This document shows positions 1-37,436 of a DNA stretch of 37,436 nt, piece after piece. Origin of the DNA: Candidatus Methanoplasma porotermitis (lineage in GTDB: Archaea; Thermoplasmatota; Thermoplasmata; Methanomassiliicoccales; Methanomethylophilaceae); the NCBI GenBank assembly GCA_031290095.1, contig JAITOF010000067.1:1-37436 (forward strand). Direction: 5' to 3'. The translations under genes were made by a program, and so were the position numbers. Under the pieces are notes generated by a model. The model was not told the DNA's origin and did no database searches. It was given only the letters and a program-made list of their open reading frames with translations. Numbering within the stretch: position 1 is the first letter of the stretch; every line of letters begins with the position of its first letter.

Positions 1-142
1 GCTGATTTCAGCGGCTGTATCGGATCTCTCCGAGAACACTCTACAGTCAGCCGCTCTAGCCAGTCTGAGCTAGGTGGGGTACAACATGATTAAAGATACT
101 CTATTTAAACCTAATGTCACGGTCACAGAACAGAGCCAGAAG

Positions 143-886
143 TCATCTGATGTAGCTCAGGTCTTCCGACTGCGGGGAGTCCTCGAACTCTTTTACCTTC
201 GCGGTGAGGGCGTCGATGTGCTCCGACTTCTCCATCAGGTCCTTGAGGTCTATGTCCACGCCGAACCTCTTCATGAGGACGCGGACGACGGCCATGGCGC
301 TCTTGTGGTCCAGAAAGTAACCTGACGTCTCTCCCATGAGGCATATCGACGGTATGCCGTACATCTTCCCAAGCCCTAGCAGGACTCCGCTTGCGCCGAC
401 TATCCCGGCCTGCGGCTCGCCAGGGGAGAACTCCACGCCGATCTTGGAGAACTGCGATTTGAATTTTTTGTTCGACACCGCGCCGAGGACGCGAGGGTCG
501 TCGACCATCAGGCCGGTGCCGTAGCCGCCGAGGGTGATGATCTCCGACAGGTCGTAACCCATGGTGGCGTCTAGAATCTCCCTGCATAGCTGGAACTGCC
601 CTTCTGAAGTGGACCCCTGGCACTCTCCTCGCAGGAAGATGATGTCTCTTCCGTTGACGTTTGCATGCCAAAGCTCGTTCGAGGCCATGCTGACGACGCA
701 GTCCTCGTCGGGGATGACCTGGGCGGGGAAGTGTTCCGACAGAATTACCGCAAACCTCTTCGCCTTAAGCGCCTCTGCGAAGAAGTCGCCCGCAAGCTTC
801 CCGACGTTGCCGATGCCCGGAAGACATTCGATGAATGCAGGGGACGTCAGCTTAGGCTTCCTGTCATACGTCACGATGCTTGCCAT
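143..886 (-). CDS. PAC2 family protein (proteasome assembly chaperone-like)
   Basis: Complete 247 aa ORF; PAC2-like N-terminus (FIECLPGIGNVGKLAGDF) and GGYGTG motif; adjacent to Nop10/eIF2alpha as in many archaea. Confidence 0.85.
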   Translation of the reverse strand: MASIVTYDRKPKLTSPAFIECLPGIGNVGKLAGDFFAEALKAKRFAVILSEHFPAQVIPDEDCVVSMASNELWHANVNGRDIIFLRGECQGSTSEGQFQLCREILDATMGYDLSEIITLGGYGTGLMVDDPRVLGAVSNKKFKSQFSKIGVEFSPGEPQAGIVGASGVLLGLGKMYGIPSICLMGETSGYFLDHKSAMAVVRVLMKRFGVDIDLKDLMEKSEHIDALTAKVKEFEDSPQSEDLSYIR

Positions 887-1049
887 TCTCTCCGTACTCC
901 TCTATTATGGACATCCTGCGGTATGCTCCGTACCGGTCCTCTGGCGAGTATTTAGGGGGAAGGGGACGGAACGCGGCGGAGGAGCATTTCGGGCACGTGT
1001 CTGAAAGGGTGTACCTTCCACAACTCCCGCACGCCATGATATGGGCCAT
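864..1049 (-). CDS. nop10: H/ACA RNP component Nop10
   Basis: 61 aa, C-x2-C..C-x2-C zinc ribbon and PPKYSPEDRYGAYRR typical of Nop10; lies between eIF2alpha and PAC2. Confidence 0.9.
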   Translation of the reverse strand: MAHIMACGSCGRYTLSDTCPKCSSAAFRPLPPKYSPEDRYGAYRRMSIIEEYGENGKHRDV

Positions 1050-1050
1050 G

Positions 1051-1833
1051 TCACTTGCTCTCGCGTTTCAAAGAGGCGGTTCCGCCCGCCGCGACGAGCT
1101 CCTCGATGGCCGCAGAGGCGATATCCTTCATAATCTCCTCGGCCTCCTTGTATTCGCTCGCCTTGATTAGAACGCGGTATTTGGGCGAGCCGACGCATGT
1201 GATCTCGGCGTTCGCGTCCCCTGCCGCCGCAATTCCTGCCAGCAAGGCGCTTTTGATGCGCTCTATGCCGTCAGGGGCATAGGAGTTCATCTCCAAAATG
1301 CCGTCGATCTGCACAAAAGGAGGCGTGACGTTCTCCGTCGCAACTTCGATGAACGTCTTGATCCATTCCCCTTTGAACTCCGAAGTGAACTCGTCAGGGT
1401 CCGCGACCACGGACTCGAACGCCCCGTAGAGCGTTTCATACTCTCCCAGCAGCTTGTCTCCGAACATGTCGTAAGCCGCGTCGATGTCGACTCCCATCCT
1501 CTCGGCGACGATCTCCATCAGCTTCTCGGCCTTCTTCTCGTTCTTCCACTGCTGGATCTTTTCTCTCTTCTGGTGTTCGTTGACGGACTTGAGGGAAAGG
1601 TCGATATGGCCTTTCGAGGCATCGACTCCCAGAACCTTGCAGACTATCTTCTGTCCTTCTCTTATGAAGTCTCTGATGTATTTTACCCAGCCTGTGGCCA
1701 CATCCCGGACGTGGACGAACCCTTCTTTGTCGCCATACTCGTCAAGGGTGACGAACGCCCCGAAGTTCTTGACGTTCGAGACCGTGCAGACGACAAGCTC
1801 GCCGTACTCGGGAAAGCCTTTGGCCCTCGACAT
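1051..1833 (-). CDS. eif2a: Translation initiation factor aIF2 subunit alpha
   Basis: S1-domain start MSRAKGFPEYGELVVCTVSNVKNFGAFVTLDEY; ORF track start at 1974 trimmed to ATG at 1833, which overlaps the rps27e stop (ATGA). Confidence 0.93.
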   Translation of the reverse strand: MSRAKGFPEYGELVVCTVSNVKNFGAFVTLDEYGDKEGFVHVRDVATGWVKYIRDFIREGQKIVCKVLGVDASKGHIDLSLKSVNEHQKREKIQQWKNEKKAEKLMEIVAERMGVDIDAAYDMFGDKLLGEYETLYGAFESVVADPDEFTSEFKGEWIKTFIEVATENVTPPFVQIDGILEMNSYAPDGIERIKSALLAGIAAAGDANAEITCVGSPKYRVLIKASEYKEAEEIMKDIASAAIEELVAAGGTASLKRESK

Positions 1834-2000
1834 CAGCCGACTACCTCGAGGACTTCGCCCCTTATCTCGCCGACGCCGCCTTTGGGCACGATGAGGATGG
1901 AGCCGCAGACGTTGCAGACGACATTCGTCGCCGCTTTTCTGAACACGATCTGTTCGTTGCTGCAGTCCGGACACTTTAACTTTATGAAGTCTTTGACCAT
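1833..2000 (-). CDS. rps27e: 30S ribosomal protein S27e
   Basis: MVKDFIKLKCPDCSNEQIVFRKAATNVVCNVCGSIL; zinc ribbon; start trimmed from ORF track. Confidence 0.93.
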   Translation of the reverse strand: MVKDFIKLKCPDCSNEQIVFRKAATNVVCNVCGSILIVPKGGVGEIRGEVLEVVG

Positions 2001-2005
2001 CTGAA

Positions 2006-2284
2006 TCACTCCGTAAGCTCGAACTTCTTCGCCCTTATGCACGTGGTGAGGTGTGCCTTCTTGCACTTCTCGCATCTGTATCTGATGTTGACCCTCTTCG
2101 TGGGCTTCTCTCTTCCTTCCGGCTTAGGCCTGGGAAAACCTCCGTAGCCTGCGGTTACTCTTCTGAATCTCCTCTGACCCCATTTGAGCTCGCTGGCTTT
2201 CTTCTTCTTGACCCTCTCCACATCGTGGGGAGTATGGGCGCTGCAGAAGGGGCAGTAGGTTTTGATGGTCCTGGGCATTTTCAT
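2006..2284 (-). CDS. rpl44e: 50S ribosomal protein L44e
   Basis: [40 protein letters not shown], typical L44e. Confidence 0.95.
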
Positions 2285-2372
2285 AGTCTGTCACCTGAAG
2301 TGAATCGAACCGTGCTAATATCGAGGATATATTAAACGTTAACTGATTTTCCACATTCCGTATCCAGTATGC

Positions 2373-2399
2373 GCCCGCACGACGCGTTTACGTGCGGGC
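2373..2399. repeat. Perfect 9-bp inverted repeat (GCCCGCACG-N9-CGTGCGGGC) in a divergent intergenic region
   Basis: Read directly from sequence. Confidence 0.8.
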
Positions 2400-2511
2400 C
2401 TGAAGGCATTCGAGCCTCAGGTGTCGAAGGCGGCCGCCGGCCCGATAGTTAGCCTCGCTCGATATAACTGTATCAACTCCTCTTACATATGGCGCATGGG
2501 GTCCCGTTTTT

Positions 2512-3789
2512 GTGGAACCGGGTCTGTTCATCATAGTCCTGCTTATGTGCGCCATCGGCTCAGCGGCGGGATGCTTCACCGGCCTTTTTCCCGGTATCCA
2601 CGTAAATACCCTGTCATCGGTCATGCTGATCCTATATCCTTCGATAAGCGGGTTCGCGTCGAGCGTCGCAGACCCGTCTTACGCGCCTGTGCTGGTCTCG
2701 TCGCTTCTGATGTCTGCCGCCGTGGTCCACTCCTTCCTGGATTTCGTGCCGTCGGTGTTCCTCGGGGCCCCGGACCCCGACGAGGCCATGTCCGTGCTCC
2801 CCGGGCACAGGTTGCTCATGGAAGGGAGGGGCATGGACGCGGTGCGGGCCGCCGCCGTTGGAAGCGTCGTAGGGGCGTCGGCCGCCGTGCTGCTCGCGGT
2901 GCCAGTACAATATATGATGTTGCGCGGCCTCGCCGGCGGCCTGGAGGCGGTCACGTTCTCCGTCCTCCTGTTCACAGTGGCGGCGATCCTGATCAACGAG
3001 CGCGACCTGAGGAGGGCGGCATGGGCGGCGGTCATGATGGCGGTCGCAGGGCTGATGGGCGCCGTGTGCATGAGCGGGGGCGTCCCTTCGTACGGAGTCA
3101 TGGGAGAGGGGACTCTTCTCTTCCCTCTTCTCACGGGGCTGTTCGGGATGCCCGCCCTGCTGAGCGCAGACAGGGGCGCGCGCATACCGGAGCAGACGGA
3201 CGGTTGCCGCGACCCGACCGGCCCGCTGCCGGCCCTGAAAGGCGTGGCGGTCGGATGCGTGGCCGGCTGGTACCCAGGGATAACCGCGGCGGCGGGGTCG
3301 GCGCTGGCGTCGGTCGTTCTGCCCGAGAGGGACCCGGCAAGGTTCATCACCATGACTGCGTCCATAGGCACCGTCACAGCGGTGTTCTCGCTGGTCACCC
3401 TCTCGGTCTCGGGCAGCGGCAGGTCCGGGACCGTGCTCGTGATTCGCGACATAGTCGGGGACGTCGGGGGGTTCTGCTCCGAGGAGTTCCTCATACTGCT
3501 TCTGAGCACTGCGGTCGCCGCCGTGCTGGGGTATTGCATGACCATCGCCGCCGGAAGAGTCGTGGGCAGGATTGCAGGCAGGATAGACATGTCGAAGGCA
3601 AACCGAGTCTCGACGATCATAATTATCGTTTTAGTTGCCCTGCTCACGGGGCCCTGGGGGCTGGTCGTCCTCGCATCGGCCACGGTCGTGGGTTTTCTTC
3701 CGCAGACGGCAGGGACGGACAGGGTGCCGTTGGCAGGCTGCCTCATAATCCCCGTCCTGCTTTCGGAAGCAGGCATGCCGCTGTTTTGA
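2512..3789 (+). CDS. TctA-like tripartite tricarboxylate transporter permease family membrane protein (archaeal COG1784-like)
   Basis: 425 aa, GTG start, multiple TM segments, TGLFPGIHVNTLSS and GWYPGITAAAGSA repeats characteristic of the family. Confidence 0.75.
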   Translation: MEPGLFIIVLLMCAIGSAAGCFTGLFPGIHVNTLSSVMLILYPSISGFASSVADPSYAPVLVSSLLMSAAVVHSFLDFVPSVFLGAPDPDEAMSVLPGHRLLMEGRGMDAVRAAAVGSVVGASAAVLLAVPVQYMMLRGLAGGLEAVTFSVLLFTVAAILINERDLRRAAWAAVMMAVAGLMGAVCMSGGVPSYGVMGEGTLLFPLLTGLFGMPALLSADRGARIPEQTDGCRDPTGPLPALKGVAVGCVAGWYPGITAAAGSALASVVLPERDPARFITMTASIGTVTAVFSLVTLSVSGSGRSGTVLVIRDIVGDVGGFCSEEFLILLLSTAVAAVLGYCMTIAAGRVVGRIAGRIDMSKANRVSTIIIIVLVALLTGPWGLVVLASATVVGFLPQTAGTDRVPLAGCLIIPVLLSEAGMPLF

Positions 3790-3859
3790 CGTGAGCTGAA
3801 AAAAACGTGCAGTCGCCACACAAAAAAAGATGAAAATGGTTTGGGCCGATGCGGTTACG

Positions 3860-4186
3860 TCATCGATGCGCTTGCACGGACAAGACGGAAGCCGCAGCCA
3901 AGACGGACTCAATGGCGCCCGTCAGGCCGCCGTCGGGGATTTCCGTCTGCGAGCCATGGGTGCGGCTGTCTTCGCTGTCAGTCCCTTCGTCGCTTGTGCC
4001 TTCGGAATCTTCGCCGTCATCGCCGCCGTCATCGCCGCCGTCATCGTGGCCTCCTCCCCCTCCGTGCCCGCCTCCGCCGCCCCCGCTGCCACGAGGGGCG
4101 ACCGCTGCGCCTACGAGCACGGCCACGATCAGGATGCCAAGGGCTACTGCCAGGACGACCGTCTTTTTCTTTTGGTCTTCGATCAT
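3860..4186 (-). CDS. Small membrane-anchored Gly/His/Asp-rich protein
   Basis: N-terminal TM (VVLAVALGILIVAVLVGAAVA) then GGGGGGHGGGGGHDDGGDDGGDDGEDSEG; start overlaps upstream gene stop (ATGA). Confidence 0.6.
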   Translation of the reverse strand: MIEDQKKKTVVLAVALGILIVAVLVGAAVAPRGSGGGGGGHGGGGGHDDGGDDGGDDGEDSEGTSDEGTDSEDSRTHGSQTEIPDGGLTGAIESVLAAASVLSVQAHR

Positions 4187-5019
4187 ATCAATCCCTCCTC
4201 CCCCACAGGGGCTTTCGCCTTCCTGTCAAGGAGATATTTCAGCGGGCGCAGGACGAAGTACGGTATGAAGAACACCGAATATGCGATCAGGCTCTCCATA
4301 GACGCCGCGCCGTGATGGCCGCCGGATACGGCGGTCCAGAAGATCAGCACGGCGTGGACGTACAGTCCCACGTAGAACACGTACGACCATTTCTGCAGGC
4401 TCTTCCACCTTTTTGCGGTGAACAGCTTCCTCACCGAGTAGAAAGAGGTGATCATCAGAGGTATCATGAGTGCTATGAGGATCAGCGAGTCTATCGACGC
4501 CACGGCGTACAGCCCGTTGCCTCTCATGCTCATCGGGTCTGTGAAAAGCTGCACGAACAGGTTAGCGTAGCTCGCGTTGTGTCCCAAGGACAGTATGCAG
4601 CCGATTATGGAAAGCTCCGCCCTGACGTATATGAGCCTGCGCGTGAGGCGCCACTTCTTGGGCAGCACCCCTACGTACATGACCACCACGAACACGGCCA
4701 CGGCAAGCGCCCCCTGGCTGACCGTGGACGCGTTGGTGCTGAACCATTGCGGCCACGAGCCTGTGGCACGCATGATGCCGGCCCCGATTATATATGCGGT
4801 TATCAAAGCGGCCGCGATGTAGATCAGATACGATCTTTTGTGGACCTGCTTATGGAACAAGACGAACAGCGCGGTTATGACCAGCGCTATCGCCATGGCT
4901 ACAAGGAATCTTATTATTTTCTCTCCTCCTTTGGTGTACAGACAGTAATTTTGGGCACCCGCTGCCGACAGGCCCGCCAAGATATTCCCGGCAAGCCCCG
5001 CAAACGCTGTCGGCCCCAA
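4183..5019 (-). CDS. Ferric-reductase-like / MsrQ(YedZ)-like transmembrane protein
   Basis: About 7 TM segments; RAELSIIGCILSLGH...ITSFYSVRKLFTAKRWKSLQKWSYVFYVGLYVHAVLIF resembles the ferric reductase TM/MsrQ core with candidate haem His. 5' end uncertain (TTG at 5019; first ATG at 4896). Confidence 0.65.
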   Translation of the reverse strand: MGPTAFAGLAGNILAGLSAAGAQNYCLYTKGGEKIIRFLVAMAIALVITALFVLFHKQVHKRSYLIYIAAALITAYIIGAGIMRATGSWPQWFSTNASTVSQGALAVAVFVVVMYVGVLPKKWRLTRRLIYVRAELSIIGCILSLGHNASYANLFVQLFTDPMSMRGNGLYAVASIDSLILIALMIPLMITSFYSVRKLFTAKRWKSLQKWSYVFYVGLYVHAVLIFWTAVSGGHHGAASMESLIAYSVFFIPYFVLRPLKYLLDRKAKAPVGEEGLI

Positions 5020-5042
5020 CTTTCAACGACTGTCGGACACAG

Positions 5043-5098
5043 AATTAGGGATGCCTAAATGACTATATAATAATTTAGGCACCCCTAAATACCTAAAT
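5043..5098. promoter_or_regulatory. Two TTAGG-N4-CCTAA palindromes (5045-5058, 5073-5090) plus an extra CCTAAAT half-site (5092-5098) flanking a TATA-like CTATATAAT
   Basis: Read directly; centre-to-centre distance about 30 bp; between divergent genes. Confidence 0.75.
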
Positions 5099-5171
5099 AC
5101 GAGCGGACCCGAAGCCGTTGCAAGCGGTTGTGAACGATTATATTAATAATCGGACGGCCATCGAACCGGTT

Positions 5172-6560
5172 ATGAAATCCGATGGGAAAGGCGCGACAGG
5201 AATCCTCCTCGTCATTGCCGTGGTCTGTCTCATGGATGGCCTGGACGGCAGCGTCGTCAACGTAGCCCTTCCCACGCTGGCCGACGGGTTCGGCACGGAT
5301 GCCGGCACCATCGCCTGGATCACCGTAGTGTACTTTCTCATGCTGGCTGGCCTGCTGATGCTGTTCGCGAGGGTGGCCGACAACGGGGCGATAAGGAAAG
5401 TCGCCGTCGCAGGGGTGGCGGTCTTCACCCTCGGCTCCCTGCTGTGCGGGGTCTCGCCGAGCTTCGAGGCGCTCCTTGCGGCCAGAGGGGTCCAGGGAGT
5501 CGGGGCGGCGATGATGGGCGCGTCCGCGCCCATGATATGCGTCCGCCATCTGCCGAGGGGCATGCTGGGGCTCGGCATGGGCGTCCTCACGTTGGGATGC
5601 TCCGTGGGGTTCGCCGTCGGCCCCGCCATCGGAGGGTTGATAATCGACGCGCTTTCATGGCACTGGATCTTCCTGATCAACGTCCCCGTCGGGTTGCTGA
5701 TGATACCGATGATGCTCGCGTTGATACCGAAGGACGAGAGATACGAGAAGAAGCCGTTGGATGCGAAGGGAGCGGCCCTTCTTTTCGCCGCCGTCGCCGC
5801 AGGTGCGTTCGCCCTCGAGAGGATGCCCCACGGCGCCGAAAGGACGTGGGCGCTCCTTGCGGCGGCGGCCTGCGTCATATGCTTGGCCGCGTTCGTCGCG
5901 ACAGAGCTCAGGAGCAGGGCGCCGTTGCTGAACGTGCGCGTGTTCAAGCACATGAGGTTCGACTCGCTTTTCCTGGCGTTCATGCTCCTCAACGTGGCCT
6001 ACATGGGGCTCCTTTACCTGTTCCCGTTCTATCTGGAGGTCTGCATGGGGTTCCGGTCGGCAGAGAGCGGGCTGTACCTGTTCATACCGCCCGCCATCAC
6101 TCTGGCGATATGCGTCCCGATATCCAGATGGTCCGACCGCGCTGGCCGCAGGGCGTTCGCCGTGGCGGCATGCGCGGCCCTGCTCGCAGGAGCCGTAGCG
6201 ATGTTCCTGTTCTCGCGGAGCGACTCGACGCTGCTGTTGCTGTTCACGCTGTCCTGCATGGGCCTGACATGGGGGTTCGCTGGCGGCCCCATGGCCAGCC
6301 GCATAGTGGAGAACACCTCGGAAGAAAGCCGCGAGATAGGCTCGTCGCTCATGAACGAGTCGATCTACCTCGGAGGCACGATAGGGCTGTCGCTCTTCGC
6401 CATGATATTCACCATCGGCGCCGACAGCGGGGCCGTGGACTTCAGGGACCTGACGCAGGAAGTGTTCCTTGACGGGTTCGTCCTTTCCGCCGCAGTCTGC
6501 GCGGTCGTCGCCGTCGTCGCCCTGATGCTGTCTGCCGCGGTGAAGGACGTCAAAGCTTGA
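5172..6560 (+). CDS. MFS transporter, DHA2 (EmrB/QacA-like) family
   Basis: LMDGLDGSVVNVALPTLADGFG, 14-TM-like length, ARGVQGVGAAMM motif; ATG at 5172 preferred over TTG at 5118. Confidence 0.88.
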   Translation: MKSDGKGATGILLVIAVVCLMDGLDGSVVNVALPTLADGFGTDAGTIAWITVVYFLMLAGLLMLFARVADNGAIRKVAVAGVAVFTLGSLLCGVSPSFEALLAARGVQGVGAAMMGASAPMICVRHLPRGMLGLGMGVLTLGCSVGFAVGPAIGGLIIDALSWHWIFLINVPVGLLMIPMMLALIPKDERYEKKPLDAKGAALLFAAVAAGAFALERMPHGAERTWALLAAAACVICLAAFVATELRSRAPLLNVRVFKHMRFDSLFLAFMLLNVAYMGLLYLFPFYLEVCMGFRSAESGLYLFIPPAITLAICVPISRWSDRAGRRAFAVAACAALLAGAVAMFLFSRSDSTLLLLFTLSCMGLTWGFAGGPMASRIVENTSEESREIGSSLMNESIYLGGTIGLSLFAMIFTIGADSGAVDFRDLTQEVFLDGFVLSAAVCAVVAVVALMLSAAVKDVKA

Positions 6561-7062
6561 GGCACTCTGTTATGCGGTAGTCGATGACCTCGTAATCGTC
6601 AGGGGCATCCATCGGGGACGCGGTCCCGCACGCCTCGCATCTGAACTTCCGCTCGATCTCTCCGAACTGCCTCACATAGGCCTCGGCGAGCCTCATCCTC
6701 CCGCCGCACCCGCGGCATTTATATGCCGGCGTGAACGGCGACCCGTCCCGCCTCCTCAGGAAAAAGAAGAAATGGCTCTGCACCAGCCCGCAGCCCGTGC
6801 ATACGAAGTCGTCGTGCTTGCAGAAGGACTTCATCGGGAGGTCGTCGCACTCGGTCAGCGCATCGTATGAGGCCTCGGCGACCTCGTCATCTAGGACGAG
6901 GAGCCGGACGGCCTCGTCGCAGTCCCGCCTCTCGTATCGGGGAGTCCTCCATCCGTCGGGGACGCGGAACAGCCGCGTCACGTCGTAGTTCAGCGCCGTG
7001 CCGTAAAGGAAGTCGTTCTCTGCGCCGCAGGCTCCACATACGTGCCTGGCCCTCAGAACCAC
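6550..7062 (-). CDS. Zinc-ribbon protein of unknown function
   Basis: 170 aa with four CxxC pairs (CGAC, CTGC, CRGC, CEAC); GTG start. Confidence 0.6.
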   Translation of the reverse strand: MVLRARHVCGACGAENDFLYGTALNYDVTRLFRVPDGWRTPRYERRDCDEAVRLLVLDDEVAEASYDALTECDDLPMKSFCKHDDFVCTGCGLVQSHFFFFLRRRDGSPFTPAYKCRGCGGRMRLAEAYVRQFGEIERKFRCEACGTASPMDAPDDYEVIDYRITECLKL

Positions 7063-7063
7063 G

Positions 7064-7450
7064 TCATGGCCTCCTTTCCAAGGCTTTCTTCATGAACCTC
7101 TCGTCGTCCACGACGAACCTTTCATGGGTCCCGAGCCCGACCTGTCCCGCCCCGTCGGAGACTTCGACGCTGAACACGACCCTCGTCCTGTCTATCTCGA
7201 CGACCTCCGTCCTGCAGACGACCTCTGCACCCTCGATGGACGGGGCCGAGTGGGATATGTCGAGTCGGACGCCCACGGTGCCCTTCCCGGAGTCCAAGTG
7301 TTGCATCAGGGACCTGCATGCGGTCTGCTCTACCAAGAGCGCCATCGCGGGAGTCGCGAACACGGGAAGCGTGCCGCTCCCGACGACAGATGCCAAGACG
7401 TCCTTCGTGACCGTGAGCCTTCCCTCTCCTTTGATGCCGACTGACAACAT
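7064..7450 (-). CDS. Hotdog-fold thioesterase, FlK-like family
   Basis: MLSVGIKGEGRLTVTKDVLASVVGSGTLPVFATPAMALLVEQTA matches fluoroacetyl-CoA thioesterase-like N-terminus; ORF trimmed to ATG at 7450. Confidence 0.82.
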   Translation of the reverse strand: MLSVGIKGEGRLTVTKDVLASVVGSGTLPVFATPAMALLVEQTACRSLMQHLDSGKGTVGVRLDISHSAPSIEGAEVVCRTEVVEIDRTRVVFSVEVSDGAGQVGLGTHERFVVDDERFMKKALERRP

Positions 7451-7862
7451 ATGGACGTAATCAAATCGGCCATATTTGTCACATGCGGGCGTGGCTTTGA
7501 TGAAATCATGTTTTACCTCAACTTCGACGCCGTTCCACGTTGTTCGAGGCGATTTTCCGGCACTGGGCCGAGCGTCGGCTGAAGCAACGGCGGAATTCGC
7601 CTTTCGACGCCTCGGAACAGGGCCGTCAGCATGATATGCGCCTGGCCGCATGGACGTCCGTGTTCTCTGTGTAGAACAGCATCCTCCAGGCGGCCGTATC
7701 ATAGGGGATGCACGGCATGACCTGCCAGGCGATGACGGTGTACGTGAACAACTACCTGGGCCGCACGAGACCCCCCCCCCCTCGACGATGCAGGGTGCCA
7801 CGTCCCACACTTCAGCGTGAGATTCATCCCCCTGCATGCCATGAGGTGGTCGGCCCGTCTAA

Positions 7863-8087
7863 TTCGGTTGGAATAAATACTCTGGTGTCATCGATTCAAA
7901 GGAAGTCGCAAAGGATATCACTGTAATCGGGCATAGGGGTGGCGGCGACATCGGACGTACGCCAAGAGTCTGGATCAACTTGATGATGCGATGCATGTTA
8001 TTGAGCAGGGACCCCGAAGGTAAATGGACGATAGAACATAAACTGGGCGTCTGCCCGCATGGTGTGAGGGAGGATGTGCGCACATGA
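7863..8087 (+). pseudogene. 5'-truncated coding remnant of unknown family
   Basis: Open frame without a start, FGWNKYSGVIDSKEVAKDITVIGHRGGGDIGRTPRVWINLMMRCMLLSRDPEGKWTIEHKLGVCPHGVREDVRT*, protein-like; stop overlaps next ATG (ATGA). Confidence 0.45.
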
Positions 8088-8290
8088 CTGACAAAGCGAT
8101 GGCTAAGATCCGTGAAGACGAGTTCGCAGAGGTCGTTTCAATAATCGACCGCGCCTGGGAAAACGCGTACAAGGCGGTCAACCACGAATTCATAACCCTG
8201 CATTGGAACATAGGAAGACTCGCAACGTGTTGCGAGTTTTTGAGTATCCGAAGCGTTTTTGCAAAACCCGCAATGCGTTGCAAGTTTTGA
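8084..8290 (+). pseudogene. 3'-truncated DUF1016 (YhcG-like) N-terminal fragment
   Basis: EFAEVVSIIDRAWENAYKAVNHEFITLHWNIGRLA resembles the DUF1016 N-terminus; similarity stops exactly at palindromic repeats. Confidence 0.6.
8218..8289. repeat. Pair of related palindromes: ACTCGCAAC-GT-GTTGCGAGT (8218-8237) and CAAAACCCGCAATGCGTTGCAAGTTTTG (8262-8289)
   Basis: Read directly. Confidence 0.75.
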
Positions 8291-8908
8291 GGGAGGGTGG
8301 GATTTCAAACGGGAGCCGCGGTCCGATTATGACGATTGCCAAGGCTTCTTAATGTCAGACGATTCCCCCAATTGTAAAGCTGGAACGGCACGCATGCGCA
8401 AGACCCGTGACAGGTCGTGCAGCCGAGCGATAAATCGGTTACGCCCATGAACGCCGCCGCATGAGACGGCGAGAGGCGCGTCGTCAGCGTGGGCCTTGCA
8501 AGTTTTTACATGCTATGCACGTAGGAGTCGAACACGGCCGCTTCGTTAGATGGAATGATTCCATTCTGTCGTCAGCCCCCCCCCCCCGTCCTAGGGGGCC
8601 TCCTGCCGCGTGGCGGACGGCCTCTGCCCGTTATGACAGGCGCATCAGGGCAGGCGATCACTCTCCGACGCTCCTTCTGCCCGTGACATGCTCATTTCTC
8701 CCTGATGTCCAACCAAATGTCAAACCGGCAAAGACGGCTCGACTATAGCTGAAAAATCGGTTGTGGGGCGCAGGCTCCATTCGAGACCCCTGCATGCCGT
8801 GAAGCTGTTCAAAAAAAAAACGGCAATTTGGTCGAAAACCATGATTTCACCGAGCCACAGGTGCATATGATTTAACTATCAACGTCGATTAGGGGACAGG
8901 GGAAATAG

Positions 8909-11900
8909 ATGGGATTAGAAGACGACCTCTTTACGGAATTGGCAGAGCTTAGGGAACAGATACGGAGCGACCGCACCCTGTCCAACGGCAGGATGCCCTT
9001 GGTGTGTCCGGATGACGCCCTTCGCGAGATGGCGCAACGCGTGCCCACGAAGGCGGAGGACTTCTCCGCCATAGCGGGCGTCGGTCAAAGGTTCGTCGAG
9101 CTTTACGGGGAGGAGTTCCTCGCCGTCACGAAGAAGTACGCCACGACCGCGGCCAAAGGGTCCAACATGGACAACGAACTGGCGCAGACCCTCCGCGAGC
9201 TCCAGAAGAAGCTGATAAACATAAGCAGGGGCAACCGCCTCCTGTTCCAGGCCAAGATATACAAGAAGAACGCGTTCGACCTGACGGCCATCCCTGGCTT
9301 GGACCTGATGGGCCTCCTTTTTGGAAAGAAGTCGTCCCTCAAGCTGTGCGATACCACGAAGAGTCCGGAAGACCTCCGTTTCTACAGGCATCTCAACGAG
9401 ATCATCAGGGAGGTCAACAGGGACCTCAGGGACAAGGGCCAGTACGACCTGTACATCGCATACCCCTTCGTGGAAGGCAGGCTTCCTGGCAACGAGGACT
9501 TCGATGTTCGCGCGCCGCTAGCCCTGTTCCCTGTGACGCTGGAGAAGGACGCGAAAAGCGTGGTGCTGAAATTGGACGACTCCAGAGATGCGGTCTACAA
9601 CAGCTCCTTGGTCCTCGCGTTCATAAAGTTCGGAGGCAAGAACCGCCCCCTTCCCAACAACGTCATCGACGACTACACCGCAGAGGACTTCGCCGTGAAC
9701 CTCGTCGCGTTCTACGAGGAGCAGGGATTCCCGCTGGAATGCTCCTACGGCCTCCCGGTGCCGTTCAGGGAATACAAGGCAGGAGAGTTCCCAAAGTACC
9801 TTCCCGGCGACCTTCACGTGGTGAACAACGTCATACTCGGGAAGTATCCAACGTACTCTAGCTACATACAGAAGGACTTCGACGAGCTGATCGCGGGAAG
9901 GGAGATCAACGCGATCCTCGAAGACCTCGTCAAGGACCTTAACAACGGAGACTTCTACTCCGAGGCGCCCGGCCCGCTGTCCCTCCCGGACCTGAGGAAG
10001 AAGGGGATGGAGGCGTCCGAGGTGGACATAACCTACATCAACTCCCTCAACAGCGCGCAGGAGAACGTCATCACGGCGGTCAACAAAAACGACGAGCTGG
10101 TCGTCCAAGGGCCCCCTGGGACAGGCAAGTCCCAGGTCATCACAGGGCTTATAACGTCTGCCGTGAACAGCGGGAAGACAGTGCTGATGGTGTCGGAGAA
10201 GAAGACGGCGCTGGACGTCGTCTACTCCAGGCTGGGAGGCCTTTCGAAATACTGCCTCATGATAGACGACGTCGGCAACAAGGAAAGCTTCTACCAGCAG
10301 CTGGGGCTCATGCTGGAGTCGGGGTCGCCGACCGCAGGCTCGGACTTGACCCCCATATCCGAGAGCATCGACCGCGACGTCTCCGTCCTTTCCAACATAG
10401 CGGACACGGTCTACCGCCCTGGCGAGTTCGGAATAGAGCCGTACAAGCTCTACTCCATGGACCGTTGGCTGGACCTCGAGGACAAGGTGCAGCTCGACAG
10501 ATACCAGCAGATCAAAGCATCCGTCACTTCAAGCGTGCTCTCGCTGAAGTACGACGAGGTCAAGGAGCTGCACCGCAAGTTCGGAGACAAGGTGCTTGTG
10601 AGCAACTTCGGCGAGTATTGCGACTGCGTCGACGCGGTGCCTTGGTTCCCCCTCGTGAAGCCCGACCTGTCGGAGTACAGCGTCGGAGAGATGAAGGCCA
10701 ACCTCGCGAGCATCGAGGCCGAGATGATAGAATGGCGGAGCAAGGGGTTCCTGTCGAAGCTGTTCTCCAAAGGCAAGGTCACGCGCGACGCCACGACGTT
10801 CCTCGACAAATATTTCAAATCATACAATGAACGCACGATCCAGACGGTGACGGACGATCCGGGCAGGATGGTCACGGACCTCGACAAGTACGAGACGTAC
10901 GCGTCGAAGGCAACCGTGTACGACAAGCTCACTGAGAACGAGAAGATATACGGCCGCGACGCCCTGAAGCTCGTCAAAGAGAACCGGTCCAAGTTCGAGG
11001 AGAGCAACGACCTGATATTCAGGTTCGTTCTGAACGACCACCTCCAGAGGTTCGACGCGACGAACAAGTCCGTCCTGCAGGAGATACAGGACTTCAACAG
11101 CATCGTGTCGGACATGGACCGCAAGATCCAAGAGAAGAAGAAGATCACCCGCGACAGGGTGGAGGAGATCCTACAGGAGAACCTCCGGTACATCACGGAG
11201 TCCAAGAGGCGCGGCGACATAGTCAGAATCATTGAGAACAAGAGGAAGTGGAGCCTCAACAAGTTCATAAACCGCTACAGCTACGAGCTGTTCAAAGGCG
11301 TGAAGATCTGGCTGCTGACCCCAGAGGTGGTGTCGGAGATAATGCCGCTCGAGATGGGGCTCTTCGACGTGCTGATATTCGACGAGGCGTCGCAGATGTA
11401 CGTCGAGAAAGGGATACCGTCGATATACCGCGCCAAGAAGGTCGTCGTGGCAGGGGACCACAAGCAGCTCCGCCCGTCCAGCCTGGGGTCCGGGCGCATG
11501 GAGTACGGGAGCGACGACGAGGACGACGAAGACTATGAGGACTCGGCCGTCCTCGAGGAGGAGAGCCTCCTCGACCTTGCGAGGTCGCGCTATGACAACA
11601 TCCTCCTGAACTTCCACTACCGCTCGAAGTACGAGGAGCTCATCGCATTCTCGAACTACGCCTTCTACGGCGGAAAGCTGTACGTGTCGCCGAACGTCCT
11701 GCAACCCGAGAGGCCGCCCATAGAGATGTACAACGTCGGGGGCCTCTGGAACAAGCGGTCTAACGACGCGGAGGCGCAAAAGGTCGTCGAGCTTCTGAAG
11801 GAGTTCTTCAAAACTCGGAAGGAGAACGAGACGGTGGGCATAATCACCTTCAACGTGTCCCAGAGGGACCTGATCAACGACATGATCGACGAGGAGTCGT

Positions 11901-12643
11901 TAAAAGACCTGGAGTTCGGGAAGGCCGTCAACAAGGAGATGAAGCGCTTCGACAACGGGGAGGACGTAGGGTTGTTCATAAAGAACATCGAGAGCGTCCA
12001 AGGGGACGAGCGCGACGTGATAGTGTTCTCCGTGGGATACGCGAAGAACAGCGAAGGGAAGCTGATGCAGAGGTTCGGATGGCTGAACAACAGAGGGGGC
12101 GAGAACCGCCTGAACGTGGCCATCAGCCGTGCCAAGAAGAAGATACACATCGTGTCCTCGTTCGATCCTGAAGAGCTGCAAGTGGAGAGCTCTAAGAACG
12201 ACGGCCCGAAGATACTGAAGAAGTACCTCCAATACGCGCAGGCGGTCAGCAACGGCCAGAAGGACCGGGCGGCAGGCATACTCCTGTCGTTCACGGACAA
12301 CAAGCAAAGGTCTGTCCAGCATATAACCGGGGACGCCCCGATCACCGAGAGAGTATACAACGCGCTGCTCCGCAAAGGGTACACCGTGGAGAAGAACGTC
12401 GGCATAGGCGGATACCGGATCGACCTGGCCATAAAGCAGGACGGGAAGTTCATCTTGGGGATAGAGTGCGACAGCAACATCTACGAGATGTCCGACTCCA
12501 CCAGAGAGAGGGACTACCACCGCCTGAAGTATCTGGAATCCAGAGGCTGGCATATTCACCGCGTATGGACTCCTGGCATGTGGAAGGACCCTCAGCGCGA
12601 AATCAACAACATAATCAAGGCGATCGAGCGCACCCAGGCCTGA
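8909..12643 (+). CDS. HRDC-DUF4011-SF1 (Upf1-like) helicase with C-terminal MTES_1575-type nuclease domain; putative defence or nucleic-acid processing protein
   Basis: 1244 aa; HRDC-like N-term; DUF4011-like LQKKLINISRGNRLLF; Walker A GPPGTGKS; DEASQ; GDHKQLRPSS; HYRS; SVQGDERDVIV; NVAISRAKKK; C-term GYRIDLAIKQDGKFILGIECD...RDYHRLKYLESRGWHIHRVWT. Confidence 0.88.
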   Translation: MGLEDDLFTELAELREQIRSDRTLSNGRMPLVCPDDALREMAQRVPTKAEDFSAIAGVGQRFVELYGEEFLAVTKKYATTAAKGSNMDNELAQTLRELQKKLINISRGNRLLFQAKIYKKNAFDLTAIPGLDLMGLLFGKKSSLKLCDTTKSPEDLRFYRHLNEIIREVNRDLRDKGQYDLYIAYPFVEGRLPGNEDFDVRAPLALFPVTLEKDAKSVVLKLDDSRDAVYNSSLVLAFIKFGGKNRPLPNNVIDDYTAEDFAVNLVAFYEEQGFPLECSYGLPVPFREYKAGEFPKYLPGDLHVVNNVILGKYPTYSSYIQKDFDELIAGREINAILEDLVKDLNNGDFYSEAPGPLSLPDLRKKGMEASEVDITYINSLNSAQENVITAVNKNDELVVQGPPGTGKSQVITGLITSAVNSGKTVLMVSEKKTALDVVYSRLGGLSKYCLMIDDVGNKESFYQQLGLMLESGSPTAGSDLTPISESIDRDVSVLSNIADTVYRPGEFGIEPYKLYSMDRWLDLEDKVQLDRYQQIKASVTSSVLSLKYDEVKELHRKFGDKVLVSNFGEYCDCVDAVPWFPLVKPDLSEYSVGEMKANLASIEAEMIEWRSKGFLSKLFSKGKVTRDATTFLDKYFKSYNERTIQTVTDDPGRMVTDLDKYETYASKATVYDKLTENEKIYGRDALKLVKENRSKFEESNDLIFRFVLNDHLQRFDATNKSVLQEIQDFNSIVSDMDRKIQEKKKITRDRVEEILQENLRYITESKRRGDIVRIIENKRKWSLNKFINRYSYELFKGVKIWLLTPEVVSEIMPLEMGLFDVLIFDEASQMYVEKGIPSIYRAKKVVVAGDHKQLRPSSLGSGRMEYGSDDEDDEDYEDSAVLEEESLLDLARSRYDNILLNFHYRSKYEELIAFSNYAFYGGKLYVSPNVLQPERPPIEMYNVGGLWNKRSNDAEAQKVVELLKEFFKTRKENETVGIITFNVSQRDLINDMIDEESLKDLEFGKAVNKEMKRFDNGEDVGLFIKNIESVQGDERDVIVFSVGYAKNSEGKLMQRFGWLNNRGGENRLNVAISRAKKKIHIVSSFDPEELQVESSKNDGPKILKKYLQYAQAVSNGQKDRAAGILLSFTDNKQRSVQHITGDAPITERVYNALLRKGYTVEKNVGIGGYRIDLAIKQDGKFILGIECDSNIYEMSDSTRERDYHRLKYLESRGWHIHRVWTPGMWKDPQREINNIIKAIERTQA

Positions 12644-13301
12644 GCCGTGCCTTGGTCACTCTGAGCGTGCAGCTGCTAGATCTAACGTCCCTGACTGACG
12701 AGACGATCTCCAGCGGGCGCGAATGCAACGGGGAGTCCAACGTGAGAGACTCGTACTCCCCGCCTTCCCCGATCACGCTTATGCCGTGCTTGGAGCGAAG
12801 GGCGCGCAGGCCGTTCCCGGCGTCCCGGCCTATGGGGCGGCCGAGCCACGACTCGTCCAGGCCTTCGGCGTAGCATCCGACAATAACGGCTTGTATTCCC
12901 GAGTCTATGATTTCTTCAAGGACTGCGTCTTGGTCCTTCCTCCACAGCGGGGCTATGAGCTTCAGGCCCAGGTCGCCGCATACCGCGTTCATCCTGTCCC
13001 ACTGGTAGTCTGACCAGACTGCGCCTGCGACGACGCCTTCCACGTCAAGCCCCGACAGGGCGTCCCGGAGGCAGGCCATGTCGCCCTCCTCCGTGCCGGA
13101 GCTGGAGGCTCTTACGAGTTCGATCCCCATGGACTCGGCCATGAGCGGCACGACGTCGAGGTTCGGGGTGTGGAATATCCACGATTCCTCATCGTCGGGG
13201 ACTATGTTGACGAGATACGGCACGTCATGCCCCATCTGCACGGCCAAATACATCGCCAACGTCGAGTCCTTCCCTCCGGAGTACAGTGCGGCGAGACGCA
13301 T
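12615..13301 (-). CDS. dph6: Diphthine--ammonia ligase (DPH6-type ATP pyrophosphatase)
   Basis: MRLAALYSGGKDSTLAMYLA PP-loop; GEGGEYESLTLDSP motif; convergent overlap with helicase 3' end. Confidence 0.88.
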   Translation of the reverse strand: MRLAALYSGGKDSTLAMYLAVQMGHDVPYLVNIVPDDEESWIFHTPNLDVVPLMAESMGIELVRASSSGTEEGDMACLRDALSGLDVEGVVAGAVWSDYQWDRMNAVCGDLGLKLIAPLWRKDQDAVLEEIIDSGIQAVIVGCYAEGLDESWLGRPIGRDAGNGLRALRSKHGISVIGEGGEYESLTLDSPLHSRPLEIVSSVRDVRSSSCTLRVTKARLRPGCARSP

Positions 13302-13604
13302 GCTTCGCTATCCCTAGCGGACGATATAATGGTTGACACGACTCGCCCATGCGTAAGCTCTGGGCATGGCGACGACCCATACGTTAACGGATGCGGTGGA
13401 ATAGACTATGCTTTCCGCGACACGGGGCATCGCAGTCCAAGATGGAATAAAGTGGAGCCAAGCCTAACAAGTGAAACTCGCCCTCTTGCCTCCAAGTGTC
13501 ACATATGATGCTGATCTTTAAAGCTTTGTCGAACGACACAAAACACACCGCGGTTTGGTCCGAACCCCATATATCAATGTTATGATGGTCTTTGGAGGGA
13601 GACA

Positions 13605-13790
13605 ATGGCAACAGACTCGTTCACTGACATGCTTGTGATAGACATGCCCGAGAAGGCGCGCCAGCTTGCGTCGGCGTTCGCCATCACTGAAAAAAGAGGC
13701 CACTCAAAACCCGACCCTGCAATCCTTAAGAGGCTGGCAGAGGACGAGGAATACTTCAGAAGTCTGAAGCATGAGCCTAAAGATAAGTAA
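13605..13790 (+). CDS. Small antitoxin-like protein
   Basis: 61 aa ORF with GGAGGG RBS; overlaps the start of the downstream GNAT-like frame by 20 nt. Confidence 0.45.
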   Translation: MATDSFTDMLVIDMPEKARQLASAFAITEKRGHSKPDPAILKRLAEDEEYFRSLKHEPKDK

Positions 13791-14300
13791 GCTCCGTAGC
13801 ATCTCCGAAGTCCAAATCTGCGAAGACGTGGATGTTCTCCTCTCTACGTTTAAATGCGCCAAGAATCTGGACGACGAAAAATTCCTTTAGAGGACGGCAA
13901 TGCGCCACGAGTCTAAGGACACATCTCGCACATACATATGCAGTATACCGAGAACTCAAAAATAATCTGCTACTTCACGCTTGCCATAAAATGCATTTCT
14001 GTGGGCGTTCTGAAGGACATTGACCCAAAAACATTCGAGTCCATGAACGCAGACGGAGGTGTGGCGCAGGCATACCTAATAGGACAACTGGCAAGGGCCG
14101 ACGACTCTCCAAAGGGATTGGAAGGGATTATGTTCAACATTGCGATGGCAATATTGTCTAACACGAACGAAACCGTCGGATGTCACACCGTGCGTGTGGA
14201 TTGTGCGGACGAGCTGATAGGACACTGCACTAGAAACGGATTCGTCAACATAGGAAAGAGCCCCAAAAACAACTTGAATCGCATGGTTGCTGTGATTTAA
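13771..14300 (+). pseudogene. GNAT acetyltransferase toxin-like gene, interrupted by in-frame TAG (13888-13890) and a frameshift (about 13937)
   Basis: MSLKISKLRSISEVQICEDVDVLLSTFKCAKNLDDEKFL[TAG]RTAMRHESKDTSRTYIC // YTENSKIICYFTLAIKCISV...AYLIGQLARADDSPKGLEGIMFNIAMAI...GFVNIGKS, typical of TA-type GNAT toxins. Confidence 0.6.
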
Positions 14301-14367
14301 TCGTGATTTTCCTGAAATCCCATACGATAAACGATTATATCAGCGAACGGATAACGGGTCGATCGCA

Positions 14368-15087
14368 ATGGTTCCCCCTGAGTCGCCGAACCTCAAGAAA
14401 ATCGTGGCCGAAGCGGCCGTGAACCATTATGTCAAAGACGGCATGGCCGTCGGTCTTGGAACGGGATCTACCGCCGAATACGCCGTTAGAAGGGTCGGCG
14501 AGCTGGTCGCTTCCGGGTACGAGCTGACCTGCGTCGCGACTTCGCTGAGGACCGAGAAGCTGGCAGTGGAGGCTGGCGTGAAGGTGTCCGACCTCTCCGA
14601 CGTAGACCATTTGGACGTCACGATCGACGGAGCCGACGAGGTGGACCCGGACCTGCAGCTGATAAAGGGGCTGGGAGGGGCGTTGCTAAGGGAGAAGATC
14701 GTCGCCGCGGCCACTGTTAGGGAGATAATCATCGTTGACGAGTCCAAACTGGTCCAAAAACTCGGCACTAAGTCTCCTCTGCCGGTCGAAGTGATCCGGT
14801 TCGGGCACGCTAGGACGAAGTACGCCGTCGAGAGGCAGGGTTGCAAAGCGACCATCAGGGCCACAGACGGCAAGCCGTTCGTCACCGACGGCGGGAACTA
14901 CGTCTACGACTGCGCGTTCGAGTCCATAGAGAACCCTTTCTTTCTGGAATCCCGGCTGGACGTCATCCCCGGGGTGGTCGAGAACGGGCTGTTCCTGAAC
15001 ACAGCGTATGCGGTGCTGTCGGCAGACAGAGAAGGCATCGTCACCCGGATAGAGCGTGGCGGAGTCCGAGAAATCCTGAAGCCGTGA
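14368..15087 (+). CDS. rpiA: Ribose-5-phosphate isomerase A
   Basis: GLGTGSTAEYAV, DGADEVDPDLQLIKGLGGALLREKIVA. Confidence 0.95.
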   Translation: MVPPESPNLKKIVAEAAVNHYVKDGMAVGLGTGSTAEYAVRRVGELVASGYELTCVATSLRTEKLAVEAGVKVSDLSDVDHLDVTIDGADEVDPDLQLIKGLGGALLREKIVAAATVREIIIVDESKLVQKLGTKSPLPVEVIRFGHARTKYAVERQGCKATIRATDGKPFVTDGGNYVYDCAFESIENPFFLESRLDVIPGVVENGLFLNTAYAVLSADREGIVTRIERGGVREILKP

Positions 15088-15131
15088 ACGAATCGTTTTA
15101 ATAAAGTCTGACGCATCGAGGGTCGATTCAA

Positions 15132-16199
15132 ATGGACCCTGCAGAGCGAATGGCGCTGGTCGTCAGGAACACGGCCGAGGTGGTGGACGAGAAGGAGCTC
15201 TTCGAGCTTCTAAGGACCAAAGACCGTCCGAGGGCATACATCGGATTCGAGCCGTCCGGGCTCGTCCATCTGGGATGGGCGCTGGTAGCCAACAAGATCA
15301 GGGACCTCTGCGACGCAGGGTTCGAGGTCATAGTGTTCTGGGCGGACTGGCATGCTTACATCAACGACAAGCTGGGCGGCGACTTGGAGAACATCCGCAC
15401 ATGCGCCAGATACATGGAAGACTGCTTCAAGGCGCTTGGAGTGCCGGAAGACAAGGCCAGGTTCGTGTACGCCAGCGAGATACTGGACGACATAGAGTAC
15501 TGGGGCAAGGTCATCAAAGTGGCCAAGGTCACGTCGCTTCAGAGGGTGAAGAGGGCGATGACCGTCCTGGGAAGGTCTGAGGACGAGGCGGAGGTGGACT
15601 CGTCCAAGCTCTTGTACCCGCTTTTGCAGGCCACGGACATATTCTGCATGGACGTGGACCTGGCGTACGCAGGCATGGACCAGAGGCGGGCGCACATGCT
15701 CGCCCGCGATGCCGCCGAGAAGCTGAAGTGGAAGAAGCCGATTGCTCTCCACACGCCGCTCATACCCGGGTTGAAGGGCGGGGACAGGATGAACCCTGCG
15801 GCGTTCAAGATGTCCAAGAGCGACCCAGGCGGGAGCATCAACATACACGATGACGACGAGGCCGTCCGTTCCAAGATGAAGAAGGCGTTCTGTCCTCCAG
15901 AAAAGGAGAAGGAGGAAGAGAACCCCGTCCTGATGTTGTGCAAGTATGTCATATTCCCCCGCATGGGGCGGATGGACATATCGAGGCCCGAGAAGTTTGG
16001 AGGGGACGTCTCGTTCGAGAGCTATGAGGAGCTTGTCGAGGCGTACTTCGGCGGGAAGCTCTTCCCTCTGGACCTGAAGAACGGTGCCTCTGAGTCGCTG
16101 ATAGCGATGCTCGTCCCCGTAAGGGAGTATTTCGACCGTCATCCCGAAAACTATGCGGCGATGAGGCAAGTGTTCGACGGGATGGAGAAGCTGCGCTGA
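15132..16199 (+). CDS. tyrS: Tyrosyl-tRNA synthetase
   Basis: YIGFEPSGLVHLGWA, KMSKSDPGGSI, archaeal-type 355 aa. Confidence 0.95.
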   Translation: MDPAERMALVVRNTAEVVDEKELFELLRTKDRPRAYIGFEPSGLVHLGWALVANKIRDLCDAGFEVIVFWADWHAYINDKLGGDLENIRTCARYMEDCFKALGVPEDKARFVYASEILDDIEYWGKVIKVAKVTSLQRVKRAMTVLGRSEDEAEVDSSKLLYPLLQATDIFCMDVDLAYAGMDQRRAHMLARDAAEKLKWKKPIALHTPLIPGLKGGDRMNPAAFKMSKSDPGGSINIHDDDEAVRSKMKKAFCPPEKEKEEENPVLMLCKYVIFPRMGRMDISRPEKFGGDVSFESYEELVEAYFGGKLFPLDLKNGASESLIAMLVPVREYFDRHPENYAAMRQVFDGMEKLR

Positions 16200-17165
16200 T
16201 CACTGCCCGGCCTGCGGGCGGACCCTGCGGAACTCCTCCATGGTGCGCATCATGCACATATGCACCATAGCCTCCGCGTCCCCGACGCCCGAGAGCCCTG
16301 CGGCGCCGCCGTGCCCGCCGCCTTCCGTGCAAGTCTCCCCGCTTAGCTCCCCCAGCATGTTGCCCAGATGGATTCCTCTTCTGACAGATTCCTGGCTCGC
16401 CCTGGCGCTTACTCTGAACTCGCCGTCCCTCTGGGAGCCTACGAACGCGATGTCTGCGCCCGCCTGCATGAGGGCCTTGCATGAGGACGCCTCGAAGCTG
16501 CCTCCAGTGGAGCCCGCGACTATCATGTCCCCTATGCGCTCGAACTTCGACTTTCCGACGGCCTTCAGCATCGCGACGCGCTCGGACATGTTCGTCGGCG
16601 CCCTGGTGAGATGTATGGCCTCGTCCATGTGTATGCCGGACTTCTCCATCACCGATGCGAACGAGCGAAGCATCCTAGGGTCGCCGTACTGAAAATGGCC
16701 GCTGTCCGTGAGCATGCCGCCCAGCAGGGCGAACGCGACGTCCCTCTCAGGCGGGATGCCGCATTCGTTCATCATGTCATAGACGATCTCGCAACAGGAC
16801 ACGCGGGTCTCGTCGCACAGGAGCCACACGTCGCCCCATTTGCCCGTGGGCGCATGGTGGTCTATCACCACGCTGCCGGCAGGGATCTTGGCCACAGCCG
16901 GCTTGAACTGCTCCGGGGACGACGTGTCCACGACCACCACAAGGTCGTATGAGTCCACGTCGCATTCCTCGAGCACGCTGATGCCCAGCTTCTCGGCCAC
17001 CATGCCTGCGACCCTGTCCACTCCGGACGGCGCGAATATGTCGGCCGGAGGAAAGCATCTTGATAGAGCATACGCCGAGCCTACTGCGTCCATGTCTGCG
17101 TTGCCGTGGACGAATATGACCTTGTGCTTGTCTTTCAGCCTCTCTGCCGTCTCCTTGTGCTTCAT
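16200..17165 (-). CDS. DHH family phosphoesterase (RecJ-like)
   Basis: VHGNADMDAVGSAYAL, VIDHHAPTG, DSGHF, GGGHGGAAG (DHHA1). Confidence 0.9.
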   Translation of the reverse strand: MKHKETAERLKDKHKVIFVHGNADMDAVGSAYALSRCFPPADIFAPSGVDRVAGMVAEKLGISVLEECDVDSYDLVVVVDTSSPEQFKPAVAKIPAGSVVIDHHAPTGKWGDVWLLCDETRVSCCEIVYDMMNECGIPPERDVAFALLGGMLTDSGHFQYGDPRMLRSFASVMEKSGIHMDEAIHLTRAPTNMSERVAMLKAVGKSKFERIGDMIVAGSTGGSFEASSCKALMQAGADIAFVGSQRDGEFRVSARASQESVRRGIHLGNMLGELSGETCTEGGGHGGAAGLSGVGDAEAMVHMCMMRTMEEFRRVRPQAGQ

Positions 17166-18499
17166 CAGATCTTCTTCCTGGCGAACGCCCTTGCGAGCTT
17201 CGTCTGCCCTATGCCTGTCAGAAGGATGTCGGATTTATAGACTTTGACGGTTATGAATATCGTAAGCATCGCGAACAGCGCAAGATAGACGAGCCCGGCC
17301 AGGACCACAGACGTGTTGCCGAACATCAGGTTCTGCATGACCATCATCGGATGCGTGAACGGTATTATGAACAATGGGACCTGCACGGCCGTAGGAAGGC
17401 TCCCCCAGCTGGCGAACATGTTGATGAGCATCGGGATTATCGCCAGCACGCTTATGGGCACGGTCATGGTCTGGGCCGCTTTGTAGTTCTTTGCGAACGC
17501 TCCGAGTATCATGCACATGCCGAGGGCGCAGAAGATAGCAAGGAACACCATCGCCCCTACTATCAGCCAGTCGGCCGGCCCTAGGGCGAGTCCCAGGTCT
17601 GCCGGGCTTGATCCTCCGAGTCCTCCGATGTTCGTCATCCCCTTGCTGTAGAACATCATTCCAACCATGTACAATAAGCCGTAAACCAGCCCTACGATGG
17701 CCGCTGAAAGGATCTTGCCGGTGACTATGGCCGTTCTTCCGACGGGCATCGTCAGCAAAGTCTCCAGAGTCTTGTTCTCCTTCTCGTTGCCCATGGACGA
17801 TATGACGATGCTTCCGATCATCATGATGACCATCATTATCACCACAGGCACCATCAGCGTCTGGTTCATGATGCCCATGCTTATGTCCAGAGGCCTCACG
17901 CCGGCATGCATCTCGCCGTTCATGTAAGTGTGGGCGTCCGTCCCCTTTATGGGGTTCAGCATGAACGCCGCATCGTCTGGGCCGATGATGTCGAAGACCA
18001 GCTCTTTGGATATGCGATTGGATATCTCTCCGATCATGAGCGAGGTCATCGACGAGCCTGCGGAGCCCAGCAGCCCCGGGTTCGTGAATATGTAGTATTC
18101 GGAGATGGTGGCCCTGACCTTGTTGTCCAGGTCCGCCGAGTACCCCGGGCCGACTGCTATGGCCGCGTCGATCCCCAAGGACTGCATGCGTTCGACGACG
18201 ACGGCATTGTCGTCAAGCGCCACCTCTATGACCTTCACGAAGCCGCGCGCCTCCTCTTCGGACAGGCCGTAAGTGTCCATGTAGACGGCGACGAGGATCT
18301 CAACGGTGCGATCGGACCATGGGCCCCCGTCCCCGTCTATGAACCCGATCTCCGACGGCGTGGTGATGCTGTCCCCCTGCTCGTTCATCATAGTCCCTGC
18401 ACCCAAGAAGATGAACACCATGATCAGCACGGAGACGATCGACCCGACGGTCATGAGCTCTCTGAGCTCTTTCCTGATTATGTTCAGGAGGTGGTTCAC
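17165..18499 (-). CDS. ABC-2 type transporter permease (NatB-like)
   Basis: VNHLLNIIRKELRELMTVGSIV..., TM-rich C-terminal half, GNEKENKTLETLLTMPVGR motif; GTG start overlaps ATPase stop; ORF track start trimmed. Confidence 0.85.
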   Translation of the reverse strand: MNHLLNIIRKELRELMTVGSIVSVLIMVFIFLGAGTMMNEQGDSITTPSEIGFIDGDGGPWSDRTVEILVAVYMDTYGLSEEEARGFVKVIEVALDDNAVVVERMQSLGIDAAIAVGPGYSADLDNKVRATISEYYIFTNPGLLGSAGSSMTSLMIGEISNRISKELVFDIIGPDDAAFMLNPIKGTDAHTYMNGEMHAGVRPLDISMGIMNQTLMVPVVIMMVIMMIGSIVISSMGNEKENKTLETLLTMPVGRTAIVTGKILSAAIVGLVYGLLYMVGMMFYSKGMTNIGGLGGSSPADLGLALGPADWLIVGAMVFLAIFCALGMCMILGAFAKNYKAAQTMTVPISVLAIIPMLINMFASWGSLPTAVQVPLFIIPFTHPMMVMQNLMFGNTSVVLAGLVYLALFAMLTIFITVKVYKSDILLTGIGQTKLARAFARKKI

Positions 18500-19215
18500 T
18501 TTTTCACCGCCTTCACGAACACTTCCTCCAGGTTGGAGGCCTCGAAACGTCCTTTGAGCTCGCCAGGGGTTCCGCACAGGACCACTTTGCCATCGTTGAT
18601 CATGGCCACCCTGTCGCAGAGCATCTCCACCTCGAACATGTTGTGCGACGATATCACGACGGTAACTCCGCGAGCGGCTATCTGCCTTATGACGTCTCGG
18701 ATCTCGAACGCGTTTATTACGTCCAGGCCGGACGTAACCTCGTCCAATATGGCTACTTTCGGGGCCGGCATGATCGCCCTCGCAATGAGGAGGCGGCGCA
18801 TCATGCCTTTGCTGTACGTGTCCACCTTGGAGTCGATGCGCTCGCCCAGGTCGGCTATCCCTATGCCTGACATGACCATCTTCTCGGCGTCGCCTCCGTC
18901 GGCGAAGAACCCTGCCATGAACTTCAGGTACGCCCGCCCAGTGAGGTCTTTGTACGCCCCGGCGTCCTCTGGCAGGTAGCTGATGATCTTCCTGACTGCG
19001 TCCGACTCGGTCGCGACGTCGTGCCCGCACACGGTTATGCGCCCGGACGTTATGCGGAGAAGCGTGGAAATCATCCGGAGGGTGGTCGTCTTGCCGGCGC
19101 CGTTGGGGCCTATGAGGCCGAATATCTCCCCTTCTTCGACGGAGAAGCTCACGCCGTTGACGGCCGGCCTGCCGCCATACGTCTTATAGACGTCCTCGAC
19201 AACCAATGCATTCAT
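18496..19215 (-). CDS. ABC transporter ATP-binding protein (NatA-like)
   Basis: Walker A GPNGAGKTT, signature-like YSKGMMRRL, Walker B VAILDEVTSGLD. Confidence 0.9.
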   Translation of the reverse strand: MNALVVEDVYKTYGGRPAVNGVSFSVEEGEIFGLIGPNGAGKTTTLRMISTLLRITSGRITVCGHDVATESDAVRKIISYLPEDAGAYKDLTGRAYLKFMAGFFADGGDAEKMVMSGIGIADLGERIDSKVDTYSKGMMRRLLIARAIMPAPKVAILDEVTSGLDVINAFEIRDVIRQIAARGVTVVISSHNMFEVEMLCDRVAMINDGKVVLCGTPGELKGRFEASNLEEVFVKAVKK

Positions 19216-19335
19216 ACAGGCACGGAATGGCTAAAGAATATTATAGAGTTGTCATTCGGTAGGCATCAACGGTCATGCCGCCACAAAAGACGCCCTCATA
19301 GAACGAACAGAACGCAGAGAAAACAAATGTGGACG

Positions 19336-19355
19336 CCCCGGGCCGAAGCCCGAGG
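19336..19355 (-). terminator. UUCG-tetraloop hairpin just 3' of prefoldin beta stop
   Basis: Minus strand CCTCGGGC-TTCG-GCCCGGGG followed by a T-rich stretch. Confidence 0.45.
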
Positions 19356-19356
19356 G

Positions 19357-19707
19357 TCACTCGGCGCCGGCCTGGCCGACGGCTTTGTTGATCGTCTCTT
19401 GAAGGGAGTCGTACTTCTCGCGGAGGCTCTTCTCCTGCTTTTCGAGGCTTTTCACTCTTATCCCGAGGGTCTCCAGCGACTCTTCGATCTCTGATTTCAG
19501 CTGATCTTTGTCCTCGACCTTGATGAGGAGGGACCCAGCGCTGCGGTACACGTCCCCCTTGGCCTTGGCGAGTTCTTCGAAAGTCCTCTCCATCTCCCTC
19601 TTCTGGGACTCCATCTGCACCCTCTGGGTGGTGGCAGCCTGCAACTGTTGCTGCGTCTGCTGGTACTGCGCGATCTGGTTCTGTAACTGCGGGCTTATTC
19701 CGTTCAT
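19357..19707 (-). CDS. pfdB: Prefoldin subunit beta
   Basis: Two coiled coils, LQNQIAQYQQTQQQLQAATTQRVQME, archaeal prefoldin beta; conserved gene neighbourhood. Confidence 0.9.
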   Translation of the reverse strand: MNGISPQLQNQIAQYQQTQQQLQAATTQRVQMESQKREMERTFEELAKAKGDVYRSAGSLLIKVEDKDQLKSEIEESLETLGIRVKSLEKQEKSLREKYDSLQETINKAVGQAGAE

Positions 19708-19711
19708 GTAA

Positions 19712-19942
19712 TCACCTTGTTATCCTGCCGATGTCCTCTGCTATGCGTATGCATTCCAAGTATGAGTTCAGGGCGGCCCGCAGGGCTGACGTGTCAGCGG
19801 CGGATATCTCTACGATTCCGACGTCGCCGGCCATGCGCACGCCGACTGACGTGCGGGGGAGCTCCCTCCCCGCCTCAGGGCTGACGGAGGCGATGACGTT
19901 GTTTACGTCGCGCCCATCCACTGTCAGGACCGCTCTGTGCAT
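19712..19942 (-). CDS. pcc1: KEOPS complex subunit Pcc1
   Basis: 76 aa; VEISAADTSALRAALNSYLECIRIAEDI; between RpoP and prefoldin beta. Confidence 0.82.
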   Translation of the reverse strand: MHRAVLTVDGRDVNNVIASVSPEAGRELPRTSVGVRMAGDVGIVEISAADTSALRAALNSYLECIRIAEDIGRITR

Positions 19943-19943
19943 C

Positions 19944-20075
19944 TCAGTCAGACTTCAGGGTCTTCTTCACGTTTGGCCTCTCTTTGAAGAAGATCTTGGA
20001 TCCGCACTTCTCGCACTGCAAGCCTAGGGAGTTCACGTCCCTTCTGGGCTCGTTGCACTTGGCGCATCTGTACAT
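19944..20075 (-). CDS. rpoP: DNA-directed RNA polymerase subunit P (Rpo12/Rpc10)
   Basis: 43 aa ORF not in supplied track: MYRCAKCNEPRRDVNSLGLQCEKCGSKIFFKERPNVKKTLKSD. Confidence 0.9.
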   Translation of the reverse strand: MYRCAKCNEPRRDVNSLGLQCEKCGSKIFFKERPNVKKTLKSD

Positions 20076-20081
20076 GAGGCC

Positions 20082-20333
20082 TCACAGCTCGGAGACTTGC
20101 GACAGCTCCCCTTTCGCCTTGGGGCTGTACGCCTCCGCGGCGAACTTGAGTCCACAGTGGTTGCAGTTCCAAATGCCTGAGCTGATCCTCTTCACGGACA
20201 CATGGTGGCAGGAGGGGCACTCATGCTTGGCCTTCTGATGGGCCTCGATGTTCTTCACCCTGTTGCGCACGACGACGCCGTATCTTGCGCCGAACCTTCC
20301 GGAAGTGCCTGCCTTGTTAGTTCTTTTCGACAT
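20082..20333 (-). CDS. rpl37ae: 50S ribosomal protein L37Ae
   Basis: KAGTSGRFGARYGVVVRNRVKNIE..CPSCHH..WNCNHCGLKFAAEAY. Confidence 0.95.
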   Translation of the reverse strand: MSKRTNKAGTSGRFGARYGVVVRNRVKNIEAHQKAKHECPSCHHVSVKRISSGIWNCNHCGLKFAAEAYSPKAKGELSQVSEL

Positions 20334-20337
20334 GTTA

Positions 20338-21111
20338 TCACCCTATGATCTTCCTTATCTCTCTTCCCTTCTCGACGGCGCGGTCGAGGCTCAAACTCAG
20401 CTCCTCGCGTGTTATGGAGCCTTTCCCGCCCTTCTGCATCGCCCTGAAATTCCCGTTGTCGTCGGTAGTGACCGTGAGACGGGCAGAGGATATGGCCTCT
20501 TCGTCGAAATTTGGGTCAAGTATTAAATCATTTCCTATTTTGACGGATGTTACGGACACGGGCACGCATGTGACCGGCAGAGGTATGTTCTTCCCCTTTC
20601 CGTACTGCTCGGCGGGCACGACGGCGGTTTTCAGCGCCGCGACAGCGGCTATGTTGGCGGCGTCGAACAGGTTTCCGTCGTGGTCAAGGGCATAGATGTC
20701 GATGAAGCACATCCACACGCTCTCTCCCGGGACCATGCAGAGTTTTTTCACGTCCACCATCCCCGATTCGCGTATGCCCCTGTCGACCACGCGCGCCAGC
20801 TCGATCGCGCTCTCCCCCGGCGGGCCGGACTCGAACGTGGCATGCGCCATGGGTATGAGCTCCGCGCCGGTGGTCAGGACCCCGCTGTCAGGCGTGTCCG
20901 CGAAAGGGGTGCCGGGTATGATCTTGACTCCCGCGATGACCTCGGTCTTCCCGAGCTTCACCCTCGCGGAGCCGTCCGCGCTCTCGATGCATCCCGTGTC
21001 TATCTTTATGTCCCTGACGTCGTCAAGGCTGCGCCCGTCCTCCCTCTTGCCGTTGGACAGGAGCTTGAGGATGTGGTCCCTCTTTATTTCTGCGACGATG
21101 TAGTTACTCAT
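20338..21111 (-). CDS. rrp42: Exosome complex protein Rrp42
   Basis: RNase PH fold; paired with Rrp41; [43 protein letters not shown]. Confidence 0.94.
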
Positions 21112-21853
21112 CTTCGTCGCCTCCCTTCACGGCGGAGTAGCGTTTCTTCAGGGCTTCCTTCTGGATGTCGTAAAGCTCATGGCAGGCGCCGAACGCCAAG
21201 TCCACGGCATGGTCGAACTCCTCGCGGGTCATGTCGCCGTCCATCTGCAGGAGGACTATCTCGTCCGTCGACGGGATTATGGCCAGCGGGACGTCCGCTT
21301 GGCCGTAGTTGTCCTCTTCCTTGTTGAGGTCGAGCAGCACGTGCCCGTCGGCCTTTCCTGCGGCGATCGCGGGGATTATGTCCCTCATGGGTATGCCTGC
21401 GTCGGCGAGGGCGACGGATGCGGCGGTCAGGCCTGCGCACCTGGTGCCGGCGTTAGCCTGCAGGATTTCTATGTACACGTCTATGGACGCGCGCGGGTAG
21501 AGCTCGGTGAGGACGACCTTCTCGAGCGCCTCCGCCGTTATTTTGGATATCTCCACGGACCTCCTGTCGGGTCCCGGCCTCTTCCTGTCGCTTACAGAGA
21601 ACGCCTCCATGTTGTATTTGCACTGGATGATTGCCTTGGTCGGGTCCTGAAGGTGCCTAGGGTGGCACTCCCTTGGTCCGTAGACCGCCGCCAGCACCTT
21701 GTTCTTGCCCATCTCTACGTATGCCGACCCGTCCGCGTTGTTGAGGACGCCGGCCTCTATGTGGACGCGCCTGTGCTCGTCGGCCTTCCTGCCGTCGATC
21801 CTTATGCCGTCGTCGTCCACCAATACCATGTCTGTGTGTCCGCTCATTATCAT
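21104..21853 (-). CDS. rrp41: Exosome complex exonuclease Rrp41
   Basis: [68 protein letters not shown]. Confidence 0.95.
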
Positions 21854-22569
21854 TCACTCCCTGTGTCGTTATCCTCGCCGTCGCCTCCGGCCTGCGGGAG
21901 AATGCCAGTTATAAGATCTTTGACTCTTTCTGTGAGGTTTTCGGATTGCGTCTCGCGGTCGATGAGCTTTATCGCCGCGACCGCGGCTTCGACGTTCTCG
22001 TCGTCGCCGTCGACCCATATCCTTCCGTTCTGACCCACGAATATGCGACAGTCGGTGAGGTTCTTGATCAGCTGTATCATCGAGCCGCTCTTGCCTATGA
22101 CGCGAGGGACCTTCGAATGCTGGATCTCGACGAGCCTGCCGCCCTCGATCCTCCTAAGCCCCGAGTCCTTCATGGTGACCTGTATCTTCTTGCTCTCGTC
22201 GACCATGAGGATCTTCAGCAGGACGACGTTCCCAAGCCCCAGGTATCTGGACGTGTCTCCGAACTCCACTTTCCATGGAACCTCGTTGACATGCAGGGGC
22301 GCCGGGTACGGCGCGTTTATGTTCACAAGCCAATTCGACGGGCCTATATCCTCGATGACTCCGATCACAGTGTCTCCGGTTATCGGCATGTAGCGCCCTC
22401 CCAGAGGTATGACGCTCACAGTGTCCTGATACGTGTTCTTTACCCCGAGCACTTCGGCATATATCTTGCCGTCCCGTGCGTACGCGTAGCTGCCGGCGCG
22501 CATTCCGCTTTTGTCCAGAATGTCTCCCGGGACCACGACCTCTCGGGACCTGGCGTTTCTTTTTTCCAT
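21850..22569 (-). CDS. rrp4: Exosome complex RNA-binding protein Rrp4
   Basis: S1 and KH domains; [35 protein letters not shown]. Confidence 0.95.
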
Positions 22570-22589
22570 TTTATCACTTCTCGCAAATG

Positions 22590-23285
22590 TCAGTTAATGA
22601 GTTTGACCGAGGCGTTCCCCTTGGTCTTGTGCTTCAGCTTCTCTGTGAGCTCCGGCACCAGCCCCGCAGGTATCTCCATCATGCCTATCCAAGAGCCGTC
22701 CTGCGTCCACTCCTCTCTGTCGACGACTCCGTAATGGACCATGTCGTCGAAGCAGCGGCCGTAATCGTCGCCCTTCAGCTTTATGGCTATCCTGCTCTTC
22801 TCGAACCTTATCGGTATGAGGGGCCTAAGGAGCTTCATGGCCTCGTCGATCTCCTTTTCCAGAGGTTTGAACATGTCGACGTGGAATTTAACCTCGTCGA
22901 GCGCAAGTTCGATACGGGTGTATGGATGCGGGAGCTTCGTCTGCGGGTTGATGGCGTTGGCCGCGATATAGGCGACGACCCGATGGCGTTTTGCGTCGAG
23001 CGTCTCCTTGCGCTGCTCTGCGGTCATCTGGACCTCCCCCTTCTCGACGATCTTCTCTGCGATCGCAGAGATGTCGTCCGTGCCGAAGACTTCCCTAACC
23101 TTGTCTTCGGCGGGGCGGGTGCCTTTGCCGGCGTTCTTGAACACGTCTTCGACGGCCATGTACTCCAAGAGGTTCACCTTCTTCCCCTGCTTGATGAAAT
23201 CCATCACCGCAGGGTCCAAAAGTATCTCGAAGGTCTCGCCGTGGCTCTCGAGCCTGGCGATTATGGCGGCATCCAGGTTTACCAT
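22590..23285 (-). CDS. sbds: Ribosome maturation protein SBDS (Sdo1)
   Basis: VNLDAAIIARLESHGETFEILLDPAVMDFIKQGKKVNLLEYMAVEDVFKNAGKGTRP. Confidence 0.95.
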   Translation of the reverse strand: MVNLDAAIIARLESHGETFEILLDPAVMDFIKQGKKVNLLEYMAVEDVFKNAGKGTRPAEDKVREVFGTDDISAIAEKIVEKGEVQMTAEQRKETLDAKRHRVVAYIAANAINPQTKLPHPYTRIELALDEVKFHVDMFKPLEKEIDEAMKLLRPLIPIRFEKSRIAIKLKGDDYGRCFDDMVHYGVVDREEWTQDGSWIGMMEIPAGLVPELTEKLKHKTKGNASVKLIN

Positions 23286-23291
23286 GCCAAC

Positions 23292-24002
23292 TCACAGCTT
23301 GCCCACGATTTTGGAGATTTCGGCGTCAGAGAGCCTTCTGAACTTCTTGCCTCTCTCGACCACGCCGATCTCCATGGATTCGGAGGACGGGGTGTCCTCT
23401 ATGGCCGACCCGAGGGCCTTGAGCCCCAGCTTGGCGGCGGCCTCGAAAGTCATCTTGTCCTTGAACTCCTTCTCGAATATGTCCATGACCACCGGCCTTC
23501 CGGAACCGATGCACGTCGCCTTGTAGGCTACGAGCGCCCCCGAGGGGTCGGTCTCGAACAGGTGCACTCCGAGCTCGTCCACGCCTGCGACGAGCAACGC
23601 CGTCCCAAAGGGACGGGCGCCGCCGTACTGGGTGTAGTTCTGCTTGTGGTCGCAGACCTTCTTGACAAGAAGCTCGACAGTGATGTTCTCGCCGTATGTT
23701 ATCTTGTGTATCTGCGCGTCCTTCCTCGCCTCGTCTATAAGTATCCTGGCGTCGGCCACGAGGCCGGACGTCGCGCATCCGATGTAATCGTCCACGTCGT
23801 AGATCTTTTCGATCGACTCCGGCTCCACGAGCTTGCTGGAGACCCTCTTGTCAACGACGAGTATGACCCCGTCCCTGTACTTGAGCCCGATTGTGGTGGT
23901 GCCTTTTTTGACCGCCTCGCGGGCGTATTCGACTTGGAACAGCCTTCCGTCGGGAGAAAATACAGTTATCCCCCTGTCATACGCCATCTGTCCTGGTTGC
24001 AT
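23292..24002 (-). CDS. psmA: Proteasome subunit alpha
   Basis: AYDRGITVFSPDGRLFQVEYAREAVKKGTTTIGLK. Confidence 0.96.
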   Translation of the reverse strand: MQPGQMAYDRGITVFSPDGRLFQVEYAREAVKKGTTTIGLKYRDGVILVVDKRVSSKLVEPESIEKIYDVDDYIGCATSGLVADARILIDEARKDAQIHKITYGENITVELLVKKVCDHKQNYTQYGGARPFGTALLVAGVDELGVHLFETDPSGALVAYKATCIGSGRPVVMDIFEKEFKDKMTFEAAAKLGLKALGSAIEDTPSSESMEIGVVERGKKFRRLSDAEISKIVGKL

Positions 24003-24385
24003 GATCGTTACTCCTATGTCCGTCGGCTACAACCACGCAGCACTATTTATGGCTTTACAGTCTTAATAAAGGAGGAGGGCGTGAGCGAGCTCGAATTTTT
24101 TTGAACTGCCCCTGACGAGCTTGGAACAGAGGCGTGGGGCGGGAGCCTGACGACCCAGTCGCCTCCGAAGCGTCTTCGCAAGGCGGACCTGCAGGAGAAG
24201 AAGGGTTGAAAAGCAGCCGGGCCGTCGCGAAGAGCAGTCGGCGGTGCAAGCTACGAAGAAGCGATGGAATATATTTATAGGCCGCGACCTGATGAAGCAT
24301 GGCTTAGGGAAGACGGTCGACATCGGCCCGACGACGATTGCGAAACGGGGAAAGGCCGAAAGGTGCGACGGTCGAGGAGAACAGG

Positions 24386-25288
24386 ATGACAGACAAAGTA
24401 TCAATCCGCTTTTTTGACGACAGGGAGGTGCGAGCCGTCTGGGATGACGAAAATGTCAAATGGCGGTTTTCTGTCCTCGACATCGTCGCCATCCTGCGCG
24501 ACGAAAGCGACTATGAGAAGAACCGCAACTATTGGAAATACCTCAAAGCAAAGCTGAAACGCAACAGCAGCCAAGTGGGTAGTGTCACTACCCAGTTCAG
24601 GTTCACTGCCCCGGACGGGAAAAAGCGTCTTGCCGACGCGCTCGACTACGACGGCATCGTCGAGCTTGCAAAAAACTTCCCGTCAACCAAAGCAAGCCGG
24701 TTTATCGAGTGGTTCACCTACAGCGACGAAACTATAGACGGACAGAGCAAAAACAAGGCATATGCGCTTTTCGACAGCTCTTTGCTTGAAATGATAGAGG
24801 TCGGAACAGTGAAAGGTCTGCAACAGATACATGCCTATCTGTTCGGCGGCCTGTATGCTTTCACAGGACAGATTAGAACGCTCAACATAGCAAAAGGCGG
24901 CTTTCAATTCGCTGTGGCGCAGTTCTTGCCGAACTCGCTGAAAACCGTCGAATCCATGCCCGAAAGAAGTTTTAGCGAGATTGCGGACAAGTACGTGGAG
25001 ATGAACGTCGCCCATCCGTTCATTGAAGGCAACGGCAGGAGCATGAGGATATGGCTCGACCTCATGCTCAAAAAGACCCTCAAGGCCTGCGTGGACTGGA
25101 GCAAGATCGACAAGAAAGACTATCTCGCCGCAACGGAAAGGAGCGTGTCGGACAGCACGCCGTTGAAAGCCTTGTTGCAGGCCGCTCTGACGGACAAGAT
25201 AAACGACCGTGAAATGTTCATGAAAGGCGTGGATTACTCGTATTATTACGAGCAGGAAGACGAGGTCACGGAATACGGTAAAAAATGA
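24386..25288 (+). CDS. Bro-N (phage antirepressor/DinD-like) - Fic fusion protein (class III-like Fic AMP-transferase)
   Basis: N-term VSIRFFDDREVRAVWDDENVKWRFSVLDIVAIL...WKYLKAKLKR (Bro-N); C-term HPFIEGNGRSMRIWLD Fic motif and SYYYE inhibitory-helix motif; ORF track start 24338. Confidence 0.85.
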   Translation: MTDKVSIRFFDDREVRAVWDDENVKWRFSVLDIVAILRDESDYEKNRNYWKYLKAKLKRNSSQVGSVTTQFRFTAPDGKKRLADALDYDGIVELAKNFPSTKASRFIEWFTYSDETIDGQSKNKAYALFDSSLLEMIEVGTVKGLQQIHAYLFGGLYAFTGQIRTLNIAKGGFQFAVAQFLPNSLKTVESMPERSFSEIADKYVEMNVAHPFIEGNGRSMRIWLDLMLKKTLKACVDWSKIDKKDYLAATERSVSDSTPLKALLQAALTDKINDREMFMKGVDYSYYYEQEDEVTEYGKK

Positions 25289-25411
25289 CGGCATCCCTGT
25301 CGCGTGCCTCGAACGCCCTGTGAAGAACTGCGTCGCCATGCAGAACGCCTCCCGTTCATGTGCGCCGAGTCAAAAAGAACATGCATTTTTGAACCCCAGA
25401 GGCTCAAACAT

Positions 25412-25541
25412 CTCACATTGCAGGCCCTTGAAATGGATTCGGCCGCCGAGGTCGGGACATGCTGACGGGAACGTGGTCTAAACACGACTGAAACCTGCGA
25501 AATCAAAATAAAAATTAGAAATCAAGGGCCTGTAATGTGAG
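25412..25541. mobile_element. Short TIR element (MITE-like), copy 1, 130 bp
   Basis: TIRs CTCACATTGCAGGCCCTTGAAAT / AAATCAAGGGCCTGTAATGTGAG; shares interior with copies at 27491 and about 36885. Confidence 0.8.
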
Positions 25542-25793
25542 ATTTGAAGGGGGCGCAGTCACGGACGACGGCGATGCGGCATGACCGGGGAGGACGGTCG
25601 GCGGAAGCCCTGTCAACGGCAGGCCGCCTAACAAGCATAGCACGCTAAAAACGCTGGCTCAACGGTTGAGTTAGACGGTTCACATGGCCGAGGATGTTCC
25701 GAACGCCTTTTTCGTCTTTTCGGCAACGGTCGGCGATCCTTCAAAAATCAACTGTCGGCGGACGGCGATCGTAGAGGTCATGCAGCGAGCAGA

Positions 25794-26813
25794 TCATTTT
25801 TTCGGGCGGTCCTTCTTCTCCAGAAATCTATATGTTCGACTAACTTGTTCCATGAAGTCCCGTTCGACTTTTGTGAACTCCTCGCTTGTCTTCGCCCTAT
25901 ACTTTTTATATTCGGCGCCTGCTTTTTCAACCGCCGATTTGTGTGAGACCATGCCAGCGTTTAATAAAACGTCCTCTTCGTTGTTTTGTAAAAAAGCATC
26001 AAGTTTCGCAACCCAGTCTTTCATCGTCATCTTTGCATGCTTTTCAGCTTGATTCTCTGCATAGTCCAAATACATGGACGATATGCGGTTCAATTTCTTT
26101 ATCTCGCCTTCGCTAAGATAGTTTTTGGCGATCACAACTTCGCTTTCAAGAGGTTTATCGCCCTTGAAGCTCGTTAAGCCCATGAAGGGCAATTCGGCGT
26201 CTGCCCGTGCGTAGACGATTTCGCTTGCCGTATGCCCGTGCGTCGCATAGTGCATCTTGTTTTGAACCTGCTTAAAAAACATGATCGTCGTTTCGGCTTT
26301 GGGGTCGTAATCGATGCTTGTCGCATAAATGTCTAAGATTTGGCGATAAAAAACTTTTTCACTGCTGCGGATGTCCCTTATGCGCTCTAACAATTCCTTC
26401 CAATATGCGCCGCCGCCAAGACCTCTGAGCTGCTCGTCGTTCATGGCAAAGCCTTTTTTCATATATTCGGTCAGGATGTTCGACGCCCATTTTCTGAATT
26501 GGATGCCGCGCAAAGAGTTCACACGATAGCCGACGGCGAGTATCATTTGCAGGTTGTAGAACTGCGGGGGCCTGTGTGCAAGGCTTCCGTCGGCATTTCC
26601 GACAGAAGTGGATATGGCCTTCTCGTCAAGTTCGCCGTCTTTGATTATGTTGTTTATGTGTTCCGTGACGGTGCTACGGCCTTTACCGAACAGCTCGGCG
26701 ATTTTATCTTGCGTAAGCCACACCGTGTCGCCGTCAAAAACGACTTCGACTTTCGTCTGCCCGTCTTCTGTTTGATAAATTAAAATCTCGTTCTTGCTCT
26801 TCTCTTTTTTCAT
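25794..26813 (-). CDS. RhuM family protein
   Basis: IYQTEDGQTKVEVVFDGDTVWLTQDKIAELFGKGRSTVTEHINNII...LQMILAVGYRVNSLRGIQFRKWASNIL; start trimmed to MKKEKSK. Confidence 0.85.
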   Translation of the reverse strand: MKKEKSKNEILIYQTEDGQTKVEVVFDGDTVWLTQDKIAELFGKGRSTVTEHINNIIKDGELDEKAISTSVGNADGSLAHRPPQFYNLQMILAVGYRVNSLRGIQFRKWASNILTEYMKKGFAMNDEQLRGLGGGAYWKELLERIRDIRSSEKVFYRQILDIYATSIDYDPKAETTIMFFKQVQNKMHYATHGHTASEIVYARADAELPFMGLTSFKGDKPLESEVVIAKNYLSEGEIKKLNRISSMYLDYAENQAEKHAKMTMKDWVAKLDAFLQNNEEDVLLNAGMVSHKSAVEKAGAEYKKYRAKTSEEFTKVERDFMEQVSRTYRFLEKKDRPKK

Positions 26814-26883
26814 CTCTGCCCAATCCCCCCGACTATTCAATTTCAATAAAAGGTTTGCCTTGGATGTGACCGCGTTTCGCAAA

Positions 26884-27282
26884 TCACAGGAGACACAACA
26901 CTTTGCACGCGTTGCACCTCTCCTCCCTCGCGTCCAGCTCGTTCTCCAAGGCGTCGCCAGCACTCGCCCTCGGTGCCTCCCCGAAGGGCTTCCTGAAGCT
27001 AGAAAACCCAGTTTCCGCCCTCCAACGTATGCTGTGCCAGGCGTGGTCCTGCCTCTTTCGTGTGCGAGGGGGTGTCGGTGTCCTCCGCGGTGCCCCCATG
27101 AGTTTCGCGTAGAACGGGATCCTCCGCTCGTCCATACCGTCCCGCAGGTCGTGCTCGTCGCACGCCGAGTCGGCTATGGCCTTGCCGGTGGCGAACCCGT
27201 CGGACGCGGCCATGTCGACGAGCTTCGGCAGCTCCCTGCGACCCCTTTTCTTGTCGCTCGCGACCGTGCATGCAAGGGTCAT
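26884..27282 (-). pseudogene. Transposase C-terminal remnant (IS4/IS5-like DDE)
   Basis: KAIADSACDEHDLRDGMDERRIPFYAKLMG...RKRQDHAWHSIRWRAETGFSSFRKPFGE...ENELDAREERCNACKVL resembles the C-terminal part of DDE transposases; no complete ORF. Confidence 0.6.
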
Positions 27283-27490
27283 GCCAGCCTCTCGTGACCC
27301 CTCACATGGAGTATCTCTGGAGGCCCGCTGTTCACGCGTCCTGATTCATGTCAAAAATCGCCTGGGGCCGATTTGCGAGACGCAGTCCCGCAAAACAGGG
27401 GACGTGTCGTGTCGACATTGTTTTCAAGGCGACAGAGGTCGTCAGGACGTCTGGCTCGCTTGATTATTATGTCCGTCCACATCCATACAG

Positions 27491-27825
27491 CTCACATTGC
27501 CGACCCTTGAAATGGATTTGGCAATCTCAGAAAACACGTTTTCGGGGTCGGCCGAACAGTGACACGGGCGACACATGCCAACATCTCGAGGCGCTCCAGT
27601 GGCTTGGCGTGACGCCCTGCAATCCTGCGCCCATTATAGGTGTCCGTCGCCTCGCAGGGACTCGCGAGCGAGGGCCGCTGGGCAGTCCTCGAGCAGGGCA
27701 TGGCACGCGAAAAACGCCGACTCGGCCGCCGAGGTCGGGACATGCTGACGGGAACGTGGTCTAAACACGACTGAAACCCGCGAAATCAAAATAAAAAATC
27801 AGAAATCAAGGGTCTGCAACGTGAG
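27491..27825. mobile_element. Short TIR element, copy 2, about 335 bp (fullest copy)
   Basis: TIRs CTCACATTGCCGACCCTTGAAAT / AAATCAAGGGTCTGCAACGTGAG; interior homologous to copy 3. Confidence 0.8.
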
Positions 27826-27942
27826 AAACATTATACATATTCAAACAAAATCAGACTAATAAAAAAAAATTGGGGGTGCCGAAGGAGCGGTTTTGGCCCG
27901 TCCTTCGGTACCCGTGTCAGGATTTAGGTGCCGCTCTTGCGA

Positions 27943-29148
27943 TCACGCCGTCCCCTGCTCGGCCTTGGGCTTCGTCGCGTCGACGGCCTCGAGGTCTTCC
28001 ACGAAGTGCGTGCTGTGGTCCACGTCCACTGCAGACGAGTCGTACTGGTCGCCCACGATCGTGTTGAACCATTTGTAGCTCTCGTTGGTCTTGGAGTTGA
28101 ACGGGTTCAGGAGCTCAGGCGTCGTGGGCGAGGTCCACAGGTCGCTGAACTCGGTGGTGAACAGGTCAGAGGCCTTGAACTCGCCCTCGCTTATGAGGCC
28201 GAACTCCACCATGGCGTCTATCCAAGGCTGGATGTCTGCGTTGGTGATGACTCCGTTGTAGCTGAACCAGTGGGGGACCGCGCTGCTCAGGCCGATGGTG
28301 TCGGCGGTGAGCTTCCCGGCTTCCGTCTGGTGGTCGTCGGACCATCTCTGGGCGCCCTTGTAGGCCTTGATGAACTGCCTCACCGAGTCGGGGTGCTCGC
28401 TGATGAACTTCTCCGTGAACACCAGGAGCGACACTCCGGCGTACTGCCCGAGGGTGTCCATGCTGGTGGCTATGACCGTCACGTCGCCGTGCTCCTCCGC
28501 CGCCGCGTAGAACGGCGGGTGCAGGACGGCCACGTCGATGGCCCCGCTCTGGAGGGCCGCCTCTTGGTACGGGTCGGAAAGGACCACGATCTCGAACTGG
28601 CTCAGGTCGTACCCGTAGCTGGTAAGCCACACTTGGACCTCCAGGTCGGCGCAGACGCCTTCCGCCAGCACCGCGACCTTGGGCTTGTGGCCGAGGGTCA
28701 GCAGGTCGGCGATGGAGTTGATGACTTTGCCGTCGTTCCTGGTCTTGTCCACCAGCCAGTGCATGTGCTGCTTGTTGATGTCTCCGTCCAACGGCTCGTA
28801 TCCGCTCATCACGACGCCCTTTACCTTGACCCCTGCCTTAAGCAGGTTGATGATTGTTATGGGGTGTCCGTCGTATATGTCGTCCTGCCCGCTTATGAGG
28901 GCGGCAGGCTGCAGTCCGTAGTCCAAGGCCCCTTGGTCCTGGAAGTCGATGTCGTACGCGTCGAAATATCCTATGTCCGTTCCTACGTAGAACGGTGTCC
29001 CTGTACAGTCCTTGTTCACGTTGGCTTTGACGGTGTACAACCCGGTGGACGACTCCTTGTCCGGCGATGCGACCACCACCAGGACGGCCGCGACCACTAG
29101 GATGGCCACCACGGCCACCGCGATTATTGCTGTTTTTTTCTCTACCAT
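27943..29148 (-). CDS. ABC transporter substrate-binding protein, NMT1/SsuA/TauA-like
   Basis: N-terminal anchor, GTPFYVGTDIGYFDAYDIDFQDQG lobe, downstream of cognate permease/ATPase. Confidence 0.82.
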   Translation of the reverse strand: MVEKKTAIIAVAVVAILVVAAVLVVVASPDKESSTGLYTVKANVNKDCTGTPFYVGTDIGYFDAYDIDFQDQGALDYGLQPAALISGQDDIYDGHPITIINLLKAGVKVKGVVMSGYEPLDGDINKQHMHWLVDKTRNDGKVINSIADLLTLGHKPKVAVLAEGVCADLEVQVWLTSYGYDLSQFEIVVLSDPYQEAALQSGAIDVAVLHPPFYAAAEEHGDVTVIATSMDTLGQYAGVSLLVFTEKFISEHPDSVRQFIKAYKGAQRWSDDHQTEAGKLTADTIGLSSAVPHWFSYNGVITNADIQPWIDAMVEFGLISEGEFKASDLFTTEFSDLWTSPTTPELLNPFNSKTNESYKWFNTIVGDQYDSSAVDVDHSTHFVEDLEAVDATKPKAEQGTA

Positions 29149-29193
29149 GCTTCAATCTCCATTTTATCTCTGTTTTGTCTCACTGGATCTCCT

Positions 29194-30054
29194 TTAGATC
29201 ACAATTTCTTCCTTCCTGCCGGAGATCTTCCTCTCCAGGTATTGGATGGCCAGGTTCACTGCCACCCCTAGTAGCGCAACGGTCACAATCCCCACCCACA
29301 TCTTGGGCATCTGGAAGGTGGCCTGCGCCTGCAGTATCATATATCCCAGTCCGGAGCTGGCTCCTATCATCTCGGCGCCGATCAGCATGAAGAACGCGAA
29401 CACCGCGCCCATCCTGACTCCTGTGAACACCGACGGGAGGGCGCCGCGCAACAGCACTTTGTAGAATATCTGGATCTTGCTCAGCCCAAGGGACCGAGAC
29501 ATTTTGACAAGCGTAGGGTCTACGTTCCTGATCCCGGTGACGGTGCTGAACAGGATCGGCCATTGGCACACCCAGAATATGATGCTGATCTTGGAAAGCT
29601 CCCCGATGCCCAGCAGGGTGATGACCACTGGGAACAGGGTGAAGGGGTTGGCCTGGCTGAACACCTGAAGCAGGGGGTTGACGGCCGTCTCTATGGTCTT
29701 GAACCACCCTCCCAGCAAAAAGCCCAAGGGCAACGCCACGGCAAGGGCGATGCCGAAGCCGATGGCCACCCTGCGCAAGCTGACGACGACGTTGTCGAGC
29801 AGCACGCCGTTCAATATCAGCTCTATGAACTTGTCGAAAATGACGCTTGGCGTCGGTATGATGACGGGGTTGACGAGTCCCAAGCCGGGAGCAAGCTCCC
29901 AGAGTATAAGGAACACGATGATGGCTCCGAAGATGTGTACGAACTTCAGGCCGACCTTGGCCAGGAGCCCGATGCCTTTCTTGGCAAGCGGCCCGGCCCT
30001 GAACGGGCCCGCCTTCTTGCCTTCCGTGTCTGTAGCGGCTCCCATGTCAACCAC
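29194..30054 (-). CDS. ABC transporter permease (SsuC/TauC-like)
   Basis: TM-rich, GIALAVALPLGFLLG; LPSVFTGVRMGAVFAFFMLIGAEMIGASSGLGYMI EAA-like loop. Confidence 0.88.
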   Translation of the reverse strand: MVDMGAATDTEGKKAGPFRAGPLAKKGIGLLAKVGLKFVHIFGAIIVFLILWELAPGLGLVNPVIIPTPSVIFDKFIELILNGVLLDNVVVSLRRVAIGFGIALAVALPLGFLLGGWFKTIETAVNPLLQVFSQANPFTLFPVVITLLGIGELSKISIIFWVCQWPILFSTVTGIRNVDPTLVKMSRSLGLSKIQIFYKVLLRGALPSVFTGVRMGAVFAFFMLIGAEMIGASSGLGYMILQAQATFQMPKMWVGIVTVALLGVAVNLAIQYLERKISGRKEEIVI

Positions 30055-30943
30055 TCGCCCCAGCCTTGGCGGCCTCTATGTTCAAAAGCTCCCATAGCCT
30101 GTGCCGGGTGCTGATGTAAGCCTCCGACACCTTGAAGTCGCCGGACAGCCGATCGCCTCTGGACAGGGGGACCGGGACGATCTCCTGTATGACTCCAGGG
30201 CGTGCGGTCATGACCGACACCCGGTCGGCTAGGAACACCGCCTCGTCGATGCTGTGCGTGATGAACAGCACAGTCTTCCCAGTCTCTTGGGCTATTCGCA
30301 ACAGGTCGCGTTGCAGGGTCTCCCGGGTCAAGGCGTCCACAGCGGCGAACGGCTCGTCCATGAGCAGCACCTCGGGGCCGACGGCCAAGGCGCGGGCGAT
30401 GGCCACCCTCTGTTTCATCCCTCCCGACAATTCGAACGGATAGTGCCCGTGGAAGTCGCTGAGACCTACCAGGTCCAGATACTTGGCGGCTGTCTCCTTC
30501 CGCTTGGCAGAGTTCTTCTCCAGGTTCTCCAGGGCGAACGTCACGTTGCCCAAGGCAGTCTTCCAAGGGAGAAGGGCGTACTGCTGGAACACCGTCGCCC
30601 GGTCCGTACCCGGGCCGGTCACGGGCGCCCCGTCGATCAGGATGGATCCGCCTGTGGCCTTGGTCAGGCCCGCCACCAGGTCCAGGAACGTGGATTTGCC
30701 GCATCCGCTGGGTCCGAGGATCACATGGAACTCGCCACGGGAGATGGAGAGGTTCAGCCCCCCCAGGGCCTCCGTGGACGGAGAGTTGTCTTTCTTCCTT
30801 CCGTTCCCTCGTGCGGAGAACGTCTTCCTGACGTCGATCGCCTCGATCTTGACGTCATCCCTCCCATACTGCAAACCCAGATTGCGAGCCGGGGCGGCCT
30901 CGTCATGTCTTTTCGCCTCGCCGGCAGAACCGTTACTGCTCAT
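30047..30943 (-). CDS. ABC transporter ATP-binding protein (SsuB/TauB-like)
   Basis: GPSGCGKST, LSGGMKQRVAIARAL, VLLMDEPFAAVDALTRE. Confidence 0.92.
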   Translation of the reverse strand: MSSNGSAGEAKRHDEAAPARNLGLQYGRDDVKIEAIDVRKTFSARGNGRKKDNSPSTEALGGLNLSISRGEFHVILGPSGCGKSTFLDLVAGLTKATGGSILIDGAPVTGPGTDRATVFQQYALLPWKTALGNVTFALENLEKNSAKRKETAAKYLDLVGLSDFHGHYPFELSGGMKQRVAIARALAVGPEVLLMDEPFAAVDALTRETLQRDLLRIAQETGKTVLFITHSIDEAVFLADRVSVMTARPGVIQEIVPVPLSRGDRLSGDFKVSEAYISTRHRLWELLNIEAAKAGASG

Positions 30944-31122
30944 TCATATTCCTCGTTATTTGCCGAAGCAACCCTCGTTCCATTCAAATCTCCGCATATA
31001 ATGATAATTGATATTAATATTCATTATTGAATAATTATTAACAAATATGACGAATAATGATGTTTTTATGGATACATGTGAATAATAACACTATTGCCGC
31101 AGCTTATAGGAATAATATACCT

Positions 31123-31132
31123 AATTTCATAG
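31123..31132. promoter_or_regulatory. AATTTCATAG motif inside an AT-rich intergenic region upstream of the minus-strand ABC operon; embedded in ACCTAATTTCATAGGT
   Basis: Identical 10-mer at 33627-33636; TATA-like element follows it on the minus strand. Confidence 0.4.
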
Positions 31133-31199
31133 GTGCATATAGTATAATATTAAAAATCAGGGGAAAAAAACGGTTTGAATCGGCCAGTCAATGAGCCGT

Positions 31200-32129
31200 C
31201 TACGCGTCCGCGCCAGGGACTGCGTACAGGCCTTTGCTGAAGTACCTGTCCCCGCGGTCGGGCAGGATGACGACGACCTCGCCCGCGTCTATGGTCTTTG
31301 ACAGCTCCGTCGCCGCATACAGCGCGGCTCCGGACGAAGAGCCTGCGAATATGCCCTCCTTCCTCGCAAGCTCCCTCGACCATTTGACGGCATCCTCGTC
31401 GTGCACCTTGAACACCAGGTCTATGTACCGCACGTCCATCGTGTCGGCTATGAAGTCGTTGCCGATCCCTTCGATGCAGTACGACCCCTTCTCTCCGCCG
31501 CCGATTATGGACCCGACAGGGTCTGCGAGGACTCCCCTCACGTCGCCGTTCCTCTCCCTGAGGTATCTCATGATCCCGGTGAACGTGCCTCCGCTCCCGG
31601 CTCCCGCCACGAGATGGGTGACGCCCTCGAGGTCTCGGTATATCTCGGGGCCGGTCGTCTCGTAATGCGCACGGGGGTTGCTCGGGTTCCTGAACTGCCT
31701 GAGGCTCACGGAGTCAGGGATCGAATCCAGGAGCTCTTCGGCCTTCTCTTCGGCGCCCAGCATCCCCAGCTCGTAGGGCGTGCTCACTATCTCCGCGCCA
31801 AGGGCGTGCATCAGCGTCAGCTTCTCCACGGAGAACTTCGTCGGGACGACGAAGATCGTCCTGTATCCTCTGCTCAGGGCGGCAAACGCGATGCCCAGGC
31901 CGGTGTTGCCCGCAGTGGCTTCGACGATCACGGAGCCCGGATGCAATATGCCAGACCTCTCTGCGTCGGCCACCATGTACTCTCCGACGCGGTCCTTCAC
32001 GCTTCCAGAGGGGTTGGAGAGCTCCAGCTTGGCGTAGACGTTCACGCCGCTTTTTATCCCTAAGTTCCCAAGCCTCACGAGCGGGGTGTTGCCTACGAGG
32101 CCTTGCATGGAGTCGTACAGCATGTTCAC
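31200..32129 (-). CDS. cysK: PLP-dependent cysteine synthase / cystathionine beta-synthase family
   Basis: LVGNTPLVRLGNL, LSNPSGSVKDRVGEYM, EATAGNTGLGIAFAALSRGY; ends in TAG. Confidence 0.88.
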   Translation of the reverse strand: MNMLYDSMQGLVGNTPLVRLGNLGIKSGVNVYAKLELSNPSGSVKDRVGEYMVADAERSGILHPGSVIVEATAGNTGLGIAFAALSRGYRTIFVVPTKFSVEKLTLMHALGAEIVSTPYELGMLGAEEKAEELLDSIPDSVSLRQFRNPSNPRAHYETTGPEIYRDLEGVTHLVAGAGSGGTFTGIMRYLRERNGDVRGVLADPVGSIIGGGEKGSYCIEGIGNDFIADTMDVRYIDLVFKVHDEDAVKWSRELARKEGIFAGSSSGAALYAATELSKTIDAGEVVVILPDRGDRYFSKGLYAVPGADA

Positions 32130-33280
32130 GCCCGCCTTGACGCTTTGAACGCGCGTTCCAAGTCTTCTATTATGTCGTCCTCGTTCTCTATGCCCACTGA
32201 CAGGCGTATCAGCCCTTCCGTGATGCCGACCCTGTCGCGGATGTCCTTCGGTATGGAGGCGTGGGTCATGCTTGCGGGGTGGCAGAGCAGGGACTCCACG
32301 CCGCCCAGGCTCTCGGCGAGGGCGATCATCTTCGTCGACGATAGGAACACGCGGTGGTCATATCCCTCTTTCAGTTCGAACGATATCATGGCGCCGCCGT
32401 TGGGCGCCTGCCTCCTGTTGACCTCGTACCCTGGGTCGCTCTTCAGCCCGGGGTAGTAGACGCGCGATACCGCCGGATGCTTCGACAGGTGCTCCGCGAC
32501 CGCCTCGGCGTTGCGCACATGGCGGTCCATCCTGACCCCAAGGGTTTTGATCCCCCTTATCAGAAGGAAGGAGTCGAACGGCTGCAGTATGCCGCCGGTG
32601 GCGTTCTGTATGAAATGAAGCCTCTCCGCAAGCTCCTTGTCGTTGACCACTGCGAGACCGGCGACGAGGTCGCTGTGGCCTCCGAGGTATTTAGTCGCGC
32701 TGTGGACGACGACGTCCGCGCCGAGCGCGACGGGCCTCTGGAGGTACGGTGTCATGAAGGTGTTGTCGACTATGGTGTGGATTCCATGCTTTTTTGTCAA
32801 GGCGGCGACAGCCGCGATGTCGGTGACGCTCATAAGAGGGTTGGCGGGACTCTCTATGAGGATCGCCTTCACGTCGGGGGTTATCGACCTCTCCACCTCG
32901 GAAAGGTCGGTCGTGTCGATTATCCCGTAGCCGATGCCGAAGTTCTTGAACACTTTGTCAAGAATCCGGAACGTCCCGCCGTAGACGTTGCTGGAGATCA
33001 AGATTCTGTCTCCCGACTTGTAAAGGCTGAGCACTGCGCCGATGGCGGCCATGCCCGAAGCGAACGCGAAGCCCGCGACTCCCTCTTCGAGCTCGGCGAT
33101 CAGCTTCTCAAGCGCCTCCCTGGTGGGGTTCCCCGTCCTTGAATATTCGTAGCCGAGGTTGTGGCCGAGCCTTGGCTGCCTGTAAGTCGAGGTCTGATAA
33201 ATCGGCACGTTGACGGCGCCCGTCCTCGGGTCCCCGTCCACGCCGCCGTGAATGAGTCTGGTATCGATTCTCTCTGTCAT
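32126..33280 (-). CDS. metB: Trans-sulfuration PLP enzyme (cystathionine gamma-synthase/lyase family)
   Basis: DTRLIHGGVDGDPRTGAVNVPIYQTSTY, SATKYLGGHSDLVAGL; 4-nt overlap with the cysK start; ORF trimmed to MTERID. Confidence 0.9.
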   Translation of the reverse strand: MTERIDTRLIHGGVDGDPRTGAVNVPIYQTSTYRQPRLGHNLGYEYSRTGNPTREALEKLIAELEEGVAGFAFASGMAAIGAVLSLYKSGDRILISSNVYGGTFRILDKVFKNFGIGYGIIDTTDLSEVERSITPDVKAILIESPANPLMSVTDIAAVAALTKKHGIHTIVDNTFMTPYLQRPVALGADVVVHSATKYLGGHSDLVAGLAVVNDKELAERLHFIQNATGGILQPFDSFLLIRGIKTLGVRMDRHVRNAEAVAEHLSKHPAVSRVYYPGLKSDPGYEVNRRQAPNGGAMISFELKEGYDHRVFLSSTKMIALAESLGGVESLLCHPASMTHASIPKDIRDRVGITEGLIRLSVGIENEDDIIEDLERAFKASRRA

Positions 33281-33458
33281 GGGGACCAAGTCCTGCGCCC
33301 GTGATGCAACGTGTCATTCGCGAAAGCGACAAAATACAGCGGACGCGCCGGGACTGTTCCGATTCGGTTCAAGCTCTCCCTGCATGCCCTGTCTCTCCGC
33401 GCCGGAGCGCAACCACACAAGGCAGCGAATGTATTTTAATTTAACTATATCGGAATAG

Positions 33459-33513
33459 TATGAAATATGTCAAAAACAACGGAATTATTTCATATTAATA
33501 TGGTATGAAATAA
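33459..33513. promoter_or_regulatory. Candidate operator: TATGAAATA (33459-33467) plus inverted repeat TTATTTCATA-N9-TATGAAATAA (33485-33513)
   Basis: Perfect 10-bp arms read directly; upstream of metB-like gene. Confidence 0.55.
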
Positions 33514-33626
33514 ATTTAAGGAAAAAAAGGGCCGTCAAAAATATTCTTCAAACACCATAAAAATCAGCTATATGAATCAAAAATAAACTAATATTATTCC
33601 CATGATACAATAAAAAGTAATCCAGT

Positions 33627-33655
33627 AATTTCATAGTAAACAGGTTATAAATACC
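33627..33655 (+). promoter_or_regulatory. Candidate promoter: AATTTCATAG followed by TATA box GGTTATAAATACC
   Basis: Located about 40-65 nt upstream of ATG 33692. Confidence 0.55.
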
Positions 33656-33691
33656 ACCTTCAACACTGTTTACTTTAAGGATGTGAGCCCC

Positions 33692-35050
33692 ATGGCCAAT
33701 CTGAAAATAATAGCAATTGTCGTGGTGATCGTGCTGGTCATCGCGGGAGTGGGTGTGGTCCTGCTCAGCAACAGCACTGAAAAACGCACCGAGGAGATAA
33801 ACCTCGTCACGGGTCTCGAAGCCGTCGGCTCCGGGATATACTATGATAAAAGCAAAATAGACCCTTCCAACCTGTTCGTCACAGACGCCCACGGGGATGT
33901 CGAGCTCGACTCCAGCGGCAACGTGAAATACCGTGCGGCCGGCTGGAACCAGCTCATAGTCGGCTCGCCTGGTATAATCTCGATTCAACACATCCAGCTG
34001 AAGACGATCGTAGAGATATATCTGAGCGACGCATCCAAGGTCGACGGACCCACTAAGAGCTACAAGCTAGTGGCTTGGACCCAGGGACAGGATCTGAAAG
34101 ACGGCGAGGTAGGTTACGTCGTCACCGGAGGCGGCGCTACAGGGATCATCGGGACCAACGTCAGCGGGCAGAGCCTTGCCATCGGCCTTACCTGGCAGCC
34201 TCAGCTCGTCAAAGTGGATGCAGACCCGAAATACGACGTCCTCGTGAGGACGAACGAGCTGTTCCCCAACCAGACATGCTGCGTCACCATAGCGAACCAG
34301 TCGTTCATCCAGAGCCACCCTGACGTGGCTGAGAGAGTCATCTGGGCGATCGTCCAGGGCGCGGAGTGGCTCAACCAGGCCAAAGAGAAGGGAAAGACCA
34401 ATCCTAACGACGCAGACTATCAGAAACTGCTCCAAATTGGCGCAACCATAGCCGGCCAGAACTTCACGACCGATGACCTGAAGGTTGCCATCGAGGACGT
34501 AGAATATGACTGGGGGGACGTCAATGCCAATGTCAACAGCCCTCTGACCAAGCTCAAATCGGACGTGGCCATCCAGGCAGAAGACCTCTACAGGACCAAG
34601 GACGCGCGCTACAGCGCCAGCGAGCTCGGATTCAGCTCCTACTTGGATTACGCCAACGGACTTGTGGACGACTCAATCCTGAAGAAGGTCCTGAGCAACG
34701 GCATCAGCAACAAGCCCACCTTTGATTCGAGGTACAAGGTCAGGTTCGTGTTCATCGAAGGCGACATACACCAGCTGCCGTTGCACATCGCGAACAACGT
34801 GCTCCCCGGACAGACGCAGAGCTACTTCGACCAGGTCGGCATCGACTTCGAGAGGATCGGCGTCTCGATAGGAAGCGCAGTGGTCGCGGCGTTGAAGGCC
34901 AACGAGGCGGACTTCGGTGTCTCCGGACAGCCCTCCATCATCGTGGACAACATCAACAACAAGCTGACCACGGCCGACACGCTCAAGTCAAGGACGAGCG
35001 CAAACGTCATCGATCCGTTCAACTTCGGGACAGAGGCAGCCAAGGCATGA
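33692..35050 (+). CDS. ABC transporter substrate-binding protein, NMT1/SsuA-like with apparently permuted lobe order
   Basis: N-terminal anchor; WQPQLVKVDADPKYDVLVRTNELFPNQTCCVTIANQSFIQSHPDVAERV (normally C-terminal) precedes YKVRFVFIEGDIHQLPLHIANNVL...ALKANEADFGVSGQPSI (normally N-terminal). Confidence 0.8.
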   Translation: MANLKIIAIVVVIVLVIAGVGVVLLSNSTEKRTEEINLVTGLEAVGSGIYYDKSKIDPSNLFVTDAHGDVELDSSGNVKYRAAGWNQLIVGSPGIISIQHIQLKTIVEIYLSDASKVDGPTKSYKLVAWTQGQDLKDGEVGYVVTGGGATGIIGTNVSGQSLAIGLTWQPQLVKVDADPKYDVLVRTNELFPNQTCCVTIANQSFIQSHPDVAERVIWAIVQGAEWLNQAKEKGKTNPNDADYQKLLQIGATIAGQNFTTDDLKVAIEDVEYDWGDVNANVNSPLTKLKSDVAIQAEDLYRTKDARYSASELGFSSYLDYANGLVDDSILKKVLSNGISNKPTFDSRYKVRFVFIEGDIHQLPLHIANNVLPGQTQSYFDQVGIDFERIGVSIGSAVVAALKANEADFGVSGQPSIIVDNINNKLTTADTLKSRTSANVIDPFNFGTEAAKA

Positions 35051-35054
35051 TAAC

Positions 35055-35879
35055 ATGAGTTCCCTCAAAAGCTCCCTGGGATACGATCGCGACAACAAGG
35101 TCCACAGGATGCTGTGGATGCTGTTCGTCGTCGTCGTGTCCCTGACGGCGCTGGTGCTCATATGGTGGTTCATATCCATCGTAATCGACAGGCCTATGGT
35201 GCCCACGCCTGCGGAGACATGGGGTGCGCTGACCGAGCTCGCCCGCGACGGCGACCCGATGACCGGACGCACCCTGTGGACCTATATAAGGTCCAGTTTC
35301 GGAACCTTTATGAAAGGTTTTGCGCTGGCCTTTGTTGTGGCATTCCCTCTGGGGCTGTTGCTCGGGTACTCCGGCGTGATCCGCGAGTTCGCCACACCCG
35401 CGATAGAGGTCCTGAGGCCCATAGCCCCTGTGGCATGGGCCCCGGTCTTCGTGGTGCTGTTCGGATATCAGATAGGGCCGATGGTGGTCGTGTTCGTGGG
35501 AATATTCTTCCCCCTGCTCACGAGCGTCATCTTTGGCGTCAGGAAGATCGACCCCAATTGGATAGATGCGGCGAAGACGCTCGGAGCGTCGCAGCTGCAG
35601 ATATTCGCCAAGGTCGTTATCCCTGCGTCCATACCATATCTGATGAACGGCGTCAAGGTAGGGCTCGGGATAGGATGGATGTGCATAGTCTCTGCGGAGC
35701 TGTACGCGTCGCCGATAGGCGGCGTCGGGTTCTACATAAGCAACCAGGCTTTCGTAGGGTACTGGCCGGGCGTGTTCGCAGGCATCTTCATAGTGGGGGT
35801 CCTTGGGATAATAACCGTCGGCACGGCAGACTACCTGCACAGAACGCTATCCAAGAGAATGGGAGTTGAAGTCTCATGA
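35055..35879 (+). CDS. ABC transporter permease (SsuC/TauC-like)
   Basis: FVVAFPLGLLLGYSGVIREFATPAIEVLRPIAPVAWAPVFVVLFG; ASIPYLMNGVKVGLGIGWMCIVSAEL. Confidence 0.92.
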   Translation: MSSLKSSLGYDRDNKVHRMLWMLFVVVVSLTALVLIWWFISIVIDRPMVPTPAETWGALTELARDGDPMTGRTLWTYIRSSFGTFMKGFALAFVVAFPLGLLLGYSGVIREFATPAIEVLRPIAPVAWAPVFVVLFGYQIGPMVVVFVGIFFPLLTSVIFGVRKIDPNWIDAAKTLGASQLQIFAKVVIPASIPYLMNGVKVGLGIGWMCIVSAELYASPIGGVGFYISNQAFVGYWPGVFAGIFIVGVLGIITVGTADYLHRTLSKRMGVEVS

Positions 35880-36658
35880 CAGGAGACACATCGGACGAAA
35901 CGCAGATACGCATAGAGGGGCTTGGCAAGACGTACCGTCGCGAACAGAAGGAGACCGTGGTGATCGAGGACCTTAACCTTGAGATAAGGAAAGGAGAGCT
36001 CATCACCTTCGTCGGGCCTTCAGGCTGCGGCAAGACGACTCTCCTGAAGCTGATTGCCGGTCTGATTCCTCCGACGTACGGGACGGTCATGATAGACGGT
36101 CGCACGTGCACGGAGCCGGGAGCGGACCGCGGCATGGTGTTCCAGGACTTCGCTCTGTTCCCTTGGAGGTCCGTGAGGAAGAACGTGGAGTTCGGCCTCG
36201 AGGTCGCCGGCGTCCCAAAGGCGGAGCGCAGGGAGCGTGCGGACAAGTACATCAAGCTGGTCGGCCTCGACAAGTTCGCAGACTCGAGAGTCTACGAGCT
36301 GTCGGGAGGCATGAAGCAGAGGGTGGGCATCGCAAGGGCGCTAGTGGTGAAGCCTGATGTAATACTGATGGACGAGCCGTTCGGCGCGCTGGACGCGCAG
36401 ACCCGCAACATCATGCAAGCCCAGCTTATAGACATCCTGAGCTCCACAGACCAGACGGTGATATTCATCACCCACTCTGTGGACGAGGCGGTGTACCTCT
36501 CCGATAGAATCGTGGTGCAGACGAAACGCCCCACGACGATCAAGGAGATCGTGGACGTCCCTTGGCCAAGGCCCAGGGACCGCTCGACCCCCGAGTTCGT
36601 CGCGCTTAGGAAGAGGATACTCGAGGAGCTGGAGAAAGAGAACGTCATGGAAGACTGA
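35876..36658 (+). CDS. ABC transporter ATP-binding protein (SsuB/TauB-like)
   Basis: GPSGCGKTTLLKLIAGL, LSGGMKQRVGIARAL, VILMDEPFGALDAQTR. Confidence 0.94.
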   Translation: MTGDTSDETQIRIEGLGKTYRREQKETVVIEDLNLEIRKGELITFVGPSGCGKTTLLKLIAGLIPPTYGTVMIDGRTCTEPGADRGMVFQDFALFPWRSVRKNVEFGLEVAGVPKAERRERADKYIKLVGLDKFADSRVYELSGGMKQRVGIARALVVKPDVILMDEPFGALDAQTRNIMQAQLIDILSSTDQTVIFITHSVDEAVYLSDRIVVQTKRPTTIKEIVDVPWPRPRDRSTPEFVALRKRILEELEKENVMED

Positions 36659-36664
36659 TCAAAC

Positions 36665-36695
36665 GGGGCCTCGGCCCCAACTTTACTTATTTTTA
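36665..36695 (+). terminator. GGGGCC-TC-GGCCCC hairpin followed by T-rich tract
   Basis: ggggcctcggccccaactttacttattttt directly after the ATPase stop. Confidence 0.5.
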
Positions 36696-36884
36696 ACTCT
36701 CTTAACGGCAGTCCGTCATAACCGTGGCTCGGCATATGCGAGTGTATGTTCAGCCTGTGTATTCCTGTCGAATCCGACCAGGTTCGCATAGACCTCACAG
36801 CCCTCTGGTTTGAATTGGGACACTCGAGTCCCCCAGGTACCTATGCGACAGCCGTGTCCAAACCCTTTTGTAATCTCCAGTCTG

Positions 36885-37180
36885 TATTTTGACGTTCCAG
36901 AAACGCGTTTTTAGGGTCAGCCGAACAGCGACCCGAGCAACACGCCAGCATCTCTATGCGCTCCAGCGGCTTGGTGCGGCGTCCCTGATCCTGCGCTCGC
37001 TGTAGATGCCTGTCGCCCCGAGGGACTAGTGAACGAGGGCCGTCCTGCGGCCCTCGAGCAGGCTTGGCATGCGAAAACGCCGACTCGGTCGCCGAGGTCA
37101 GGACATGCTGACGAGGATATGGTCAAACACGACCGAAAACCATAAAATCAAAATTCAGAAATCAAGGTCTGCAATGTGAG
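36885..37180. mobile_element. Short TIR element, copy 3, degenerate 5' end
   Basis: Interior matches copy 2 (GGGTCaGCCGAACAG.., CGCTCCAGcGGCTTGG.., CGCCGACTCGG.CGCCGAGGTC.GGACATGCTGACG) and right TIR AAATCAAGGTCTGCAATGTGAG. Confidence 0.75.
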
Positions 37181-37326
37181 GCCTGTGTGAAGCTGGAACG
37201 CCACGAACAGATCGTCGCGTACCTCTCCTCGTTCTTCATGTACATAAGATATGCCTTGGTGTTGTTCTTCCCTGTATTGAACCCCTGCTTCGCCACCTCG
37301 ACCTTTGTATGTCGGATATGGCCCAT
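37162..37326 (-). CDS. Short ORF running into the right TIR of element copy 3; unknown function, possibly truncated
   Basis: MGHIRHTKVEVAKQGFNTGKNNTKAYLMYMKNEERYATICSWRSSFTQASHCRP*; alternative frame to the supplied ORF. Confidence 0.25.
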   Translation of the reverse strand: MGHIRHTKVEVAKQGFNTGKNNTKAYLMYMKNEERYATICSWRSSFTQASHCRP

Positions 37327-37367
37327 TCAGGCTGGCTAACAATAGGATGTCGTCGGTGCAATCGTCG

Positions 37368-37436
37368 GGGGGCGCCCCCGGGGGGGGGGGGGGGGGGGGG
37401 GGGGCGGGGGGGGGGGGCGGGGGGGGGGGCGGTGGG
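37368..37436. other. Poly-G low-complexity tail at window end (probable contig end or artefact)
   Basis: Long G runs broken by single C. Confidence 0.85.

Follow-up and report, generated by a model that had tools for sequence, protein, structure and literature searches.

A clade-specific core gene of Methanomethylophilaceae encodes an HRDC-fused helicase-nuclease related to anti-phage enzymes

Large helicase-nucleases that carry a DUF4011 domain are usually scored as mobile defence genes. The named families nearest to the protein described here, ProA, Hhe and PDC-S37, are anti-phage families. ProA unites DUF4011, a split SF1 helicase and an MTES_1575-type nuclease in one chain, and its profile spans 1903 positions. 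Hhe, found on Klebsiella plasmids, is likewise a DUF4011-helicase-nuclease and is modelled over about 1800-1911 positions; PDC-S37 is a PADLOC candidate only, with a model of 1550 positions. A large DUF4011 core gene is present in every examined isolate of P. aeruginosa, where it flanks the defence hotspot cDHS1 (PMC10250203). The YprA helicase family has been described with both defence and DNA-repair or housekeeping branches (PMC12458937), and the MTES_1575 nuclease as a Vsr-family DNase (PMC3710099). Searches of the open-licence PMC literature returned no report of the family-wide fixation, the HRDC fusion or the relationship to ProA presented below.

We analysed a 37,436-nucleotide stretch of contig JAITOF010000067.1 from Candidatus Methanoplasma porotermitis (the window). 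One of its genes encodes a 1244-residue HRDC-DUF4011-SF1 helicase-MTES_1575 protein; gene and protein are both called T here. The original prediction was of an accessory single-gene defence system built from these parts, and the parts themselves were all recovered at the following positions:

8909-12643 (+): whole T gene (1244 aa), ATG start, no internal stops
8921-9127 (+): HRDC domain, aa 5-73 (Pfam PF00570, E 5.7e-13, 49.1 bits; cut-off 23.8 bits)
9185-9613 (+): segment resembling DUF4011, aa 93-235 (Pfam hit over aa 157-234, E 6.4e-10, over the cut-off)
10046-10240 (+): RecA1 of the Upf1-like SF1B helicase, motifs I/Ia (AAA_11, aa 380-444, E 9.8e-18)
10109-10132 (+): Walker A, GPPGTGKS, aa 401-408, invariant
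10346-11299 (+): long helical insertion (arm) between motifs Ia and II, roughly aa 480-797 (predicted structure)
11381-11392 (+): Walker B, DEAS, aa 825-828, invariant
11564-12160 (+): RecA2 (AAA_12, aa 886-1084) with the later SF1 motifs (Pfam E 1.1e-21)
12347-12625 (+): MTES_1575/Vsr-like nuclease, aa 1147-1239 (PF18741, E 3.1e-27, 94.9 bits; cut-off 38.2)
12422-12424, 12464-12466 and 12470-12472 (+): candidate catalytic nuclease residues D1172, E1186 and D1188 (invariant in 23 orthologues)

The five domain matches (HRDC, DUF4011, AAA_11, AAA_12 and MTES_1575) each exceeded the curated Pfam cut-offs. The other SF1 motifs were located at aa 849-854 (GDHKQL), aa 1030-1036 (motif V) and aa 1065-1074 (motif VI), and these motifs, together with D1172, E1186 and D1188, were invariant or nearly so in 23 diverse orthologues, in agreement with the complete Upf1-like set that had been proposed. 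Full-length orthologues are 55-92% identical and under purifying selection, indicating that the open reading frame did not arise by chance. T has the composition of the broad family (DUF4011, split SF1 helicase and C-terminal MTES_1575 nuclease, all above the gathering cut-offs) with intact Walker A, Walker B and nuclease D..ExD residues, from which departures were seen solely in a divergent subclade of genus g4. It was the only HRDC protein detected in the source genome.

The N-terminal 250 residues were modelled with AlphaFold2, and a second model was made for residues 76-1244 (mean pLDDT 76). The N-terminal model is a helical bundle; among solved structures it is closest to the HRDC domain of E. 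coli RecQ (1wud; TM 0.86 over the target, rmsd 1.3 Å), with Rrp6 matching at a lower rank; profile and fold both identify the domain as HRDC. The second model contains an SF1B core resembling Senataxin, Ighmbp2, Upf1 and Dna2, the long helical arm, and a C-terminal alpha/beta nuclease fold. The top Foldseek matches were the RNA helicases Senataxin, Aquarius, Ighmbp2 and Upf1, and Dna2 was also among the matches. Alignments to Dna2 and the Upf1-like SF1B structures (PDB 5ean, 4b3f, 2gk7) span part of the helicase only. Dna2, like T, has a nuclease in the same chain as its SF1B core; the Dna2 nuclease is N-terminal and belongs to a different PD-(D/E)xK family. Assignment of T to the RecQ helicases was rejected, as its helicase is SF1 and its match to TIGR01389 is confined to the HRDC part (aa 3-76).

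The best NCBIfam match of T was ProA (NF058533), at 555 bits against a cut-off of 1500 bits; Hhe (NF042953) scored 392 bits against 2000 bits. Since both scores fall far below the equivalog cut-offs, T was not filed under either name. The matches to ProA fall within roughly model positions 600-1710, and T, at 1244 residues, alone has the N-terminal HRDC domain. True ProA exists in the same archaeal family as a separate, patchy gene, whereas T occupies a fixed core locus. Hhe is about 30% identical to T but is plasmid-borne and has no HRDC match. The best PADLOC match was PDC-S37 at 540 bits, a model that the true ProA genes of the family match far better (about 1024 bits). Compared by description, the P. 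aeruginosa gene shares with T its large size and core status; it differs in marking a hotspot, and no HRDC is mentioned for it.

A profile of the HRDC and DUF4011 half of the protein detected the fusion in 80 of 102 Methanomethylophilaceae species. It was present in every sampled species (79/79) of genera g1, g3, g4, g5, g10, g11, g12 and g13, including assemblies that are only about 60% complete, in one of four g2 species, and in none from g6, g7, g8, g9 or g14; two of the negatives were taken to be G024 and G033 by a process of elimination. Near-complete genomes without T include G017, G021, G023 and G029. Among 296 genomes sampled across the phylum, no fusion was seen outside the family, and HRDC and DUF4011 were matched there as separate entities. 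The fusion was absent from the plasmid and phage collections searched, and neither search returned a close relative of T at more than 80% coverage. On a concatenated-gene tree, the carriers of T fall mainly into one crown group; the exceptions are absence from part of g2, relocation with duplication in g5, and the weak placement of g3.

The nearest relatives outside the family, in genera of f2 (L188, L189, L190), have no HRDC domain. A MarC-like protein and a protein of about 260 residues flank them in all three genera, and these relatives may be core genes too.

The surroundings of T are occupied by housekeeping genes, of which the following mark its site:

1051-2284 (-): two core genes of the block, aIF2-alpha at 1051-1974 and the ribosomal protein gene L44e at 2006-2284 (synteny)
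7064-7837 (-): FlK-like thioesterase, divergent neighbour on the other flank of T (synteny)
12615-13301 (-): dph6-like diphthamide synthase, convergent neighbour marking the fixed site (PF01902, E 4e-63; synteny)
14368-15087 (+): rpiA, conserved neighbour (synteny)
15132-16199 (+): class I Trp/Tyr-type aminoacyl-tRNA synthetase, conserved neighbour (synteny)

Genes for PAC2, MFS transporter, DHH, ABC-2 and prefoldin proteins and for an RNase PH subunit are also found here. The dph6-rpiA-L44e-aIF2-alpha arrangement is conserved across the order, with or without T, and T adjoins the dph6 site in g1, g3, g4, g10-g13 and one g2 species. Inspection of the neighbourhoods, which had been suggested as a check for association with defence genes, revealed housekeeping neighbours at a fixed site and no defence gene beside T.

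Several variations of the locus were observed. A copper-type P-ATPase gene is interposed between T and dph6 in g4, g11, g12 and g13, and not in g1 or g10 (loci with an ATPase-type gene at this position: L040, L042, L044, L049, L050, L052). In genus g5 (L053-L057, L059, L062), T no longer lies next to dph6; two diverged copies occur in some genomes (G020, G032) and share 42-48% identity with the protein of the window. Two further open reading frames of the window, 30047-30943 and 35876-36658, match a neighbourhood gene of many relatives at about 26-36% identity.

The claim that T lies beside decayed genes was true in part. Upstream, a fragment at 8084-8290 resembles DUF1016_N (E 7e-4, below the family cut-off); it sits in an insertion of about 1 kb that is absent from the nearest relative, G002. 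Downstream, 13.6-14.3 kb holds unassigned pieces: the stretches 13560-13810 and 13938-14300 contain a sequence with three matches on the far side of dph6 in G002 (72-78% identity) and small open reading frames that no Pfam family matches, possibly a decayed accessory pair. The plus-strand frames at 12.7-13.3 kb, in contrast, are shadows of dph6 on the minus strand. A creatininase remnant was looked for downstream of T and not found. The AT-rich leader amounts to 58% A+T over the 100 bases directly upstream of the start codon, a modest excess over the approximately 42% A+T of the window.

Descent and constraint were compared with those of the neighbouring genes. In 24 genomes, the tree of T shared 18 of 21 splits with the concatenated-neighbour tree, and the distances were correlated (Mantel r 0.84, p 1e-4). 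Within-genus divergence of T (0.20 per site) equalled that of the adjacent synthetase (0.20) and was lower than that of rpiA (0.27), dph6 (0.30), DHH (0.31) and PAC2 (0.35). Omega was 0.04-0.14 for the whole gene and 0.03-0.08 for the nuclease, where computable. An accessory defence cassette is expected to be patchy and mobile; the fixed pattern found here therefore disfavours the accessory status assigned by the original prediction, and the outcome that the prediction itself had named as refuting, universal conservation of homologues in housekeeping contexts, is largely what was seen, as judged from the 79/79 species, the dph6/rpiA/L44e/aIF2-alpha site and the neighbour-like tree. Collectively, presence throughout eight genera, the fixed site, the neighbour-like tree and the synthetase-like constraint indicate that T is a clade-specific core gene of Methanomethylophilaceae, vertically inherited, and not an accessory island gene. 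The best explanation is that T was placed beside dph6 in an ancestor of the crown genera and has been inherited vertically since.

Nine species (seven of g4, one of g12 and that of g3) carry divergent forms of T, about 42% identical, at the same site wherever contigs permit a check. The genes around T in the g4 subclade still cluster with those of g4 (dph6 73%, aIF2-alpha 78%) while T is at 41%. An AU test, in which long branches were involved, weakly rejected derivation of this T from the g4 form (p 0.028), so both replacement in place and fast divergence are possible origins. A catalytic residue of the nuclease is substituted in two of the divergent copies (G378, D1172G; G379, E1186Q), and the copy in G385 has an internal stop, unless this is an assembly error. 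The g3 copy (L058, G018; 7657-11766, minus strand) continues in frame after the nuclease into a C-terminal peroxiredoxin (AhpC/TSA, E 7e-23), reflecting either a gene fusion or an assembly effect.

A search of the whole family with the ProA model detected true or near-full ProA-type genes in 9/9 genomes with divergent T and in 16/22 lacking T, together 25 of 31, as against 8 of 71 genomes whose T is canonical; counts in fragmented assemblies are approximate, and the Fisher p of 1e-11 for this association ignores phylogeny. Several genomes carry ProA together with canonical T. Members of the g4 subclade have ProA neighbourhoods in common, but these vary from lineage to lineage, a pattern that repeated acquisition, or a mobile defence gene, would be expected to give. 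These sequence comparisons hint that ProA and T may overlap in function, T relaxing or being lost where ProA is present. The association is suggestive only, because divergent T has about three origins (the g4 subclade, G364 and G018) and the absences cluster in a small number of genera; shared ancestry could by itself account for it.

From the observed architecture, intact residues, site, descent and selection, we infer with about an even chance of being right that T would be a fixed, constitutive DNA-surveillance enzyme of the innate-immunity type, related to the ProA/Hhe helicase-nucleases. The HRDC domain, as in RecQ, would dock T on DNA that is single-stranded or branched, for example viral and plasmid replication structures or unprotected ends. 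Next, the SF1B motor would translocate, with the helical arm and the DUF4011 segment serving as a substrate channel or sensor, and the Vsr-like nuclease at the C-terminus would cut the strand or introduce a nick. Being chromosomally fixed, T would provide constitutive surveillance against foreign or damaged DNA, unlike a mobile cassette. The inverse association with ProA favours an overlap with defence. Counted against surveillance are the scores far below the ProA and Hhe cut-offs and the stable, syntenic and slow-evolving pattern, which defence genes seldom show and which a repair enzyme would explain equally well. More tentatively, at somewhat worse than even chances, T could be a ProA/Hhe-type immune enzyme that gained a RecQ-type HRDC domain and was domesticated as a core guardian, dispensable once a mobile ProA arrives.

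The main rival, which we consider rather unlikely, is that T is a housekeeping helicase-nuclease for DNA repair or replication restart, acting in the manner of Dna2 on flaps, resected ends or stalled forks, with defence no longer involved. Its presence, site, tree and constraint are those of a core gene, its structural matches include Dna2 as well as Upf1, Ighmbp2 and Senataxin, and no second HRDC protein was found in the genome. The classical resection partners are missing: RecQ was above the cut-off in just 1 of 101 order members, and NurA was absent from the order bar one weak match. However, NurA and RecQ are also missing in many lineages that have no T, and the four near-complete family genomes named above show that T is dispensable. 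Moreover, the closest named relatives of T are anti-phage, and its decayed or divergent copies coincide with ProA-type genes. The narrower proposal that T substitutes for NurA/HerA or RecQ was rejected, given that NurA and RecQ are missing order-wide even where T is absent.

That T is an ordinary accessory single-gene defence system, merely common in Methanomethylophilaceae, is improbable and, as regards accessory status, largely refuted. The defence part of the original prediction retains the resemblance to ProA, Hhe and PDC-S37; small decayed insertions do flank T in the window, and the divergent g4-subclade copies at an unchanged site may reflect in-place replacement (AU p 0.028), a habit of defence genes. 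The accessory part conflicts with complete presence in eight genera, a vertical tree, a fixed site under synthetase-like constraint and the lack of neighbouring defence genes at that site. Action on RNA, T being an RNA or R-loop helicase of the Upf1/Senataxin kind that carries a nuclease, is very improbable: the leading Foldseek matches are RNA helicases, HRDC domains also occur in RNase D/Rrp6, and exosome-type, aIF2-alpha and L44e genes lie nearby, but RecQ is the best HRDC match, MTES_1575 is described as a DNase (PMC3710099), and in a core block neighbourhood does not predict function.

T, fixed across most of a family of host-associated methanogens, provides a natural case for asking whether immune nucleases turn into core genome-surveillance enzymes, and the occurrence of ProA alongside absent or decaying T makes functional equivalence directly testable. 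Annotation pipelines may mislabel this core gene as a defence protein. If the domestication reading is true, an archaeal innate-immunity gene would be behaving like a housekeeping gene in a family of gut methanogens. The data suggest that an immune-type enzyme is now part of the core genome of these organisms.

Follow-up and report, generated by a model that had tools for sequence, protein, structure and literature searches.

Our results support a model in which the open reading frame at 33692–35050 (forward strand) of the window, the whole 37,436-nucleotide stretch of Candidatus Methanoplasma porotermitis DNA that was analyzed, very probably encodes the anchored, circularly permuted substrate-binding protein (SBP) of an ABC importer, and in which the family to which it belongs has passed through a series of permutations by tandem duplication, the canonical order being regained at least once. 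The 452-residue product starts at an ATG, with an alternative GTG upstream at 33683. Profiles, segment HMMs and an AlphaFold model describe a type II SBP whose parts occur in the order S2a-S2b-S3-S1, which we call order A. A hydrophobic stretch at residues 5–25 (33704–33766), predicted from sequence to be the N-terminal membrane anchor, is followed by S2a (33797–34015; segment HMM and the motifs EAVGSGIYY and SPGIISIQH), the second piece of canonical proteins and the first in the target; by S2b (34061–34207; segment HMM), which represents lobe II and carries TWQP; and by S3 (34241–34690; Pfam and segment HMM), which comprises the return to lobe I and the C-terminal helices of canonical SBPs, with TCC at 34274–34282. 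S1 (34754–34960), the canonical N-terminal β-α units, comes last, with GDIHQ at 34760–34774 and QPSIIVDNINN at 34928–34960, before a tail of about 21 residues (34985–35047) that the alignment shows to be missing from most relatives and that is modeled mostly with low confidence. The genes for a permease (35055–35879, forward; Pfam BPD_transp_1) and an ATPase (35876–36658, forward; Pfam and operon comparison) complete the operon, the former beginning 4 bases past the target's stop codon and the latter overlapping the former.

The reversed order is visible in profile matches. Positions 10–56 of Pfam NMT1 match target residues 373–419 (E = 2e-5; 24.9 bits, above the gathering cut-off of 20.5), whereas positions 196–243 of NMT1_2 match residues 185–232 (E = 0.013) and positions 156–222 of the NCBIfam SsuA model TIGR01728 match residues 167–233. 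Early positions of the canonical profile thus fall late in the target and later positions fall early, so the canonical N-terminal piece sits at the C-terminus, as the original prediction had proposed for the N-lobe motif. The accompanying label of an SsuA/NMT1-like protein holds for NMT1, but SsuA itself is too specific, the TIGR01728 score of 27.6 being far below the curated cut-off of 163.5. Similarly, the order is reversed as claimed, but the leading part is not simply the second lobe; it consists of lobe II together with the C-terminal part of lobe I, all of it beyond the first N-lobe β-α units. A neighboring SBP (27943–29148, reverse strand), which was used for comparison only and resembles the permuted family's segments only weakly, had been said to be in normal order and is indeed collinear with Pfam (NMT1 5–216 at its residues 51–277). 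A family profile searched against the PDB gave the same picture: its C-terminal part matches the N-termini of Thi5 (chain residues 18–62) and TauA (17–65), and 3qsl is matched in two stretches in reversed order, profile positions 289–345 with chain residues 31–88 and 134–186 with 214–267. A sub-threshold Pfam match to Betaherpes_U91 at the hydrophobic N-terminus of the target was dismissed.

The AlphaFold2 model of residues 29–452 (pLDDT 91.6, pTM 0.89), built from 26 aligned sequences comprising the target and 25 permuted relatives, does not have a sequentially canonical topology. Sequential alignment with VIA-align matched model residues from about 2 or 3 to 314 with residues 138–408 of NrtA (Z = 16.4 over 243 residues) and about the same span with TauA 70–319 (Z = 15.3) and SsuA 75–331 (Z = 13.7), that is, with what comes after the N-terminal part of these canonical proteins. 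Because a sequential alignment cannot hold both parts together, model residues 317–424 are barely covered, with no separate match listed, and the C-terminal part rests on the profiles and on its modeled secondary structure (E320–327, H331–339, H350–353, E356–363, H366–374, E380–384 and H385–394). The structural matches listed for the target are NrtA/TauA/SsuA-like type II proteins, although the list may omit other families. The target thus resembles SBPs of the NMT1/TauA/SsuA/NrtA type (PF09084, PF13379) in its profile score, its two-lobed fold (Z up to 16.4) and its operon with a permease and an ATPase, and differs from them in running S2-S3-S1 instead of S1-S2-S3 and in belonging to a family with two further orders. 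Sequence profiles and the predicted structure together indicate that the target is a true circular permutation of an NMT1/TauA-type SBP.

The permuted order is widely shared. Two paralogues in the target genome have it, as do nearly all of the relatives read in the target's family, where 92 of 102 genomes encode one; in the order as a whole the count is 134 of 147 genomes and in the class 136 of 399, most of the genomes with relatives being MAGs. Such recurrence in paralogues and homologues is far beyond chance. A contig scan with a single protein as the query found no relatives, whereas an alignment query found 28 named loci, in Methanomethylophilaceae and Candidatus Methanoplasma. The beginning of an A-type SBP is also present on a contig assigned to an uncultured Clostridia bacterium (L090:3953–4552, forward), which is probably mis-binned archaeal DNA.

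To compare relatives, we cut the SBP into four segments, S1 (the N-lobe, with GDIHQ), S2a, S2b and S3, iterated HMMs for each and read the order at every locus. With redundant loci counted, order A was read at 65 loci, C (S2b-S3-S1-S2a) at 30 plus a few partial ones, B (S3-S1-S2a-S2b) at 8 and the canonical order (S1-S2a-S2b-S3) at 5, one of them with a weak S2b; together these are all four rotations of four segments, and the family that contains them spans gut and environmental archaea. Order C extends beyond the class, to L127 and L128. Pfam alone recovers the same orders, since L028 and L101 are collinear, the NMT1_2 match of L024 starts only at residue 192, and L104 has NMT1_2 138–244 ahead of NMT1 15–118. 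The breakpoints of all orders fall between segments. That of B can be placed almost exactly: B-type proteins terminate in ...QRVIQES and start with DYVSLGL after the anchor, where canonical L028 reads ...QRVIEESPDYVSLGL. A model of a B-type protein (L089), built from three aligned sequences, was poor (pLDDT 56). All single-unit variants combine one N-terminal anchor with a single copy of each segment in an open frame, and the hydrophobic anchor is present in all 95 distinct family members regardless of segment order, including the five canonical ones.

The transporter genes have stayed in place while the receptor changed. The order SBP-permease-ATPase is kept in all four topologies at nearly all loci with enough sequence, with orthologous permeases 3′ of the SBP in each; both genes were found there at all 5 canonical loci and at 27 C loci, and the apparent exceptions among A, B and the tandem AA form are mostly long frames, read from stop to stop, with a first base farther upstream. 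Between canonical L028 and B-type L024, the permease and ATPase are 91% identical, whereas the four SBP segments are 67% identical.

Tandem double units were also read: six AA loci, of which four are distinct and which include L029–L032, and one CC locus (L048:2731–4923, forward). These in-frame duplicates have only one N-terminal anchor and contain a canonical-order domain across the junction, as in L074, where NMT1_2 19–244 matches residues 325–571. In the first unit of the CC protein, HPCC, GDLHQ and SIQH have become HPGS, GDINQ and SMNY, as would be expected if this unit were a redundant, decaying copy. Other architectures were seen as well. An A-type SBP of 517 residues (L040:3348–4898, reverse) has an extra C-terminal domain that by eye resembles carboxypeptidase-regulatory-like repeats, and a further protein (L131:49–1119, forward) joins a predicted HTH regulator to an NMT1-like domain that carries YPCC and is possibly a one-component sensor of a related ligand.

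Changes of order recur across the phylogeny. A tree of 100 de-permuted SBP units requires seven changes between the four orders. Adding three distant canonical outgroups raises this to eight, on a tree with long outgroup branches and a poorly settled base, where the C clade may have begun as either canonical or C. An independent tree of the permease and ATPase requires six, with two groups of B, as well as L028, placed inside A and with L028 beside L024 (SH-aLRT 96). Both trees require at least six changes, and B arose twice. The SBP tree separates A, B and L028 from C and the other canonical members with full support. With groups named after the first tree, so that the p values are indicative, a single B clade was rejected (p-AU = 3e-77), as was a grouping of L028 with the canonical pair L061 and L101 (p-AU = 5e-5). 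L028 is nested within A and B and so appears to have reverted to canonical; it is the only full-length canonical match without internal stops in the target's family and comes as a single gene from a 61%-complete MAG. Genera g29 and g20 each contain both C and canonical members, and there the changes are therefore also recent. The AA units form their own clade, which is not sister to the B/canonical clade, so that none of the known AA tandems can be identified as a direct precursor; in the CC protein, unit 2 is sister to L117 (order C) and unit 1 falls outside both.

Permutation by tandem duplication is the most likely mechanism. The SBP gene would be duplicated in tandem and the outer parts then lost, giving new start and end points in loops while a single N-terminal anchor is kept; in the target, S1, which forms the N-terminal part of lobe I in canonical proteins, has shifted to the C-terminus and a linker joins the old termini. 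An AA protein could become B or canonical by loss of the segments behind the anchor and an early stop, and repeated rounds would yield the three permuted orders and, on at least one occasion, the canonical one again, so that the target's permutation would be one step of a series in an archaeal family. Under this mechanism tandem intermediates are expected to be viable (PMC3320104), and the AA and CC fusions are of that kind. It would be compatible with this mechanism if the changes were also adaptive, each one moving the anchor elsewhere on the receptor and thereby altering docking or reach. All members are N-terminally anchored, so every permutation shifts the anchor, and tethering has been proposed as a possible reason for the permutation of Treponema pallidum Tp0684/MglB-2, the "Type Ic" glucose-binding SBP related to type I (PMC4990184). 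However, canonical members of the family also carry the anchor, which means that tethering cannot by itself account for a change of order, and since orthologous permeases lie beside all orders, no single topology is required by it. Neutral drift explains the data equally well, and we regard selection on anchor position as somewhat doubtful. Fission of the gene and re-fusion in other orders, without tandem duplication, would likewise give circular permutants (PMC3320104). Among the loci read, however, there were no stand-alone half genes, which makes this route less likely; the four distinct AA tandems and the CC tandem are present, and the altered motifs of CC unit 1 fit a redundant copy. Fission and re-fusion is accordingly improbable next to tandem duplication.

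The target is most likely the receptor of the adjoining importer, and we infer that the permuted chain should still fold as a normal two-lobed flytrap that would close on its ligand, dock on the permease and deliver to the permease and ATPase. GD.HQ, GS, PG...Q, WEP or WQP, and CC are kept in both the A and C groups, which suggests one putative ligand site. The target has NQTCC (34265–34282) in place of the GHTCC of most relatives, possibly reflecting a changed ligand. To name a sulfonate, a thiamine precursor, a metal or a thiol as the ligand would be guesswork. Divergent cysteine synthase-like and cystathionine γ-lyase-like genes lie upstream of the operon (31200–33289, reverse), and a link of the ligand to sulfur is possible. 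Coenzyme M was considered because strain ISO4-H5 lacks its synthesis (PMC5011839); as a ligand it is unsupported, for other members of the order have the synthesis genes (PMC4153887) and the SBP family occurs almost throughout the order. Conserved non-transporter neighbors (Elp3, RamA, CobW and thioredoxin) differ between clades and point to no ligand. One relative from another family of the same order (L111:1672–4437, reverse; 922 residues) joins a C-type SBP to roughly four fn3 repeats, with a hydrophobic segment at the C-terminus, has CC altered to GYPSEV and GDLHQ to GDLQQ, and has no permease match downstream within the fetched stretch. It lends some credence to the idea that the target has left transport to act as a surface sensor or binding protein, but in the target and most relatives the genes for a permease and an ATPase directly follow that for the SBP, and we consider this very improbable. 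That the order is an assembly or tandem-fusion artifact is refuted for the family, for although the target genome is in 97 contigs and tandem fusions exist among relatives, the order is common to the target's two paralogues and to homologues in more than 90 independent assemblies, several of them single-contig, and each single-unit variant retains the one-anchor, one-copy, open-frame structure described above.

Permuted SBPs are already known; what appears new here is serial permutation within an SBP family, of which we found no report in the open-access literature. Like the target, MglB-2 is a tethered ABC-type binding protein with a circular permutation that is natural and conserved, but it has a glucose/galactose-type type I fold with one permuted topology described, whereas the target family is of the NMT1/TauA type (type II), with four orders and tandem forms. 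The motif orders of DNA methyltransferases reflect deep divergence among enzyme classes. In contrast, the target family changes order among loci with 91% identical transporter subunits. The methyltransferases do offer a precedent in which a single fold occurs in several motif orders and duplication intermediates are documented, and the saposin/swaposin permutation has also been attributed to tandem duplication (PMC3320104). The latter is one permutation, for which that paper describes neither a series nor a return; the target family has a series and an apparent return.

Natural circular permutations are usually viewed as single, ancient, finished events. Close relatives with four orders, one operon, double-length intermediates and an apparent canonical return make the steps of permutation and their fitness cost directly testable. 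The same family is a ready-made set of natural flytrap permutants for biosensor design, and it illustrates that annotation by sequential alignment misses or shortens permuted SBPs, the NMT1 match of the target being only 47 residues long. More speculatively, and at somewhat less than even odds in our judgment, the receptor gene of one Thermoplasmatota ABC importer may be a permutation hotspot, in which repeated tandem duplication has generated every cyclic order including the canonical one and each time attached the anchor to a different lobe or hinge, such that receptor topology would be a freely evolving, and possibly selected, trait.
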